A DNA stretch of 64,000 nt from Paracoccus versutus (GTDB lineage Bacteria > Pseudomonadota > Alphaproteobacteria > Rhodobacterales > Rhodobacteraceae), in assembly GCF_000763885.1 (NCBI RefSeq), contig NZ_JRKO01000007.1:1-64000 (forward strand). Direction: 5' to 3'. The position numbers were made by a program, and so were the translations under genes. Of this stretch, positions 1 through 64,000 are shown in pieces. Each line of letters opens with the position of its first letter. Position 1 is the stretch's first letter. The notes beneath the pieces were generated by a model that worked only from the letters and a program-made list of their open reading frames with translations, was not told the DNA's origin and did no database searches.

Positions 1-314
1 GTCTGGCGCGGGGTGTCGGGACGCTGCGGCAGCCGGTGACGGCCCCGCGCGGCGGCTGGATCGCGGTGCTGATGCTGGTCGGCTTCCACACCGTCCTGCT
101 CTCGGGGGGGCAGTGCGGCATCCGCATCTGGCTGATGGCCCGCTAGGATGGCCGCGGCGGCGGCCATCCTTGCGGGCCATCAGCATGATGCGGATGCCGA
201 ACTGCACCCCCGAGAACAGGATGGTGTGGAAGACGACCAGCATCAGCACCGCGATCCAGCCGCCGCGCGTGGCCGTCACCAGATGCCGCAGCGTGCCGAC
301 ATCCAGCGCCAGAA
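1..314. repeat. Imperfect inverted repeat (fold-back) at the window start
   Basis: Bases 1-155 are the reverse complement of bases 160-314 around a 4-base loop (156-159, GGCG); position p pairs with 315-p. The innermost 10 bases (GGATGGCCGC and its complement) pair perfectly, and the outer arms differ at about 15 positions. Nearly all differences replace A or T of the right arm by G or C in the left arm, often T to G. The right arm carries the intact reading frame of a small membrane protein, while the left arm carries a corrupted copy of the same codons on the other strand. This one-sided, base-biased decay looks like low-quality fold-back sequence at a contig end, not a biological palindrome. 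Confidence 0.8.
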
Positions 315-390
315 GCAGCGCGGTAAAGGCCAGCGCCAGCGCGAAGCCGATGGCGATGCTGACGATATAAAGCCGGACGAGTTGCGGCAT
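160..390 (-). CDS. Small two-helix membrane protein, 3' end lost in the fold-back
   Basis: An ATG at 390 opens a frame starting MPQLVRLYIVSIAIGFALAL with two hydrophobic stretches (about residues 6-28 and 44-64) and a basic end around MARKDGRR. It ends close to the centre of the inverted repeat, so its real C-terminus cannot be seen. It lies downstream of nusB on the same strand with about 80 bases between, and may be the last gene of the riboflavin-nusB run. No family is recognised. The frame is credible because the hydrophobic pattern is coherent and the left repeat arm preserves most of the same codons. Confidence 0.55.
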
Positions 391-472
391 CTTTTTTCCC
401 GGAACAGACAAGCCCGGCCATTCTAGCGCGGATCGCGGCAAAGCCCGAGGGGAAAATCCCGCGCGCCCCGCG

Positions 473-973
473 TCAGAATGCCTCGGGACGGGCCTCGCGC
501 GCCATGTGGTCCAGCACCGCGTTGACGAATTTCGACTCGCGCCCCTCGGCGAAGAAGGCCTGCGACAGGCGGACATATTCGGCGATGACCACCTTGGGCG
601 GGGTCTTGGGCGTCACCAGCTCGGCGCCCGCGGCCCGGAAGACCGAGCGCAGCACCGGGTCGATGCGGCCGATCGGCCATTTCGCCACCAGCGCCCGGTC
701 GGTCATCTGGTCGATCCGCGACTGCCAGGTGACGGCATCGTCCACGATGCGGGTGAACAGCGCCTGGTCGGCCTCGGCCGAGACCATGTCCTCGTCCTCG
801 TCCTCGCGGCCGATGCGCCAGTTCAGGAACTCGCGCTGCACGCGGTCGGCGGACTGGCCGCCCGCCTCCATCTGGAACAGCGCCTGCACCGCATAAAGCC
901 GCGCGGCCGCGGCGCGGGCCTGCCGCGCCTGCCGGTCGCCGTCGCGGCGCGTCTTGTCGCCCGCCCCGCTCAT
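473..973 (-). CDS. nusB: Transcription antitermination factor NusB
   Basis: A 166-residue protein, a normal NusB length. NusB binds boxA RNA with S10 (NusE) and supports antitermination of rRNA operons. The N-terminus MSGAGDKTRRDGDRQARQAR is a basic extension, followed by the family signature ARLYAVQALFQME (about residues 22-34). The C-terminal half has VVIAEYVRLSQAFF and SKFVNAVLDHMA, the usual ending of the all-helical fold. The frame stays open further upstream, but the ATG at 973 overlaps the ribH stop by 4 bases (ATGA), the classic coupled start, so the longer version is rejected. It follows ribH directly, the usual arrangement in alphaproteobacteria. Confidence 0.96.
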   Translation of the reverse strand: MSGAGDKTRRDGDRQARQARAAAARLYAVQALFQMEAGGQSADRVQREFLNWRIGREDEDEDMVSAEADQALFTRIVDDAVTWQSRIDQMTDRALVAKWPIGRIDPVLRSVFRAAGAELVTPKTPPKVVIAEYVRLSQAFFAEGRESKFVNAVLDHMAREARPEAF

Positions 974-1521
974 GCGCTGCCCGGCCCGTCGATCTCGCCG
1001 GCCAGCTTGATCACGTCGCGCGGCACCGGGGCGTCGCCCCGCGGCGATTGCCCGGCCCAGCCGCGCTTGAGCGCGATCAGGTGCAGCGCCGCGGCCGCGG
1101 CCCCGCCGCCCTTGTTTTGGCCCTGCGGATCGGCGCGCAACTCGGCCTGGGCGGTGTTTTCCACCGTCAGGATGCCGTTGCCGATGCAATGGCCCTGCAG
1201 GCCCAGCAGCATCAGCCCGCGCGAGCTGTCGTTGCAGACGGTGTCGTAATGCGTCGTCTCGCCGCGGATCACGCAGCCAAGCGCGACATAGCCGTCGTAA
1301 AGGTTGCGGCCGGCCGCCAGGGCGATGGCGCTGGGGATTTCCAGCGCGCCGGGCACCTCGACCAGATCGACGGTGGCGCCGGCGGTCTCGGCCACGCCGC
1401 GCGCGCCGGCGATCAGCCCGTCGGCGATCTGGCGGTAATAGGGCGCGACCACGATCAGCAGGCGCGCGCCGCCCTCGATCCGGGGCAGCGGCAATTGGTC
1501 ATGTTCGATGCTGGCGGCCAT
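970..1521 (-). CDS. ribH: 6,7-dimethyl-8-ribityllumazine synthase
   Basis: A 183-residue lumazine synthase, which condenses 5-amino-6-ribitylaminouracil with 3,4-dihydroxy-2-butanone 4-phosphate in the penultimate step of riboflavin synthesis. Diagnostic blocks are VEVPGALEIPSAI (ligand loop), GCVIRGETTHYD with the catalytic-region histidine, and GNGILTVENTAQA near the C-terminus. ATG at 1521 is chosen because residues upstream are atypical and the family starts just before the ARLLIVVAPYY strand. It lies 4 bases from the ribB stop and overlaps nusB by 4 bases, consistent with one transcript. Confidence 0.97.
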   Translation of the reverse strand: MAASIEHDQLPLPRIEGGARLLIVVAPYYRQIADGLIAGARGVAETAGATVDLVEVPGALEIPSAIALAAGRNLYDGYVALGCVIRGETTHYDTVCNDSSRGLMLLGLQGHCIGNGILTVENTAQAELRADPQGQNKGGGAAAAALHLIALKRGWAGQSPRGDAPVPRDVIKLAGEIDGPGSA

Positions 1522-1525
1522 TTCG

Positions 1526-2644
1526 TCACTCTTTGGGAATCGAGCGGGTGGAATGGATCGAAAGCCCGTAGGCGTCAAGCCCGACCACCTTGACCGGCGC
1601 CGAATTGGTCAGCACCACCAGCTCGGACAGGCCGAGCGCCGAGAGGATCTGCGCCCCCAGCCCGTATTGGCGCAGCACATGCGAGGAAACCTCGTCCTGG
1701 CGCGGCAGGCGCGGCTCGAGGTCGCGAAACAGCACCACGACGCCCCTACCCTCCTGGGCGATGACGCGCATGGCGGCGTCCAGGGTGCCGGCGCTCTCGC
1801 GCCCGATGCCCAGGACGTCGTGCAGCGGGTCCAGCACATGCATGCGCACCGGCACCGGGCCGGGCGCGGTCAGGTCGCCCTTGGTCAGCACGATATGCTC
1901 GGCCCCCGAGGTCTCGTCGGCGAAGATGCGCATCATCCAGTCGCCGCCATGGATCGAATGCACGGCGCGCTGGCCGCGCTCGGCGATCAGGTTGTCGTGG
2001 CGGCGGCGATAGGCGATCAGGTCGCTGATGGTGCCGATCTTCAGCCCGTGCTTCTGCGCGAATGCCACCAGGTCCGGCAGCCGCGCCATGGTGCCGTCCT
2101 CGTTCATGATCTCGCAGATCACGCCCGAGGGGTTCAGCCCCGCCAGCCGCGCCACGTCCACCGCCGCCTCGGTATGGCCGGCGCGCACCAGCACGCCGCC
2201 CTCGCGGGCGCGCAGCGGAAAGACATGGCCGGGCGTGGCGATGTCGGCCGCGCCCTTGCTGGGGTCGATGGCCACCGCGACGGTATGGGCGCGGTCATGG
2301 GCCGAGATGCCGGTGGTCACGCCCTCGCGCGCCTCGATCGACATGGTGAAGGCGGTCTCGTGCCGGCTGGAGTTCTTGGGGCTCATCAGCTGCAGGCCAA
2401 GCGCGTCGATGCGCGGGCCGGGCAGCGACAGGCAGATCAGCCCGCGGCCATGGGTGGCCATGAAGTTGATCGCCTCGGGCGTGGCCATCTGGGCGGGGAT
2501 GACCAGGTCGCCCTCGTTCTCGCGGTCCTCGTGGTCGACCAGGATGAACATGCGGCCGTTGCGGGCCTCGTTGATGATCTCCTCGATGGGAGAGATCGCG
2601 TCGGACCAGTCGCGCTCGACCGGCCCCGGCTTTTCATACTGCAT
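1526..2644 (-). CDS. ribB: 3,4-dihydroxy-2-butanone 4-phosphate synthase with a degenerate GTP cyclohydrolase II domain
   Basis: A 372-residue two-domain protein. The N-terminal RibB domain (about 1-205) has the DHEDRENEGD acidic loop, the THGRGLICL block, HVFPLRAREGGVL and GHTEAAVDV, as expected of an active synthase making the four-carbon riboflavin precursor. The C-terminal RibA-like domain is recognisable (VRMHVLDPLHDVLG, IAQEGRGVVVLFRD, QYGLGAQIL), but the three cysteines that bind catalytic zinc in GTP cyclohydrolase II are absent; the usual SECxTGDVxGSxRCDCG segment contains no Cys. It is therefore probably RibB only, with RibA supplied elsewhere. The ATG at 2644 has an AGGAG site in front; an upstream TTG is less likely. 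Confidence 0.95.
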   Translation of the reverse strand: MQYEKPGPVERDWSDAISPIEEIINEARNGRMFILVDHEDRENEGDLVIPAQMATPEAINFMATHGRGLICLSLPGPRIDALGLQLMSPKNSSRHETAFTMSIEAREGVTTGISAHDRAHTVAVAIDPSKGAADIATPGHVFPLRAREGGVLVRAGHTEAAVDVARLAGLNPSGVICEIMNEDGTMARLPDLVAFAQKHGLKIGTISDLIAYRRRHDNLIAERGQRAVHSIHGGDWMMRIFADETSGAEHIVLTKGDLTAPGPVPVRMHVLDPLHDVLGIGRESAGTLDAAMRVIAQEGRGVVVLFRDLEPRLPRQDEVSSHVLRQYGLGAQILSALGLSELVVLTNSAPVKVVGLDAYGLSIHSTRSIPKE

Positions 2645-3212
2645 CCGCCGCTCCTGCAAAGAATTGCCGGCCGGTGACGAAACCCGCCAGCCCGCCTGCC
2701 ACCATCATTTCCCGCTCATGCCCGGTCTCGCCGATCATCAGCACCGCATCGCCGGGCAGGCCCCGTGCCCGCAACCAGCCCTTCATCCCGTCCCGGATCG
2801 CCGACCAGCTGGCGCCAAAGGGCGGCAGGCGTTCGGCCGAGACCGCCCCGATCTGCACCGCGATCGCATCGGGCGCAAGCCCCGGCGCGCAGCCCAGATG
2901 CGGCGCGGCGGCACTTTCGGCGATGCGCCGGCGCTCGGCCGCGCCGACCGGCTGGCCGTCGCGGAACACCCCCAGCGCATTCGTCGAGTAAAGAAACGCC
3001 ACCAGGTCGCGCCCGGTCGTCGCCCGCACCCCGGCATAGGTCTTGTAGTCCAGCCCCAGCTGCCTGGCCCGGCGGACCTGCATGCGCACCACCTCGACCG
3101 GCAGCCGCGCGCCCAGCAGCTCGCGCCGCGCCACGGTCCAGGCATGGGCGCGAAAGCCACGGCCCGCCTCGGGGGACAGCGCCGGGCCGCGGTTATGGCC
3201 GATCCCGGCCAT
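2634..3212 (-). CDS. Conserved hypothetical protein between ribE and ribB
   Basis: A 192-residue soluble protein opening with MAGIGHNRGPALSPEAGRGF. The MAGIGHNRGP start recurs in several unrelated small alphaproteobacterial proteins. The rest is Arg/Ala-rich with no signal peptide or membrane segment; a central YKTYAGVRATTGRDLVAFLYS block is the most conserved-looking part. Its start shares one base with the ribE stop (TGATG) and its end overlaps ribB by 11 bases, so it is translated as part of the riboflavin operon. Function unknown; position suggests a riboflavin-linked or merely co-inherited role. Confidence 0.85.
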   Translation of the reverse strand: MAGIGHNRGPALSPEAGRGFRAHAWTVARRELLGARLPVEVVRMQVRRARQLGLDYKTYAGVRATTGRDLVAFLYSTNALGVFRDGQPVGAAERRRIAESAAAPHLGCAPGLAPDAIAVQIGAVSAERLPPFGASWSAIRDGMKGWLRARGLPGDAVLMIGETGHEREMMVAGGLAGFVTGRQFFAGAADAV

Positions 3213-3805
3213 CAGCCCGCCTCGGCCAGCCGCGCGACATAGCGCGCCAGCGTGTCGATTTCCAGGTTCGCCTCGTCGCCCGGCTGCACCTCGCCCCAGG
3301 TGGTCACGGCCTGGGTGTGGGGGATGACGTTCACGCCGAAGCGGTCGCCCTCGACCTCGTTCACCGTCAGCGAGGTGCCGTTCAGCGCCACCGAGCCCTT
3401 GGGCGCGATGAAGCGCGCCAGCGCCCTGGGCGCGCGCAGGGTGATGCGGGTGCTGCCGCCTTCGTCGCGCATCTCCTCGATCACCGCGACGCCGTCGACA
3501 TGGCCCGAGACGATATGCCCGCCCAGCTCGTCGCCGACGCGCAGCGCGCGTTCCAGGTTCAGCCGCTTGCCGGGCGCCCAGCCGTTGGCGCCGATGTTGG
3601 TCTTGGAAATCGTCTCGGCCGAGATGTCCACGTCGAACCAGTCCGCCCCCTTCTCGACCACGGTCAGGCAGATGCCGTCGCAGGCGATCGAGGCGCCCAG
3701 GTCCACCCCCGCCATCTCGTAATGGCAGGAAATCCGCGCCCGCATGTCGCCGCGCATCTCGACGCGGGATACCTCGCCGATATCGGTGATGATGCCGGTA
3801 AACAT
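3212..3805 (-). CDS. ribE: Riboflavin synthase alpha chain
   Basis: A 197-residue protein with the two tandem lumazine-binding barrels of riboflavin synthase, which dismutates two lumazines to riboflavin. The family start MFTGIITDIGEV is intact, followed by ASIACDGICLTVVEKG in the first barrel and SVALNGTSLTVNEVEGDRFGV in the second; GGHIVSGHVDGVA sits between. The C-terminal helix EIDTLARYVARLAEAG drives trimerisation. It is the first gene of the leftward run ribE, hypothetical, ribB, ribH, nusB. The 215 bases upstream show no FMN riboswitch core that I can recognise. Confidence 0.97.
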   Translation of the reverse strand: MFTGIITDIGEVSRVEMRGDMRARISCHYEMAGVDLGASIACDGICLTVVEKGADWFDVDISAETISKTNIGANGWAPGKRLNLERALRVGDELGGHIVSGHVDGVAVIEEMRDEGGSTRITLRAPRALARFIAPKGSVALNGTSLTVNEVEGDRFGVNVIPHTQAVTTWGEVQPGDEANLEIDTLARYVARLAEAG

Positions 3806-4020
3806 GGACGCCCCCTTCCTTTGGCTGCCCGAGAACTAGAGCCTCGGCGCGCGATCTTCAAGCAAAGCCGCAGCCGCGACACCACGCCGGTTAAGCCAAA
3901 ATGAGGAAAGGCCGTGACAGCGGCGGGATTTTGGTGCAATCAGAGGGAATATGACCTCGGTGGCTGGGCCCCGCCTGTAGCGAAAAGCCCGATTCCTGCA
4001 CAAACAGACACCAGGCTCAT

Positions 4021-5448
4021 ATGCTCAATCCCATGACCGGCCCCCGCCACGTCCGCGATCTGCGCCCCGCCCCGGCGCCTGCGGCACCCCAGCGTCCGCT
4101 TGCCCCGCCCGATCCGCCGCCGCCCCAGCGCAAGCTGGTCCCGGTGGCGGCGACCGCCGCATTGCCCGCAGCCAAGCGCGTCTTCCTGATGCTGCAGGGC
4201 CCGCACGGCCCGTTCTTCGACCGCGTCGGCCGGCTTTTGCGCGCCACCGGCGCCCAGGTCTGGCGCGTCGGCTTCAACGCCGGCGATGAGTTCTTCTGGT
4301 CCGACGCGTCCCGGTTCATCCGCCACGGCACCGGGCCCGAGGACTGGCCAGACCACCTGGACCGCATCGTCACCGAAAAGGGCGTGACCGACATCGTGCT
4401 TTACGGCGACGTGCGCCCGGTCCATGCCGCCGCGCGCGAGGCGGCGCGGCGCCACGACCTGGTGCTGCATGTCTTCGAGGAAGGCTATCTGCGCCCGTTC
4501 TGGATCACCTATGAGCGCGGCGGCTCGAACGGGCATTCGGCGCTGATGCGCATCCCCCTGCGCGAGATGCGCAATGCCCTGCGCAACCGCATCGCCGAGA
4601 TGCACCGCCCGCCGGCGCGCTGGGGCGACATGCGCCAGCACAAGTTCTATGGCGCGCTCTATCACTTCCTGGTGCTGGTGGCGAACCGCCGCTATCCCGG
4701 CTACCGCACCCACCGCCAGATCGGCGTGTTCCAGGAATTCCGGCTGAACCTGCGCCGCTTCCTGCTGACGCCCTTGCACGCCCTGGCCCGCATGCGCGAG
4801 GCGGGGGCGGTGCGCCGCGGCGGCTTTCCCTATGTGCTGGTGCTGATGCAGCTGGAACATGATTCCAACTTCGTCGCCCATTCCCCCTATCGCCGCATGG
4901 CCGAGTTCACCGACGAGGTGCTGACCGCCTTCGCCCGCTCGGCGCCGCGCCATCACCACATCGTCTTCAAGGCCCATCCGCTCGAGGATGGGCGCGGCGG
5001 CATCCGCCACGCCATCCTGGCCAGGGCGCGCGAGCTGGGGATCGAGGACCGGGTCCATTTCGTGCGCGGCGGCAAGCTGGCGCGGCTGCTGAACCAGGCC
5101 CATGCGGCGGTGACGGTGAACTCGACCGCCGCGCAGCAGGCGCTGTGGCGCGGGCTGCCGGTCAAGGCCATGGGCAATGCGGTCTTCGACAAGCCCGGCC
5201 TCGTCTCGGACCAGAGCCTGGACGAATTCCTGCACGACCCGCGCCCGCCCCATGCCCTGGCCTATCGCCGCTATCGCGACTTCCTGCTGGAAAGCAGCCA
5301 GGTGCCGGGCGGGTTTTACGCCGCGCGGTCCCGCGCCCATGCGCTGCGCATCGTGGTGGACATGATCCTGGCGCCCGAGGATCCCTATCAGGCGCTTTTC
5401 GCCGGACGTGGCAAATATCGGCAACAGATGGGCGGCAAGGACGATTGA
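4021..5448 (+). CDS. kpsS: KpsS-like capsule polysaccharide glycosyltransferase
   Basis: A 475-residue cytoplasmic protein of the capsule_synth (KpsS/LipB) family. In group 2 capsule systems KpsS starts the poly-Kdo linker on lyso-phosphatidylglycerol before export. After a proline-rich N-terminal tail (about 1-45) come the family blocks FLMLQGPHGPFFDRVG, VHAAAREAARR, HVFEEGYLRPFWITYE, the FKAHPLEDG motif and the C-terminal TVNSTAAQQALWRGLPV signature of the donor-binding lobe. It is the first of three rightward capsule genes, with the lipoprotein gene next. No kpsM, kpsT or kpsE lies in this window, so the export ATPase and permease must be elsewhere. Confidence 0.9.
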   Translation: MLNPMTGPRHVRDLRPAPAPAAPQRPLAPPDPPPPQRKLVPVAATAALPAAKRVFLMLQGPHGPFFDRVGRLLRATGAQVWRVGFNAGDEFFWSDASRFIRHGTGPEDWPDHLDRIVTEKGVTDIVLYGDVRPVHAAAREAARRHDLVLHVFEEGYLRPFWITYERGGSNGHSALMRIPLREMRNALRNRIAEMHRPPARWGDMRQHKFYGALYHFLVLVANRRYPGYRTHRQIGVFQEFRLNLRRFLLTPLHALARMREAGAVRRGGFPYVLVLMQLEHDSNFVAHSPYRRMAEFTDEVLTAFARSAPRHHHIVFKAHPLEDGRGGIRHAILARARELGIEDRVHFVRGGKLARLLNQAHAAVTVNSTAAQQALWRGLPVKAMGNAVFDKPGLVSDQSLDEFLHDPRPPHALAYRRYRDFLLESSQVPGGFYAARSRAHALRIVVDMILAPEDPYQALFAGRGKYRQQMGGKDD

Positions 5449-5546
5449 GCGGGGCAAAAATATGGAAAACCCCTGGTTGCTGGGTTAACGTGCGGAAAAA
5501 TACGACCTGCGATCCGGGAATCGCACGAGAGGACAGGAGCAACAGT

Positions 5547-6728
5547 TTGACGCAAGCCATTTTTTCGCCCCTTCGATCCGGTGCGGCGCCGCTCCGCATG
5601 CGCCGCAGCCTTGCCGCGCGCCTGACGCGGGCCGCGATTCTGGGGGGAATGCTTCTCGTCTCCGCCTGCGGTTTGCCGCGCTCGGGCCCCACCAAGGGCC
5701 AGATCATGTCCGGCGCGGTGGAAAAGGGCGGCAGCACCCATATCGTGCATGTCGACGACCGGGTGAACCGGGCGGCGAACTTTACCCCCGCCTATGGGTT
5801 CTCGGCCGATTTCCGCTCGGCCGGGACGGTCGCGGCCGACGACATCCGGCCCGGCGACGTGCTGGGGCTGTCGATCTGGGAAAACGTCGATGACGGGCTG
5901 CTGGCCTCGATGGGGACAAGCTCGACCCAGCTGACCGAATTGCAGGTGGACAGCCAGGGCTATATCTTCGTGCCCTATGCCGGGCGGGTGCTGGCCGCCG
6001 GCAACAGCCCCGAAGAGCTGCGCCGCATCATCACCCAGAAGCTGGAAACCCAGACCCCCGACCCGCAGGTCATGGTCACGCGCGTCGCCGGCGACGGCGC
6101 CACCGTCTCGGTCATGGGCAAGGTGAACGCGCAGGGCGTCTATCCGATCGAGCGCCCGACCCGCAACCTTTCCTCGATGCTGTCGCGCTCGGGCGGCGTC
6201 TCGATCGAGCCCGAGATCGCCGTGGTCACGGTCAAGCGCGGCAATTCCAGCGGCAAGGTCTGGCTGCGCGACCTGTATTCCAACGCGCGCAACGACATCG
6301 CGCTGCGCCCCGGCGACGTGATCCTGGTCGAAGAGGACGAGCGCAGCTTTACCGCGCTTGGCGCGCTTGGCGGCCAGACCAAGGTGCCCTTGGGCAATCA
6401 ACAGATCAACGCCATCGAGGCGGTGGCCATGGTCGGCGGCCTCAGCACCGCGCTGGCCGATCCCAAGGGCGTGTTCGTGCTGCGCGACGAGCCGCCGGCG
6501 GTGGCCCGCGCCGTGCTGGGCCGCGGCGACATCCAGGGCAGCCAGCGCGTCGCCTATGTGCTGGACCTGACCAGGCCCGACGGCATGTTCCTGGCGCGCG
6601 ATTTCGTCATCCGCGACGGCGACACCGTCTATGTGACCGAGGCGCCCTTCGTGCAATGGCGCAAGACCCTGCAGTCGATCCTGGGCACCGCGACCGAGGT
6701 CGGCTCGGTAGACAGCGCCTTCCGGTAA
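5547..6728 (+). CDS. Wza/KpsD-type outer-membrane polysaccharide export lipoprotein
   Basis: About 393 residues. The N-terminus has a charged region, a hydrophobic stretch AAILGGMLL and a lipobox VSAC, so the protein is probably lipidated on the outer membrane. The body has the Poly_export domain (DDIRPGDVLGLSIWENVDDG, then SQGYIFVPYAGRV) and SLBB-type repeats (VSVMGKVNAQGVYPI; NQQINAIEAVAMVGGL). The C-terminus is aromatic-poor and lacks Wza's long amphipathic barrel helix, closer to KpsD/CtrA. The start is taken as TTG at 5547 behind AGGAGC; an ATG at 5598 would also keep the signal peptide. A loose promoter-like pair (TTGCTG at 5477 and TACGAC at 5501) precedes it. Confidence 0.88.
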   Translation: MTQAIFSPLRSGAAPLRMRRSLAARLTRAAILGGMLLVSACGLPRSGPTKGQIMSGAVEKGGSTHIVHVDDRVNRAANFTPAYGFSADFRSAGTVAADDIRPGDVLGLSIWENVDDGLLASMGTSSTQLTELQVDSQGYIFVPYAGRVLAAGNSPEELRRIITQKLETQTPDPQVMVTRVAGDGATVSVMGKVNAQGVYPIERPTRNLSSMLSRSGGVSIEPEIAVVTVKRGNSSGKVWLRDLYSNARNDIALRPGDVILVEEDERSFTALGALGGQTKVPLGNQQINAIEAVAMVGGLSTALADPKGVFVLRDEPPAVARAVLGRGDIQGSQRVAYVLDLTRPDGMFLARDFVIRDGDTVYVTEAPFVQWRKTLQSILGTATEVGSVDSAFR

Positions 6729-6732
6729 GGCC

Positions 6733-8724
6733 GTGAAGCAGAACGATGATGCCGCCGGGGATTCCCGGCGGCTTTTCATATGCAGCGGCGGCTTCCTGAC
6801 CCGGCCTCGCCTGCGCCGCATCCTGCAGCTGGCCGGATGGTCGCCCCGCATCGGCCTGCCCGGCCCCGGCGATCACGTCGGCATCTGGGGCGACAGCCCG
6901 ACCGCCTGGCGCGGCAAGGCGCTGGCCACCCGCCGCGGCGCCCGGCTGGTGCGGGTCGAGGACGCCTTCCTGCGCTCGGTCCTGCCGGGACGGGCGCGCG
7001 GCGCGGTGGCGCGGCGCGGGCCCATCGGCCTGCTGGTCGACCCCGTCGGGCTGCATTTCGACGCCGAGGCGCCCTCGCTGATCGAAACCCTGGTGCATGC
7101 GCCCGGCACCCAGGCGCAGCTGCAACGCGCGCGACAGGGGATCGCGCGGCTGATCGCCGCCGATCTGTCGAAATACAACGCGCATCTGCCCCAGGTCGCG
7201 CCGCCCGCCGCCGGCTATGTGCTGGTCATCGACCAGACCCGCGGCGACGCCTCGCTGCGCGGGGCGGGCCGGGCGGATTTCCTGGCCATGCTGGAGACGG
7301 CGCGCGACGAAAATCCCGGCCTGCCGCTGGTGGTCCGCAGCCATCCCGAGACCGCGCGCGGCCTGCGACCCGGCCATTTCAGCCCCGCCGACCTGCGCCG
7401 CGACGAGGTCTTTTGCGACGGCGCGGTGTCGCCCTGGGCGCTGCTTGCGGGCGCGGCGCGGGTCTATGCCTTTTCCTCGCAGCTGGGATACGAGGCGATG
7501 CTGGCCGGCCACCGGCCGCGCATCTTCGGCCGTCCCTTCTATGCCGGCTGGGGCCTGACGGACGACCAGCACCCGATCCCGCGCCGCAGCCCGGCCAGCA
7601 TCGAGCAGCTTTTCGCCGCCAGCCACCTGCTGGCGCCGACCTGGTATGATCCCTGCCGCGACCGGCTGACGGATTTCGAGGGCGCGCTGGAACAGATCGA
7701 GGCCGAGGCCCGCGCCTGGCGCCAGGACAATGCCGGCCATCGCGCGCATGGCATCCGGCTGTGGAAACGCCCGTTCATGGCGCGGTTCTTCGGCAGCGGC
7801 CGGGGGGTGCGCTTTGTCGCGAAACCGGGGCCGGGCGTGACCATGGCCTGGGCAAGCCGCGCCGATCAGGTGCCCGGCGCGCTGCGGGTCGAGGACGGAT
7901 TCCTGCGCTCGCGCGGGCTGGGGGCGGCGCTGGTCCCGCCCCTGTCGCTGGTCGCCGACGACCTGGGCATCTATTACGACCCCGGCCGCGAAAGCCGGTT
8001 CGAGCGGCTGATGGCCGAACCCCTGCCCCCCGGCGGGCGGGACCGCGCCCTGCGCCTGGCCCGGCTGCTGGTCGAGGCCGGGATCACCAAATACAACCTG
8101 TCCGGCGGACCGCCCGACCTGCCGCCCGGCCGTCGCATCCTGGTGCCGGGCCAGGTCGAGGACGATGCCTCGATCCGCCTGGGCGCGGGAGCCGAGCGCA
8201 CCAACCTGGCCCTGCTGGAGCGCACGCGGGCCGAGAATCCCGATGCGGTGCTGGTCTACAAGCCGCATCCCGATGTCGAGGCCGGGTTGCGCCCCGGCCT
8301 GGTCGCCCCGGCCGATCTGGAACGGCTGGCCGATGTGGTCGCCCGCAACGCGGCCGCCGATGCGCTGATGGGCCGGGTGGACGAGGTCTGGACCATGACC
8401 TCGACCCTGGGGTTCGAGGCGCTGTTGCGCGGCCTGCCCGTCACCACGCTGGGCGCGCCCTTCTATGCCGGCTGGGGGCTGACGCGCGACCTGGGGCCGG
8501 TGCCGGCGCGGCGGCAGGTGCGGGCGGACCTCGCGCTGCTGGTCCATGCCGCGCTGATCGCCTATCCACGCTATTTCGACCCGGTGAGCCACCTGCCCTG
8601 CCCGCCCGAGGTCGCCGTGGAACGGCTGCGCGATCCGGGATTCGGCGCGGGCGGCCCCGCGCTGCGGCTGCTGTCCAAGGCGCAGGGCCTGCTGGCCGGC
8701 CACGCCTGGCTCTGGCGGCGCTAG
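6733..8724 (+). CDS. kpsC: KpsC capsule polysaccharide glycosyltransferase (two tandem domains)
   Basis: A 663-residue protein made of two related halves, as in E. coli KpsC, a dual Kdo transferase that extends the beta-Kdo linker between capsule and lipid. Each half repeats the same motif set: VEDAFLRS then VEDGFLRS; a KYN motif near 162 and again near 452; SHPETARGLRPG then KPHPDVEAGLRPG; and a closing PFYAGWGLT in both. This internal duplication is directly visible. The GTG start at 6733 lies 4 bases after the preceding stop, so it is coupled to the lipoprotein gene. It converges on ribD with a 15-base gap. Confidence 0.93.
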   Translation: MKQNDDAAGDSRRLFICSGGFLTRPRLRRILQLAGWSPRIGLPGPGDHVGIWGDSPTAWRGKALATRRGARLVRVEDAFLRSVLPGRARGAVARRGPIGLLVDPVGLHFDAEAPSLIETLVHAPGTQAQLQRARQGIARLIAADLSKYNAHLPQVAPPAAGYVLVIDQTRGDASLRGAGRADFLAMLETARDENPGLPLVVRSHPETARGLRPGHFSPADLRRDEVFCDGAVSPWALLAGAARVYAFSSQLGYEAMLAGHRPRIFGRPFYAGWGLTDDQHPIPRRSPASIEQLFAASHLLAPTWYDPCRDRLTDFEGALEQIEAEARAWRQDNAGHRAHGIRLWKRPFMARFFGSGRGVRFVAKPGPGVTMAWASRADQVPGALRVEDGFLRSRGLGAALVPPLSLVADDLGIYYDPGRESRFERLMAEPLPPGGRDRALRLARLLVEAGITKYNLSGGPPDLPPGRRILVPGQVEDDASIRLGAGAERTNLALLERTRAENPDAVLVYKPHPDVEAGLRPGLVAPADLERLADVVARNAAADALMGRVDEVWTMTSTLGFEALLRGLPVTTLGAPFYAGWGLTRDLGPVPARRQVRADLALLVHAALIAYPRYFDPVSHLPCPPEVAVERLRDPGFGAGGPALRLLSKAQGLLAGHAWLWRR

Positions 8725-8739
8725 GCCACGACCGATTGA

Positions 8740-9750
8740 TTAACGCTCCACCGCATCATCGCGCAGCCAGCGATGCAGGACGTCGGGGCCGATCCGGCGC
8801 GTCTCGGCCAGCCGGAAACGCGGCGCATCGGCCAGGCGCCCCAGCCCCAGCGCGCCGATTCCGGCGCGGCCGTCGCCGCCCAGCACCACCCCGGCGCTAT
8901 AGCCGATCAGCTGATCGACCAGCCCCGCGCGCAACAGGCTAGCCGCCAGCACCCCGCCGCCTTCGCAAAGGACACGGGTCAGGCCACGGACGCCCAGTTC
9001 GGCCATGACATCCTCGGGGCGGCCGGCGAGCTGCCACAGCGGGCCATGCTCCGGCCCCTCATCCGGCAGGTCGGGCAAGGGGCGCGACGAGACCACGATC
9101 CGCACCGGCTGCCGCACCGGGCCGAAGCCGCGCACGTTCAGCCCCGGCCGGTCGGCGCGCGCCGTCTCGCCGCCGACCATCACCGCGTCATGGCCCAGGC
9201 GCAGGGCATGGACATGGCGGCGGGCCTCGGCCCCGGTGATCCACTGGCTTTCGCCCGAGGCGGTGGCGATGCGGCCGTCGAAGCTGGCGCCCAGCTTCAG
9301 CGTCAGCATCGGCCGGCCGCGCTGGATGCGGCTGAGGAAACCGCGCTGCACCGCGCGGGCCTCGGCCTCGCAGATGCCTTCGGTCACGTCGATGCCGGCC
9401 GCGCGCAGGATGGCATGGCCGCGGCCGGCCACGCGCGGGTCGGGATCGGTCAGGGCGGTGACGACGCGGGCGATGCCGGCGCGGACCAGCGCCTCGGCGC
9501 AGGGCGGGGTCTTGCCGTGATGGGCGCAGGGCTCCAGCGTGACATAGGCGGTGGCGCCGCGCGCCGCCTCGCCGGCCTGGGCCAGCGCCATGACCTCGGC
9601 ATGGGGGCGGCCGCCGGGCTGGGTCCAGCCGCGCCCGACCACCGCGCCGTCGCGCAGCAGGACGCAGCCCACCGCCGGATTGGGCCAGACATTGCCCAGG
9701 CCGCGCCGCGCCAGCGCCAGCGCATGGCGCATGTGGCGGCGGTCGGTCAC
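8740..9750 (-). CDS. ribD: Bifunctional riboflavin deaminase/reductase
   Basis: A 336-residue enzyme converting diaminohydroxyphosphoribosylaminopyrimidine to the reduced, deaminated ribityl intermediate. The N-terminal cytidine-deaminase-like domain has the zinc site: HAEVMAL (catalytic Glu) and [13 protein letters not shown]. The C-terminal reductase domain has [32 protein letters not shown] and a [10 protein letters not shown] cofactor loop. It begins at a GTG overlapping the nrdR stop by 4 bases (GTGA), so the two are co-translated. The next expected riboflavin gene, ribE, lies 4.9 kb further on, beyond the oppositely oriented capsule genes. Confidence 0.96.
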
Positions 9751-10211
9751 TCCTCGACCGTCTGCGGGCGCAGCTCGGACACGAACTTGTCGAAATCGTC
9801 CGCCGCCTGGAAGTTCTTGTAGACGCTGGCGAAGCGGACATAGGAAACGGTGTCGATCCGGGCCAGCGTCTCCATCACGATCTCGCCGATGACCTTCGAG
9901 GGGATGTCGGTGTCGCCCATGCTTTCCAGCCGGCGCACGATGCCCGAGATCATCTGGTCGATGCGCTCGGGGTCGATCGGGCGCTTCTGCATGGCGATGC
10001 GGATCGAGCGCTCCAGCTTGGCGCGGTCGAAATCCTCGCGCCTTCCGCTGGACTTGACCACGACCAGGTCGCGCAGCTGCACCCGCTCATAGGTGGTGAA
10101 GCGGCCGCCGCAGGCCGGGCAGAAGCGGCGTCGGCGGATCGCCACGTTGTCTTCGGCCGGACGCGAATCCTTGACCTGCGTATCGACATTTCCACAGAAA
10201 GGACAGCGCAT
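9747..10211 (-). CDS. nrdR: Transcriptional repressor NrdR
   Basis: A 154-residue repressor of ribonucleotide reductase genes that senses ATP/dATP. The zinc ribbon has MRCPFC at the start and [14 protein letters not shown] at about 31-44. It is followed by the ATP-cone ([20 protein letters not shown], the tail [11 protein letters not shown] and [10 protein letters not shown]). The ATG at 10211 places MRCPFC at the N-terminus as in the family; an upstream in-frame TTG adds five unneeded residues. NrdR upstream of ribD is a common alphaproteobacterial pairing. Confidence 0.97.
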
Positions 10212-10281
10212 CCCTTGTTCCCCCAAAGCCCCGGACCCCTGCCAGTATAGGCAAGCCCAAACCGCTTGGGTAGTGCGTTGA

Positions 10282-11583
<1,302 letters not shown>

Positions 11584-11603
11584 TCCGTCGCAAGCCTGCA
11601 ATC

Positions 11604-11635
11604 GGGCCGCCGCGAGCGATCGCGGCGGCCCTTTT
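11604..11635 (+). terminator. Intrinsic terminator after the TRAP receptor gene
   Basis: A perfect 12-base stem (GGGCCGCCGCGA at 11604-11615 and its complement at 11620-11631) with a GCGA loop is followed by TTTT. It lies 21 bases after the receptor stop. The T run is only on the plus strand, so the element stops rightward transcription before the convergent permease operon. Confidence 0.88.
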
Positions 11636-11685
11636 CGTTGCGGGGCGCGGGGGGCGAAGGCGGGCGGGAAACCCGCCCAGCCCGA

Positions 11686-13560
11686 TCAGTTCCCCGCCGG
11701 CTGTTGCGGGGCGGTCAGGCCCGGCGGCGGGCCGGACAGCGCCCCCAGCCCGTCCTGCGGCGCGGCCGGGGCCGGGGCCGGGGCAGTCGCCCCATCCGCC
11801 GGCGCGGCCGGCGCAGCGGGGGTGCCGAAGTTCGGCGCCCCGCCCAGGCCGCCCGGCGCGGGAATGCCGCCCGGCGCGGCGGTTCCGGGCGCGGCCGGCT
11901 GGCCGAAGGGATCGCCCAGCCCGCCGAGGCCGCCAAGCCCGCCAAGCCCGCCGCCCGAGGGGATCTCGATCCTGACGTTCGAGGTATCGACCGGCGCGCC
12001 CTTGTAGTGCATGACCAGTCCGGGGAAGGTCATGACGATGCCGACCATGACCAGCTGGATGCAGACATAGGGCACCGCGCCCCAATAGATCTGCCCGGTG
12101 GTCACCGGCTGCATCATCTGCCCCGTCACCTTGTCGCGATAGGGCGATTTCGGCGCCACCGAGCGCAGGAAGAACAGCGAGAAGCCGAAGGGCGGGTGCA
12201 TGAAGCTGGTCTGCATGTTCACCCCCAGCAGCACGCCGAACCAGATCAGGTCGATGCCCATCGCCTGCGCCGCCGGCGCCAGCAGCGGCACGATGATGAA
12301 CGCCAGCTCGAAGAAGTCGAGGAAGAAGGCCAGCAAAAAGACCAGCACCGACACGGCGATCAGGAAGCCGTATTCGCCGCCGGGCAGCGAGGTCAGCAGA
12401 TGCTCGACCCAGATATGCCCGTTCACGCCGTAGAAGGTCAGCGAGAAGACCCGCGCCCCGATCAGGATGAACATGACGAAGGCCGACAGCCGCGTCGTCG
12501 CCAGAAGCGCCTGGCGGATCACGTCATAGCTGAGCCGCCCCTTGACCCCGGCCAGCAGCAGCGCGCCGACCGCACCCATGGCCCCGCCCTCGGTGGGGGT
12601 GGCGATGCCCAGGAAGATCGTGCCCAGCACCAGGAAGATCAGCGCCAGCGGCGGGATCAGCACGATGACGACCTGCTGCGCCAGCCGCGACATCAGGTTG
12701 ATCTTCAACGCCCGGTCCAGAAGCGCCAGAACATAGATCACGATCACCGCCAGCGAGGGGGCGAGGATGTCGGCATCCTTGCCATGGGTCGGGTAGAGCC
12801 AGCGGAAGGCCAGCCAGGCCATGCCCACGGTCAGCGCCAGCGCCACCAGCAGCGAGGTGACGCCCGAGCCCAGCGTCCGCGCCTCTTTCGGCAGGGCCGG
12901 CAGGCTGTTCGGCCGGATGAACGACATGACGAAGATATAGGACATGTAGATCCCGGTCAGCACCAGGCCGGGGATCAGCGCGCCCTTGTACATGTCGCCC
13001 ACCGAACGGCCGAGCTGGTCGGCCAGCACGATCAGCACCAGCGAGGGCGGGATGATCTGCGCCAGAGTCCCCGAGGCCGCGATGGTGCCCGAGGCGATGC
13101 GCCGGTCATAGCCATAGCGCAGCATGATCGGCAGCGAGATCAGCCCCATGGCGATGACCGAGGCCGCGACCACGCCGGTCGTCGCCGCCAGCAGCGCGCC
13201 GACGATGATCACCGCATAGGCCAGGCCGCCGCGGATCGGGCCGAAAAGCTGGCCCACCGTGTCCAGCAGGTCCTCGGCCATGCCGGATTTCTCCAGCACG
13301 ATGCCCATGAAGGTGAAGAAGGGAATGGCCAGCAATGTCTCGTTCGACATCACCCCCCATAACCGCTCGGGCATGGCGTTCAGCAGGGGCCAGCTGAGGT
13401 TGATGTTGCCGCCCGACAGCGGTGCCAGTTCGACGCCGATGACGAAGAACAAAAGCCCGTTCGCCGCCAGCGCGAAAGCCACCGGATAACCGAAGAGCAG
13501 GAAGATCACCAGCGAGGCGAACATGATCGGCGCCATGTTCTGCGCGATGAAGATCATCAT
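11686..13560 (-). CDS. TRAP transporter large permease (DctM) with a long low-complexity tail
   Basis: A 624-residue inner-membrane protein. The first ~530 residues are a normal DctM core of repeated membrane helices with MSNETLLAIPFFTFMG, GGLAYAVIIVGALLAATTG, the PPSLVLIVLADQLG re-entrant region and TPTEGGAMGAVGAL. Residues ~535-624 form an extra soluble tail made almost only of Gly, Pro and Ala (GGLGGLGGLGGLGDPFG, then repeated APGG and PAAP units), which family members usually lack. The start overlaps the dctQ stop by 4 bases (ATGA). Together with DctQ and the TakP-like receptor it should import an organic acid with Na+. Confidence 0.94.
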   Translation of the reverse strand: MMIFIAQNMAPIMFASLVIFLLFGYPVAFALAANGLLFFVIGVELAPLSGGNINLSWPLLNAMPERLWGVMSNETLLAIPFFTFMGIVLEKSGMAEDLLDTVGQLFGPIRGGLAYAVIIVGALLAATTGVVAASVIAMGLISLPIMLRYGYDRRIASGTIAASGTLAQIIPPSLVLIVLADQLGRSVGDMYKGALIPGLVLTGIYMSYIFVMSFIRPNSLPALPKEARTLGSGVTSLLVALALTVGMAWLAFRWLYPTHGKDADILAPSLAVIVIYVLALLDRALKINLMSRLAQQVVIVLIPPLALIFLVLGTIFLGIATPTEGGAMGAVGALLLAGVKGRLSYDVIRQALLATTRLSAFVMFILIGARVFSLTFYGVNGHIWVEHLLTSLPGGEYGFLIAVSVLVFLLAFFLDFFELAFIIVPLLAPAAQAMGIDLIWFGVLLGVNMQTSFMHPPFGFSLFFLRSVAPKSPYRDKVTGQMMQPVTTGQIYWGAVPYVCIQLVMVGIVMTFPGLVMHYKGAPVDTSNVRIEIPSGGGLGGLGGLGGLGDPFGQPAAPGTAAPGGIPAPGGLGGAPNFGTPAAPAAPADGATAPAPAPAAPQDGLGALSGPPPGLTAPQQPAGN

Positions 13561-14180
13561 TTGCGGGACTCCCCGTCCTTCGTCTCGTCCTCGATCGCGG
13601 CCGTCATCTCGCGCACCATGATCTCGCCCTCCATGGCGGCGGCCTCATGGGCCGAGACGAAGGGGTTGGGATCCTCGATGATGCCGCGCATGACGGCGAT
13701 CTTCTTGATGATCTCGGAAATGCCCTGGAAGAACAGCATGACGAAGCCGGCCAGCAGCAGCATCTTGGCCGGCCACAGCACCAGCCCGCCGGCATTGGTC
13801 GAGACCTCGCCGCGGTAGTAGGAGCGCATCGCCCAGGGGTAGAGATACCAGATCATCAGCGTGACGAAGGGCATCAGGAAGAACACATGCCCGATCAGGT
13901 CGATCCAGTGCTGGCGGCGGCGGCGCCACATGCCATAGATGATGTCGATGCGGATATGCTCGTTCTCCTTCAGCGTATAGGCCGCGGCGCCCAGGAAGGC
14001 GGCGCCATAGAGATACCATTGCAACTCCAGCCAGGCATTGGACGAGGTGTTCAGCACCTTGCGGATGACCGCATTCCCGGCGCTGACCAGCACGGCGACC
14101 AGGATCAGCCAGCTTGCGCCGCGGCCGATGACCGAATTGACGCGGTCGATGCCGCGAGAAAGCCCCAGCAGGGCACCCAT
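13557..14180 (-). CDS. TRAP transporter small permease (DctQ)
   Basis: A 207-residue inner-membrane protein with four hydrophobic helices, as expected of DctQ, which pairs with DctM. Key blocks are SWLILVAVLVSAGNAVIRKV, LELQWYLYGAAFLGAAAYTL and NEHIRIDIIYG. The C-terminal ~45 residues are acidic and cytoplasmic. The ATG at 14180 is chosen because GGGGAGG lies about 10 bases upstream; the open frame before it is Arg-rich nonsense. It begins the permease operon and overlaps dctM by 4 bases. About 130 bases separate it from cobS. Confidence 0.93.
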   Translation of the reverse strand: MGALLGLSRGIDRVNSVIGRGASWLILVAVLVSAGNAVIRKVLNTSSNAWLELQWYLYGAAFLGAAAYTLKENEHIRIDIIYGMWRRRRQHWIDLIGHVFFLMPFVTLMIWYLYPWAMRSYYRGEVSTNAGGLVLWPAKMLLLAGFVMLFFQGISEIIKKIAVMRGIIEDPNPFVSAHEAAAMEGEIMVREMTAAIEDETKDGESRK

Positions 14181-14314
14181 ATGAAAAACCTCCCCAAAAC
14201 AATGGCCGCCCCTTGCCGTGGCGGCGGCGGATAATCCCCACCTTTCATGTAGCCGTTTGGTATGAGTGAAGTGCAAAAACCCGTCAAGAAAAAGGCGACG
14301 CGACGTAACGGCGC

Positions 14315-15082
14315 TTAGGCAAGGGCGGCCAGCGCCACCAGCCCGGCCGTCTCGCCCGCCTGTTGCATGGCGCCCAGCACGTCGCCGGTCTGGCCGCCAA
14401 GCGCCCGCAGGGCCCGGCGCGCCAGCCAAAGCTGCGCCGCCGCCACCGCCGCGGCCAGCACCAGCCAGCCCGCCGCCGGATGCGGCAGGCCAAGCGCCGG
14501 CAGCATCAGCGCCGCGGCTCCCAGCGCCAGGGCGGCGAGCATCGCGCCGCGCGTCGGCCGCCCCGCCGCATGGCCCAGCCCGTCGCGGCGCGCAGGCGGC
14601 ATCAGCCCCAGCCCCAGCGCCATCCCCGCACGCGAGGCCGCCGCCAGCCCGGCCACGGCCGCCGCGGCCAGCCAGGGCTGGGCGACCAGCGCCGCAATCG
14701 CCGCCACGCGCAGTCCCGTGACCAGGACCAGCGCCAGCACGCCATAGCTGCCGATGCGGGAATCGCGCATGATCTCCAGCCGGCGCTCACGGGTCGCGCC
14801 GCCGCTGCCATCGGCGCAATCGGCCAGCCCGTCCTCGTGCAGCGCGCCGGTGGCAAGGATCATGGCGCCGACCGCCAGAAGCGCCGCGACCATCCCCGGT
14901 AGCCCGGCAAGGGCGGCCAGCCCCAGCACGGCGGCACCGATGAACCCCACGGCAAGCCCCACCAGCGGAAAGGCCCAGGCCGCCTGCGCCAGCGTCGGCG
15001 GCGAGGCGGGCAGAAGCCGCCCCACGGGCAGCCGGGTCAGCCAGACCAGCGCCAGCGCCGCCTGCGCCAGAAGCCTAGCCAA
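14315..15082 (-). CDS. cobS: Adenosylcobinamide-GDP ribazoletransferase (cobalamin synthase)
   Basis: A 255-residue integral membrane enzyme joining adenosylcobinamide-GDP to alpha-ribazole in the last assembly step of vitamin B12. Diagnostic are WLTRLPVG near the start, the acidic cluster GALHEDGLADCADGSGG (about 78-95), the RLEIMRDSRIGSYG motif and the late GGQTGDVLGA motif. Many Ala/Leu helices fill the rest. The likely start is a TTG at 15082 overlapping the cobT stop by 8 bases; a start a few codons later cannot be excluded. It ends the cobU-cobT-cobS operon. Confidence 0.94.
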   Translation of the reverse strand: MARLLAQAALALVWLTRLPVGRLLPASPPTLAQAAWAFPLVGLAVGFIGAAVLGLAALAGLPGMVAALLAVGAMILATGALHEDGLADCADGSGGATRERRLEIMRDSRIGSYGVLALVLVTGLRVAAIAALVAQPWLAAAAVAGLAAASRAGMALGLGLMPPARRDGLGHAAGRPTRGAMLAALALGAAALMLPALGLPHPAAGWLVLAAAVAAAQLWLARRALRALGGQTGDVLGAMQQAGETAGLVALAALA

Positions 15083-16031
15083 TCCCGGCCTCGGCGAATG
15101 TGGCCATGCCGTTGTGGCATTCCAGCGCCGCGCGCAGGATCATCAGCGCCACCGCCGCGCCCGAGCCCTCGCCCAGCCGCATGTCCAGCGTCACCACCGG
15201 CTTTTTCTGCATCACCGCGACCAGCCGGCGGTGGCCCGGCTCGGCGCTTTCATGGCCGATCAGGCAATGGTCCAGCGCGTTGCGGTCGTTGACCAGCAAC
15301 ACGCCCGCCGCCGCCGAGCAGATGAACCCGTCCAGGATCACCGGGATGCCCAGTTCGCGCGCGCGGATCACCGCGCCGCAGATCGCCGCCTGCTCGCGCC
15401 CGCCATAGGAGCCCAGGATCGAGGCCGCCGTCGCCGCGCCCTTGTGCCGCTTGAGCCCGGCCTCGACGGCGGCGATCTTGCGGGCCAGCACCTCGTCGTC
15501 GGCGCCGGTGCCGGGGCCGACCCAATCCTCGGCCGTGCCGCCGAAGGTCGCCGCCGCCAGCGCCGCCGCGACGGTGGAATTGCCGATCCCCATCTCGCCC
15601 AGCAAGATCACGTCGGCCTGCGCGTCCACGGCGTTCTTGCCGGTCTGGATGGCGGCGACCAGGTCGTCGACCTCCATCGCCATACCTTGGGTGAAATCGC
15701 CGGTCGGCCGGTCCAGGTCCAGCGCGATCACCTGCAATTCAGCGCCGGAGAGCCGGCAAAGCTGGTTGATCGCCGCGCCGCCCTGGCGGAAATTCTCGAC
15801 CATCTGGGCGGTGACTTCGACCGGGAAGGGGTTCACGCCCTGCTGGGTGACGCCGTGGTTGCCGGCAAAGACCAGCGCCTGCGCGCGCTCGATCCGCGGG
15901 CGCTCGCGCCCCTGCCAGCCGGCCATGAACACCGCCAGTTCCTCGAGCCGGCCCAGAGAGCCGGGGGGCTTGGTCAGTTGGTCCTGGCGGTCGCGGGCGG
16001 CGGCGGCGGCGGATTGATCGAACTCTTTCAC
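15075..16031 (-). CDS. cobT: Nicotinate-nucleotide-dimethylbenzimidazole phosphoribosyltransferase
   Basis: A 318-residue enzyme making alpha-ribazole phosphate, the lower ligand of cobalamin. Signatures are LTKPPGSLGRLEELA near the N-terminus, FAGNHGVTQQGVNPFP, LLGEMGIGNSTVAAAL, WVGPGTG and LDMRLGEGSGAA, with the catalytic glutamate in that last block. The start is a GTG at 16031 that overlaps the cobU stop by 4 bases and is preceded by GAGGG; upstream codons in this frame belong to cobU read out of frame. Confidence 0.96.
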   Translation of the reverse strand: MKEFDQSAAAAARDRQDQLTKPPGSLGRLEELAVFMAGWQGRERPRIERAQALVFAGNHGVTQQGVNPFPVEVTAQMVENFRQGGAAINQLCRLSGAELQVIALDLDRPTGDFTQGMAMEVDDLVAAIQTGKNAVDAQADVILLGEMGIGNSTVAAALAAATFGGTAEDWVGPGTGADDEVLARKIAAVEAGLKRHKGAATAASILGSYGGREQAAICGAVIRARELGIPVILDGFICSAAAGVLLVNDRNALDHCLIGHESAEPGHRRLVAVMQKKPVVTLDMRLGEGSGAAVALMILRAALECHNGMATFAEAGIG

Positions 16032-16561
16032 GGTGTCCCTCTTTGCGGTTTGAGGCGCAGCGGCAGGCCGCTGACGGCCATCCAGACCTCGTCGGCGATC
16101 CCGGCCACGGCCTGGTTCATCCAGCCATGCTCGTCCCGAAAGCGGCGGGCAAGCGCGTTTTCGGGCACGATGCCCAGTCCCAGCTCGTTCGTCACCACGA
16201 CCACCGGGCTTTTCTGTGCATCCAGCGCCCGGCAAAGCGCGCGGACATGCGGGCCGGGCTGGCCCTCGGCCATGACGTTGGACAGCCACAGCGTCAGGCA
16301 ATCGACCAGCCGCACCCCCTGCCCGTCCGTGCGCGCCAGCGCGCCGGCCAGGTTGTGCGGCTCTTCGATCGTGCGCCAGCCGTCGCTGCCGCGCCGGTCG
16401 CGGTGCAAGCCGATGCGCTGCGCCATCTCGTCGTCCCAAGCCTCGGCCGTGGCGATATAGATGCGCCCGCCCTCATGGTCGGCGGCGATGGATTCGGCCA
16501 GGGCGGACTTGCCCGAGCGGGCGCCGCCAGTGACCAGGGTGATGCGCGGGTGCTTGCTCAT
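16028..16561 (-). CDS. cobU: Adenosylcobinamide kinase / guanylyltransferase
   Basis: A 177-residue bifunctional enzyme (CobU, called CobP in alphaproteobacteria) that phosphorylates adenosylcobinamide and transfers GMP to it. The P-loop VTGGARSGKS is at residues 10-19, the catalytic-histidine region is HRDRRGSDGWRTIEEP, and DCLTLWLSNVM plus VTNELGLGIVPENALAR follow in family order. It is the first gene of the cob operon, with a 106-base gap to the divergent HugZ-like gene. No cobalamin riboswitch could be recognised in that gap. Confidence 0.96.
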   Translation of the reverse strand: MSKHPRITLVTGGARSGKSALAESIAADHEGGRIYIATAEAWDDEMAQRIGLHRDRRGSDGWRTIEEPHNLAGALARTDGQGVRLVDCLTLWLSNVMAEGQPGPHVRALCRALDAQKSPVVVVTNELGLGIVPENALARRFRDEHGWMNQAVAGIADEVWMAVSGLPLRLKPQRGTP

Positions 16562-16667
16562 GAAGCTGTTGTTTCACAAGGCCGGGCGCTGCGAAAGCCG
16601 GAAAACGCCGCGGCTGTCTTACAGGTTCCGGTTGCCTGCCGGGCCGCGGCCGGCGCAGCATGCGGCC

Positions 16668-17153
16668 ATGAAGATCGACCCGATTCGCGAAACCACCGAC
16701 GAGGCCCGCACCCTTGCCCGGCAATTGCTGGAGGGGGCGCGCCATGCCAGCCTGGGCACGCTCGACCCCGATACGGGGGTGCCGCTGGTCACGCGCATCG
16801 CGCTGCAGACCGATGCGGATGGCGCGCCGCTTGCGCTGCTTTCGGGGCTTGCCGCGCATACGCGGGCGCTGGCGGCCGATCCGCGCGCCGGGCTGCTGAT
16901 TGCGGCCGAGACCGCCAGGGGCGACGCCATGACCCATGCCCGCCTGTCGATCCTTGGCCGTGCCGCCCCGGTCGCACCGGACGCGGCGCGCCGCGCCCGC
17001 TGGCTGGCACGCGATCCCAAGGCCAAGGTCTATCTGGACCTGCCGGATTTCCGCTTCTGGCGGATCGAGCCGATCTCGGCCCTGCTGAACGCGGGCTTCG
17101 GCCAGGCGTTCCGGCTGCTGCCGCCGGACATGCTGAAACCCCCGGCGGAATGA
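16668..17153 (+). CDS. HugZ-like FMN-binding split-barrel protein
   Basis: A 161-residue protein of the pyridoxamine-phosphate-oxidase-like split-barrel fold. The N-terminal half has ARHASLGTLDPDTGVPLVTR (beta-barrel entry), PLALLSGLAAHTRALAADPR and LTLLG-like strands (LSILGRAAPV). The ending DFRFWRIEPISALLNAGFGQA matches the heme-utilisation (HugZ/HutZ) subgroup, where the C-terminal part contacts heme or flavin. The ATG at 16668 fits the family start; the open frame extends far upstream but there overlaps cobU. Specific function (heme oxygenation or a generic flavin role) is not decided by sequence. Confidence 0.85.
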   Translation: MKIDPIRETTDEARTLARQLLEGARHASLGTLDPDTGVPLVTRIALQTDADGAPLALLSGLAAHTRALAADPRAGLLIAAETARGDAMTHARLSILGRAAPVAPDAARRARWLARDPKAKVYLDLPDFRFWRIEPISALLNAGFGQAFRLLPPDMLKPPAE

Positions 17154-17187
17154 TCCGCCGAGGGCAAAGGCCGGCATAAGGGGGGCG

Positions 17188-19482
17188 TCAGTCGGGGTTG
17201 TCCATGCGCAGCCGCAGGCTGACCGAGCCGCGCACCGCCGCGCCCCAGTTCAGCGCAACCTGTTGCCGCGTGGTTCCCAGCGCGGTCTGCACCCAGGGCA
17301 TCTCGGACACGCGGGCATTGGCGGCATTGGTGATCTGGCTGGTGGCGATGATGGACTGGACGTTGCGCACCCAGCCGTTGAAGGGCAGCGCCTGGTCCAC
17401 CGTCACCAGCCAGCGGTTCGAGGCGCTGGCCTGGTTATGCGCCACGTCGACCGGGTTGGCGACATAGCTGTTCACGCCGTTGAACATGTTGCCCTGGAAC
17501 TGGATGTTGCGCATGCGCTGATAGTTCATGTCGGCGAATGTGGTGTCCACCTTCTCGATCCGGGCGATCTTGTTGAACAGCGACTTGAACACATTGCCCA
17601 TCACCGCAAGCCCGTGGATGAAATGGCCGCTGCCATAGGGCTTGACCACCAGCCAGTTGAAGCCCAGCGTCGTGTTCGAGGCCAGGAAGGTGTTGCCGGT
17701 GACGGTCAGCCCGCCAAAGGAATATTCCTCGCCGTCGAAATTCGGATAGGGGTCATGCTCGTTCGTCCATTCGATCGAGCAATTGTCGATATAGTTCCCG
17801 GTCACGGTCGCCTGCAGGTTGGTCTGGGTCAGCACCAGCCCGCCGAAGCGCACGCCGTTCTGGGCATTGTCGCCCTGGAACCAGTGATTGCCCTCGATCA
17901 TGTGGCCGCCGCCGTTCATCACCGCGAAATGCGCGAAGCGGATGAAGCGGCTGTGGCGGATCTTGGCGTCGTTGTTGTTGACGTTCAGCGCGACGGTGGT
18001 GCGGTTCTGCGCCAGGTCGCCCATCTCGTTGGACAGGAACTCGCAGCGGTCCACCAGCATCCCCTGGCAGGACGAGCCGATCGAGGTGATGCCGCGATCC
18101 CTGGGCCGGGTGAAGTAGCAGTCGCGGAAACAGTTCATGTTGCCGGTCTTGGCCAGCATGACGCCGCTGGCATTGCCCTCCAGCAGGAACTCGATGTCGT
18201 CGAAGTTGAATCGGCTCAGATGCTCCATCCCCGAGAAATCGAAGGCATAGCGATAGCGGCTGAAGGTATAGTTGCGCGTGCCCGCCCCGCCGTAAAGCGG
18301 CTGCGACAGCGTCAGCGTCCCGGCGGCGACGTTCCGGGCCAGGACATAGACCTCGCGGCCGACGCCGTTGCCGGTGACGCGGGCGCCGACCTCGATATTG
18401 GCGATGTTGGCGACGGCCGAAAGCACCTGGGGCTGCGCCGGGTCATAGGTCGCGGCCGATGTCGCCGCCCGCGTATCCCAGGCCGGGCCGGGCACGATGC
18501 TGACCTGGCCATTGGCGATGACGCGGCGGTTGGCAAAGCTGGTCATGCCCGGCACCGCGTCCGAAATGCTGATCGGCTCGGCCAGATGCACGTTGCGGCC
18601 GCAAAGGTCCAGCACCGCATGGTCGGTAAAGCCCAGCAGCGCCTGCAGCGCCCGCTTCATCCCCTCGGTCTCGTCACCGAAGGCCGCGGCATAGGTCGGA
18701 AAGTCGAAGCTGCGCGTCAGCGACAGCCGCGCCGTGCGCGGCATGGCCAGCGTGCCGACGAAACGAACCGGCGAAGACAGGCTCAGGTCCGAGCCGATGC
18801 GATAGCTGCCCTCGGGCACCAGCACCTGCCGCCCGGCCGCGGCCTGGTCGGCGGCGAGGAAGGCGCCGCGGTCGTCGGTCGTCCCGTCGCCCATGGCGCC
18901 GAAATCGCGCACATCGACCCAGTCCAGCATCCCCGGCACGAAGGCGGCGGTCACGTCCTCGATCACGATGCTCTCGATGCGGATCGAGCCGTTGTTGTCC
19001 CCGGTCAGGTCCAACCCGAAATGGCCAAAGGCGGCGCTGCGTCCCCAGGCCATGTCCACGCCCTCGCGCCGGCCGGTGCCGACGATGGCCGAGACCTCGA
19101 CCACCTGCCCATAGCCCGGCAGCGTGACCGAAGGGCCGGTCTGCGGCACGCCCGCCACGTTGTTGCCCGCGGCATTGCCGGCAAAGGCGGCGATGCGCAC
19201 CTGCGGCAGGTTGCCGGCGATGGCCTTGACCCTGGCCGCGATGCGCAGATAGCTGCCGGGATTGATCGGCGTGCGCTGCATGTAGCGGATCTGCGTCACC
19301 GCCTCTTGCTTGAGGATTTCCAGGCAACTGCCGAAATCCTCGTCCGCCGGCACGATGGCCGCATTCGCCACCCCCGCCCAGGTCGGCGATCCCGCCCTGC
19401 CATCCGTCCGGGACCACTGATCCAGGCCCAGCCGGAAGGCGCGCGGCATCAACGACTGGTTGCCGATAATCGCAATGGTCAT
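17188..19482 (-). CDS. Large right-handed beta-helix protein (pectate-lyase-3 / GH28-like)
   Basis: A 764-residue protein with no classical signal peptide. Residues ~1-190 look like a carbohydrate-binding or capsid-attachment-like jelly roll (MPRAFRLGLDQWSRTDG; LDLTGDNNGSIRIESIVIED). At about 192 comes VRDFGAMGDGTTDDRGAFLAA, the hallmark opening of the pectate_lyase_3 family. Then follow many irregular beta-helix rungs rich in Asn/Gly (FRDCYFTRP, VTGNYIDNCS, VTGNTFLASN, VMGNVFKSLF), ending in a sandwich-like domain. Such proteins serve as polysaccharide depolymerases or tailspike-like enzymes. It stands alone between a HugZ-like gene and lysK; substrate and export route are unknown. Confidence 0.85.
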   Translation of the reverse strand: MTIAIIGNQSLMPRAFRLGLDQWSRTDGRAGSPTWAGVANAAIVPADEDFGSCLEILKQEAVTQIRYMQRTPINPGSYLRIAARVKAIAGNLPQVRIAAFAGNAAGNNVAGVPQTGPSVTLPGYGQVVEVSAIVGTGRREGVDMAWGRSAAFGHFGLDLTGDNNGSIRIESIVIEDVTAAFVPGMLDWVDVRDFGAMGDGTTDDRGAFLAADQAAAGRQVLVPEGSYRIGSDLSLSSPVRFVGTLAMPRTARLSLTRSFDFPTYAAAFGDETEGMKRALQALLGFTDHAVLDLCGRNVHLAEPISISDAVPGMTSFANRRVIANGQVSIVPGPAWDTRAATSAATYDPAQPQVLSAVANIANIEVGARVTGNGVGREVYVLARNVAAGTLTLSQPLYGGAGTRNYTFSRYRYAFDFSGMEHLSRFNFDDIEFLLEGNASGVMLAKTGNMNCFRDCYFTRPRDRGITSIGSSCQGMLVDRCEFLSNEMGDLAQNRTTVALNVNNNDAKIRHSRFIRFAHFAVMNGGGHMIEGNHWFQGDNAQNGVRFGGLVLTQTNLQATVTGNYIDNCSIEWTNEHDPYPNFDGEEYSFGGLTVTGNTFLASNTTLGFNWLVVKPYGSGHFIHGLAVMGNVFKSLFNKIARIEKVDTTFADMNYQRMRNIQFQGNMFNGVNSYVANPVDVAHNQASASNRWLVTVDQALPFNGWVRNVQSIIATSQITNAANARVSEMPWVQTALGTTRQQVALNWGAAVRGSVSLRLRMDNPD

Positions 19483-19576
19483 GCCAATTCTCCCCTAATC
19501 CAGAACGTGCGAGGCGGTTGCCCGCGCGGTCCGGTAGGAATCTGGCAATCTCGCGTTAACGGGTCGTTAACCATGC

Positions 19577-19600
19577 GCGCGCGGCAACGAGGCCGCGCGC
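19577..19600 (-). terminator. GC-rich hairpin downstream of lysK
   Basis: A perfect 9-base inverted repeat (GCGCGCGGC at 19577-19585, complement at 19592-19600, 6-base loop) lies 23 bases beyond the lysK stop in its direction of transcription. No T run follows, so it may be a weak terminator or a stabilising 3' hairpin. Confidence 0.4.
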
Positions 19601-19622
19601 AACAAAGAATTCCCGTTCTGGT

Positions 19623-21215
19623 TCAGGCGGTTGGTTCGGAAACCAGCTCGCCGGCCAGCGCCCGCTCGATCAGGGCGCGGGTTTCGGCCACGCCGTAAAG
19701 CGCGATGAAGCCGCCGAAGCGCGGCCCCTGGTCGGCGCCCAGCAACACCTGGTAGAGCGCCTGGAACCAGTCCTTCATCGGCTCGAACCCGTGTTCGCGG
19801 CCGATGGCAAAGACCATGGTCTGCAGGGCCTCGGCATCGGCGGGCTGGCTCCATGCCGCCAGCCGCCCGGCCAGATCCTCCAGCGCCCGGCGCTCGATTT
19901 CCGTGGGGGCGCGGAAGCTGCGGGTCGGCGCCACGAAATCGTTGAAATAGCGCACCGCGAAGGCGGCGGCCTGGTCCAGCGTCGGATGGGTCTCGGGGCT
20001 GGCCTCGGGCGCATAGCGGCGGATGAAGCCCCAGAGCCCCTCCTTGTCCTTGGCGCCGGCCACCGAGGCGAGATTCAGCAGCATCTGGAACGGCACCACC
20101 ATGTCCGAGGCCGGAACCGCGCCGCCATGGATGTGCCAGACCGGGTTGGCCAGCTGCTGCTCGACCGTCTGGTCGGGATAGGCGCGCAGCTGCTGGTGGT
20201 ATTCGTCCACCGCCTTGGGGATGACGTCGAAATACATCCGCTTCGCCGTCTTGGGCTTCTGGAACATGAAATAGGACAGGCTCTCGGTCGCGGCATAGGT
20301 CAGCCATTCGTCGATCGACAGCCCGTTGCCCTTGGACTTGCTGATCTTCTGCCCGTGCTGGTCCAAAAACAGCTCATAGGTGAAATGCTCGGGCGGCCGC
20401 CCGCCCAGGATCTTGCAGATGCCGTCATAGATCGGGGTGTTGGTGGAGTGATCCTTGCCATACATCTCGAAATCCACGTCCAGCGCCGCCCAGCGGGCGC
20501 CGAAATCCGGCTTCCATTGCAGCTTCACATGGCCGCCGGTGACGGGCAGCGTCAGTTCCTCGCCGTCCTCGTCGTCGAAGGTGACGGTGCCGGCCTTGGC
20601 GTCGACATGCTTGATCGGCACGTAAAGCACCTTGCCCGACTTGGGGCTGATCGGCAGGAAGCAGGAATAGGTCTGCTGGCGCTCCTCGCGCAAGGACGCC
20701 AGCATGACCTCCATGATGGCGTCATAGCGTTCAGCGGCCAGCAGCAGCGTCGCGTCGAACTGGCCGGACTTGTAGAACTCGGTCGCGCTGATGAATTCGT
20801 ATTCGAAGCCGAAGGTGTCCAGGAACCGGCGCAGCATGGCGTTGTTGTGCCCGCCGAAGCTGTCGTATTCGCCGAAGGGATCGGGCACCGTTGTCAGGGG
20901 CTCTTGCAGGTGCCGGCGCAGCATCTCTTGCTGGGGCACGTTGTCGGGCACCTTGCGCATGCCGTCCATGTCGTCCGAAAAGCAGAACAGCCGCGTCGGG
21001 ATGTCCGAGATGATCTCGAAGGCGCGGCGGATCATGGTCGTGCGCGCCACCTCGCCGAAGGTGCCGATGTGCGGCAGGCCCGAGGGGCCGTAGCCGGTCT
21101 CGAACAGGACATAGCCCTTTTCGGGATCCTTCTTCTCGTAGCGTTTCAGCACGCGGCGGGCCTCCTCGAAGGGCCAGGCCTTGGATTTCATCGCGGCGTC
21201 ACGCAGGGCGGTCAT
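19623..21215 (-). CDS. lysK: Lysyl-tRNA synthetase, class I
   Basis: A 530-residue class I LysRS (archaeal type, also found in many alphaproteobacteria), which charges tRNA-Lys and is unrelated to the common class II enzyme. The Rossmann-fold HIGH-type motif is [13 protein letters not shown] (about 46-58) and the KMSKS-type loop is [11 protein letters not shown] (about 278-288). [16 protein letters not shown] and [10 protein letters not shown] are further family blocks; the C-terminal third is the helical anticodon domain. The ATG at 21215 has GGAGA 8 bases upstream; the longer frame starts in the intergenic region. Confidence 0.97.
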
Positions 21216-21304
21216 TTTCGGGTCTCCATTGGGTCGAGACTTCCCCGTATTGAAACGGCGCCGGATGGTCAATAATTACCCCCGGAAACGCAAGGAGAAA
21301 TGCC

Positions 21305-21727
21305 ATGCCCGACAGCCTGCCCTCGTTCTCGCCCTGCGACGCGCTGGTCGCGGTCATGGTGGCGGTCTCGGCCTCGGACCAGAACCCGCGCACCGCCGAG
21401 CTGGTCGCCATCGAGCGGGCGGTGAACCACACGCCGGTCTTTGCCGCCTATGACATCGACCGCGTCCGTGCCGTGTCGCAGACGGTGGTGACGCTCTTCG
21501 AGGAAGAGGACGGGCTGGACGCGCTTTTCGGCCTGGTGCGCGAGGCGCTGCCGGAAAAGATGTTCGACACCGCCTATGTCCTGGCCTGCGACGTCGCCGC
21601 CTCGGACGGCCGCCTGGGCGAGATCGAGGCCGAGATGCTGGCCGAGATCCGCGACCAGCTGGAGATCGACCGCCTGCACGCCGCCGCCATCGAACTCGCC
21701 GCCCGCGCCCGCCATCGCGTGCTTTGA
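21305..21727 (+). CDS. TerB-like (tellurite resistance B domain) protein
   Basis: A 140-residue all-helical soluble protein. The TerB-type pattern is visible in ALVAVMVAVSASDQNPRTAE (first half) and AYVLACDVAASDGRLGEIEA (second half), the repeated acidic metal-binding-like segments of the TerB fold. Function in this standalone form is not established. AAGGAGAAATGCC precedes the ATG at 21305. It diverges from lysK and faces dacB, with 49 bases to the dacB stop. Confidence 0.8.
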   Translation: MPDSLPSFSPCDALVAVMVAVSASDQNPRTAELVAIERAVNHTPVFAAYDIDRVRAVSQTVVTLFEEEDGLDALFGLVREALPEKMFDTAYVLACDVAASDGRLGEIEAEMLAEIRDQLEIDRLHAAAIELAARARHRVL

Positions 21728-21776
21728 AGCGCCCCGGCGGTTTCGCGGCCGCATGGGTATTTGGAGAACGAAGAAG

Positions 21777-23189
21777 TCAGAGGCTGGCGACCCAGCCCTC
21801 GACCAGCGCCTGCTGGAGGCGTTTGGAGCGCCTGGTCCAGCCGATGACGCCCTCGGGCAGTTCCTGGCCCTGGCTGGCGGCGCGGCGCGGCTCGTCGCCG
21901 GTCAGGATGGCGAAGGCCAGCTCGCGCCCGCCGGGGCCCCGGGCGTAGCCGGCAAGGTTCGAGACGAAGTTCAGCGTCCCGGTCTTGGCCTCGATGGCGA
22001 TGTCGCTGTCCTTGCGCTTGCCGCGCGCGTCCTTCAGCGGGATCGGCTTCAGCAACCCGCGCAGGCCGCGCGCCCGTCCCGGCCCGGCCATCAGCCCCGC
22101 CAGCATCCGCGCATCGGCACGGTTCGCGGGCGAGAGGCCGGAATGGTCGTGGAAGGCGAAATCGCCGCCGACCCCCTGCCCGCGCAGCCAGTCCGCCATC
22201 GCCGCGGCCGAGGCCGCCACGTCGCCCGCACGGCTGGCGGCCAGCCCGATCGCCTCGGCGGTCAGGTTGGTCGAATATTCCAGCATGCCCTGGACGATCT
22301 CGCGCAGGGGCGGACTGTCGTGGCGGGCGATCCCGGCCCCTTCGGGCAGGATCTCGATCACCTCGGGATCGGGCAGCGCCAGGCCGCGGGCGCGGCACAG
22401 CGTCTGGAACACGTCGCCCGCGTAAAGCTCGGGGCGGCGGACGGGCAGCCAGCGGCTGCCGGACTTGCCCAGGCCGCGCCGGGCGATGGTCCAGCTTTCC
22501 AGCTTGCCCGCCTCGTAGGTAAAGAGCGGCAGCCCCCGGTCCACCGCCGCGATCGCGGCCGTATAGGCCCTGGGCGACAGCTTGCGGCCCCGCGCCTGCA
22601 AGGACAGCCGATAGCCCGCCTCGCCCTGCCGCCAGTCCAGATGCACCCGGTTGAAGTTCAGGATCATCCCCGAGATCGAGGGGTTGTAGGGCAGATGCTC
22701 GTCCTGCGCCGGGTCCAGCCGGCCGATGCGCGGCAGCGCCCCGCCCCAGACGGCAAAGGCGGTGGGCGCCGGGCGGCCGGCGGCCTTTTCGTCGGCGACC
22801 GCGGCCGCGGCCAGTTCGTCCAGCGCATCGGTGTCCAGCAGCGGATCGCCGCCGCCCGCCAGGATCAGCGTGTTGCCGGCGCGGATGACCCTGGTCGTGA
22901 AGCAATGCCCCTCGCCCAGCCGGTCCAGCGCGTAAAGCGCCGTCACCGCCTTGAGCGTGCTGGCCGGGGCCATGGGCCGGTCGGCCTGGCGCTGGGCGAG
23001 CATCCGGCCCGAGGCCGGGTCGATCACCGCGAAGGCCACCGCCCCGCCAAGCCCGGCCGCGGCGATCAGCGCCTCGGCGTCGAAGCCCGCGGGGCGCGCG
23101 GCCGGCCTTTGCTGGGCCGGCGCCATGCGGGGGGCCAGCGCCAGCAGCCCCAGCCCCGCCACGAAGCCACGCCGCGTCCATCCGTTCAT
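21777..23189 (-). CDS. dacB: D-alanyl-D-alanine carboxypeptidase/endopeptidase (PBP4 type)
   Basis: A 470-residue periplasmic penicillin-binding protein that trims or cleaves peptidoglycan crosslinks. The signal peptide has [16 protein letters not shown], a Tat-like twin arginine. The three serine-peptidase motifs of the PBP4 family are present: SxxK as ASTLKAV (about residue 76), SxN as YSTNLTAE (about 308) and KTG as [11 protein letters not shown] (about 402). The large insertion between motifs 1 and 2 is typical of the family. Its start overlaps the nadD stop by 4 bases. Confidence 0.95.
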
Positions 23190-23791
23190 GCGCGTCCTTT
23201 CGGCCCCAGCGCGCGGATGGCGCTGGAACTCAGCTTGTTCAGCGGCAGGTTTATCATCACCCAGGCCGGCGGCCCAGACCGGGCGAGTTCACGCGCCCGC
23301 GACTCGGGCAGGCGCGCGCGCCACAGCAGCCGCGCCGCGCGCGAGAATCGCGCCGGCATCCGCCAGCCGGGCCGGGCGATCACGCCGATCGGCACCCGCG
23401 CCGCGATGTCGCGCCAACGGTCCCAGCGGTCGAACTGGACCAGGTTGTCCGCCCCCATCAGCCAGACGAAGCGCACGCCGGGGTAAAGCCGCTGCAGCGC
23501 GGCGATGGTGTCGCGGGTCATGCGGGTGCCGAGCCGGGCCTCGATGCCGGTGATCTCGACCCTGGGGTCGCGCATGAGGTGCCGCGCGCGGTCGATGCGC
23601 TGCGCCAGCGGCGCCGGCCCGTGCGGCTTCAGCGGATTGCCGGGGCTGACCAGCCACCAGATCCGGTCGAGGCCGAAGCGGCGCAGCGCCTCCTGCGTGA
23701 TATGGACATGGCCTTCATGCGCGGGATCGAAGGAACCGCCCAGAAGGCCCACGGCCATGCCCGGCCGCGCGATGGGAAAGCCGGCGCGCAT
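23186..23791 (-). CDS. nadD: Nicotinate-nucleotide adenylyltransferase
   Basis: A 201-residue NaMN adenylyltransferase of NAD synthesis. The nucleotidyltransferase signature [14 protein letters not shown] is at about 18-31, [12 protein letters not shown] follows, [12 protein letters not shown] is central and the ending has LSSSAIR, equivalent to the ISSTxIR motif. The first ATG (23791) gives an 11-residue N-terminal tail; a start at the ATG before [10 protein letters not shown] (23758) would be closer to the family norm. Coupled to dacB by a 4-base overlap and 4 bases from the fhs stop. Confidence 0.95.
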
Positions 23792-23794
23792 CGG

Positions 23795-25462
23795 CTAGAA
23801 CAGGCCCTGCACATGGCCGTCGCCGTCCAGCCCCACGCGCAGCGCCGCGGGGTCGCGCGGCAGGCCGGGCATGGTCATGATGTCGCCGCAGATCGCCACC
23901 ACGAAGCCCGCGCCGGCCGACAGCCGCACCTCGCGCACCGGGATGGTAAAGCCCTCGGGCGCGCCAAGCGCCGAAGGGTTGGCGGAAAAGGAATATTGCG
24001 TCTTGGCCATGCAGACCGGCAGATGGCCGTGCCCGGCCCGCTCCCATTCCTCGAGCCGCTCGAGGATATGCGGCAGGAACTCGATCTGGCCGGCGCGATA
24101 GACCTGGCGGCAGATGGTCTCGATCTTCTTGGCCAGGGGCATCTCGTCGGGATAGAGCGGCGTGAAATCCGCCCCGCCCTCGGCCAGCGCGACCACGGCG
24201 CGGGCCAGATCCTCGGCCCCCCTGCCGCCCTCGGCCCAGTGCCGGCACAGCACGGCCTGAACGCCATGCCCGCGGCAATGATCGGCAAGCGCCGCGATCT
24301 CGGCCTCGGTATCGCCGGCGAAATGGTTGATCGCCACCACCACCGGCAGGCCGAAGCGGCGCAGGTTCTCGATATGGCGGCCCAGGTTCGCGCAGCCGGC
24401 CCGCAGCGCCGCGACATTCTCGGCCCCCAGGTCGGCGCGGGCCACGCCGCCGTTCATCTTGAGCGCCCGCACCGTCGCCACCAGCACCGCCGCGTCGGGT
24501 TGCAGCCCGGCCAGCCGGCACTTGATGTTCAGGAATTTCTCGGCCCCCAGGTCGGCACCGAAGCCCGCCTCGGTCACGACATAGTCCGACAGCGCCAGCG
24601 CCGTGCGCGTCGCCATGACCGAGTTGCAGCCATGCGCAATATTGGCGAAGGGCCCGCCATGGACCAGCGCCGGGTTGTTTTCTAGCGTCTGCACCAGGTT
24701 CGGCTGCAAGGCGTCGCGCAGCAGCACCGTCATCGCGCCCTCGGCACCCAGGTCATGTGCAGTCACCGGCCGGCGGTCGAAGGTCTGGCCGATGACGATG
24801 CGGCCCAGCCGCGCCTGCAAATCGGCCAGGTCCGAGGCCAGGCACAGGATCGCCATCACCTCGGAGGCGACGGTAATGTCGAAGCCGCATTCGCGCGGCA
24901 CGCCGTTGGCCGGCCCACCAAGCGCCACCACCACCTGCCGCAGCACCCGGTCGTTCATGTCCATGACCCGGCGCCATGTCACCCGGCGCGGGTCGATGCG
25001 CAGCGCGTTGCCCCAGTGGATATGGTTGTCGATCATCGCCGCCAGCAGGTTGTGCGCGCTGGTCACGGCATGGAAATCGCCGGTGAAATGCAGGTTCATG
25101 TCTTCCATCGGCACGATCTGCGCATGGCCGCCGCCCGCCGCCCCGCCCTTCATGCCGAAATTCGGCCCCAGCGAGGCTTCGCGGATGCAGACCGTCGCGC
25201 GCTTGCCGATGCGGTTCAGCGCGTCGCCCAGGCCCACGGTGGTCGTGGTCTTGCCTTCGCCCGCCGGGGTCGGGTTGATCGCAGTGACCAGGATCAGCCG
25301 GCCCTGCGGCCGCCCGGCCAGCCCGGCGATGGCCTCATGCGCGATCTTGGCCTTGTCGCGGCCATAGGGCAGGAAATCGGCCTCGGCCAGGCCCAGGCGG
25401 CCGGCGATCTGCGCGATGGGCAGCTTTTGCGCCTCGCGGGCGATCTGGATGTCCGATTTCAT
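23795..25462 (-). CDS. fhs: Formate-tetrahydrofolate ligase
   Basis: A 555-residue enzyme making 10-formyl-tetrahydrofolate from formate and ATP. The P-loop [18 protein letters not shown] (about 66-83) is the family signature; [20 protein letters not shown] and the LTGDFHAV-like [18 protein letters not shown] follow. [19 protein letters not shown] and RKIETIC-like segments are also standard. The ATG at 25462 has GAGGAGG just upstream. In methylotrophic or formate-oxidising Paracoccus-type metabolism it would link formate to C1 units. Confidence 0.97.
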
Positions 25463-25529
25463 GATCCCTCCTCGGTCTGCGGCCGACAGTTGAGCGGCTG
25501 GGGCCCGCCAAGGCAAGCCCCCGCACGCC

Positions 25530-26663
25530 CTAGCCCAGCCCGAGGCGTGTCCGCAACGGCGGCAGCCAGGTTTCCCGCCGCATCCAGGCCGCCGAGATGG
25601 CCCAGAAGGCCACCACCAGCCAGATGTCGATGGCCAGCCGGGTCCAGATATTCGCCGCGCCGGGCGGCACGGTCATGTCCAGCGCATCGCCCCAGATCGA
25701 CAGCATCACGCAGACGATGAAGGAAAACAGCCCGCCGCGGCCGATCTCGGCCAGCGCCTCGCCCGGCACGGTGGCGGCCATCCAGGCAAAGGGCCGCGCC
25801 AGGGGCACCGCCACCATCCAGCTTGCTGCAAGAATGGCGGTGAAGCGCATGAAATCCAACGACCATTTGTCTATGCCGCCGGTGATCTGGCGCAGGAACT
25901 GGCTGACGGGCTTGGCGGGCGCGCCGATCTTCCAGGCGATCACGATGGTCAGCCCGAAGAGCAGCACCCCCACCGAGATCCAGGTCAGCGGCGCCGAATA
26001 GCGCCGCAGGACCGGCATGATCCGCTCGCGGAAGGCACCCATGGCGACGCCGGCAAAGAACAGGAGCTGCCAGCCGAAGGGGTTGAACAGCAGCCCCGGC
26101 CCCGGTCGCTGGTTGGGGATCAGCGCGTTCAGCGGCTGGGCAAAGACCCAGACCAGCACCGAAACCGCCATGGCGAGCCAGGGCCAGCGCAACAGGAAGG
26201 GCACCGTCACCGGCACGGTGGCGATCAGCAGCACGTAAAGCGCCAGCACGTCGAGCAGGTTCGGCTGCATCCACATCAGCGCCACGGTGGCGACATAGCC
26301 GATGGGATGTTCGATGATCCAGCGCGCATATTGGAACCAGACCGCGGTATGGTTCATGTGCAGCTGGAACAGCAGCGCCGAGAACAGCGCCAGCAGGATG
26401 GCGCCGGCGATCAGCGCCAGCCAGACCTGCGCCGCGCGGCGCAGGAAGCGGATCTGCGCGGCGCGGCGGCCCTCGCGCGCCTGGACCTTGACCCAGACCA
26501 TGCCGACCAGGAAGCCCGACAGCAGCACGAACAGCTCGGCCGCGTCGAAGACGGCGAAATTGGTCAGCGTCAGGTTGCGCAGCACCCCGATCGGCATGTG
26601 GTCCAGCATGATGCAGACCAGCGCATAGCCGCGCAGCATGTCCAAAGCGGCGATGCGTTTCAT
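25530..26663 (-). CDS. opgC: OpgC-type membrane acyltransferase (glucan succinylation)
   Basis: A 377-residue polytopic membrane protein with about ten helices and the OpgC/acyltransferase_3-like start [20 protein letters not shown], where Arg and His are the conserved charged residues. OpgC adds succinyl groups to osmoregulated periplasmic glucans. The ATG at 26663 overlaps the opgH stop by 4 bases, so it is the third gene of opgG-opgH-opgC; this context supports the call. A very long frame upstream of it is only opgH read in the wrong phase. Confidence 0.93.
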
Positions 26664-28834
26664 TGCGGCAACTTCGCGAAGGCTTCGATCAGCGCGCGGT
26701 TCTCGATCAGCGCCAGTTGCTCGGCCGGGCCCAGGAAGTGCAGCGCCTGCGCCTGCGAGGCGGCATGGCCGATCTTGGCCTCGGCCGAGATGGCGTCGAG
26801 CCGCTCTTCGACCGGGCCGCGCGGCGCGGCGGGCAGCAGCGCCAGGATGCGCGCGCGCAGCGCCGCATCGCGCCCCAGCGCCTCCAGCCCCCCGCGCGGC
26901 AGGCCGCCCGCGATGCGGAAGTCCAGGACGTTGGCGGCGGTCAGCACCTCGGGGGGCTGGCGCTCCTCGGGGGTGACCAGCAGGCCCTGGCGGCGCGCCC
27001 AGCGGCCAAAGACCGGGCTGGCCGACCAGCGCGAGGTCAGGGGCGACAGGATCAGCCCGGCCAGGATCGGCGACAGCCAGACCAGCTGCCAGGGCGACAG
27101 GAAGGCCAGCACCACCAGCGTCGCGACCCCCAGGACGACATGCAGCGCATGGCGGCGCAGCACGACGTGCCAGGGCGGCATCTGGCCGGCGCGGACCTGC
27201 GCCTCCCAGCCGGAATCGCGGCCGCGCAGGATCTCGATGATCTGCCGGGTCTGGATCAGCATCTGCACCGGCGCAATCAGCGCGGAAAGCACGATCTCGA
27301 ACATGGCCGAGGCCAGAAGCCGCACGTTGCCGCCCGAATCCTTGGCCAGCGGCCGCAGCCAGGCGCGGAAGATGGCGATGAACTTGGGCACCAGCAGGAA
27401 GGACATGGCGGCGATGAACAGCCACAGCATCCGCACCGGGTCGAAGGTCGGCCAGGTCGGGAACAGCTGGTAGGTCTGCGGGAAATAATCCGGCCGCGAC
27501 AGCAGCACATTGGCCGACAGCGCCAGCCCGACCAGGATCAGCATCAGCCAGATCGGCGACATCAGGAAGCCCAGGATGCCGATGACGAAATGCGCCCGGC
27601 TGATCCAGGCGAAGCCGCGCGAAAAGATCAGCCGCGCATGCTGCAGGTTGCCCTGCGCCCAGCGGCGCTCGCGCACGGCCATGTCCAGCAGCGTGGGCGG
27701 GCAGCCCTCGAAGCTCTGGCGCAGGTCGTGGTCCAGCCGCACCTTCCAGCCGGCGCGGCGCAACAGCGCGGCCTCGACGAAATCGTGGCTCAGGATGGTG
27801 CCGCCAAAGGGCGGCCTGCCCGGCAGTTCCGGCAACCCGCAGCATTGCGCGAAGGCGCCGACGCGGATGATGGCGTTGTGGCCCCAGAAATTGCCGCTGT
27901 CTCCCGACCAGGCGGCGACGCCGCGGGCGACGGCCGGGCCATAGATGCGGCCGGCAAATTGCGTCAGCCGGGCGAAGATGGTCTGGCCGCCGACCAGCAT
28001 CGGCATGGTCTGGATCAGCCCGACGGCCGGATCGGCGTTCATCCGCGCCGACAGCGCCTTGATCGTCGCCGCACCGACCACGCTGTCGGCGTCCAGCACC
28101 ACCATCTGGTCATAGCGCCCGCCCCAGCGGCGCACGAAATCGCCGACATTGCCCGCCTTGCGCCCCTTGTTGAAGCTGCGGCGCCGATACCAGACCGGCA
28201 CCGGCGAGATGTCGCGCAGCCGGCTGATCGCCGCCATCTCCTCGAATACGGCCTGCGGCTCGTAGCTGTCCGACAGCACGAAGATCTCGGCCCGCTCGCC
28301 CAGGCCCTCGCGGTAGAGGTCGCGCGCCAGCGCCGCCAGAAGGCCAGCCGTCGCCGCCGCGTTCTCGTGATAGACCGGCATGACCACGGCAAGGCGCGCC
28401 TGGTTCGGCCCCTCCGGGTTGCGCAGCCGCCGCGCGAAGATCCCCGAGACCATCGAGGTAAAGGAAAACCCGACCCAGGTGAAGGTCAGCGCGAACAGCA
28501 CCAGCAGCACCGATTGCAGCCAGGTCATGTTCGTGCCGAAGGTCAGCATCATCTGCCGCCAGCCCAGCCAGGCGATCGCCGCCGCGCCGCCAAAGGCGGT
28601 CAGCCGCGCCGCGATCGTGCCCAGGCCCGGCCAGCGGCTGTCCGGCCCCAGGGGCGGGCGGGCACGGAAATCCTGCTCGGGCATGTCCAGCGGCGCCTCG
28701 GGCGGCGTCGCCGGGCCTTCGGATTGCGGCAGGTCCAGCGCCTCCCAGCCCTCTTCCGCGGACAGAGGAAGAGGACGGTTCTGGCTGGCCGGATGCCCGC
28801 CCGGCTGGCTGTGGGTCGCGCCCATGTCGGTCAC
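26660..28834 (-). CDS. opgH: Glucans biosynthesis glucosyltransferase H
   Basis: A 724-residue inner-membrane family 2 glycosyltransferase that polymerises the beta-1,2 glucan backbone of periplasmic glucans. Two N-terminal helices (about 68-125) precede the catalytic domain with VVMPVYHE, the metal-binding VVLDADSVV, and the acceptor-site RERRWAQGNLQHARL (QxxRW equivalent). Four or more helices follow. The start is a GTG at 28834 overlapping the opgG stop by 4 bases. Confidence 0.95.
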   Translation of the reverse strand: MTDMGATHSQPGGHPASQNRPLPLSAEEGWEALDLPQSEGPATPPEAPLDMPEQDFRARPPLGPDSRWPGLGTIAARLTAFGGAAAIAWLGWRQMMLTFGTNMTWLQSVLLVLFALTFTWVGFSFTSMVSGIFARRLRNPEGPNQARLAVVMPVYHENAAATAGLLAALARDLYREGLGERAEIFVLSDSYEPQAVFEEMAAISRLRDISPVPVWYRRRSFNKGRKAGNVGDFVRRWGGRYDQMVVLDADSVVGAATIKALSARMNADPAVGLIQTMPMLVGGQTIFARLTQFAGRIYGPAVARGVAAWSGDSGNFWGHNAIIRVGAFAQCCGLPELPGRPPFGGTILSHDFVEAALLRRAGWKVRLDHDLRQSFEGCPPTLLDMAVRERRWAQGNLQHARLIFSRGFAWISRAHFVIGILGFLMSPIWLMLILVGLALSANVLLSRPDYFPQTYQLFPTWPTFDPVRMLWLFIAAMSFLLVPKFIAIFRAWLRPLAKDSGGNVRLLASAMFEIVLSALIAPVQMLIQTRQIIEILRGRDSGWEAQVRAGQMPPWHVVLRRHALHVVLGVATLVVLAFLSPWQLVWLSPILAGLILSPLTSRWSASPVFGRWARRQGLLVTPEERQPPEVLTAANVLDFRIAGGLPRGGLEALGRDAALRARILALLPAAPRGPVEERLDAISAEAKIGHAASQAQALHFLGPAEQLALIENRALIEAFAKLPQ

Positions 28835-30411
28835 TCGCGCGTCCAGCGGGCGATCCAGGTCTCGCTGAGCGGGCCGTTCGGACCGTTCAGCACCGCCGAG
28901 AGATCGGCCAGCTTGGCGCCTTCGGGCAGGTATTCGAAGGCCAGCCGCATCCGGCCCTGCTCGGGCAGGCGCAGCAGGTAGCTGTGCCCGATCCGCCCGG
29001 CCGAGGCGCGCAGCTGCGGCACCGGATCGTCCGAGCCGAACAGTCCCAGGTCGAAATCCACGATATAGGTGCGGCCGTTGGGATTGTTGATCGCCTGGCC
29101 CGACATGGTCTCTAGCACGCGGGAAATCGGTGCGCTGTCAGGGACTTCTGCGGCAAATGTCAGAATGTAGTTGAAGTCGTAGCGATTGCCCTTGGCCAAT
29201 GTGTCGGCCGGCTGCCAGAACGAGACGATATTGTCGTTGAACTCGTTCTCGACCGGGATCTCGATCAGCGTGACCGTGCCCTTGCCCCATTCGTCCTGCG
29301 GCGCGATCCAGGCCGAGGGGCGCTTTTCATACCGCGCCTCGGCATCCTTGTAGGATTCGAAATCGCGCGCGCGCTGCGCCAGGCCGAATCCCAGCGGATC
29401 GTTGTCCATGAAGGCCGAGACCTGCAAGGTGCTGTGCCCCGACAGCACCCGCCACAGCCGCTGTTCGCTGCCGGTCAGCATCTGCAACCCGTCGCTGTCA
29501 TGCACCGCGGGGCGATAGTCGTCCACGCGCGAGCGGTCGGTCGGCCCGAACCAATACATCGAGGTCAGGGGCGCGATGCCTGCGTTGCGCATGTCCTGGC
29601 GCGGAAACAGCGAGACGCGGGTGTCGAAGACCGTCTCGGCGCCCGGCGTGATGCGGAACTCGAACGCGCCCGAGACCGAGCGGCTGTCGAGCAGCGCATG
29701 GACCAGCACGGAACGGTCCTGCGATCCGGGCTTGTGGATCCAGAAGCCGCGGAACAGCGGGAACTCCTCGCCCTCGGCGCTGCCGGTGCCGATGGCCAGG
29801 CCGCGCGCCGAAAGGCCGTAAAGCGTGCCGCGCGCCACGGCGCGGAAATAGCTGGCGCCCTGGAAGACCGCGATCTCGTCCATCACGTCGGGACGGTTCA
29901 GCGGCGCGCGCAGGCGGAACCCCGACCAGCCCATGTTGCCCAGCGTCTCGTAATCGACGCCATCGGGGAATTGCACCGGGTCGAAGTCGAACATGTGCGG
30001 ATCGAACCGGACCGGAATCACCACCCCCTCGTCGACCAGGGCGATGTCCACCGGCTCGTGGAAGATCGCGCCCGGCGGCAGCAGGTCCAGCGCGAAATCG
30101 CGGCTGCCGGCCCAGGGGTCGCGGTCGCGGCGGAACCGGATGCCGCGATACTGGTCATAGGTCAGGTTGCCGAAGCTGCCGACCAGCTCGGCATCGCGGT
30201 ATTCATAGGGATTGGCGGCCAGATCCCTGGCCATCGCGGCGACATCCTCGAAGCCGAAGGGCCTGGGCGCGGCCTCCTCGGCCGGTTCGGCGGCGGCTTC
30301 CGGCTGGGCCTCGGGGCTTTCCTGCGCCAGGGCCGCCCCCAGCGAGGCTGACAGCGCGCTGACGGCCGACACGGCCGCACCGGCAGAAAGGACAAATTCA
30401 CGACGACGCAT
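28831..30411 (-). CDS. opgG: Periplasmic glucan biosynthesis protein OpgG/MdoG
   Basis: A 526-residue periplasmic protein needed for branching and release of osmoregulated glucans. The start MRRREFVLSAGAAVSAVSAL is a Tat-type signal, more like OpgD than E. coli OpgG, followed by an acidic Ala/Glu linker. Family blocks are YRGIRFRRDRDPW, the long beta-sandwich with SMYWFGPTDRSRVDDYRPAVHDSDGL in its centre, and an Ig-like C-terminal domain ending ETWIARWTRE. The ATG at 30411 is preferred because upstream residues would disrupt the signal peptide. First gene of the opg operon. Confidence 0.94.
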   Translation of the reverse strand: MRRREFVLSAGAAVSAVSALSASLGAALAQESPEAQPEAAAEPAEEAAPRPFGFEDVAAMARDLAANPYEYRDAELVGSFGNLTYDQYRGIRFRRDRDPWAGSRDFALDLLPPGAIFHEPVDIALVDEGVVIPVRFDPHMFDFDPVQFPDGVDYETLGNMGWSGFRLRAPLNRPDVMDEIAVFQGASYFRAVARGTLYGLSARGLAIGTGSAEGEEFPLFRGFWIHKPGSQDRSVLVHALLDSRSVSGAFEFRITPGAETVFDTRVSLFPRQDMRNAGIAPLTSMYWFGPTDRSRVDDYRPAVHDSDGLQMLTGSEQRLWRVLSGHSTLQVSAFMDNDPLGFGLAQRARDFESYKDAEARYEKRPSAWIAPQDEWGKGTVTLIEIPVENEFNDNIVSFWQPADTLAKGNRYDFNYILTFAAEVPDSAPISRVLETMSGQAINNPNGRTYIVDFDLGLFGSDDPVPQLRASAGRIGHSYLLRLPEQGRMRLAFEYLPEGAKLADLSAVLNGPNGPLSETWIARWTRE

Positions 30412-30546
30412 CGACCGACCCCATGTTTCGGGCAGGAAAGCCCGGAAATTCCGGGGGGATTTCGCATTGCCGCGCGCATCAGGCAAGCCTTTTCGCGCCG
30501 AAAGGCAGGGTCTTGCCGAGAGGTTGATCGGAATTGCCGCGCCAAA

Positions 30547-30578
30547 GGGCCGCGCCGGCCCGAAAGCCCGCGCGGCCC
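30547..30578 (-). terminator. Candidate terminator after the secreted PepSY-like gene
   Basis: A 9-base perfect inverted repeat (GGGCCGCGC at 30547-30555 and its complement at 30570-30578) with a 14-base loop lies 19 bases past the stop of the leftward gene and is followed on that strand by TTTGG. A short T run makes this a modest candidate. Confidence 0.5.
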
Positions 30579-30597
30579 GATGTGCCTGCCGCCTGCC

Positions 30598-31512
30598 TCA
30601 GCGGTTGATTTCCCGCGTGACCTGCCCCTTGGGGCTGAGCTCGACCGCGACCGGCTCGCCCTCGGGGTTCACCGCCTGCGCCAGGACGCGCGTCTCGTCC
30701 TGCATGATCTCGCCGATGCGGCTGTAGCCGGCCGAGGTCAGCGCCATGCGCACCTCGCCCCGGTCAAGCTGGTCCGGCGACAGCGCGCCCTGGCGCTGCG
30801 GCGCGGGCGCCTCGCCGGCAGGGGCCGGTGCCTCTCCGGCGGGGGCCGGCGGCGGCATGTCGCGGCCCGGCCCGCGGTCCCAGCCGCGCTCGCCCCCGCG
30901 ATCCCCGCGCGGCCCATGGTCCCAGCCCCGCGGGCCGTCGCCGCGGTGATGGCCGCGACGCATGTCCCGGCGGTCGTGGTCGTGCTTGCCCTGCCAGCCC
31001 TTGCCACGATCGCCGCCGCGCTCGGCATCGCCGCGGCCAAAGCGCATCAGCGTGCCGTCCTGGGCAAAGGCGGCGCGCACGCCCTGCTTGCCGTCGCCCT
31101 GCCCGGCCAGCATCACGCCGCGCTCGCCCGAAAACACCGCCTTCAGCCCGCCCAGCTCGCCGAAGACCGCGCTGTCGCGCACGGGCTGCGGCACCAGCTG
31201 GTCGACCAGCGCCTGCGGCAACACGCCGTCGCCCTTGGCGCGCAGCCCGCGCAGCTGGCCCTTGTCGTCCAGCATGGCGTCGATCTGCGTGCCGTCGGGC
31301 AGCTTGCCCTCCAGCCGGGTGGCGCCACGCGGGCCGCGCTTGCTGGTCACGTCGGTCAGCCCGGCATCCTGCAATACCTGCGGCAGCGCGACCGGCGCCT
31401 GGGCCTCAGCCGCGGGCGGGGGCGCGGCGGGCGTCTCTTGCGCCAGCACGGGGGCCGAGAACGCCGCCAGCAGGGCCGAAAGCGCGATCGAGGTCGAGAG
31501 TTTTCTGCTCAT
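30598..31512 (-). CDS. Secreted protein with a His/Arg/Asp/Gly-rich central region
   Basis: A 304-residue exported protein. The signal peptide SIALSALLAAFSAPVLAQE cleaves after Ala-Gln-type processing. Residues ~45-150 contain two weak PepSY-like repeats (LPQVLQDAGLTDVTSKRG...). Residues ~160-215 are a charged low-complexity run of His, Asp, Arg and Gly (DRRDMRRGHHRGDGPRGW), then Pro/Ala-rich repeats, and a last PepSY-like domain (VRMALTSAGYSRIGEIM). The His/Asp run could bind metal. It diverges from a small PepSY protein and a two-component system, the usual context for PhoPQ-like control. Confidence 0.75.
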   Translation of the reverse strand: MSRKLSTSIALSALLAAFSAPVLAQETPAAPPPAAEAQAPVALPQVLQDAGLTDVTSKRGPRGATRLEGKLPDGTQIDAMLDDKGQLRGLRAKGDGVLPQALVDQLVPQPVRDSAVFGELGGLKAVFSGERGVMLAGQGDGKQGVRAAFAQDGTLMRFGRGDAERGGDRGKGWQGKHDHDRRDMRRGHHRGDGPRGWDHGPRGDRGGERGWDRGPGRDMPPPAPAGEAPAPAGEAPAPQRQGALSPDQLDRGEVRMALTSAGYSRIGEIMQDETRVLAQAVNPEGEPVAVELSPKGQVTREINR

Positions 31513-31641
31513 CTCTGGTTCCTTCCTTATCGGGGCATCCTCAGCGGCCCCGGACGAATCGGGTGATAGCCCCTGTCGCGCCAACCAAAGACCAACGACC
31601 CGTTTGGCTTTCATTTGGATTTCGCCCATTACATAGGGCCG

Positions 31642-32040
31642 ATGAACCGCATGCGCATCATATCCCTGTCGCTTCCCGTCGCGCTGGCGCTGGGGCTGAA
31701 CGCGCTGGCCGAGGATCGCGGCCACGACCGCGGCCCGCCCTGGCCCGAGGATTGGGCGCCCGAGTTCGAAAGCCTCCAGCGCCACGATTCCCGCATCCTG
31801 CCGCTCAACCGCGCCGCCGAGATCGTGGCGGAACGGTTCCGCGGCCGGCTGATCGCGGCGCGCATCGTGCCGCCCACCCCCGACGAGCGGGCGCAGGGCG
31901 TGATCCTGGTGCATGAGCTGCGCCTGCTGACGCCCAGGCGCGACGTGCTGCTGATCCGGCTGGACGCGCATAGCGGCGATTTCCTGGAGGTCGCGGGCGC
32001 GGGCCTGACCGATGCCCGCCGAAAGGGGCCGAAGCCATGA
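31642..32040 (+). CDS. Small secreted PepSY-domain protein
   Basis: A 132-residue exported protein. The hydrophobic segment IISLSLPVALALGLNALAE is a signal peptide; a DRGHDRGPPWPEDW segment follows. The rest is one PepSY domain (ILPLNRAAEIVAERFRGRLI, then VILVHELRLLTPRRDVLLIRLDAHSGDFLEV). PepSY proteins often precede two-component systems and modulate sensor activity or proteases. Its stop overlaps the response-regulator start (ATGA), so they are co-translated. Confidence 0.85.
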   Translation: MNRMRIISLSLPVALALGLNALAEDRGHDRGPPWPEDWAPEFESLQRHDSRILPLNRAAEIVAERFRGRLIAARIVPPTPDERAQGVILVHELRLLTPRRDVLLIRLDAHSGDFLEVAGAGLTDARRKGPKP

Positions 32041-32699
32041 AATGCCTGATCGTCGAGGACGACCCGACCCTGTCCGCGCAGCTGGCCGCCGCCCTGCGCG
32101 ACGGCGGCTTCACCTGCGACATCGCCGCCGACGGCACCCAGGGCGAATTCCTGGGCTCGACCGAGACCTACGACCTCGCGATCCTGGACCTGGGCCTGCC
32201 CGGCATGCCGGGGATCGAGGTGCTGACCCGCTGGCGCGAGGGCGGCGCGACCATGCCGGTGCTGATCCTGACCGCGCGCGGCGACTGGACCGACAAGGTG
32301 GCCGGCTTTCGCGCCGGGGCCGACGACTATGCCGTCAAGCCTTTCCGCCTGGAAGAGGTGGTGATCCGCGCCCAGACCCTGGTGCGCCGCGCCGCCGGCC
32401 ATGCCCAGGCGGTGATCAAGGCCGGGCCATTGCGGCTCGACACCCAGCTGGGCGTCATCACCCGCAACGGGCTGGCGCTGAAGCTGACGGCGTTCGAAAC
32501 CCGCATCCTCGCCTATCTGATCCATCACCAGAACCGCGTGGTCAGCCGCAGCGAACTGTCCGACCACCTCTATGATTCCGCCGCCGACCGCGACTTCAAG
32601 TCCATCGAGGTGGTGATCGGCCGGCTGCGCAAGAAGGTCGGCGAGGGCCTGATCGAGACCCGGCGCGGCGAGGGCTATGTGCTGAGGACCGCCGCTTGA
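32037..32699 (+). CDS. OmpR/PhoP-type response regulator
   Basis: A 220-residue regulator. Receiver domain: acidic pair in IVEDDPTL (8-10), phosphorylation Asp in DLAILDLGLPG (about 51) and the switch Lys in YAVKPFRLEE (about 101). C-terminal winged helix of the OmpR class: LTAFETRILAYLIHHQNRVVSR and IEVVIGRLRKKVGEGLIETRRGEGYVL. Overall closest in pattern to PhoP/QseB. Coupled to the sensor kinase by a 4-base overlap and to the PepSY gene by ATGA. Confidence 0.94.
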   Translation: MKCLIVEDDPTLSAQLAAALRDGGFTCDIAADGTQGEFLGSTETYDLAILDLGLPGMPGIEVLTRWREGGATMPVLILTARGDWTDKVAGFRAGADDYAVKPFRLEEVVIRAQTLVRRAAGHAQAVIKAGPLRLDTQLGVITRNGLALKLTAFETRILAYLIHHQNRVVSRSELSDHLYDSAADRDFKSIEVVIGRLRKKVGEGLIETRRGEGYVLRTAA

Positions 32700-34036
32700 T
32701 CCTGCCGCGCGATTCGATCCGCGCCCGGCTGATCGGGCTGGCGGCGCTGCTGACCGGGGTGGCGCTGGTCGCAGGCTACCTCGCCATCGCCGCCATCCTC
32801 GAGGATTTCATCACCGGCCGCTTCGACGCCGAGACCGGGGCGGTGGCCGACGCCCTGATCGCCGGCGCCGGGATCGACGCCGAGGGCCGGCTGGTTGCCG
32901 GCCCCGCCCCGACCGATCCGCGTTTCCAGATGCCGCTGTCGGGCTGGTTCTGGCAATTGACGCAGGACGGCCAGGTGATGGCGAAATCGCCCTCGCTCTT
33001 CGACAACGTGCTGAACCCGCCCGAGGCGGATTTCCAGGGCGGCCCCGGCCTTGGCCCGGCGAACGAACCGCTGCGGGTCGCGCGCCATGTCTTCACCCTG
33101 CCCGGTTCCGCCTCGGCCCTGGCCGTGACCGTGACCGCGCCGCGGGCCGAGATCGACGCCGCCATGGCGCGGCTGCGCCGGCCGCTGGCCATCTCGCTGG
33201 CCGTGCTGGGGCTGGCGCTGGCAGCGGCCAGCCTGCTGCAGGTCGCGGCGGGGCTGCGCAGCCTCGACCGGCTCGGCCGCGACCTGCGCCGCATCCGCGC
33301 CGGCCAGGCCGAGGCGCTGCCCCTGCCCGCCGTGGCCGAACTGCGCCCGGTCGCGGCCGAGATCAACGCGCTGCTGGAACAGAACCGCGCCGTGCTGGCC
33401 CGCGCGCGCGAGCATGTCGGCAACCTGGCGCATTCGCTGAAGACGCCGCTGGCGGCGCTGGACAATGCGCTGCCCCCAGACCATCCCGGCCACGCGCTGA
33501 TCGCGCGCATGGACCGCCAGATCGGCTGGCACCTGCGGCGCGCGCGCAGCTCGGCCGCGCCGCGGCTTCTGGGCCAGCGCACGCCGGTCGCGCCGGTGAT
33601 CCAGGACATCCTGCTGGTGCTGGGCGGCCCGATCCGCGAGACCGGCCTGCGCGTCGAGGTCCGCGCCGAGGCCGATCCCGCCTTCGCCGGCGAGCGGCAG
33701 GATCTCGAGGAGATGATCGGCAACCTGGTCGAGAACGCGGTGAAATGGGCTTCCTCGGCGATCCGCATCACCGCGCGGACCCAAGGCGACCAGCTGCACA
33801 TCCTGATCGAGGACGACGGCCCCGGCATGTCGGATCAGGATCATGCCCTGGCGCTGACCCGCGGCGCCCGGCTGGACGAGGCCGGCCCGCCGGGCACCGG
33901 CCTGGGCCTTGCCATCGTCGCCGACCTGGCGGCGCTGCATGGCGGCGCGCTGACGCTGGACCGCGCGGCGCTGGGGGGCTTGCGCGCGGGATTGCGGCTG
34001 CCGGGGGCTGCCGCGCCGGCAGCGCGGCGCGGCTAG
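32696..34036 (+). CDS. PhoQ-like sensor histidine kinase
   Basis: A 446-residue inner-membrane kinase. TM1 is about 12-34, a periplasmic sensor of ~120 residues follows, TM2 is about 163-187, then a HAMP-like region, the H-box NLAHSLKTPLAAL (about 242-254), N-box EEMIGNLVENAVKW, G1 EDDGPGM and G2 GTGLGLAIV. The periplasmic part (LSGWFWQLTQDGQVMAKSPSLFD) is typical of sensors linked to PepSY systems. Start is a TTG at 32696 overlapping the regulator stop. Signal unknown; divalent metal or envelope state is an inference. Confidence 0.92.
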   Translation: MILPRDSIRARLIGLAALLTGVALVAGYLAIAAILEDFITGRFDAETGAVADALIAGAGIDAEGRLVAGPAPTDPRFQMPLSGWFWQLTQDGQVMAKSPSLFDNVLNPPEADFQGGPGLGPANEPLRVARHVFTLPGSASALAVTVTAPRAEIDAAMARLRRPLAISLAVLGLALAAASLLQVAAGLRSLDRLGRDLRRIRAGQAEALPLPAVAELRPVAAEINALLEQNRAVLARAREHVGNLAHSLKTPLAALDNALPPDHPGHALIARMDRQIGWHLRRARSSAAPRLLGQRTPVAPVIQDILLVLGGPIRETGLRVEVRAEADPAFAGERQDLEEMIGNLVENAVKWASSAIRITARTQGDQLHILIEDDGPGMSDQDHALALTRGARLDEAGPPGTGLGLAIVADLAALHGGALTLDRAALGGLRAGLRLPGAAAPAARRG

Positions 34037-34082
34037 ATTCCCCTTGCCTCGCATGGCGCGCCGGCCTATCCCGGCTCGGCCT

Positions 34083-34172
34083 GGAAGCGTGGCCGAGTGG
34101 TTTAAGGCTCTGGTCTTGAAAACCAGCGTGGGGGAGACTCCACCGTGGGTTCGAATCCCACCGCTTCCACCA
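34083..34172 (+). tRNA. tRNA-Ser (anticodon UGA)
   Basis: A 90-base class II tRNA. The acceptor GGAAGCG pairs with CGCTTCC, the anticodon stem CTGGT/ACCAG encloses TGA, there is a long serine-type variable arm, and the T-loop is GTTCGAATCCC. CCA is encoded, with discriminator base A (unusual, as tRNA-Ser normally has G). It follows the sensor kinase gene by 47 bases. tRNA genes are common integration sites, but no copy of its 3' end was found elsewhere in the window. Confidence 0.97.
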
Positions 34173-34718
34173 TTCCATCAATAAAACAGTGGCTTGTTGA
34201 AGAATGCTGAGAAAACCGGGTCGCTCTCCCGGCCCGCCGGTCGAGGCCGAAACGGACTCGCCTTATCGCGGCGCGATGCAGGTGGTGCCGGGCGGGACCG
34301 CTGGCTGGCACGCATGATAGGAGCGACAAGAAAGCCGGCCAGCCCTGTGTAGCGCGTCAAAAAAACGCCACCAGACACCAGCCGCTCAAAGCGCATTAAA
34401 CCCATGTTTCTGTCGCGTTACACCCTGCGTCGGCCGGGGGCTGTTCATCCCCCTTGGTCGAGGGGACATCCCCAGCGACCCGATCTTCGTGTTCGATGCC
34501 TGTCCTATGCCTTCAATTTCGAGCCGTTGGAACCGGCCCCTGCACCCTACGGCCGCGGGGGTGTTGGCGGTGGCAAGGATGGCCGCCAGTGCAGGGCCGA
34601 GCGCGGGGCGCAAGCGTCCAGAAACGCCGCACTGGCCCCGGCCAGCGGGACCGGCCTTCCCGCCCCGATCGCCTTCCCGAACCAGCCCGGCAAGCGCGTC
34701 GCAGCTCGGCTTCGGCCT
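34173..34718 (-). other. 546-base stretch without a supported gene
   Basis: Between tRNA-Ser and ecfG no frame shows a recognisable family, coupled start or credible composition. Several short frames of 75 codons or more exist on both strands but look random (Pro/Arg/Ala-rich). There is a local palindromic run around 34440-34485 (GGGGGCTGTTCATCCCCC and CCCTTGGTCGAGGGG like stems). It may be an untranslated region or remnant DNA. Confidence 0.5.
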
Positions 34719-35192
34719 TCAGAACGCGGGTTCCAGCACCCTGCGCAGCATCGAACGCGCCCGGTTCACGCGGCTCTTGATGGTGCCGATGTCGCAGTCG
34801 AGGATGCGCGAGGCGTCCAGGTAGCTCTCGCCAAGCGCGCCGACCAGCACGATCGCCTCGCGGTAATGCACCGGCATCGCGCGCAACGCCGCCTGCAACT
34901 CGCGAGCCTGCAGGTGCCATTCCTGGTCCGGCTTGACCTGCGGCGCCAGCGAGGCGCAATCCGGCGCCCCGGTGCGCTCGCGCGCGGCTTTCCGGCAATT
35001 GGTGAAGAAACGGTTGCGCATGATGGTGAACAGCCAGGCCCGCATGTTGGTGCCCGGCCGGTAGCGGTGGACGTTCTCGATGGCGCGCAGCAGGGTCTCC
35101 TGGACCAGGTCCTCGGCATCCGGGACCGACCGGCACAAGGCGCGCGAATAGGCCCGGAGCGCTGGGATATGGCCGAGTATGTCGTCCGACAT
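34719..35192 (-). CDS. ecfG: EcfG-type ECF sigma factor
   Basis: A 157-residue ECF sigma of the alphaproteobacterial general stress response type. Region 2 is seen in ALCRSVPDAEDLVQETLLRA and MRAWLFTIMRNRFFTNCRK (about 17-70), region 4 in VHYREAIVLVGALGESYLDA and DIGTIKSRVNRARSML (about 102-152). The ATG at 35192 is preferred because AAGGA lies just upstream and the longer frame is Ser/Arg nonsense that overlaps nepR. Lies directly downstream of a NepR-like anti-sigma gene. A GGAAC-N16-CATT motif precedes it. PhyR is not in the window. Confidence 0.9.
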   Translation of the reverse strand: MSDDILGHIPALRAYSRALCRSVPDAEDLVQETLLRAIENVHRYRPGTNMRAWLFTIMRNRFFTNCRKAARERTGAPDCASLAPQVKPDQEWHLQARELQAALRAMPVHYREAIVLVGALGESYLDASRILDCDIGTIKSRVNRARSMLRRVLEPAF

Positions 35193-35231
35193 GACGGTCC
35201 TTCGCAATCCTCGAGGTGACGGCGGAGAGTC

Positions 35232-35256
35232 AATGCGGGCCAGGAAGGATGGTTCC
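35232..35256 (-). promoter_or_regulatory. Candidate EcfG-dependent promoter of ecfG
   Basis: On the minus strand GGAAC (35252-35256) is followed after exactly 16 bases by CATT (35232-35235), against the known EcfG consensus GGAAC-N16/17-CGTT (8 of 9 bases). It is 40 bases upstream of the ecfG ATG, between nepR and ecfG. EcfG genes are often autoregulated, so the placement is plausible. Confidence 0.5.
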
Positions 35257-35292
35257 GTGCGAAATCGCCGGATCGGCAGGAACCGGCCGGGC

Positions 35293-35523
35293 CTAGCGCA
35301 GGCCCCCGCCCGCGCTGCCATTGCCGCCGCCACCATTGCCGCCGCCCTTGCCGGCGCGGCGATGCCGGGCCTCGTCGAGCGCCGTCTCGAGCCGCCGCGC
35401 CAGTTCGCGCAGCCGCGGCGAGATCGGTTCCCTCTCCGTCTGCGCCAGCAGCTCGGACAGGGCCTTGTCGAGTTCGGGATCGACGATGGGGCTGCTTTCA
35501 CCGTTGGCCATCAGGATCTCCAT
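35293..35523 (-). CDS. nepR: NepR-like anti-sigma factor
   Basis: A 76-residue protein. The core PELDKALSELLAQTEREPIS and PRLRELARRLETALDEARHR fits the two-helix NepR pattern with the conserved E-P followed by a helix; the tail is a Gly-rich run (GGGNGGGGNGSAGGG). NepR sequesters EcfG until phosphorylated PhyR displaces it. Position immediately upstream of ecfG, on the same strand, is the usual genomic arrangement. Sequence similarity alone is modest, so the call relies on context. Start could be ATG 35523 or ATG 35511. Confidence 0.75.
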   Translation of the reverse strand: MEILMANGESSPIVDPELDKALSELLAQTEREPISPRLRELARRLETALDEARHRRAGKGGGNGGGGNGSAGGGLR

Positions 35524-36087
35524 GTTCCACGCAACTGATCTATTTTAATCGAATGCCGCCGCTTGGCGAGCCTTCCCCCGCTGCATATTCCGACAGTGTT
35601 GCAGAACGGGGCGCGAATTCCCGCTCACATTCGGGCGATGCCCGCCGCCGCCTTGCCTTCCGAGGTGCCCTCGCGGCCGGCCGGTTCGGCAGCGGCCGGC
35701 GCGCCGTTTCCTGCGGGAACATCCCACGCCGGGGGCGATCACATGGCGCGGGAGGCCGGGACATCCAGAAACGGGTCCGGAAAAGCAGACCAGCCGCAGG
35801 ACGCGACCGAGGACGCCGAGACGGCAGGCGGGGGCCAAACCAACTCGGGCCGGGACGCGAAGGACGACAGCTTCGCCAGGCCGCGCGAGCCTCACCGGGC
35901 CCTGCGCGCGCTGCTGGGCGAATGCGCCGAGGCCGCCGAGCGGTCCGGGCCGGACCAGCGCGGCCGCAAGACTGCCGCTGAAGCGGATGTCCGCCGGCCC
36001 GGCCCCATCCCTGGCCCCCGCTCTGTCCCCAGCCTCGCAGGCGCGGCCAGCCGGTGGCGCGCCAGCATCCGCGGCAGGACCGGTGCA
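35524..36087. other. 564-base stretch without a supported gene
   Basis: Upstream of nepR up to the point where the truncated phage tail gene loses homology with its copy at 63.5 kb. The frame of that tail gene remains open to 35545 but its residues after the break (Pro/Gly/Arg-rich) share nothing with the TIM-barrel protein. Long plus-strand frames are equally random. In relatives phyR often sits near nepR; no PhyR sequence was found here. Confidence 0.5.
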
Positions 36088-36291
36088 TGGGCCCTCCGTC
36101 GAGGAGGTGATGCGCAGCGTGTCGAGACGCGCGCCCTCGATGCGCTGGGTGGGCGCGAGCGACGAGATGATCCAGCTGTCGACGACCGAGCCGATGGTGG
36201 AGCCGATGAAGCCGCCGATCGTGGCGGCGCAGACGCCGAGGATCGCGCCGCCGATGGCGGCGCCGGCGACGCCGAGAACGAGGGTGGCCAT
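36088..36291 (-). pseudogene. Truncated N-terminus of a GTA/prophage TIM-barrel tail protein
   Basis: The first 68 residues (MATLVLGVAGAAIGGAILGV, then IIGSTIGS-like FIGSTIGSVVDSWIIS and RIEGARLDTLRITSSTEG) match the start of the 1321-residue protein at 63700, apart from a 4-residue deletion. Homology stops abruptly after TSSTEG. The full protein carries host-specificity and glycoside-hydrolase-like domains; here none remains. DNA similarity to the other copy is high but clearly below identity, so this is an old homologue, not a recent copy. Confidence 0.9.
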
Positions 36292-36300
36292 GGCAGATGC

Positions 36301-36762
36301 TCAGCGTTGCGGGAACACGAAGGCGAAGGCGATCCGCCGCCGCCAGACAGAGGTGAGTGGCTCCTCGATCACACCCAGCCGCTCGTAGGCGTGGAGGAAG
36401 GTGCCAGGCCCGGTGAGGATCCCGACATGCTTGGCGATGGCGCGGGGCTTCATCCGGAAGAGGACCAGCGCGCCGGGTTCGGCCGCCGCAGGGTCCACTT
36501 CGATCATGATGCGCCGCGCGCCCTCCGCCAGCACCTCGCGCGGGCCGGTCTCGCCCCAGTCGCGGCCGTAGGGCGGGATCGGGAACGGCTCGGGGCCGAC
36601 GAGTTCGCGCCAGACCCCGCGGGCGAGGCCGAGACAGTCGCAGCCCACGCCGCGCAGGCTGGCCTGGTCGTGGTAAGGTGTGCCGAGCCAGGATCGCGCC
36701 GTCGCGATCACCCTGTTCGGCTCGGCCCCGCGCGGAGCGCACTCTTCCGGTAGGCTCGTCAC
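36301..36762 (-). CDS. NlpC/P60 family phage cell-wall peptidase (GTA gp14-like)
   Basis: A 153-residue protein of the GTA orfg14 family, a tail-associated peptidoglycan peptidase. ATARSWLGTPYHDQAS leads to GVGCDCLGLARGVW (catalytic Cys in GCDC), KHVGILTGPGTFLHAYE supplies the catalytic His, and the end is RRRIAFAFVFPQR. The GTG start at 36762 overlaps the stop of the upstream DUF2163 fragment (GTGA), as in intact clusters. The frame is complete, but its neighbours on both sides are truncated, so it is likely a silent remnant. A diverged copy starts at 63710. Confidence 0.88.
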   Translation of the reverse strand: MTSLPEECAPRGAEPNRVIATARSWLGTPYHDQASLRGVGCDCLGLARGVWRELVGPEPFPIPPYGRDWGETGPREVLAEGARRIMIEVDPAAAEPGALVLFRMKPRAIAKHVGILTGPGTFLHAYERLGVIEEPLTSVWRRRIAFAFVFPQR

Positions 36763-36872
36763 AGCACGCTCCCGTCGTGCCCGCCGTCCCTCGTCGCGTA
36801 GCGGAGAACGGCATCCTGACCGGGGATATGCGGGAAGCCCCGGAAGTTGGCGACATTGGCAAACTTCACGCC
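36759..36872 (-). pseudogene. C-terminal fragment of DUF2163 (GTA gp13-like) tail protein
   Basis: The minus strand reads VKFANVANFRGFPHIPGQDAV and LRYATRDGGHDGSVL before a stop that overlaps the NlpC start. The NFRGFPHIPGxD motif is the C-terminal hallmark of the DUF2163 family found just before the NlpC gene in GTAs. Upstream of about 36872 the homology ends and a different, opposite-strand fragment begins, so at least 80 percent of the gene is missing. Confidence 0.75.
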
Positions 36873-37101
36873 ACAGTTCACCGGCTGGGAAGGTGTCGGC
36901 GATGCCTACGGCAACCCCGTTCCCGTCACATCGGAAGGCATCGACGCGCTTCTCGATATCTGGCCGGTGTTCGAGGCCTTCCAGACCCGCTGTCTCGCGC
37001 CGCACCCGATGCTGGACGTGGGGGCCTGCAAGGACATGGAAACGGCGGCCGTTCAAGGCCGCCCACTCACCTTGATGAGACAACGCAACAGGAGACGATA
37101 G
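36873..37101 (+). pseudogene. Short phage-like fragment on the opposite strand
   Basis: A plus-strand frame ends at 37101 and reads NFTPQFTGWEGVGDAYGNPV, then TSEGIDALLDIWPVFEAFQT. The composition and the PVTSEGIDALLDIWPVFEAF block look like a genuine protein tail, possibly a small phage tail-assembly protein, but I cannot name a family with confidence. It abuts the DUF2163 fragment head to head, which no functional phage cluster would show, marking a recombination joint. Confidence 0.4.
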
Positions 37102-37199
37102 CCGCCACGCGCCAGGTCGTTCGCCATCGCGTGCCGTCCGGCGCGATGAGGCCGGTGGCCATCACGCCCCGTTTCGTGGATCTGGCAAAGAGCGGGCGA

Positions 37200-37587
37200 C
37201 GGGCGCTCAGGCCCGAGCGCGTCGCAATGCCTGCGGCGGCTGGGCTCGGCGAGCAGGAAAGCGCCCGAGCAGACGCTGGCGATGCGCCGGGCCGTCACGC
37301 TCCTCAGCTCAGGCGACGATCTGCTGCGCTGCCGCCATCGAGCGGATGATCTCGCCGCCCGAGACGAGGATTGTATCGAAGGGGCCGTCGCGCAACGGCT
37401 CGGCCGCGAGGCTGAGGCCGAAGGAGCTTTCCACGCGCGCCGTCGCGCGGCAGATGCCCGGTGCCATGCCCCTGAGCTGGTAGCTGCCCGGCCGGAAGCG
37501 CTCCGCCATCTCGAAGGCTGCGGTCGGGCCGGCCGCGTCGAGCAGTTGAAATCCCGGATGGAGCACAATGGCGATATTGCGCATCAT
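37200..37587 (-). pseudogene. GlxA-like regulator remnant (DJ-1/PfpI domain), frameshifted
   Basis: ATG at 37587 opens IAIVLHPGFQLLDAAGPTAA and later FDTILVSGGE, the N-terminus of GlxA-type AraC regulators. The frame stops near 37309, while the next homologous piece, TARRIASVCSGAFLLAE (the nucleophile-elbow Cys region), is in another frame at about 37215-37300. After that homology fades and the AraC DNA-binding half is missing. So it has at least one frameshift and a lost 3' end. Confidence 0.75.
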
Positions 37588-37670
37588 GGCAGTTTTTGCC
37601 GGATTTATGTCATTTCAGCCATGATCGGCCCGCGGTAAGATCAGGTCAACCTGGAACCCGGAGGACCAAA

Positions 37671-38823
37671 GTGAGAAAACGCATGGTTGCCATGTGGGGA
37701 CTCATCGGGGCCGTCATCGTCGTGGCGGGTGGCTTCGGCCTGTGGCTCGCGGCGTTGCCGTCCGATATGGCGGCATCCGCGCCGCCGGTGCCTGCCTCCG
37801 AGACGGCGGCGATGCTGGACGCGCTCCAGCCCTCCAGGAAGCGGCGGCCGGTCATCGCCGTCATCGGCCTCAACGATGCGACCGAGACGACGGACTACGT
37901 GGTGCCGACAGGAATCCTGCGGCGCGCCGACGTGGCCGATGTGCTGATGCTGGCGGCCGGCCCTGGTCCGGTCCATCTCTATCCCGCGCTCAACGCGGTC
38001 GAGCCGGATGCGACGATCGCCGAATTCGACGCTGCGCACCCGGACGGGGCGGACTATGTGATCGTGCCGGCAATGAGCCGCGACGACGATCCCGCCGTGC
38101 TGGCATGGCTGCGGCAGCAATCGGACAAGGGCGCCATCGTCATCGCTGTCTGCGCCGGGGCCAAGGTCGTCGGCGCGGCCGGCCTGCTCGACGGCAGGCG
38201 CGCCACGACACACTGGTACTACCTGAAGGACCTGCTTCGGCGCAGCCCGACCATCGAGTATGTCGCACCGGCGCTTCGTGATCGACGGAAACGTCGCGAC
38301 GACCACCGGCATCACCGCATCCGTGCCCATGATGCTGACCCTGATCGAGGCCGTCGCCGGCCGCAAAAAGGCAGAGGCCGTGGCCCAGGATCTCGGCGTC
38401 GACCGCTGGGACGCGCGGCATGCGAGCAGCGCATTCAGGTTTAGCCGCTCGTTCGCCACCACTGTTCTGGGCAACCTGGTCGCCTTCTGGAACCGCGACG
38501 CGTTCGGGATCGCCCTGGAACCGGGCATCGACGAGGTTGCGTTGGCTCAGGTCGCCGATGCCTGGTCGCGGACCTATCAGTCGAAGGCCGTCACCTTCGC
38601 TGCCTCGACGTCCGCCATCGTGACGGCGAACGGCATTCGCATCCTGCCCGGCCAGGTTGCGGAGGCCTGGCCGCAGGAGCACACCGTCTCGATCTTCCCG
38701 GACCGGCGACCCGAAGCTGCCCTCGACCTCAATCTTCAGGCGATCGCCGGGCGATATGGCCAGCGCACGGCCAGGGTGGTGGCCATGCAGCTTGAATATC
38801 CTTGGGCTGAGACTGTGCCATGA
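37671..38823 (+). pseudogene. Membrane-anchored DJ-1/PfpI family protein, interrupted by a frameshift
   Basis: GTG at 37671 follows GGAGGA and starts a frame with one TM helix (WGLIGAVIVVAGGFGLWLAA), then the DJ-1/PfpI domain: YVVPTGILRRADVADV, DYVIVPAMS and the elbow IVIAVCAGAKVVGAAGLL. At about 38270 the frame shifts: RRFVIDGNVATTTGITASVP continues the same family one base out of phase, and the remaining 180 codons (to 38823) have the TFAAST and FPDRRPEA blocks. A one-base gain or two-base loss near GTCGCACCGG explains it. Without the shift it would be a ~384-residue protein. Sequencing error cannot be excluded. Confidence 0.8.
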
Positions 38824-38981
38824 AGGATTCGCGGAACTTGCCGGGTCGCGCATCTGCACGTCCCCTGGCTGACGCTCGGCTTCCATCGCGGCGGCGATGC
38901 CATCCGCAGCTGAAAAGGTGAAGGGGTCAGCGGCCGCAGGTCGATCGCGGTCCTGGCCCGACAGACAGAAGGAATATCGAC

Positions 38982-39629
38982 ATGTCGCTCGCCCAAGTCC
39001 AGAACTTTGCCATCTCGCTCGACGGTTTCGGCACCGGGGAAGGCCTGAGCCGCGATCGCCCGTTCGGCCATGCGGACGAAAGGCTCCACGAATGGATGTT
39101 CAAGACCCGATGGTGGCGGGAGAGAACTGGCCGACAGGGTGGAACCGGCGGCATCGACGACGCGCTCGTTCGCCAGCACGACACCGGCATCGGCGCCGAG
39201 ATCATGGGCGCCGGCAAATACGGCTTCCCCGGATGGCAGGACGATCCCGACTGGAAAGGTTGGTGGGGTTCCAGCCCGCCGTTCCACACGCCGGTCTTCG
39301 TCCTGACCCATCACATCCGCCCGCCGATCGAGATGGAGGGCGGCACGACGTTTCACTTCATCGATGCCTCGCCCGCCGAGGCGCTCGCGATGGCGCGCGA
39401 GGCCGCAAAGGGCCAGGGCGTGCGGATCGGCGGCGGCGCGACCGTCGTGCGCGACTTCTTCGCCGCCGGCCTGGTCGACCACGCCCATGTCGCGGTGGTG
39501 CCGATCCTGCTCGGCCGCGGCGTCCGGCTGTGGGACGGTCTCGAAGCCCTGGAGCACAGCTATGAGATCGAGGCGGTCTCGTCGCCGAGCAGGGTGACGC
39601 ATCTGACATTCACGCGCCGAGGTCTGTAA
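38982..39629 (+). CDS. Dihydrofolate-reductase-like protein (RibD C-terminal family)
   Basis: A 215-residue intact protein of the RibD_C family, reductase-like proteins that often accompany resistance or detoxification genes. LAQVQNFAISLDGFGTGEGL is the substrate-site start, EIMGAGKYGFPGW and VFVLTHHIRPPIEMEGGTTF the middle, and VRIGGGATVVRDFFAAGLVD with PILLGRGVRLWDG the cofactor side. It is the only unbroken gene in a cluster of pseudogenes. Actual substrate unknown. Confidence 0.88.
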   Translation: MSLAQVQNFAISLDGFGTGEGLSRDRPFGHADERLHEWMFKTRWWRERTGRQGGTGGIDDALVRQHDTGIGAEIMGAGKYGFPGWQDDPDWKGWWGSSPPFHTPVFVLTHHIRPPIEMEGGTTFHFIDASPAEALAMAREAAKGQGVRIGGGATVVRDFFAAGLVDHAHVAVVPILLGRGVRLWDGLEALEHSYEIEAVSSPSRVTHLTFTRRGL

Positions 39630-39671
39630 ACCACGGTCCCCCGGTGGCCGACAGCCGGGCGAAACCGGGCA

Positions 39672-41223
39672 TCAGTCCGCGCTGCGCAATGAATCCGTCA
39701 TCAGCTTGAAGCCGCGCGCACCGGCAGCAACGCCGGCCACTATCCGTTCCGGTCCTTCGTTCATTGGCGCGACGACCTCCAGGAATGGCAAGCCCCGAAA
39801 CAAGTACTGCCAGCAATACGGCATGGAAGAGGTAGTCCGCCGGCGAGCGTAATGCCCTGTCTTTCGCTGACGGCCGCCCTCGCCCGGCGCCATGCGGCCT
39901 CTACCGCAAGCAGAACAAAGCCGCGGTCGACCAGGTCGAGCATCGAGATCGGCTCTCCGCTGCGCTCGACCACCAAATGCGGCGCACGTGTGCCGGGCCG
40001 GCCCGACAGTTCGGCGACCGGCTCGAAGGGACGATCCGGCGGCGGACCTTCCGGCACGATCGCACCCGTGTCGTAGCGCTGCCCGAACACGATATCGTAG
40101 TCGTCCACGATGGCGACGGCAGGCGGCAGCCGCCCCGCAGGACCCTTGAACCACTGCTGCAAGCGGGCAAGCGCCTGCGCCACCGTCGCGGCGATCACCG
40201 ACCGGCGCTCCGCGTCGTAGCTGTCAAGCAGGCCGGCATCCGCCTCGCCCCGGACGACCATGGCGAGCTTCCCGGCCAGGTTGTGCGCGTCGTGGATGCC
40301 CGAATTGCCCCCGAATGCCCCGGTCGGCGGCATGAGGTGCGCGGCGTCGCCGACCAGAAAACAGCTACCCGCGGAAGCGCTTGGCGACGCATGCCGCCAT
40401 CTCCCAGAACCGCGCGTCGACCAACCCCGCCTTGATGCCGGATCGGCCGGCCGCCTTTTCGACGAGTTCCCGGCAACGGTCGCGGTCGAAATCCTCCGGT
40501 CGCTCGCCTTTCTCTGGAAAATACTGCAATGCCACCAGTCAGCGCCCGCCAGGACGCAGCGTGACGGTGGCGTTGAGGTCGGTAACGAAGCAGGAGGTGA
40601 AGCGCTCGCCGCCGATCTCGGAAGACAAGTCGGTGTCGAAGATGATGTTCATCCAGTGCTGCAACACGCCCGGACCGCTTCGGCCGATGCCGAACATCTC
40701 GCGGAGCCTGCCGCCGGCACCGTCGGCGGTGATCAGATAGTCGGCGACCGCCGTTTCCTCCTTCCCGGTTTCGCGATTTCGGATGACGGCGCGAACACCG
40801 GCGGCGTCCTGCTCGAAGGACAAGCGCTCGCTGCTGAAGCGAATGTCCGCACCCAGCCTCTCTGCGCAATGCTGCAGGATCGGTTCCAGAACGTACTGGT
40901 CGCAAGTCGCAGGCTGCGTGAGGCTGTAGGGGCTGGCACCGGGCCATGGCACCATCGCATATCTGGATCGGCAAGGCTTCTTCCCCGCACAATGCCGCCC
41001 CCTGCTGGTCACCGGAGCGTTTGGCGCGGATCTCCGCCTCCAGCCCGAGGCCGCGGAATATCTCCATGCTGCGGGGCGAGATGCCGGCGAATTTGTACTG
41101 GATCGACGTGTCGGCATGGCGCTTCACCACCATGCAGCCGATACCCTGATGGGCGAGAAGTGCTGCGGCCGTCAGGCCGTTCAGGCCGCTGCCGACGATC
41201 AGGACAGGGATATGCGTGCTCAT
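39672..41223 (-). pseudogene. FAD-dependent aromatic monooxygenase, several frameshifts
   Basis: ATG at 41223 starts VLIVGSGLNGLTAAALLA (FAD GxGxxG) and QYKFAGISPRSMEIFRGLGL. The family then continues in a second frame (ATCDQYVLEPILQHCAERLG ... DYLITADGAGGRLREMFGI, to about 40539) and a third ([20 protein letters not shown] and [11 protein letters not shown], to about 39870). A piece of the C-terminal thioredoxin-like domain is seen in yet another frame ([20 protein letters not shown]-like). Such genes (phenol hydroxylase-type) carry resistance to aromatics or rifamycin. At least three breaks make it non-functional as written. Confidence 0.85.
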
Positions 41224-41360
41224 GGGCTTCTCCCGTGCTTGGCATAAACGGGTTCGCCTCCGGCAGAGCCGGGTCACGTGCTGCCGGCATTTCTTTTGAC
41301 TAACAAAATCATTTGACCATTCAAAGTATGCCAAGACATTGAAGCAAGGCGAAACCGAAG

Positions 41361-41793
41361 ATGACGACACGCCCTCACGACGCGCCGGACCCTGCCACCG
41401 AGGCTTGGCGCTGTTTGATTTTCTGATGCGTTCGGCGCCGCAGCTTCTTGAGGCGCAGCAAAGCCATGAACTGACACCGAACCATTCCCGCGCCCTGTTC
41501 TCGCTCGACGCGGATGGCAAGCCGATCGGGGTGTTGGCGCGCGAATGGGGCTGCGACCCTTCGACTGCGACATGGTTGGTGGACCGGCTGGAGCGATCCG
41601 GCCTGGCCGACCGCGTTGCGTTGCGTTGCCCAGCGATCGGCGGGTGAAGCTCGTGCGAGCAACCGAAAAGGGAAGCGCGACGAAGGACGATTTGCAAGCG
41701 GCCTACTATCGTCCCCCGGCCGAGATCGCAAAGCTATCGCCAAGCGATCTCGATGCGCTCATCCGCATTTGTCGGAAGCTGCAAGATGGGTAA
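41361..41793 (+). pseudogene. MarR family regulator, two frameshifts
   Basis: ATG at 41361 gives TTRPHDAPDPATEAWRC, then a shift near 41410; LFDFLMRSAPQLLEAQQS with the winged-helix part VLAREWGCDPSTATWLVDRL is in a second frame, and RRVKLVRATEKG followed by LSPSDLDALIRICRKL is in a third after a break near 41630. It diverges from the FAD-monooxygenase pseudogene, the typical MarR-regulated pair. Confidence 0.8.
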
Positions 41794-41879
41794 GAGGGTG
41801 CTTCGGCATCAGGTGCGCGTCGACGCCGCGCGGATCGAAGTCATGCTCGCAAGCTCCACCCATCCGCGCCTCACAGCTG

Positions 41880-42144
41880 CCGCCGTGCGGGAACTGGGAG
41901 CGCAGCCGGCTCCGGCTCGTAAAGCACGACTATCGGCAGGATCACGTCCGGGCTTTTGCGCAACGCGTCGAGGTGGCCGACGATGCAATCTACATCAGGC
42001 AGAAAAAGCGCCCTGTTGCGGACGCTGATAGCCACCAAGGGAGCGAAATGGCGGGAATCGGCGTTCCCGGTTTTATACCGAATTGGCGGAGGGGACGGGC
42101 CTGACGTCGAACCTTCTCCACTGATTTACTTTACAAAGCAATGA
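41880..42144 (+). pseudogene. Degraded C-terminus of a serine site-specific recombinase
   Basis: One frame reads VKHDYRQDHVRAFAQRVEVA and DDAIYIRQKK, and the same frame later gives MAGIGVPGFIPNWRR; an overlapping frame gives GRKSALLRTLIATKGAK. Put together they resemble the end of large serine recombinases, which finish in an IYIRGSKxxLLxTL segment and a VPSFVPKWR-like tail. The catalytic N-terminus is gone. It lies directly before the stress island, so it may mark the old insertion. Confidence 0.55.
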
Positions 42145-42177
42145 CTTACGTGCGTTTCCGTCAGCCGTCCGGCTGCC

Positions 42178-43122
42178 TTACCAATAAAATCCGAAGGACC
42201 TGAACCGCGGTTGAGCCTGTGGCGACGTCAGTGCGGGCATCGCGTGCCCGGCCATCGGCGGGACGGAAAGCGTTCGGCTGGGGGCCAGCGCGCGGAGCCT
42301 CGCGATCCGGCTTTCCACCGGCGGATGCGTCCGCAGCAGCGAGGGTTCGGGGATGCGTCTGCCGGGCAGGAAGATGTCCTCCCAGAACCGGCCGACGCGG
42401 CGCTCGAGCTTGCCGAGCGCGCCGATCAACCCCTCGGGGTCGCCGGTCAGGTCCGCCGCCACCCGGTCTGCATCGTATTCGCGGGTGCGCGACAGCCCGA
42501 GCTGGATCAGCGCCATCAGCGTGGGCGCGAAGATCAGGAGCACCACGACCGACCAGGGCACATGGACCATGCCCGCCATCACGAGCGGCAGGTTCACCAG
42601 CACAAGCAACTGTCCCATCCAGCTTGCCAGCGACACCAGCCGCGACATCACATCTGCGAGCCCCATGATCCAGAGGTCGCGATGGGCGATGTGGCCGATC
42701 TCGTGCGCGAGGACGCTGGCAAGTTCGCGGCCGTCGAGGATCTCGAGCAGCCCGTCGGTGACGCAGATCGTGCTGTCCTCGGGGCTGCCCATGGCAAAGG
42801 CGTTCGGCAGCCGGCTCGGGACGCGATAAAGCGCTGGGGTGCGCGGCAGGCCGGCGCGGCGCGCGAGCTCGGCAAGTGCTGCGATGAGACCGGGGGCCTC
42901 GCGCCCCGTCAGACGCTGGGCGCGATAGGCCGACAGCAGCATTCGTCGGGACAGGTCGGGGGCCAGAAACAGGCCGGCGACCATGCCGAGCGCGACGAGC
43001 AGCCCCGTTCCGGGCCCCAGGATCACGGTGACCGAAACCCAGGCGAGCGCCGCCATGAGTCCGAGCAGCAGCGCCGATTGCACGAGATTGAGCAGACGGT
43101 GGCGGGCGGAGGTCGCGGTCAT
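42178..43122 (-). CDS. htpX: HtpX-like membrane zinc metalloprotease (M48)
   Basis: A 314-residue inner-membrane protease degrading damaged membrane proteins. Two N-terminal helices (about 12-54), the zinc motif HEIGH at 140-144, the LSRTREYDADRVAADLTG third-ligand block at about 206-223, and two helices between (LVLVNLPLVMAGMV). The C-terminal part ends with THPPVESRIARLRAL typical of HtpX. The ATG at 43122 overlaps the psiE stop by 4 bases. tLST loci usually carry a protease such as DegP or HtpX at this edge. Confidence 0.93.
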   Translation of the reverse strand: MTATSARHRLLNLVQSALLLGLMAALAWVSVTVILGPGTGLLVALGMVAGLFLAPDLSRRMLLSAYRAQRLTGREAPGLIAALAELARRAGLPRTPALYRVPSRLPNAFAMGSPEDSTICVTDGLLEILDGRELASVLAHEIGHIAHRDLWIMGLADVMSRLVSLASWMGQLLVLVNLPLVMAGMVHVPWSVVVLLIFAPTLMALIQLGLSRTREYDADRVAADLTGDPEGLIGALGKLERRVGRFWEDIFLPGRRIPEPSLLRTHPPVESRIARLRALAPSRTLSVPPMAGHAMPALTSPQAQPRFRSFGFYW

Positions 43123-43598
43123 GTCGTCGTACGGTCTCCGAGTTCGCGCCGGTCCTGATCGCGCACCAGCCAGTGGACAGCGCCCAGTGCAAGCGCTGCG
43201 GCGGCGAGTGCGGCAATCTTTGCCGGCTCCGTCTCGCCGAGGTCCAGGATGATGAATTTGCGCGCGAGGGCGAGGAGCGCGATCAGCACGATCGTGCGGA
43301 CTTGGAGGATCCCGAAGCTGCGTTCGGTCGCAACAAGAAGGGAGCGCTTGAACTCGAGCGCGATCACTACGGTGAAGATCATGCCGAACACCACCTGGAA
43401 GGTGGCGTAATCGAGAGTGTCGAATGCCCCCAGAATCAAGCGGTTCACGACTTCGCGCAGCAGCGCCCAGACCGACGCCACGACGATCGCCGCAATGATG
43501 ACGCTGAGGACGATGATGACAACTTGCTCGAACTTCTCGTAGAGCGTCATCGCCGACCATTGTTCACGGGTCAGCCTGGATGGTTTCAGGTCTTTCAT
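43119..43598 (-). CDS. psiE: PsiE-type membrane protein
   Basis: A 159-residue protein of the phosphate-starvation-inducible E family with four hydrophobic helices. Start MKDLKPSRLTREQW, then YEKFEQVVIIVLSVIIAAIV, FGMIFTVVIALEFKRSLLV, and the conserved VRTIVLIALLALARKFIILD. Molecular function of PsiE is unknown, but it is a regular tLST member. Coupled to htpX by a 4-base overlap; 222 bases containing a terminator separate it from yfdX, so it may have its own promoter. Confidence 0.9.
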   Translation of the reverse strand: MKDLKPSRLTREQWSAMTLYEKFEQVVIIVLSVIIAAIVVASVWALLREVVNRLILGAFDTLDYATFQVVFGMIFTVVIALEFKRSLLVATERSFGILQVRTIVLIALLALARKFIILDLGETEPAKIAALAAAALALGAVHWLVRDQDRRELGDRTTT

Positions 43599-43766
43599 CA
43601 GTACCCCTCGAAGTTCCCCCCGGAATAGACAAGCTCTCCCTGGCTTGGCCGCAGACCGGGATCATTCGGGAGTTCTTTACCTGCGATGGAGCCAGGAACC
43701 AATTGTTATGTTTCGAGAACCGGGACTCTGGTCCCAGACTGTCGATCGTTCCTCAGTCTTCATGCG

Positions 43767-43804
43767 AAAGAGCCCCGCCGCCGGTCTCGTTTGCGGCGGG
43801 GCTC
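43767..43804 (-). terminator. Intrinsic terminator after yfdX
   Basis: A perfect 12-base stem (GAGCCCCGCCGC at 43770-43781, complement at 43793-43804) with an 11-base loop lies 16 bases past the yfdX stop and is followed on the minus strand by TTT. It separates the hsp20-yfdX unit from psiE-htpX. Confidence 0.8.
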
Positions 43805-43820
43805 CATCAGAGGTTCTCTT

Positions 43821-44780
43821 TTAGTTGAAGATGCGGGTTCGAAGTTCCTCGAACCGGGTCGCAATCGTTTCGAAGATCCCTCCGGTATCCTCCTGCGCCT
43901 TAATCTGACGGTCCAACTCATTCAGCGCCTCATGCAGATCCTCGAAATCGCTTTCGCGGCCGTAGCCGAGCGCTTCGGCGATTTCGATTTCCTGGCGTGC
44001 CGCCGCAACATAGTCGGCGGCCGTCAGATCGGCACCTTCAGTAGCGGCTTTGTCGTTTGCTTCAGTAGCGGCTTTGTCGTCTGCCGCCTTACCGTCGTCA
44101 TTGAGCAGAGCTTTGGCCTTCTCGATCATCGCCACGGCTCTGAGCGGAGGCAGGGCGATCACTGTTTCGGTCACCACCTGGGTGCTCAGTGCGGCGTTGA
44201 GAACCGTCATCGCTTCGTCGGTCTTTCCTTCATCAAGCAGTGCCGTCGCTGCGAGGATCGCGTCGGGATAGGTCGCAAGCGGCAGGCTGGTTGTCCGGAT
44301 GACAACCTCGGACGCGAACTCGCTCAGCAGCGGTCTCGCTTCCTGGAACTTCCCATCGTCGACCAAGTCCGCGATCTGTTTGCCGAGTCCTCGGACGGCT
44401 TCGACGCTGCCCAGAACGTCATAGGTGAAATGATTGACCGATACGGGCGCCAAAGCGAGATCCGGTTCACGCGCGACGACGGTCTCGAGCTTCCCCGTGG
44501 CCAACGCGAGCGCAGCAATCGCCGCATCTGTATCGCCCTTCTCGATCGCGGCGATCGCAGCGTTCGTTTCATCGAGCGCGTCGACCGCCTCCTGGATCAG
44601 GGCGGTGCGTTTATCGGCGAACTGTGAATCGGTTTCGGCGGTCACGCTCTCTTGGACCTGCTCCCGGTTGACCGCCTGCGCTTCAGCCTCCGCCTGAGCC
44701 GTATCCTGAGACCAGGAAGGGCCGGCGCTGACAATCAGCAGGGCCAAAGCTGTTCCCGCGTAAAGATTCCTGAGTTTCAT
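43821..44780 (-). CDS. yfdX: YfdX family periplasmic protein
   Basis: A 319-residue exported protein: signal peptide LYAGTALALLIVSAGPSWSQ, then an acidic Ala-rich linker and the YfdX helical domain (ALDETNAAIAAIEKGDTDAAIAAL-type repeats, LEVVVAREP-like LETVVAREPDLALAPVSV, and TTSLPLATYPDAI). YfdX proteins are periplasmic, often paired in tLST; here there is one copy, longer than usual by an insert at about 232-250 with a DKAATE repeat. It ends before a strong terminator; 72 bases separate it from the first upstream hsp20. Confidence 0.88.
   Translation of the reverse strand: MKLRNLYAGTALALLIVSAGPSWSQDTAQAEAEAQAVNREQVQESVTAETDSQFADKRTALIQEAVDALDETNAAIAAIEKGDTDAAIAALALATGKLETVVAREPDLALAPVSVNHFTYDVLGSVEAVRGLGKQIADLVDDGKFQEARPLLSEFASEVVIRTTSLPLATYPDAILAATALLDEGKTDEAMTVLNAALSTQVVTETVIALPPLRAVAMIEKAKALLNDDGKAADDKAATEANDKAATEGADLTAADYVAAARQEIEIAEALGYGRESDFEDLHEALNELDRQIKAQEDTGGIFETIATRFEELRTRIFN
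44036..44083 (-). repeat. Two-copy 24-base tandem repeat inside yfdX
   Basis: Copies at 44036-44059 and 44060-44083 differ at one base (TTTG versus TCTG at the end). In frame, each encodes DKAATE plus two residues. The repeat adds eight residues to the YfdX linker and may vary between isolates by slippage. Confidence 0.85.
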
Positions 44781-44852
44781 CGGTCTGTTCCTTTCGGCTG
44801 TGATTGGTTCTACGGCGGTTTCGCCGCAGAGTTGGCACGATCAATGCCCGGC

Positions 44853-45344
44853 TCAGGCCTCCTTGACCGCGATTTTCCTGACCTTGGCCTGGGCTTCGGG
44901 CGTTTGCGGCAGCTTGATCGTCAGAACCCCGTTCTTGAAGGATGCCTCCGCCTTTTCGCCATCCACACCGGGGGGGAGCGGGATTGTCCGATAGATCGCG
45001 CCGTAGCTGCGCTCGGACAGATAATACCCTTTTTTCTCCTCCTGGCGCTCGATCTTCTTCTCGCCCTTCACAGTCAACATGTCATCGTTGACCGTCACCT
45101 CGATGTCCTTCATCTCCATGCCCGGCAGCTCGATCGACACTTCGATCGCCTTGTCGGTCTCGACCACGTCGGATTTCGCTTCGCCGCTGCCAAAGGGCCA
45201 TTCGAAATGACCGACCCGGTTCCAGAAGTTCTCGAACACATGGTTCATTTCGCGCTGGAGTGTCGCGATCGGGTTGTCTTCGCTGCTCTTGGCATCTGGC
45301 GCGCCGTCCTTGCGCGCCCAGGGAATGAGGTCTTTGATCTGCAA
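44853..45344 (-). CDS. Small heat-shock protein, Hsp20 family (163 residues)
   Basis: An alpha-crystallin-domain holdase. N-terminal arm MQIKDLIPWARKD, then PIATLQREMNHVFENFWNRV, and the alpha-crystallin domain (about 55-148): VVETDKAIEVSIELPGMEM, LTVKGEKKIERQEEKKGYY, SYGAIYRTIPLPPGV and the closing GVLTIKLPQTPE. C-terminal tail VRKIAVKEA has the I-x-V-type anchor. It resembles the sHsp of tLST (sHspGI type). 20 bases separate it from the next hsp20 upstream. Confidence 0.95.
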   Translation of the reverse strand: MQIKDLIPWARKDGAPDAKSSEDNPIATLQREMNHVFENFWNRVGHFEWPFGSGEAKSDVVETDKAIEVSIELPGMEMKDIEVTVNDDMLTVKGEKKIERQEEKKGYYLSERSYGAIYRTIPLPPGVDGEKAEASFKNGVLTIKLPQTPEAQAKVRKIAVKEA

Positions 45345-45364
45345 GATATGGTCTCCTTCGGATT

Positions 45365-45763
45365 TCAGGCGCCCTTGACGGCGATCTTTTTCGGCTGCGC
45401 TTCAGGGGCTCGGGGGAGCGTCAGGTTGAGGACAGCTCCACGCATCTCGGCTTCGATCCTGTCGGGGTCGAAGTCCTCGGAAAGCGTGAAGGCACGCTCG
45501 AAATCGCCCTCGCCATATTCGGCATGGGCAAGTTCGAGGTTTTCCGGCCGCACCGGGTCAACCTTGCCGCGGATCGTCAACACGCGATTTTCGAGCGTGA
45601 TTTCGACCGCATCGGGAGCGACCCCAGGCATTTCAAGCATCATGGAGACGCCCTGATCGGTCTCGACGATATCGGTCAACGGACGGTAGATGCGTCCGCC
45701 GCCGGTGGTTTCGGGCGAGTCGGTCGGCGTCTTTTCGGCGGCTTGCGTGATGTCGGTGCTCAT
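45365..45763 (-). CDS. Small heat-shock protein, Hsp20 family (132 residues)
   Basis: A shorter member with a Thr/Pro-rich arm (ITQAAEKTPTDSPETTGGG) and the alpha-crystallin domain at about 30-125: IVETDQGVSMMLEMPGVAPD, LTIRGKVDPVRPENLELAHA, and VLNLTLPRAPEAQPKKIAVK. It lacks the FxxLxxEM-type N-terminal helix of its neighbours. It lies 14 bases after the first gene of the operon and 20 before the third. Confidence 0.94.
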   Translation of the reverse strand: MSTDITQAAEKTPTDSPETTGGGRIYRPLTDIVETDQGVSMMLEMPGVAPDAVEITLENRVLTIRGKVDPVRPENLELAHAEYGEGDFERAFTLSEDFDPDRIEAEMRGAVLNLTLPRAPEAQPKKIAVKGA

Positions 45764-45777
45764 CGTGCCAGCTCTTC

Positions 45778-46203
45778 TCAGGCTGCCTTGATCTCGATTT
45801 TCTTCGGCTTTTCTTCCTCGGGCCGGGAGATGACGATCCGCAATACGCCGTTCGTCATCCTCGCCTCGACCTTGTCATCCGAGGTCGCGAACGGCAGGCG
45901 TATAGCGCGGGAAAACCTGCCGTAACCGCGTTCGTTGCGGTGCCAGCGCGCACCGTCGGGAACCTCGGGCGCCTTGCGTTCGCCCGAAAGGGTCAGGACG
46001 CTGTCCTTGACCGAAATCTCAATGTCGCCCGGTTCGATGCCGGGAAGTTCAGCGGTGACTCCAACGGCCTCAGGGCCTTGCCAGACATTCACCGCCGGGA
46101 ACGCCGCGCGGGACGGCGGCCAGAAACCACGGTCGAGATCGCGCATCATGGAGCGCATCAGCGCAAAGGGATCGCTGCGGCGCAGATATGTCGGGTAGAG
46201 CAT
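45778..46203 (-). CDS. Small heat-shock protein, Hsp20 family (141 residues), first gene of left operon
   Basis: Start MLYPTYLRRSDPFALMRSMM resembles Hsp20/IbpA-like arms of class A; alpha-crystallin domain follows (GVTAELPGIEPGDIEISVKD, LTLSGERKAPE, YGRFSRAIRLPFATSDDKVE, GVLRIVISRPEEEKPKKIEI). The ATG at 46203 with AGGAGG before it is clear; a longer frame reaches into the control region and is rejected. Its 5' leader contains the ACCGCCTAT hairpin. Confidence 0.95.
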   Translation of the reverse strand: MLYPTYLRRSDPFALMRSMMRDLDRGFWPPSRAAFPAVNVWQGPEAVGVTAELPGIEPGDIEISVKDSVLTLSGERKAPEVPDGARWHRNERGYGRFSRAIRLPFATSDDKVEARMTNGVLRIVISRPEEEKPKKIEIKAA

Positions 46204-46404
46204 TGCTGGCCTCCTGTTGCTGATCGATGCCCCCGAACCGTCGGCATGGACGGACCGGGCAACGGTGCCGGCCGGATGTGGGTTCGGAGACCGCCTATCA
46301 AGATAGGCGGTTCCATTTATTATGCAAGCATATATGGTGCATGCATTGCGCATTGGATGGAGAGCAGTCTATCCTGTTTCTCATGCAGTGGAGGAAGGAT
46401 ACCC
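46204..46404. promoter_or_regulatory. Divergent control region of the stress island, with palindromes
   Basis: 200 bases separate the two operons. Clear symmetry elements: a 9-base inverted repeat ACCGCCTAT-CAAG-ATAGGCGGT (46290-46311); TATGC-AA-GCATA (46321-46332); TGCATGCA (46338-46345), all within a cluster of ATGC/GCAT half-sites to 46352. These suit a dimeric regulator such as the adjacent MarR-type protein. A possible rightward promoter is TTGCGC (46346-46351) with TCTATC 16 bases later (46368-46373). The ACCGCCTAT repeat would also form a hairpin in the hsp20 leader RNA. Confidence 0.65.
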
Positions 46405-46833
46405 ATGATCTCTTCTGATCTTGCCCTGATCGGGACGACGATCCACCGGGTCGCGCAGCTCATCCAGCAGCGGATCGACAACGAGATCGGCGACAGCGGC
46501 CTGACCCGCCTGTCCTGGATGGCGGCGACACATGTCGAGGATTCGCTCGGGCTGACCATCGGCGATCTGGCCGGGCGGCTGGAGGTAGGCCGGGCCACTG
46601 CGGGCCAGCTCGTCGATCGCATGGTACAGGGCGGTTGGGTCGAGCGGTGGCCCTCGCCCGACGACCGGCGGTCGCAGATCGTCACGGCAACACCTAAGGC
46701 CAGGGCGATGCTGGAGGAACTCGCGCCGCGGCAGTCGGCGCTCGAAGATGAAATCCTGCAGGATCTGTCGGCGGACGAAAGGCGCATTCTGCTGGCGCTG
46801 CTCGAGCGGATCAAGTCGCGGCTTTTACGCTAG
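46405..46833 (+). CDS. MarR-type regulator of the stress island
   Basis: A 142-residue winged-helix protein. Helical dimerisation ends are ALIGTTIHRVAQLIQQRI and SALEDEILQDLSADERRILL; the DNA-reading part is LTIGDLAGRLEVGRATAGQL (recognition helix) with VDRMVQGGWVERWPSPDDRRSQ as the wing, a clear MarR signature. Start ATG 46405 with GAGGAAGG upstream. It is the first gene of the right arm, 16 bases before ftsH. Classical gammaproteobacterial tLSTs do not carry a MarR here, so it may be a local repressor with autoregulation. Confidence 0.9.
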   Translation: MISSDLALIGTTIHRVAQLIQQRIDNEIGDSGLTRLSWMAATHVEDSLGLTIGDLAGRLEVGRATAGQLVDRMVQGGWVERWPSPDDRRSQIVTATPKARAMLEELAPRQSALEDEILQDLSADERRILLALLERIKSRLLR

Positions 46834-46849
46834 AGGGGGGCGAATAGGT

Positions 46850-48682
46850 ATGGAAAGGAAGACCGAATACAACATCTGGTACTGGGTGGTGGCTTTCATA
46901 GCCGTGCTTTTCATCCAGAACCTGATCGCCGGCTGGCAATCCGTCGCGCCGATCAGCTACAGCCAGTTCGAGAAGTATCTCGCTGACGGGAAAATTTCCT
47001 CTGTCGCGGTCGGGGCAGACACTATCACAGGCACCTTCGCCGAACCGGTCGACGGCAAGAAGCAGTTTGTGACGACCGTAGTGAATCCCGCAATCCTGGA
47101 GCGGATAGACCGGTCAGGTATCGAGATCACTGGCGTTCCGCAAAACACTTTTCTCGGCACGCTGATTTCCTGGGTGGCGCCAGCGCTTGTCTTCTTCGGA
47201 ATCTGGATGCTGCTGTTCCGCAAGTTCGCCGACAAGCAGGGTTTTGGCGGCTTCATGCAGGTCGGCCGCAGCAAGGCCAAAGTTTACATGGAAAAGGAAA
47301 CCGGCGTCAGCTTCGCCGACGTGGCCGGTGTGGACGAGGCCAAGGCCGAGCTCGAGGAGGTCGTGGAGTTCCTCAGGAACCCCGCCGAATACGGAAAGCT
47401 GGGCGCACATATCCCCAAAGGCATATTGCTCGTCGGGCCGCCGGGAACCGGCAAGACGCTTCTGGCGCGCGCGGTGGCAGGCGAGGCCGGCGTGACCTTC
47501 TTTTCGATCTCGGGATCAGAGTTCGTCGAGATGTTCGTGGGCGTCGGTGCCGCACGGGTGCGCGACCTGTTCGAGCAGGCCCGGAAATCGGCCCCGGCAA
47601 TCATCTTCATCGACGAACTCGACGCTCTTGGGAGGGCGCGCTCCTCCGGCCAGATTGCCGGTGGCCATGATGAGCGTGAGCAGACGCTGAACCAGCTTCT
47701 GACCGAGCTCGACGGCTTCGACCCTGCAGTGGGCATCGTGCTCCTGGCCGCCACCAACCGACCCGAGATTCTCGACCCCGCGCTGCTGCGTGCGGGACGC
47801 TTCGACCGTCAGGTGCTGGTGGACCGGCCCGACAAGACGGGGCGTGTGCAGATCTTGAACGTGCACATGAAGAAAGTGACGCTCGCCCCAGACGTCGATG
47901 CCGAGAAGGTCGCAGCTCTTACTCCCGGCTTTTCCGGCGCGGATCTTGCCAATCTCGTCAACGAGGCAGCATTGCTCGCCACGCGCCGCAAGGCTGATGC
48001 GGTGACGATGGACGACTTCAACAATGCGTTGGAACGCATCATCGCCGGGTTGGAAAAGAAGAACCGCGTGCTCAATCCGCGCGAACGCGAGATCGTGGCG
48101 CACCACGAGATGGGGCACGCGCTGGTGGCGATGGCTCTGCCGGGGGTGGACCCGGTGCACAAGGTCTCGATCATACCGCGCGGGATTGGCGCGCTCGGCT
48201 ACACCATCCAGCGCCCGACCGAGGACCGCTTCCTGATGACGCGGGAGGAACTCGAAAACAAGATCGCAGTCCTGCTTGGCGGGCGCGCAGCAGAGAAGAT
48301 CATCTACGATCATGTCTCGACCGGGGCGGCGGACGATCTGGTCAAGGCGACCGACATCGCCCGCGCCATGGTCGCGCGGTACGGGATGGACGAAGAACTC
48401 GGGCATGTCAGCTACGACAGCGATCGGCCCGGCTTTCTCGGCACCGGCGACCAGTCGTCCTGGCTGAACCGCCGTTACAGCGACGCCACTGCCGAGCGGA
48501 TGGACGCGAAGGTGCGCGACATCGTGGATGGCGTGTTCAAGCGCACCCTCACCCTTCTTGAAACCAATCTGGATCTTCTCGAGCAATCGGCGCAGGATCT
48601 CCTGCAAAGAGAGACACTGGACGAGCCCGATCTTGTGGCAATTGGGGCCAAGTTGAAAAGAACGGAAGCGGTCGCTGCGTGA
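46850..48682 (+). CDS. ftsH: AAA+ membrane metalloprotease FtsH (island copy)
   Basis: A 610-residue protein. TM1 at about 7-25 ([19 protein letters not shown]), a periplasmic loop of ~70 residues, TM2 at about 103-123, Walker A GPPGTGKT at about 197, Walker [18 protein letters not shown], the second region of homology [20 protein letters not shown], zinc motif HEMGHALV at about 419, and the [19 protein letters not shown] block. It degrades damaged membrane and regulatory proteins. This is the accessory FtsH of tLST, distinct from the housekeeping copy, with no long acidic C-terminus. 64 bases before clpK. Confidence 0.97.
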
Positions 48683-48746
48683 CACTGTCACTGGCGCAGA
48701 TGATCGGCGAACAACCCTGACTGGATAATGAAAACGGAGAAGACGA

Positions 48747-51653
48747 ATGGCAAACGGAGCTTGCGATATTTGCGGTCGCCCGGCGACGGCGCGCGTGCGC
48801 GCCTCGGTGAACGGCAGGGTTCAGAACATGGAGCTGTGCGATCAGCACTACAGCGAAATGGCGCGCCGGTCGGGGCGCAGCGCCTCGCCGCTTGAGTCCC
48901 TGTTCGGACGGCGTTCCCTTCTTGACGAATTCTTCGGCGAGAGCGGTTTCGGCAGCCTCTTTGGTGACAGTCCGCTGCGAGGCGGCACGCTCGGCTCTAT
49001 GGGTGATGGCGATGACGCTGTCGTCGACGCCACTGTCGGCGAGCGCGCGCCGCGGCGTGGATCGCGGCGCGGCGGCGGACGCACCATCGCCGACCGGCTG
49101 AGCGAACAGGGCAACAAGCTGCTGCAGGATGCAGCACAGAAGGCCGGGGAATTCGGGCGCAGCGAGGTCGATACCGAACATCTGCTTCTGGCATTGACCT
49201 CGTCTGACGTCGTCAAGACGATCCTGGAACAGTTCAAGGTCGATGTGGACGATCTGCGCCGCCAGATCGAGAAGGAAGCGAAGCGTGGAGACGCCAAGAC
49301 GGAAGGCGAAATCGGCGTAAGCCCTCGCCTGAAGGACGCGCTGAACCGGGCCTTCATCGCCTCGAACGAACTCGGCCATTCCTATGTCGGTCCCGAGCAC
49401 CTTCTGATCGGACTTGCCGAGGAAGGTGAAGGCCTGGCCGCGGCGATGCTGCGCAAGCTGGGGTTGACGCCGCAGGCGCTGCGTCAGCAGGTGACGAAGG
49501 TGGTCGGCAAGGGAGCCGAGGAAGGCCGCGTCGAGACTCCGTCGAACACCCCCGATCTCGACCAGTTCAGCCGTGACCTGACGAAGCTTGCCCGCGATGG
49601 CAAGCTCGATCCCGTCATCGGCCGCGCCCGCGAGATCGAGACGACGATCGAAGTGCTGGCCCGCCGGAAAAAGAACAACCCGGTGCTGATCGGCGAGCCC
49701 GGCGTGGGCAAGACCGCCATCGTCGAGGGACTTGCACAACGGATCGTCGCGGGCGAAGTGCCCGAGGCGCTGCGCGACAAGCGGCTGGTCGAGCTCAACA
49801 TCAACTCGATGGTGGCCGGGTCGAAGTATCGCGGCGAGTTCGAGGAGCGAGTCCAGAAGATCCTCAAGGAGATCACCGAGGAGAAGGACAGCCTGATCCT
49901 GTTCATCGACGAGATGCACACCATCGTCGGCGCCGGCCAGGGCGGTGGCGAAGGTGGTCTCGACATCGCCAACACCTTCAAGCCGGCGCTGGCGCGGGGC
50001 GAGCTGAACCTGATCGGCGCGACGACGCTCAACGAGTACCAGAAATACATCGAGAAGGACGCGGCGCTCGAGCGACGGTTCCAGCCGGTTTATGTGGACG
50101 AGCCCACGGTCGCACAGACGATCATGATTCTGCGCGGGCTGCGCGACACGCTCGAAAGCCACCACAAGGTGACGATCACCGATGAGGCGATCATCGCCGC
50201 CGCGGAGCTTTCGGATCGCTATATCACCGGTCGCTTCATGCCCGACAAGGCGATCGACCTGATCGACCAGGCCGCGGCGCGGGTGAAGATCTCGGCCACT
50301 GCGCGGCCCGTGGACGTGCAGGAACTCGAAGCCGAGGTCGCGCAGATCAAGCGCGAACAGGACTATGCCGCAGCCCGCAAGCAATTCGACCGAGCAGCAG
50401 AACTGAAGAAGGAGCTGGAGCAGAAGCAGAAGGAGCTGGACGAGCTTCTGGAGATCTGGAAGCGCGATCAGGCTTCGGCGACCGCCGAGGTGCGCGCCGA
50501 TCACGTCGCGCAGATCGTCTCCAAGATCACCGGCGTTCCGGTCACGGACCTGACCACCGAGGAGAAGGACAAGCTCCTCAAGCTCGAGGAGAAGCTGCAC
50601 GAGCGCGTCATCGGCCAGGAAGAAGCGATCCGCGCCGTGGCCGATGCGGTGCGGCTGGCGCGTGCGGGTCTGCGCGATGGTTCCGGTCCGACTGCGACCT
50701 TCCTGTTTCTCGGGCCAACCGGGGTTGGCAAGACGGAACTGGCCAAGACGCTCGCGGAGGTGATCTTTGGCGACCAGGATGCGCTGATCCGTATCGACAT
50801 GTCGGAGTATGGCGAGCGCCACTCGGTTGCCCGGTTGGTTGGCGCACCTCCGGGCTACGTCGGATACGACGAAGGCGGGCAGCTGACGGAGAAGGTGCGC
50901 CGTCGGCCCTACTCGGTCGTGCTCCTCGACGAGATCGAAAAGGCGCATCCCGATGTCTACAACATCCTGCTTCAGGTGTTCGACGATGGCCGCCTGACAG
51001 ATGGCAAGGGCCGCGTGGTGGACTTCACTAACACCATCATCATCGCCACCTCGAACCTCGGTTCGGACATCATCCAGCGCAACCTCACGAAACGCGGCAG
51101 CAGTGAGTTCGACGAGGCCAAGCAGAAATCCGAACTGATGGAGGTGTTGCGCGGTCATTTCCGGCCAGAGTTCATCAACCGGATCGACGAGATCATCGTC
51201 TTCCACTCGCTGAACCAGTCGGAAATCCGCCAGATCGTGGGGTTGCAGCTGAACCGGGTGAAACGGACCGCCCTCGGCCAGGGCGTCGAGCTCGAGTTCG
51301 ACGTGAGCGTCGTGGATCACTTCGGCGCGGTCGGCTTCCGCCCCGAATTCGGCGCCCGCGAGCTGCGCCGGCTGATCCGGTCGGAGCTGGAGACCGAGTT
51401 GGCTCGCGAGATGCTCTCCGGGCGGATCGAGGATGGTGACAAGGTCCGCGTCGCCTGGTCGGCGGACGAGCAGAAGGTCGTGTTCGAAAAGATCGCAAAG
51501 GACACCGGTGACGACAGCCCGGACGATCAGGCCAAGGCCGGGATCGACGAGTCCGGCAAAGTTGCCCAAGAAAAGGCGCACGCTCCGACGCCCGACGTCC
51601 CGGCCGAGGCCAAGGATGAGGTGCAGTCCAAGGACGACAAATCCGCCGGGTGA
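48747..51653 (+). CDS. clpK: Heat-resistance disaggregase ClpK
   Basis: A 968-residue Clp ATPase of the ClpK type. The N-terminus has the ClpK-specific zinc-finger-like CDICG and LCDQHY pairs (C6, C9, C30, H33), then an Arg/Gly linker, Clp_N repeats ([32 protein letters not shown]), AAA1 with GEPGVGKT at about 314 and [15 protein letters not shown], a coiled middle region ([20 protein letters not shown]), AAA2 with [10 protein letters not shown] at about 655, and a basic/acidic tail. ClpK confers thermotolerance in Klebsiella and E. coli. Downstream the hairpin at 51672 and the fusion gene follow. Confidence 0.96.
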
Positions 51654-51671
51654 CTTTGCGAAGGACTGGCC

Positions 51672-51693
51672 CGGCGCGATGACGGTCGCGCCG
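51672..51693 (+). terminator. Hairpin between clpK and the HPF-sigma gene
   Basis: An 8-base perfect stem (CGGCGCGA at 51672-51679, complement at 51686-51693) with a 6-base loop, followed by CCCATTTCG, not a T run. It could attenuate or stabilise the clpK message rather than end it; spacing to the next ATG is 38 bases. Confidence 0.35.
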
Positions 51694-51731
51694 GCCCATT
51701 TCGTCGGAGGGTTGCAGGAAGGATCCGCGGC

Positions 51732-52874
51732 ATGGAAGTCATAAGAGCGTTTCGCAATCTCGACCGGCACGGCCAACAGCGCGCGCCTGAGGTCATCGAG
51801 GAAGAGGTGCGGCAACTTGAACCGCATCTTGGACGCTTCCGCGAGGAACTCGTCCGGCTCGAGGTCGTCGCCTCGCAGACGAAGGGCAAGACGCGCATCC
51901 AGGTCAGCCTGCGCCTGCAACTGCCCTCGGGAATGATCGCGGCGCAGGAAGAGGGGTTCGAGATCGAGCCTGCCCTGCGCAAGGCCTTTGCCGATCTGCG
52001 CCACCGGGTCGATCGGCATGTGGCGCGCCTCAAGCACGAGCCTGAGTACAAGCGTCCCGCCCGCCGGCGCCGGATCGGCGCCCCGCTGGCGCCCGCGCGG
52101 GATGCGGCGGAAGCGGAACGGCGTCAGCTCTTCTTCGACCTGATCGAGGATCATCTCGATACGGTCTACGACACCGTCAGGCGTGAGTTGACCTATCTCG
52201 AATGCAGTGGATCTGTGCCGGCTGGTTACCTGAGCGTTGGCGATATCGTCGATGCGACGATCCTCAAGGGGCTGGCCCGCTTCGAGGATCGGCCTTCGGA
52301 GTTTTCCGTCGGCGACTGGCTGAAACGGCTGGCTTTTGAGACCATCGAGGAAGAATCCCGCGCCGCCCGCCGCGCCGTGCCTGAGGATGCCGCCTCCATC
52401 GAGGCGGAACCCGAGGCCCCGGCGGAGGATCCGACCGAGGCCGATCAGGCGATGATCGAGTTCTACCAGCCCGACGAAGTGCTGATGCTGGAGGACCTCA
52501 TCGCCGACGACGGCGGCACAGACCCCGAGACCGAAGTGGATCGTCATAAGATCGCCATGGCACTGCACCGGGCTATCGCAGATCTTGCTCCGGTCGAGCG
52601 CCGCGTCCTGTATCGGATGTACCTGGAAGACGCCACGATCGCGGAGACGGCAGACCTTTTCGGCCTGACCGAGACAGAGGTCGCCGAGATCGCAGAAAAT
52701 GCGGGCGCGACACTACGCGCGAGGCTTGCCGAAGCCGGGTCGGTCAGAGATCCATCAGGCCGCGCGCCCATCGAACGGGAAATCGCTCACACGCAGCGTC
52801 TGCCTCAGCCGATCGAGGATCGCCGCCGCTTGGCCGCCGCCCTAACCGGCGAGGAGGCCGGCTCCGACACCTGA
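51732..52874 (+). CDS. Fusion of an HPF/RaiA-like ribosome-binding domain with sigma-factor-like domains
   Basis: A 380-residue protein. Residues ~1-115 match hibernation-promoting factor folds: EVRQLEPHLGRFREELVRLE, KGKTRIQVSLRLQLPSGMIA, then EIEPALRKAFADLRHRVDRH and a basic KRPARRRR edge. Residues ~125-215 contain a sigma region 2-like helical block (FDLIEDHLDTVYDTVRREL, VDATILKGLARF). Residues ~270-345 are a region 4-like helix-turn-helix (IAMALHRAIADLAPVERRVL, DATIAETADLFGLTETEVAE). No family with this order is known to me. It lies in the clpK operon before hdeD. Possible roles: stalling ribosomes and redirecting transcription during stress. That is inference. Confidence 0.75.
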   Translation: MEVIRAFRNLDRHGQQRAPEVIEEEVRQLEPHLGRFREELVRLEVVASQTKGKTRIQVSLRLQLPSGMIAAQEEGFEIEPALRKAFADLRHRVDRHVARLKHEPEYKRPARRRRIGAPLAPARDAAEAERRQLFFDLIEDHLDTVYDTVRRELTYLECSGSVPAGYLSVGDIVDATILKGLARFEDRPSEFSVGDWLKRLAFETIEEESRAARRAVPEDAASIEAEPEAPAEDPTEADQAMIEFYQPDEVLMLEDLIADDGGTDPETEVDRHKIAMALHRAIADLAPVERRVLYRMYLEDATIAETADLFGLTETEVAEIAENAGATLRARLAEAGSVRDPSGRAPIEREIAHTQRLPQPIEDRRRLAAALTGEEAGSDT

Positions 52875-52900
52875 CATGGAACTGAATAGGAGATCGACCA

Positions 52901-53548
52901 ATGACCACAGCCTCTGAAAACCCGACCGACAAGATGCAGGACATGCTGTGCAGCCTGTCCCGGAATTGGTGGGCATTCGTGTTACGCGGCGTGCTCGCAT
53001 TGATCATCGCAGTGCTAGCCTTCGTCATGCCCGCGGAAGCGCTTCTGGCGCTCACGCTGGTCTTCGGCGCGTTCGCCTTTGCCGACGGCGTGTTCGGCCT
53101 CGTCGCCGCGATACGTAACATCCGCAAGGGCGAACGCTGGGGCTGGCTGATGTTCAGCGGCATTCTGGGCATCGCCACGGGCGTCGTCGTGGTTGTCTCG
53201 CCTTTTGTCGCGACGCTTGTGCTTGCGACATTCCTCTGGGCCAGCATCGCATTCTGGTCCGTGTTCTCGGGTGCCCTCGAGATCGCGGCAGCGATCCGCC
53301 TGCGAAAGGAAATCAACGGCGAAATCTGGCTGATCCTGAGCGGCCTTCTCTCGGTCGTTCTCGGTGTCGTCGTGACCTGGATGCTGCTGACGCGCCCGGT
53401 CGAAAGCTTCCTCGCGCTCGGCTGGCTGATCGGCTTCTACGCCGCGGTCTTCGGGGTGATGATGATCCTCCTCGGGCTACGGCTTCGCAAGGCGGATCGT
53501 TCGGACGGTGCGGCTTTCGATAACGCTCCCCCAACGGCAAAGGCGTGA
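52901..53548 (+). CDS. hdeD: HdeD family membrane protein (DUF308)
   Basis: A 215-residue protein with six hydrophobic helices. Start SLSRNWWAFVLRGVLALIIA and repeated G-rich helix pairs (LTLVFGAFAFADGVFGLV; GRLMFSGILGIATG-like; LSGLLSVVLGVVVTW) are the DUF308 pattern. HdeD protects against acid in E. coli and is a standard tLST gene. The stop overlaps the next small gene (GTGA). Confidence 0.94.
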   Translation: MTTASENPTDKMQDMLCSLSRNWWAFVLRGVLALIIAVLAFVMPAEALLALTLVFGAFAFADGVFGLVAAIRNIRKGERWGWLMFSGILGIATGVVVVVSPFVATLVLATFLWASIAFWSVFSGALEIAAAIRLRKEINGEIWLILSGLLSVVLGVVVTWMLLTRPVESFLALGWLIGFYAAVFGVMMILLGLRLRKADRSDGAAFDNAPPTAKA

Positions 53549-53760
53549 GGTGCCCTGTGGTGGATGACTGGCGACTTGCCGGCGAGGAGCACGATTTCAC
53601 CCGATGGGACGAAACGATCTTCGACCGTTGCCTGAGCACCGGCTTCAATCCGTTCGGCAGCGGTCCGACGCCAATCTTCCTGCGGCACCGGGACGCAGTG
53701 GCGCCGGACGCCGATGCAAAGCCGTGCAAGCCATCTGACACCGAAAATGCGAGGTGCTGA
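53545..53760 (+). CDS. Small unknown gene coupled to hdeD
   Basis: A 71-residue frame, GTG start overlapping the hdeD stop by 4 bases and a TGATG overlap with the next gene. MRCPVVDDWRLAGEEHDFTR and WDETIFDRCLSTGFNPFGSG have no known motif; three Cys are present. The tight coupling on both sides suggests real translation rather than a chance frame. Confidence 0.5.
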   Translation: MRCPVVDDWRLAGEEHDFTRWDETIFDRCLSTGFNPFGSGPTPIFLRHRDAVAPDADAKPCKPSDTENARC

Positions 53761-54380
53761 TGTCGAACCGCCTGCCTGACTTGGCATTTGCTGCTGCGGC
53801 CGCTGCCTTGGGCATCGGCATCGTTTTCGTTTTTCGTTCGATGTATCTTGCCGAAGACATACTGCCTTTCGCGCAGGAGATGACTCTCATCTTCCTCGGC
53901 GCTGTCGTGACGATCATTCTGACCGCGGCGCTTCTCAATCGCCAGACCGATCTCGAGCTTCGCAAGGAAGGAAGGGTCATCATCCTCCAGCAGCAATGCG
54001 ACATTTACATGGCCTGTATCGAGAAGGTCGCAGAGATCGTGGAAACCGCAAGGCACGATGCGAAGCTGATCGATGACCTGCGTGTTCTCAGCCACAAGCT
54101 GGCTGTGGTCGCGAGTGCAGGGGTCGTGTCCAGCTTCGAGCAGGTACTGGAGAGCTTGCAGTCCGGTTTTGCTGACGGCACGCTCTCGGACGGGGACGGA
54201 GAGGGCGTGATGAATGCCGTCGCCGATCTCACGATAGCGATGCGGTCGGACGTCCTGCACGCTGCTGCCTTTCCTTCGCAGAACACCGAACGCGCCGTTC
54301 GCCTGAATTCGAGGCGAATGGAAAAACTCGGCGATCTCGAACGTCACCTTCTCGTATCCACCGACTCCCGGGAGAACTGA
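53760..54380 (+). CDS. Membrane protein of unknown function in the stress island
   Basis: A 206-residue protein. Two N-terminal TM helices (LAFAAAAAALGIGIVFVFRS and MTLIFLGAVVTIILTAALLN) are followed by a helical cytoplasmic domain (ELRKEGRVIILQQQCDIYMA, IDDLRVLSHKLAVVASAGVV). ATG 53760 overlaps the previous stop; GAGG lies upstream. It is unlike YfdX or PsiE. It occupies the place where tLSTs carry their small orf11-type genes. Confidence 0.8.
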   Translation: MSNRLPDLAFAAAAAALGIGIVFVFRSMYLAEDILPFAQEMTLIFLGAVVTIILTAALLNRQTDLELRKEGRVIILQQQCDIYMACIEKVAEIVETARHDAKLIDDLRVLSHKLAVVASAGVVSSFEQVLESLQSGFADGTLSDGDGEGVMNAVADLTIAMRSDVLHAAAFPSQNTERAVRLNSRRMEKLGDLERHLLVSTDSREN

Positions 54381-54381
54381 T

Positions 54382-54942
54382 ATGCGCGGCCATAATCGCC
54401 CACCATTCCCGCCGAAAATTCCCGGAACCGATCTGCCATCCTGGGACGTGCCGACGGCAATCATCTACCGTCCTGCCCGTTCCGCGATGACATCGGCGCC
54501 TCGGCCCAACTACTGGGTCCTCGAGTTCGAGCCGTCCCGGCCGCCGCAGATCGAGCCGCTGATGGGATACACGTCCAGCGGCGATCCCTATCGTCCGATC
54601 CGGCTGAAGTTTCCGGATCGCGACAGCGCCGTGGACTTCGCAGAGAGGCAGGACTGGCATTATGTCGTGCGCGAGGACGCTGGGGGAGCCCGGATGGCGA
54701 ACCCTTGGGCGGGTGAGACGCGCCACCGGCTGCACAGGGGCGTCGATGCCCCGGGAGCCTTCCGGGTCGCGTTCCGCCCCGATCGCCGCCTCTCAAGAGG
54801 CGTCCAGCATGAGAGCACGGCCGACCCGTCTACCAGCGACAGGGAGAGTTTCGATCCGGTCCTCGAAGCCTCGCTCGAATCCTTCCCCGCCTCTGATCCT
54901 CCGGCGTGGACGGGTGTGACAATTGCAAGAAAGACGACGTGA
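54382..54942 (+). CDS. NDUFS4-like (ETC complex I 21-kDa-type) protein
   Basis: A 186-residue soluble protein. Core: AIIYRPARSAMTSAPRPNYW, VLEFEPSRPPQIEPLMGYTS, RPIRLKFPDRDSAVDFAERQ and DWHYVV, the beta-rich pattern of NADH-dehydrogenase Fe-S protein 4. A flexible tail ends in SFDPVLEASLESFPASDPPA, a short motif repeated in several stress-island proteins. Its ATG follows the previous stop by one base. Complex I subunits in such islands are unexpected; it may bind the iron-sulfur region of damaged complex I. That is inference. Confidence 0.75.
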   Translation: MRGHNRPPFPPKIPGTDLPSWDVPTAIIYRPARSAMTSAPRPNYWVLEFEPSRPPQIEPLMGYTSSGDPYRPIRLKFPDRDSAVDFAERQDWHYVVREDAGGARMANPWAGETRHRLHRGVDAPGAFRVAFRPDRRLSRGVQHESTADPSTSDRESFDPVLEASLESFPASDPPAWTGVTIARKTT

Positions 54943-54970
54943 TGACGGCCAGCTGCATGCGCTCGGGGAA

Positions 54971-55460
54971 ATGAGATGTTTCCATGGGCCGATTCCGTTG
55001 CTCGCAGATACCCCCCCCGTGGCCGTCTGGTCAGTCGTCGGGATCAGCCTTCTCGCTTTCCTCTACCAGAGCGGCCTGCCGCCGCGTGCGCTCAACCGGT
55101 TCCTGTTCGACTTCGCGCTGGTGCCGTCGCGCGTCTTCGGTCAGCTCCGTCTCATCGCCCCGTCCGATTGGACGCCGTTCCTGACAAACATCTTCCTGCA
55201 CGGGGGGCTGGCTGCATCTCATCTTGAACATGTGGACGCTCTGGATCTTCGGCCCCGCCGTCGAAGATCGGCTCGGACCGGGTAGATTCACACTGTTCTA
55301 TCTGTTCTGTGGTGTGGCGGCCGGACTGGCTCACGCGCTGGCGAACCCCCACTCAGTCGTTCCCGCGCTTGGCGCATCGGGGGCCATCGCGGGCGTGATC
55401 GGTTGCTACCTACCCGCACCGCGGCAACGAGAGGCCCGCCGCGCCATATCCACGCGCTGA
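54971..55460 (+). pseudogene. Rhomboid intramembrane protease, frameshifted and shortened
   Basis: Starts MRCFHGPIPLLADTPPVAVW, then ISLLAFLYQSGLPPRALNRF and FLTNIFLHGG. At 55201-55206 there are six G; with five the frame continues as GWLHLILNMWTLWIFGPAVE and DRLGPGRFTLFYLFCGVAAG. The GASGAIAGVIG motif with the catalytic serine follows, but the frame ends soon after; the last helices with the catalytic histidine are missing. So it is probably inactive even if the homopolymer is a sequencing or slippage effect. Confidence 0.8.
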
Positions 55461-55512
55461 ACGCTTGCATCAGCCGGCCGCCAAGACCGGCTCGTCAACG
55501 AAAGGATACAGG

Positions 55513-55935
55513 ATGCCCACGGTCGCTTGCCCGCAGTGCAATTCCACCAACAGAGTGCCGCAAGTGCGCCTGACCGACAATCCCAATTGCGGACGCTGCG
55601 GCGCGCCTCTCTTTCAAGGCAGGCCCGTCACGCTTACAGCGGCTAATTTTGACCGTCATGCGAATGCCGAACTGCCCTTGCTCGTCGATTTCTGGGCCGA
55701 GTGGTGCGGGCCATGCAAGATGATGGCGCCCCAGTTCGAGGCGGCGGCGCGCTCGCTCGAACCCCATGTCCGCCTGGGCAAGCTCGACACCGAGGCCGAA
55801 CAGCAGATTGCCGGCCGCTACGGGATCCGCGGCATTCCCACCATGATCCTGTTCAGTAGCGGGAAGGAAATTGCGAGAACGAGCGGAGCAATGCCTGCCG
55901 CGCAGATAGCGCAGTGGGCGCGGTCGCACGTCTAG
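55513..55935 (+). CDS. trxC: Zinc-finger thioredoxin (TrxC type)
   Basis: A 140-residue Trx2-like thioredoxin. N-terminal ribbon CPQC at 6-9 and CGRC at 26-29, then the thioredoxin fold with WCGPC at 64-68 and the cis-proline loop GIRGIPTMILF. It reduces disulfides and is linked to oxidative stress. A standard tLST member. The ATG at 55513 has AGGATAC-type spacing; an earlier frame is not needed. Confidence 0.94.
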   Translation: MPTVACPQCNSTNRVPQVRLTDNPNCGRCGAPLFQGRPVTLTAANFDRHANAELPLLVDFWAEWCGPCKMMAPQFEAAARSLEPHVRLGKLDTEAEQQIAGRYGIRGIPTMILFSSGKEIARTSGAMPAAQIAQWARSHV

Positions 55936-55992
55936 AGTTTACAGGTATTGGCCTTACCTGCGCCATGCCATCAGGAGAAGAAGGAGAAGAAC

Positions 55993-57138
55993 ATGCATGG
56001 CGTGACCGGATTTTTTGAAAGTGCGGCCTTGTTGGTCTTTGCCGCGTTCGTGCTCGTGACGATATGTTCACGGATCGGCGTGCCCAGTATCGTCGGTTAC
56101 ATTCTTGCCGGCATAGTCATCGGACCTGCCGGCCTCGGCCTGATTGCTGAGAGCGCTGCCCTGAGCAGCATTGGCGAGATCGGAGTGGTACTCCTGCTGT
56201 TCGCGCTTGGCCTGGAATTCTCGTTCGAGAAGCTCGTAACGCTCAGGAAGCATGTCTTCGGTCTTGGAGCCGCGCAGGTTGCAGTCACGACGATAACGGT
56301 ATCGTTGATAACGAGTCTGATCTTCGATCTCGCGCCCGTCCCCGCAATCCTCATCGGCGGGGCCGTTGCCATGTCATCGACGGCCATGTGCCTCAAGGTG
56401 CTCGCAAGCGCGAACGCTCTGGGATCGGCCCAAGGGCGTCTGGCCATTGCAGTGCTTCTGTTTCAAGACTTGGCAGCTGTCGCATTCCTGCTTCTGCACG
56501 ATTCGATGAGCGGAGCCGCCGAGGGACATGGCGTGATAACGGTCATCGCCAGTTCTACGGCATTGGTTGCAGTTCTGTTCATTGCCCGTGGCCCCCTGCA
56601 GGTGCTTGCCCGTTGGGTCGCATCGCGTGGCGATCCGGAACTCGCCCAACTCCTCGCGCTCACTATTGCGCTCGGGTCTGCGATCGTCGCGACCTCCGCC
56701 GGTCTTTCTCCGGCACTCGCCGCATTCGCGGCCGGCATGATTATCGGCGAGGGTGACGCGCGCCATGCCGTCGAGAACGAGATCCGGCCCTTCCGCGATT
56801 TGTTTGTCGGGATTTTCTTTGTCGGCATCGGAACGCAATTGCCACTTTGGATCATTCCTTCTGCATGGCCTGTCGTGCTGATCTGGCTTGTCATTCTTCT
56901 CGTGGGCAAGACGCTGATTGTTATGGTCGTCGCCCGACTATTCGGCGAGTCGCTTCAGATTTCATGGCGAACTGGAATCATTCTTGCTCATGGGGGCGAG
57001 TTTAGTCTCATGCTGCTGTCGGTTTCCTCGACATCGGGCATTGTTGCAGAGGAATTCGCTGGTCCTTTACTCCTCGCGATTGGCGTGAGCATGCTGGCCG
57101 GGACGCTTATGGTCAGGTGGGCGGGGCTAAAGGTTTAG
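55993..57138 (+). CDS. kefB: KefB-type cation/proton antiporter, membrane part only
   Basis: A 381-residue CPA2 antiporter with about 12 helices: AALLVFAAFVLVTICSRIGV, VGYILAGIVIGPAGLGLI, the ion-site LFQDLAAVAFLLL, FAAGMIIGEGDARH and IILAHGGEFSLMLLSV. The soluble TrkA-N/RCK domain that gates KefB/KefC on glutathione adducts is absent, so ~220 residues are missing at the C-terminus; tLST KefB is often full length. ATG 55993 follows AAGGAGAAG. It is the last gene of the island; 37 AT-rich bases separate it from the phage o-spanin stop. Confidence 0.92.
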   Translation: MHGVTGFFESAALLVFAAFVLVTICSRIGVPSIVGYILAGIVIGPAGLGLIAESAALSSIGEIGVVLLLFALGLEFSFEKLVTLRKHVFGLGAAQVAVTTITVSLITSLIFDLAPVPAILIGGAVAMSSTAMCLKVLASANALGSAQGRLAIAVLLFQDLAAVAFLLLHDSMSGAAEGHGVITVIASSTALVAVLFIARGPLQVLARWVASRGDPELAQLLALTIALGSAIVATSAGLSPALAAFAAGMIIGEGDARHAVENEIRPFRDLFVGIFFVGIGTQLPLWIIPSAWPVVLIWLVILLVGKTLIVMVVARLFGESLQISWRTGIILAHGGEFSLMLLSVSSTSGIVAEEFAGPLLLAIGVSMLAGTLMVRWAGLKV

Positions 57139-57175
57139 TAGGGCAAACATAAAGATAACTATATTGCTCAGTTTA

Positions 57176-57427
57176 CTAAGAGCACGCCCGAGCCTGATCC
57201 CGCATGACGCTGTAGTCGGCGAGCATTTCAACGATTGCCGATCCCTCCGGCAGCAGATTGAGCTCGTCGGCTGCCCGCGCCTGGAACTCCCGGCCATACT
57301 CGACCACGGGCGGGCAAGTCGCGAGCCTGCCATGCTCAGAACGAAACGTCCCGCATCCGTTCAGCAAGCTCGTGGTGATCGCGAGGACGGCGAGCCGCCG
57401 CTTCCAGCATCCGACGTTGGACGTCAT
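57176..57427 (-). CDS. Outer-membrane spanin lipoprotein (Rz1-like)
   Basis: An 83-residue exported protein: KRRLAVLAITTSLLNGCGTF with a lipobox LNGC, then a short Pro-containing periplasmic part. It begins inside the i-spanin gene in another frame (92-base overlap), the classic Rz/Rz1 layout. Together they fuse inner and outer membranes in the last step of lysis. Sequence similarity to Rz1 is weak, the arrangement is strong. Confidence 0.75.
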   Translation of the reverse strand: MTSNVGCWKRRLAVLAITTSLLNGCGTFRSEHGRLATCPPVVEYGREFQARAADELNLLPEGSAIVEMLADYSVMRDQARACS

Positions 57428-57593
57428 TGGCCTTCTCCATGGTTTCAAGGCGTTCGGCGAGGCGTCCCGCTCGCCCCCCGGAGCGCCGAAGCGAAAGCAG
57501 GAACAGGAGCACGGCGAACGCGATGGCGCCGTAGCGCAGAGCTACCCGCATGCACGGGCGGGCGGCGAACCCGGTCAGGAGCGCGGTGATCAT
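57336..57593 (-). CDS. Inner-membrane spanin (Rz-like)
   Basis: An 85-residue protein with one N-terminal helix (VALRYGAIAFAVLLFLLSLR) followed by a coiled-coil-like charged region (AERLETMEKANDVQRRMLEA), the form of an i-spanin. ATG 57593 overlaps the endolysin stop by 4 bases. It overlaps the o-spanin gene. Confidence 0.7.
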   Translation of the reverse strand: MITALLTGFAARPCMRVALRYGAIAFAVLLFLLSLRRSGGRAGRLAERLETMEKANDVQRRMLEAAARRPRDHHELAERMRDVSF

Positions 57594-58264
57594 CGCCGCC
57601 CCTTCTTCCAATCGTCGAGCCGAGCGTAGATCGTGACCGCGATGCCGGCGAGCGCCACCGCGATGAACACCCAGCGCAGTGTGTCGAGATACGGCACGAG
57701 CGGCAGGATCGCGGACTGGGTCTCCGCCAGGACGCTCTGAGCCACCTCGACCCCGGCGGCACCCAGCGTCGCCACACCGGCTGCGCCGCCGCCCTTCATG
57801 GTGCGGCTGTCAGCCAGCACCTCGCGCGCGGGCGGCGTCTCGGCTGCAAATGCCGTCGCCCGGACCGGGAACCGCTCGCCCCACTGGCGCGCGGGCCCGA
57901 CGTCGACATGGATGAACCCCGAGCGCGGATAGAAGCCGAAGCCGAGGAATCCGACCTCCCGCGCCGCCGCCTCGAAGGCCACCGGGTCGTGGTTCGCCAT
58001 GGCGATATCGAAGGCGGCGCCGTCGAGATGCTTCGACCGCGTGGCGCCGCCGACGGCGCGGTTGTGCTCGGGGCTGCGATAGGCGGAACGCACGATCAGC
58101 GGCTTGCCCAGCCGGTCGCGCAGCGCCTGCAGCTTGTCGAGCGCGGGCTCGTTGATCAGCAGCTTGCCAGTGCCCCGGCAGGCGATCTCGGCTGGCGAGA
58201 AGTTGGGCCAGCGCCAGCTGCTCACGGGGACGTCGCGCCAGTGGTCGTAGAAGGTCGTGGTCAT
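57590..58264 (-). CDS. M15 peptidase endolysin with C-terminal membrane helix
   Basis: A 224-residue protein. The catalytic domain is Peptidase_M15_3/VanY-like: WPNFSPAEIACRGTGKLLIN, the LIVRSAYRSPEHNRAVGGA site, SKHLDGAAFDIA (zinc His and Asp), and GFYPRSGFIHVDVGPARQWG. After a linker there is a C-terminal helix (WVFIAVALAGIAVTIYARLD), an anchor or SAR-like element. It cuts peptidoglycan peptides during lysis. The ATG at 58264 is only 16 bases beyond a strong terminator. Confidence 0.9.
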   Translation of the reverse strand: MTTTFYDHWRDVPVSSWRWPNFSPAEIACRGTGKLLINEPALDKLQALRDRLGKPLIVRSAYRSPEHNRAVGGATRSKHLDGAAFDIAMANHDPVAFEAAAREVGFLGFGFYPRSGFIHVDVGPARQWGERFPVRATAFAAETPPAREVLADSRTMKGGGAAGVATLGAAGVEVAQSVLAETQSAILPLVPYLDTLRWVFIAVALAGIAVTIYARLDDWKKGRR

Positions 58265-58280
58265 GGGGTTCTCCGAAACG

Positions 58281-58304
58281 AAAAAAACCCGCCTCGAGGG
58301 CGGG
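58281..58304 (-). terminator. Intrinsic terminator directly before the lysis genes
   Basis: The minus strand reads CCCGCC-CTCGA-GGCGGG (58299-58304 with 58288-58293) followed by seven T (58281-58287). It stands between the small membrane gene and the endolysin start, which has GGAGAA in the 16 bases left. There is no room for a promoter between it and the lysis genes. Confidence 0.93.
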
Positions 58305-58338
58305 TGATTGCGAACTGATGAATGGGGATGGGGCGCGG

Positions 58339-58626
58339 CTACGGGCTGCCGCCGAAGATCTTGAGCTTGATGGCGATGCTCGCGAGCAGCGCCAGCATGA
58401 CGCCGGTTGTGATCATGCGGACGGCCGTCTGCATGGCGGTGCGGCGCACCAGGCGGATGCAGTCGACGAGCGAGCGGAGATCGCGGATGTCGAGCGCGGC
58501 CTCGTCGCCGTCGAGACCGACATCGGCGAGCGCGCGCTTCGCGCCTTCCTCTGCGGCCCGGGTCAGGATCGCCTCGAATTCGGCGTCGGGCATGCGGACG
58601 AAGCCGTCGGATCGGGGTGGTGTCAT
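58339..58626 (-). CDS. Small phage membrane protein (DUF6127-like)
   Basis: A 95-residue protein: acidic helical start (DAEFEAILTRAAEEGAKRAL), DEAALDIRDLRSLVDCIRLV, and one C-terminal helix (MITTGVMLALLASIAIKLKI). The family label DUF6127 is recalled, not verified. A holin-like role is possible from its position between tail and endolysin genes. Confidence 0.6.
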   Translation of the reverse strand: MTPPRSDGFVRMPDAEFEAILTRAAEEGAKRALADVGLDGDEAALDIRDLRSLVDCIRLVRRTAMQTAVRMITTGVMLALLASIAIKLKIFGGSP

Positions 58627-58646
58627 CGGGATCCTCCTTCCACCGC

Positions 58647-59723
58647 TCAGCCGATCTTGCAGCCCCAGAAGGACGTGTGATCGGCGGCGAAGTAGCCGTC
58701 CGCGACCCGGAAATACCCCTGCAGTTCGACGGTATCGCCTGCCGTCAGCGGGACCATGGTCTGCAGCCAGATCGTGGTGGCGAGCGAGACGTGGGTGGCG
58801 GAGATCTCCCCGAAGGAGCCGCGGATTTCGGTCGAGCCGTTCAGGACGAGGCGTCCGCTCATGCGGGCGGTGGTGCTGGCGTTGATCTTGTAGAGCAGCG
58901 TCGCGCCGAAGAGGTAGGTGCCGTCGACCAGGGCCACGAAGTGGTTGTTCGCGGCGTCGAAGGCACTCTGATCGTTGTAGTCGGTGTTGTTGAGGCCGAT
59001 CTTCGTCCAGGTCCCGATGCCGACGTAGTTGTCGTAGTTCGTGTAAGCCTTGAACCGGGGCAGCCGGGGCTGGTCCACGATGCCGGTGGCGTTGTCGACG
59101 CTCAGCCCGTCGAAGAAGGTGCTGCCGTCGGCGGAGACCGCGAGACGGAAGCGGTCCGAGCCGAAGAGCCCCACAAGCGCCTTCGTCACGAAGCCGGTCT
59201 GCAGGGTCAGTCCGAGATCGTCGCCCGCAGCCTCCTTGTTCATGGTGTAGAACAGATCGCCGGTGCCGCCCTCGGCCACGGTCTTCGCGGTCCAGAGCGC
59301 CGCGTTGAGCTTGGCCGAGAACGGGTTCGACGCGTCGGCCGTGGTGCCGAGGCCTAGCAGCGTGAGGTTCTGCAGCGCCGCAGGCGTCGTGCCGATCCAG
59401 CCCGCGCCATCGAAGACGACCAGCAGGCCCTCATCCTCGACCCACGCCCGCCATCCGGTGCGTGGCGGCAGGCGCAGCCAGGTGCCGTCGGTCCAGAGCG
59501 CGACGTTCAGGTCCCAGCCCGCCCAGTCGCCCGTCGCACCCGAGCCGACGATGAAGCGGTCGCCATCGGCGGGAGAACCGGGCGGCGCCGTTAGATCCCG
59601 GTCGAGGACGGAGAGCTGGACGAGCCCGTCGAGGATCCGCAGCGCCTCGTTGTGGGTGACATGCTTCTGGGCCTGCGCCGCGAGGACGTAGGGCAGCAGG
59701 AGATGGGTCGTGGCGTCGGACAT
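58647..59723 (-). CDS. DUF2793 phage tail protein with C1q-like end
   Basis: A 358-residue protein. The N-terminal 100 residues are the DUF2793 domain (THLLLPYVLAAQAQKHVTHN, EALRILDGLVQLSVLDRDL, GWRAWVEDEGLLVVFDGAGW). The C-terminal ~130 residues form a jelly-roll (YTNYDNYVGIGTWTKIGLNN, GTYLFGATLLYKINASTTAR, GYFRVADGYFAADHTSFWGC) like C1q/tail-fibre heads, suggesting surface binding. ATG 59723, 11 bases after the TIM-barrel stop. Confidence 0.88.
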   Translation of the reverse strand: MSDATTHLLLPYVLAAQAQKHVTHNEALRILDGLVQLSVLDRDLTAPPGSPADGDRFIVGSGATGDWAGWDLNVALWTDGTWLRLPPRTGWRAWVEDEGLLVVFDGAGWIGTTPAALQNLTLLGLGTTADASNPFSAKLNAALWTAKTVAEGGTGDLFYTMNKEAAGDDLGLTLQTGFVTKALVGLFGSDRFRLAVSADGSTFFDGLSVDNATGIVDQPRLPRFKAYTNYDNYVGIGTWTKIGLNNTDYNDQSAFDAANNHFVALVDGTYLFGATLLYKINASTTARMSGRLVLNGSTEIRGSFGEISATHVSLATTIWLQTMVPLTAGDTVELQGYFRVADGYFAADHTSFWGCKIG

Positions 59724-59734
59724 GGGAAAGGCCT

Positions 59735-62700
59735 TCAGAACGTGAGCGTGACGGTCTTGGGCGCGCCCCGCCCGACGAGGGCGGAGAGCTGATAGATACG
59801 GATGTCGAGCGTGTCGCCGGGGTCGAGCGGACCGCCCCAATCGGCGGTCTGCTGGGCGGCCGTGTAGACCGCGCTGGTCGTCGTCGCGCTCAGCACCCGC
59901 TTCACGGTTGCGCCGTCGAGGATCTCCACCTCGTAGGCTTCGAGTTCCTCGGCCAGCGGCACCTCGAGCCCGCCCCAGCTGTCGGCCGCGAGTGCGCGCG
60001 ACCGGCGCGTCCAGCGGATGGTCAGATCGCCGGGACTGCGCGGCTTGCGCCACGGCTGCTCCACATGGGCCACGGAGAACGGACGGAGCCCGATGCCCGC
60101 AGGCGTGAAGGCCTGTGCGACATAGGTCTCGTCGCTAACCGGGCGGCTCGCCGGGCCGATACGCCAGTTCCACGGGATGCCGAGGTCGGCCTCGGCAATC
60201 GGCAGCGATGCGAGGCTGTCGTCGAGCACCACGACGCGGGCACCAGCAGGCGCCGGGTTGCCCATCGCACCTTCGGTGCCGCGCTGGCCGCGCAGGAGCC
60301 GGGTCAGGCGATACCGGCCGGGCGCCAGCAGTTCCGCCGCGCCCGCCTGAACGATCTCCCACACGCCGGGCGCGCTCTCGATGGCCAGCGCGTTGGCCCC
60401 GCCGAACAGGGTCAGGTCCGTGACGCTCTCCAGCGTGCCGGTGAGCAGATCGACCACCAGCGCGTTGCCGAGGTCGAAGCGCGACGTCGGTCCCGCAAAG
60501 AAGTCCGAGACCAGTGTGCCGATCCGTGCGCGGCTGCCGAACGTGTTCAGCAGCTCAAAGCCATCCGTGGAGGGGCTGCGGAACACCGCCATCTCGCCGG
60601 GCCAGGGAACGGCGTGCGCCGCGACAAACGGCCGATGCGCGGGCTGATCCTCGGTCAGCTGCGGCAGGTCCATCAGCACCGCATCCGGCGCGCCGAACAC
60701 CACGGCCCGCGTCAGCGACGCCGCGCGGGGATCGCCGGGGGGCAGGTCGTAGGTCGCGCGGTCCTGGCGGACCGCCTCGATGCCGCGCGCCTCCGCGTCG
60801 GCGATGGAGACGAACCGCAGATCGACCAGCCGCCCGTCATGCTCCAGCCGGATTGGGTCGGCCGGATCCAGCGCCAGGCGAGAGGGTGGAAGACGGAACG
60901 CCGCCGTCTCGCGCCCCACCCACGCCTCCATCAGCGCACGGCGGCAGCGCCGCTCTGCCTCCTCGGGCGGCACCGCCATCGGGAAGGACTCCGAGGCGAT
61001 GCGGGTCGTGTCGACGGTGATACGCCGCGCCTCGACGAGGGCCGCGTCGTAATCCTCGTCAGCCCGCGCGATCTGCCACTTCAGCGCCTGCGGCAGTTCC
61101 GTCTCCTGGCCGCGTGTCAGTTCCAGCACGTCGCCCTCGCGGGCTGCCACCAGATCGTCGGGCGCGAGAGTGGCGACGGAGGCCCGGCCGCGCATGACGA
61201 AGCGGATCACGCCCTCGGTCTCCACCGCGTCGAAGCCGAAATGCCGCGACAGCGTGGTGATCGAGGCGCGCGGGCTTTCGAGCGCGGTGATGGCGTAGCC
61301 CTCGACCGCACCCCAGAGACCGGAGACGTCGATCCGGGTCTCGGGCAGCCCGGCGCGCAGGCAGAGGTGCCTCACGAGCGCCGCCAGCGACACCGCGCCG
61401 AGCCGCCCGGTCAGCCAGTGGCCGAGCCGCCAGTTCGCGCCGTCCGTCCAGACGTCGGTCAGCGCCGGGAAGAAGGGATAGGGCCGCGCGTCCCAGGTCC
61501 AGGCGGCGCATTCGGGGACGTGCACCATCCGGCCGCCGTAGACCGAGGACAGCGGGTTGTTCGCGGCCTCGCCCCACCAGAGATAGGTCGCCTCGAGATA
61601 AGCCCGCTGGATCGCGTCATCGCGCCAGCCCCGCGAGAAATGCGGCGTGAAGCTCTCCGACGACTTCGGGTCGAAGAAGACGTTCGGCTGGTTCGTGCCC
61701 CGGTCGATGGCCGGACAGCCGAGCTCGGTGAACCAGATCGGCTTCGACTGCGGCACCCACGCGGTCGGCGTCGCGCTCTCCACCCCGCCCGGGCGATCAT
61801 AGTGCGGGTTCGACCACCAGGCGCGCAGATCCTTGTAGCGGAACACCCACGGCTTGCTGGCCGAGCCGTCGGTGATCGGGGTCCGCACCTGCGCCGATCG
61901 GTCGGCGGCAGAGGCATAGAACCAGTCGAAGCCTTCGCCGCCCGCGATGTTCCCCTGCAAGTAGGCCCGGTCGTAGATCGCGGGCCAGCCCTCGGCCGCG
62001 TCGGCATGCTCGAACCCGTCGCGCCAGTCCGACAGCGGCATGTAGTTGTCGATGCCGATGAAGTCGGTGTCCGGATCGGCCCATAGCGGATCGAGATGAA
62101 AGAACACGTCGCTTGAGCCGTCACTCGGCTGGTGCCCGAAATACTCGCTCCAGTCCGCCGCGTATCCGATCTTCGTGCTGGCACCGAGGATCGAGCGCAC
62201 ATCCGCGAGGAGGTCCCGATAGGCCTGCACGGCCGGATAGGTGCTGGCGCCCGAGCGGATCGTCGTCAGCCCCGGCATCTCGGTGCCGATCAGGAAGGCA
62301 TCGACACCGCCTGCCGCCGCGCAGAGATGAGCGTAGTGCAGCACCATGCGCCGCAGGCCCCAGTCGCCCGATAGCCCGGCCCAGGAAACCGATTGACCCG
62401 AGACGCTGAAGCTCGCGGGCGTCGCCGCGCCGAACAGCGCCGCTACCTGGCTTGCGGCTGTGGCGGTCTTGTCGGCGCTGCCGGCGTAGCCAGCCGCCGG
62501 AGAACAGGTGATCCGACCGCGCCACGGGAATACAGGCTGCCCCGTCTCGGCGGCGTTGTCGGAATACGGGTTCGGCAGCGTGTTGTCGGGCGGCACATCC
62601 ATCAGGATGAACGGGTAGAAGGTGACGCGCAGCCCGCGCGCCTTCATCTCCTGGATCGCCTGTACCACGGCGAAGTCGGACGGCGTGCCGCCATAGACAG

Positions 62701-63700
62701 GGCGGTCCTGCTCGTCGCGGCTGACGAGGAAGGCATTGGCGCGGCTGACGCCGTTCACCGACCAGCTGGCGGGCGTGGTGGATTTGGCCGAGACCTCGAC
62801 GCCCGGCCGCACCTTGCAGGAGCCTGCGCGCAGGTCGTCGCCGAACCACGCCACCACGAGGCTGACGCTCTCGACCGCAGGCGCCATCGCCTGCAGCCGG
62901 TCCAGCGCCTCCACCATGTCGGTGGAGTCGGCCAGCGCATTCAGGTTCTCGGGCACCGTCGCGCCGCCATCGGTCTTTCGGATCGCCTGCGTCGCGTAGG
63001 TGAATTCGCCCGAGGCCGGGATCATGGTAACGGTACGGGTCAGTCCCTCGGCGGTGTCGGGATCGGCGAGCGGCCGGAACACCTCGAAGGACAGCTGCGG
63101 CAGGCGGTTGCCGTAGGTCGAGAGCGCCAGTTCCTCGAAGACCACATAGGCCGTACCGCGATAGGCGGGCGTGCTGGCGGCACCGATCTTCGCCGCAATG
63201 AATGGGTCCGCCGTTTGCGCCTCGTCGCCCGGATACCAGCGCCAGGTGACGCCGGAGAGGTCCATCGGCTTGCCGTCGGCCCAGATGCGGCCGACGCCGG
63301 TGATCGGGCCCTCGCACAAGGCCACCGCGAAGCTGGCATAGTACAAATACTCGGTGGTCTTGACCTTGCCACCCCCGCCGCCCTTGCCGCCGCCCTGCGT
63401 GGTGGTCTTCGTCTCCTCGCGGAAATCCGTCGCCCAGATGATGTTGCCGCCCATCCGCATCCGGCCATAGAGCCTCGGGATGACCGCGCCCTCGGTTGAG
63501 GACGTGATCCGGAGACTGTCGAGCCGCGCGCCCTCGATGCGCTGGGTGGGCGCCAACGACGAGATGATCCAGCTGTCGACGACCGAGCCGATGGTGGAGC
63601 CGATGAAGCCGCCGATGGTGGCGGCGCTGACGCCGAGGATCGCGCCGCCGATCGAACCTCCAATGGCGGCGCCGGCCGCGCCGAGAACGAGCGTTGCCAT
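59735..63700 (-). CDS. GTA/phage TIM-barrel host-specificity tail protein
   Basis: A 1321-residue protein of the GTA orfg15 family. It starts MATLVLGAAGAAIGGSIGGA (glycine-rich pseudo-membrane stretch), then FIGSTIGSVVDSWIISSLAP and GAVIPRLYGRMRMGGNIIWA. Residues ~430-750 are the GTA TIM-barrel domain (GYAADWSEYFGHQPSDGSSD, IGIDNYMPLSDWRDGFEHAD, PIWFTELGCPAIDRGTNQPN), followed by phage tail-like beta domains and a fibronectin-like end. It lies at the tail tip. A truncated homologue begins at 36291. Confidence 0.95.
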   Translation of the reverse strand: MATLVLGAAGAAIGGSIGGAILGVSAATIGGFIGSTIGSVVDSWIISSLAPTQRIEGARLDSLRITSSTEGAVIPRLYGRMRMGGNIIWATDFREETKTTTQGGGKGGGGGKVKTTEYLYYASFAVALCEGPITGVGRIWADGKPMDLSGVTWRWYPGDEAQTADPFIAAKIGAASTPAYRGTAYVVFEELALSTYGNRLPQLSFEVFRPLADPDTAEGLTRTVTMIPASGEFTYATQAIRKTDGGATVPENLNALADSTDMVEALDRLQAMAPAVESVSLVVAWFGDDLRAGSCKVRPGVEVSAKSTTPASWSVNGVSRANAFLVSRDEQDRPVYGGTPSDFAVVQAIQEMKARGLRVTFYPFILMDVPPDNTLPNPYSDNAAETGQPVFPWRGRITCSPAAGYAGSADKTATAASQVAALFGAATPASFSVSGQSVSWAGLSGDWGLRRMVLHYAHLCAAAGGVDAFLIGTEMPGLTTIRSGASTYPAVQAYRDLLADVRSILGASTKIGYAADWSEYFGHQPSDGSSDVFFHLDPLWADPDTDFIGIDNYMPLSDWRDGFEHADAAEGWPAIYDRAYLQGNIAGGEGFDWFYASAADRSAQVRTPITDGSASKPWVFRYKDLRAWWSNPHYDRPGGVESATPTAWVPQSKPIWFTELGCPAIDRGTNQPNVFFDPKSSESFTPHFSRGWRDDAIQRAYLEATYLWWGEAANNPLSSVYGGRMVHVPECAAWTWDARPYPFFPALTDVWTDGANWRLGHWLTGRLGAVSLAALVRHLCLRAGLPETRIDVSGLWGAVEGYAITALESPRASITTLSRHFGFDAVETEGVIRFVMRGRASVATLAPDDLVAAREGDVLELTRGQETELPQALKWQIARADEDYDAALVEARRITVDTTRIASESFPMAVPPEEAERRCRRALMEAWVGRETAAFRLPPSRLALDPADPIRLEHDGRLVDLRFVSIADAEARGIEAVRQDRATYDLPPGDPRAASLTRAVVFGAPDAVLMDLPQLTEDQPAHRPFVAAHAVPWPGEMAVFRSPSTDGFELLNTFGSRARIGTLVSDFFAGPTSRFDLGNALVVDLLTGTLESVTDLTLFGGANALAIESAPGVWEIVQAGAAELLAPGRYRLTRLLRGQRGTEGAMGNPAPAGARVVVLDDSLASLPIAEADLGIPWNWRIGPASRPVSDETYVAQAFTPAGIGLRPFSVAHVEQPWRKPRSPGDLTIRWTRRSRALAADSWGGLEVPLAEELEAYEVEILDGATVKRVLSATTTSAVYTAAQQTADWGGPLDPGDTLDIRIYQLSALVGRGAPKTVTLTF

Positions 63701-63709
63701 GTCGGGGTC

Positions 63710-64000
63710 TCAGTGTTGCGGAAACAGGAAAGCGAAGGCGATGCGCCGCCGCCAGGATGGGGTGAGCGGCTCCTCGACCACGCCGAGCCGCTCGTAGGCA
63801 TGCAGAAAAGTGCCGGGCCCGGTGAGGATCCCGACATGTTTGGCGATGGCCCGGGGCTTCATCCGGAAGAGGAGCAGTGCTCCGGGACCGATTTCGGCGG
63901 GCAGCACCTCGATCATCATCCGGCGCGCGCCCTCGGCCAGCACCTCGCGCGGGCCGGTCTCGCCCCAGTCCCGGCTGTAGGACGGGATCGGGAACGGCTC
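63710..64000 (-). CDS. NlpC/P60 phage peptidase, N-terminus outside the window
   Basis: The frame covers the last ~97 codons: PIPSYSRDWGETGPREVLAE, MIEVLPAEIGPGALLLFRMK, KHVGILTGPGTFLHAYE (catalytic His) and FAFLFPQH. The catalytic Cys lies beyond base 64000. It is the diverged homologue of the gene at 36301-36762 (about nine residues in ten alike) and precedes the TIM-barrel gene by nine bases. Confidence 0.9.
   Translation of the reverse strand, partial: EPFPIPSYSRDWGETGPREVLAEGARRMMIEVLPAEIGPGALLLFRMKPRAIAKHVGILTGPGTFLHAYERLGVVEEPLTPSWRRRIAFAFLFPQH

Follow-up and report, generated by a model that had tools for sequence, protein, structure and literature searches.

How are the two arms of a divergent heat-resistance island switched from the single gap that lies between them? 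The question is raised by a stretch of 64,000 nucleotides of Paracoccus versutus DNA (from here on, the window), in which a gap of 201 bp parts an hsp20 gene on the minus strand from a MarR-family gene on the plus strand. The genes next to the gap are the following:

Positions 45778 to 46203, minus strand: Hsp20, first gene of the left arm; the start at 46203 (ATG) was picked for its ribosome site.
Positions 46405 to 46833, plus strand: candidate repressor of the MarR family, opening the right arm; 142 aa with no cysteine, ATG at 46405.
Positions 46850 to 48682, plus strand: FtsH protease (TIGR01241, 773.6 bits, cut-off 600); start codon set by eye.

The open frame of hsp20 could start as far up as 46353, and 46203 was adopted throughout. 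The ftsH gene begins 16 bp after marR, and both are probably in one operon. According to profile matches, the left arm contains three Hsp20 genes, YfdX, PsiE and an M48 peptidase, while the right arm is composed of MarR, FtsH, a ClpK/ClpG-like AAA ATPase (1606.9 bits with the ClpK model, under its cut-off of 1900, and under both curated cut-offs), a protein matching S30AE and sigma-factor models, and a protein of the DUF308 (HdeD-like) type. As judged from these matches, the island is related to LHR/TLPQC/tLST, with the content of those mobile heat-resistance islands in a divergent order. Plasmid records covering at least 80% of a 3.9-kb query numbered 13, at 90-96% identity, with Paracoccus, Shinella, Agrobacterium, Roseomonas, Methylorubrum and Ciceribacter as hosts, and the MarR gene was detected at 76-100% identity in 44 loci (L002-L045), of which almost all bear an alphaproteobacterial label (that of L036 names a Rhodocyclaceae bin). 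The comparisons described below indicate that the 201-bp gap serves an alphaproteobacterial heat-resistance island as a control region and is conserved widely.

Two other places of the island deserve mention. The right-arm product encoded at 51732-52871 (+) matches S30AE, a ribosome-hibernation-type domain, slightly below the cut-off, and a sigma-70 family NCBIfam model at 51.1 bits, above the cut-off of 42.9; its Shinella homologue is annotated as 'flagellar biosynthesis protein FliA', and it is a possible second regulator of the island. At the left edge (39672-41793), overlapping frames on both strands resemble, by their translations alone, two broken genes, one for an FAD-dependent hydroxylase and the other a second MarR-like one.

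A previous sequence-only reading of this DNA had placed a MarR-type gene at the head of the right arm, and the profiles bear this out: the product of 46405-46833 matches the winged-helix domain of the family with PF12802 (MarR_2, 47.2 bits, cut-off 27) and PF01047 (38.1 bits, cut-off 24.6), and no NCBIfam MarR equivalog was above its cut-off for this protein. Residues 59-74 and 84-94, which we take to be the place of the recognition helix and the wing, are mostly invariant in eight aligned proteins. OhrR senses via a thiol, and the lack of cysteine in the window MarR argues against sensing of that type; ligand sensing and thermal unfolding remain as options.

The same reading had noticed ATGC/GCAT palindromes beside this gene. 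These are real, and they resolve into two sites, 15 bp apart from centre to centre, in the pattern TGCNNGCA-N7-TGCNNGCA:

Positions 46321 to 46332, no strand: O1, TATGCAAGCATA, operator-like palindrome that holds the RpoH -35 CTTG (minus strand) at its centre.
Positions 46336 to 46347, no strand: O2, GGTGCATGCATT, second operator-like palindrome, overlapping the probable marR -35 by 2 bases.

O1 is a 12-mer symmetric about an AA centre, and O2, the weaker site in the window, is a perfect ATGCTTGCAT in several relatives, in which it forms a perfect inverted repeat with O1. The composite ATGCAAGCAT-N5-ATGCNTGCAT was found at 46322-46346 with 1 mismatch, and allowing up to 3 mismatches gave no second copy anywhere in the window (0.00 expected from 100 shuffles). 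Taken singly, sites resembling TATGCNNGCATA (2 mismatches or fewer) numbered 11 versus 10.5 by chance, in such a way that the pair, not the single site, is exceptional; further operators elsewhere in the island were discarded because single sites are no more frequent there than by chance. In the 5.5-Mb genome TATGCWWGCATA occurs at two places. The other one (C17:61940-61951, L118) is intergenic and part of a larger inverted repeat that may be a terminator; its flanks resemble, by eye, a ferredoxin-type reductase and a formate dehydrogenase, and with no visible link to MarR it was rejected as a MarR site and put down to chance or another regulator.

Both sites meet promoter elements, of different quality:

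Positions 46301 to 46328, minus strand: RpoH-type promoter of hsp20, CTTGCA-N15-CCTATCT; -35 CTTG at 46328-46325, -10 at 46307-46301.
Positions 46346 to 46375, plus strand: probable sigma70-type promoter of marR, TTGCGC-N18-TATCCT; weak, found by eye.

The RpoH1 and RpoH2 consensus sequences used for comparison are presumably those of Sinorhizobium meliloti. They read CTTGCC-N15-16-CCTATCT for RpoH2 and CTTGAA-N15-16-CCTATAT for RpoH1, as given in a passage of PMC4843759 citing Barnett 2012. The looser pattern CTTG-N17/18-CYTATNT is matched upstream of hsp20 with 0 mismatches and in the right orientation. This pattern has 24 sites on both strands of the 5.5-Mb genome versus 13 for the reversed pattern, so that the RpoH consensus arises by chance too. 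Among the 24 there is one that precedes dnaK. In the 450 bases upstream of two groES genes the best match had 2 mismatches, and the 450 bases upstream of four other hsp20 genes likewise held no perfect one (1, 1 and 2 mismatches, and one gene without a match up to 2). The genome encodes one RpoH above the family cut-off. The hsp20 transcript is predicted to start around 46293, with a leader of about 90 nt. O1 is centred on the -35 CTTG (46325-46328), so that binding of a protein to O1 and binding of the RpoH polymerase should be mutually exclusive. This promoter, absent from the sequence-only reading, is a more likely source of heat control than the RNA element which that reading put forward.

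On the other side, O2 overlaps the marR -35 less surely, that is, if the promoter proposed by eye is right; a strict sigma70 scan detected no sigma70-type promoter for marR in the gap. In locus L019 the spacer of this probable promoter has a run of around 13 G, versus around 6 in sister loci, possibly a slippery tract that changes the spacing between -35 and -10, or a sequencing error.

The conservation of the pair was studied in 55 gaps (window, L002-L045, L082, L083, L111, L112 and L120-L125). The MarR search matched 79 loci, of which 35 weak ones (L046-L080, 32-41% identity) were left out; 164 genomes matched, two of them, of high identity, being used besides that of the window, and from the 13 plasmid records with most of the query 3 were taken (L111, L112 and L130). 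The pair TGCNNGCA-N7-TGCNNGCA is present with up to 2 mismatches in 54 of the 55 gaps (0 in 34, 1 in 19 and 2 in 1), the remaining gap having 4. Among 20,000 base-shuffled gaps 0.05% attained 1 mismatch and 0.9% at most 2, and a perfect RpoH match appeared in 1 of 3000 shuffles of the window gap, the shuffles preserving base composition and not dinucleotides in both cases. The RpoH match is perfect in 48 of the 55 gaps, with its CTTG within O1 in 48 of 48. It is imperfect in the other seven (L042, L044 and L122 with 3 mismatches, L124 and L125 with 4, L015 and L123 with 1), so that RpoH control is not universal, and the perfect match, as these gaps suggest, is a trait of the main clade. These operator and promoter counts are not independent, because the majority of the 55 gaps come from closely related loci that transfer has spread; many are near copies, and therefore the diverged loci carry more weight.

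Within the main clade (41 distinct sequences, after nine loci were set aside as diverged, shortened or added late), mean column conservation is 0.93, and the means for the cores are 0.988 for O1 (TGC..GCA) and 0.955 for O2. Neither these cores nor the RpoH -35 and -10 are clearly above random intergenic positions of the clade in conservation, the corresponding fractions being 0.066, 0.072, 0.119 and 0.385 for the -35, the -10, the O1 core and the O2 core, respectively.

In the diverged loci, the pair shows 0 mismatches in L042 and L044, whose MarR is 76-77% identical, and 1 mismatch each in L122, L124 and L125, which are alike among themselves. The rest of the gap cannot be aligned with that of the window in any of these five loci, and the pair is still kept, 55-64 bp before marR (59 in the window). 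At a greater distance, the Limimaricola locus L127, with a MarR 45% identical, has CGCACGCA-N7-TGCATGCA (1 mismatch) next to MarR, FtsH and AAA ATPase genes, and its divergent partner is HtpX, not Hsp20; the Roseomonas locus L130 shows the pair with 2 mismatches. Altogether, the pair is present in 56 of 57 MarR-bearing gaps, the exception being L123 (MarR 42% identical), which is without the N7 pair. Two loci lacking MarR, a small control, gave at best 4 mismatches (P. denitrificans ftsH, L126) and 3 mismatches (E. coli island, L128). These data support that the operator pair tracks the MarR gene rather than hsp20.

Some of these loci show peculiarities of their own. L127 belongs to a Limimaricola variabilis plasmid from a hydrothermal vent plume, and its arm adjoins GrpE, DnaJ-type and DegQ genes. 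Upstream of the MarR match of L123 there are palindromes CGCATGCA and TGCATGCG, 30 bp apart, which is double the usual 15-bp spacing. In L122, L124 and L125 the MarR frame is disturbed, the best match being split across two frames, with one stop in L125; the single mismatch is borne by O1, and in L124 and L125 the first hsp20 is apparently only a remnant, all of which suggests that the switch is decaying there.

The DNA itself shows the order of the genes, the two sites at a constant spacing and always in the company of MarR wherever they were seen, and the RpoH-type promoter; from these we infer MarR binding, repression, sigma usage, the marR promoter, an inducing signal and a feedback by FtsH. 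With a probability of about 0.75, the region would be the shared switch of the divergent island, in which a MarR repressor that also controls its own gene keeps both arms in check, in competition with the RpoH polymerase. MarR, as a dimer or a pair of dimers, would sit on the two palindromes 15 bp apart, with O1 covering the -35 of the RpoH-type promoter that would drive the hsp20 arm, and O2 at the -35 of the promoter that probably serves marR-ftsH-clp. In the bound state MarR would thus repress its own operon and keep the RpoH polymerase off hsp20, and both arms would be on when MarR is released and RpoH rises, hsp20 needing RpoH as well. RpoH is degraded by FtsH in other bacteria, according to a passage of PMC7685784, so that the right arm, once induced, could through its FtsH bring RpoH down later and shut off the left arm. 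The proposal that one repressor serves both arms is in this way favoured by comparison, since the pair co-occurs with MarR at a fixed spacing and overlaps the hsp20 -35 and, less surely, that of marR.

Apart from the repressor, the leader of hsp20 could contribute a layer of its own. Its relevant features are:

Positions 46229 to 46291, minus strand: hsp20 leader hairpin; arms 46291-46281 and 46239-46229, loop of 41 nt.
Positions 46208 to 46214, minus strand: GGAGGCC, over the hsp20 ribosome site AGGAGG (46215-46210); invariant in 34 aligned leaders.
Positions 46286 to 46292, minus strand: GGUCUCC, a possible anti-ribosome-site, which the predicted fold places within the leader hairpin.

The hairpin, formerly described as a 9-base repeat, is real and longer than that, as its arms GUCUCCGAACC (46291-46281, minus) and GGUUCGGGGGC (46239-46229) form 11 pairs, two of them G-U, in the dominant fold of the leader. 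We tentatively consider, at somewhat below even odds, that it is functional in a non-thermal way, shielding the 5' end of the message and/or holding the CTCC off the ribosome site, with translation always on. The arms are more conserved (1.0 over 10 bases for the 5' arm and 0.986 over 9 for its partner) than the loop (0.905), which weakly favours a structural role rather than temperature sensing, and the hairpin is predicted with a probability of at least 0.95 up to 45 degrees for transcripts starting at 46293 or 46296. With an upstream start, however, this falls to around 0.78, the start site being itself a prediction; a start at 46290 cuts the 5' arm, and only openness values are valid for it. 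In the alignment of 34 of the 37 distinct leaders (L035, L042 and L044 excluded), pairing is kept in 98.6% of 367 cells, but no pair changed on both sides, either in the hairpin or in the anti-site helix, and the pair counts of both say little because the arms hardly vary. Furthermore, the hairpin is missing in L035, which has lost around 55 bp of leader and retains the RpoH match and a two-mismatch O1-O2 pair, and the leaders of the diverged L042, L044 and L122 cannot be aligned with that of the window. Separately, small length differences right after the hsp20 start seem to shift the frame of L015 and L112 with respect to other loci.

As to the action of MarR, it is unlikely that the protein binds the gap but acts chiefly as an activator or countersilencer instead of repressing both promoters. 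O1 and O2 both overlap -35 regions, and such an overlap is the usual position for repression by occlusion. What speaks for activation is that relatives of the MarR/SlyA type can act in this way, as described in parts of PMC5797941 and PMC2676509.

It also seems quite unlikely that MarR itself is the heat sensor, losing its binding to DNA on warming in a RovA-like way and perhaps being cleared by FtsH. The hsp20 -35 would then be freed as RpoH rises, making an AND gate in 8 bases, and the leader hairpin, instead of being a thermometer, would have a constitutive 'keep-open' function. The analogy is with RovA, which belongs to the MarR family. In Yersinia, RovA loses its DNA binding and is degraded on warming, according to passages of PMC2676509.

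A further candidate, absent from the sequence-only reading, is the following:

Positions 46290 to 46311, no strand: 22-bp palindrome ACCGCCTATC-AA-GATAGGCGGT, spanning the hsp20 -10.

That this palindrome is the main control site, as a third operator or as a terminator for antisense transcripts, is highly doubtful. Its 10-bp arms are perfect, it is unique in the genome, and the plus strand scored as terminator-like, but all 10 pairs are formed in just 3 of 34 distinct aligned sequences (window included), with 7-9 in the others, and the half outside the promoter drifts: the half with the -10 is conserved at 0.99, and the other one at 0.937, which is average. Pair counts were not clearly above those of shuffles. 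As an operator it was rejected, given that the symmetry is not maintained in relatives and selection for symmetry was not seen.

The weakest reading is the one in which the leader is an RNA thermometer, with the CTCC on the ribosome site when cool and opening on heating. The proposed CTCC:GGAG complementarity holds, and even extends to 7 pairs, one of them G-U, between GGUCUCC (46292-46286) and GGAGGCC (46214-46208), with pairing kept in 97.5% of 238 cells across the 34 leaders. In addition, TCTCCGAACC is invariant in 41 of 41 main-clade sequences, just 0.5% of equal-length blocks being equally conserved. The predicted population of this pairing is, however, 0.5-1% at 37 degrees and 2-3% at 45, because the CTCC is held in the leader hairpin. 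The openness of AGGAGG in the window is predicted to be 0.57 at 25 degrees, 0.56 at 37 and 0.55 at 45, and to stay almost constant between 25 and 50. Over 42 leaders (from 44 distinct gaps, L042 and L044 being excluded for lack of a recognisable -10), the mean goes up slightly, from 0.47 at 25 to 0.50 at 45 degrees, with a range of 0.17-0.59 at 37, so some relatives are closed. When 60 coding bases were included, openness between 25 and 45 degrees went from 0.56 to 0.52 for a start at 46296, from 0.54 to 0.45 for 46293, from 0.375 to 0.388 for 46290 and from 0.333 to 0.363 for 46315. The predicted change across these four assumed starts is thus from -0.09 to +0.03, which speaks against the temperature-dependent change proposed for the leader. 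Its stability is not unusual with respect to 200 shuffles (z +1.23; 186 of the 200 fold at least as well), and a search of 42000-54000 against Rfam at E up to 5 gave no thermometer family, its two matches being outside the gap and neither of them a thermometer. With folding at several temperatures, shuffles, Rfam, pair counts and relatives (the leader mostly missing in L035 and unalignable in L042, L044 and L122) all failing to support it, a single RNA element acting as temperature switch appears very improbable.

We compared the proposed MarR switch with known systems. The island resembles the LHR/TLPQC/tLST islands of beta- and gammaproteobacteria in its Hsp20, ClpK/ClpG-like AAA ATPase, FtsH, YfdX, PsiE and DUF308/HdeD-like proteins, and it is classed as a relative and not as a member, the core unit of those islands being dna (MerR-like), shsp20GI and clpGGI. 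Passages of PMC7685784 and PMC8290217 describe the MerR-like regulator Dna in the core unit of the gamma and beta islands and a sigma32-independent transcription of clpG. In the E. coli island the listed genes run one way, whereas here the arms are divergent, with a MarR gene and an RpoH-type promoter. Alphaproteobacterial versions of the island with extra small heat-shock proteins are mentioned in a part of PMC8290217, in whose text the word 'MarR' does not occur, and a literature search over listings and some passages, with most subscription journals outside it, found no report of MarR at an hsp20 island. Mutations in hsp20 after heat cycling are described for Methylobacterium PA1 in a passage of PMC13170269.

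As in the SlyA/RovA branch, for which part of PMC5797941 gives a 12-bp palindrome with a GCAAGC core (SlyA consensus TTAGCAAGCTAA) that is also located upstream of its own gene, the sites found here are 12-bp palindromes with such a core, next to the regulator. By contrast, the outer bases differ here and the sites number two, with 15 bp between their centres. Of the solved structures, those of proteins named MarR match the profile slightly better than SlyA does (44.5 versus 33.7 bits), and the likeness of O1 and O2 to TTAGCAAGCTAA is taken as a lead only. The hsp20 leader, with its possible anti-ribosome-site, recalls thermometers of the ROSE type, from which it differs in having no Rfam match, no predicted melting and a partly open site.

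Heat-resistance islands move among bacteria of many habitats, and their switching is poorly known. If the proposed switch is true, a repressor that travels with its own operators over a heat-shock promoter would explain how the alphaproteobacterial form is quiet in new hosts and yet heat-responsive, O1/O2 being a short and directly testable site. The hsp20 promoter is like the RpoH2-type promoters of alphaproteobacteria described in a passage of PMC4843759 (CTTGC as -35, CCTATCT as -10, 15-bp spacing), and unlike them in that its -35 core lies inside a repressor-type palindrome. In this sense the hsp20/marR region shows a new form of regulation for a type of island already known, and its components are known as well.
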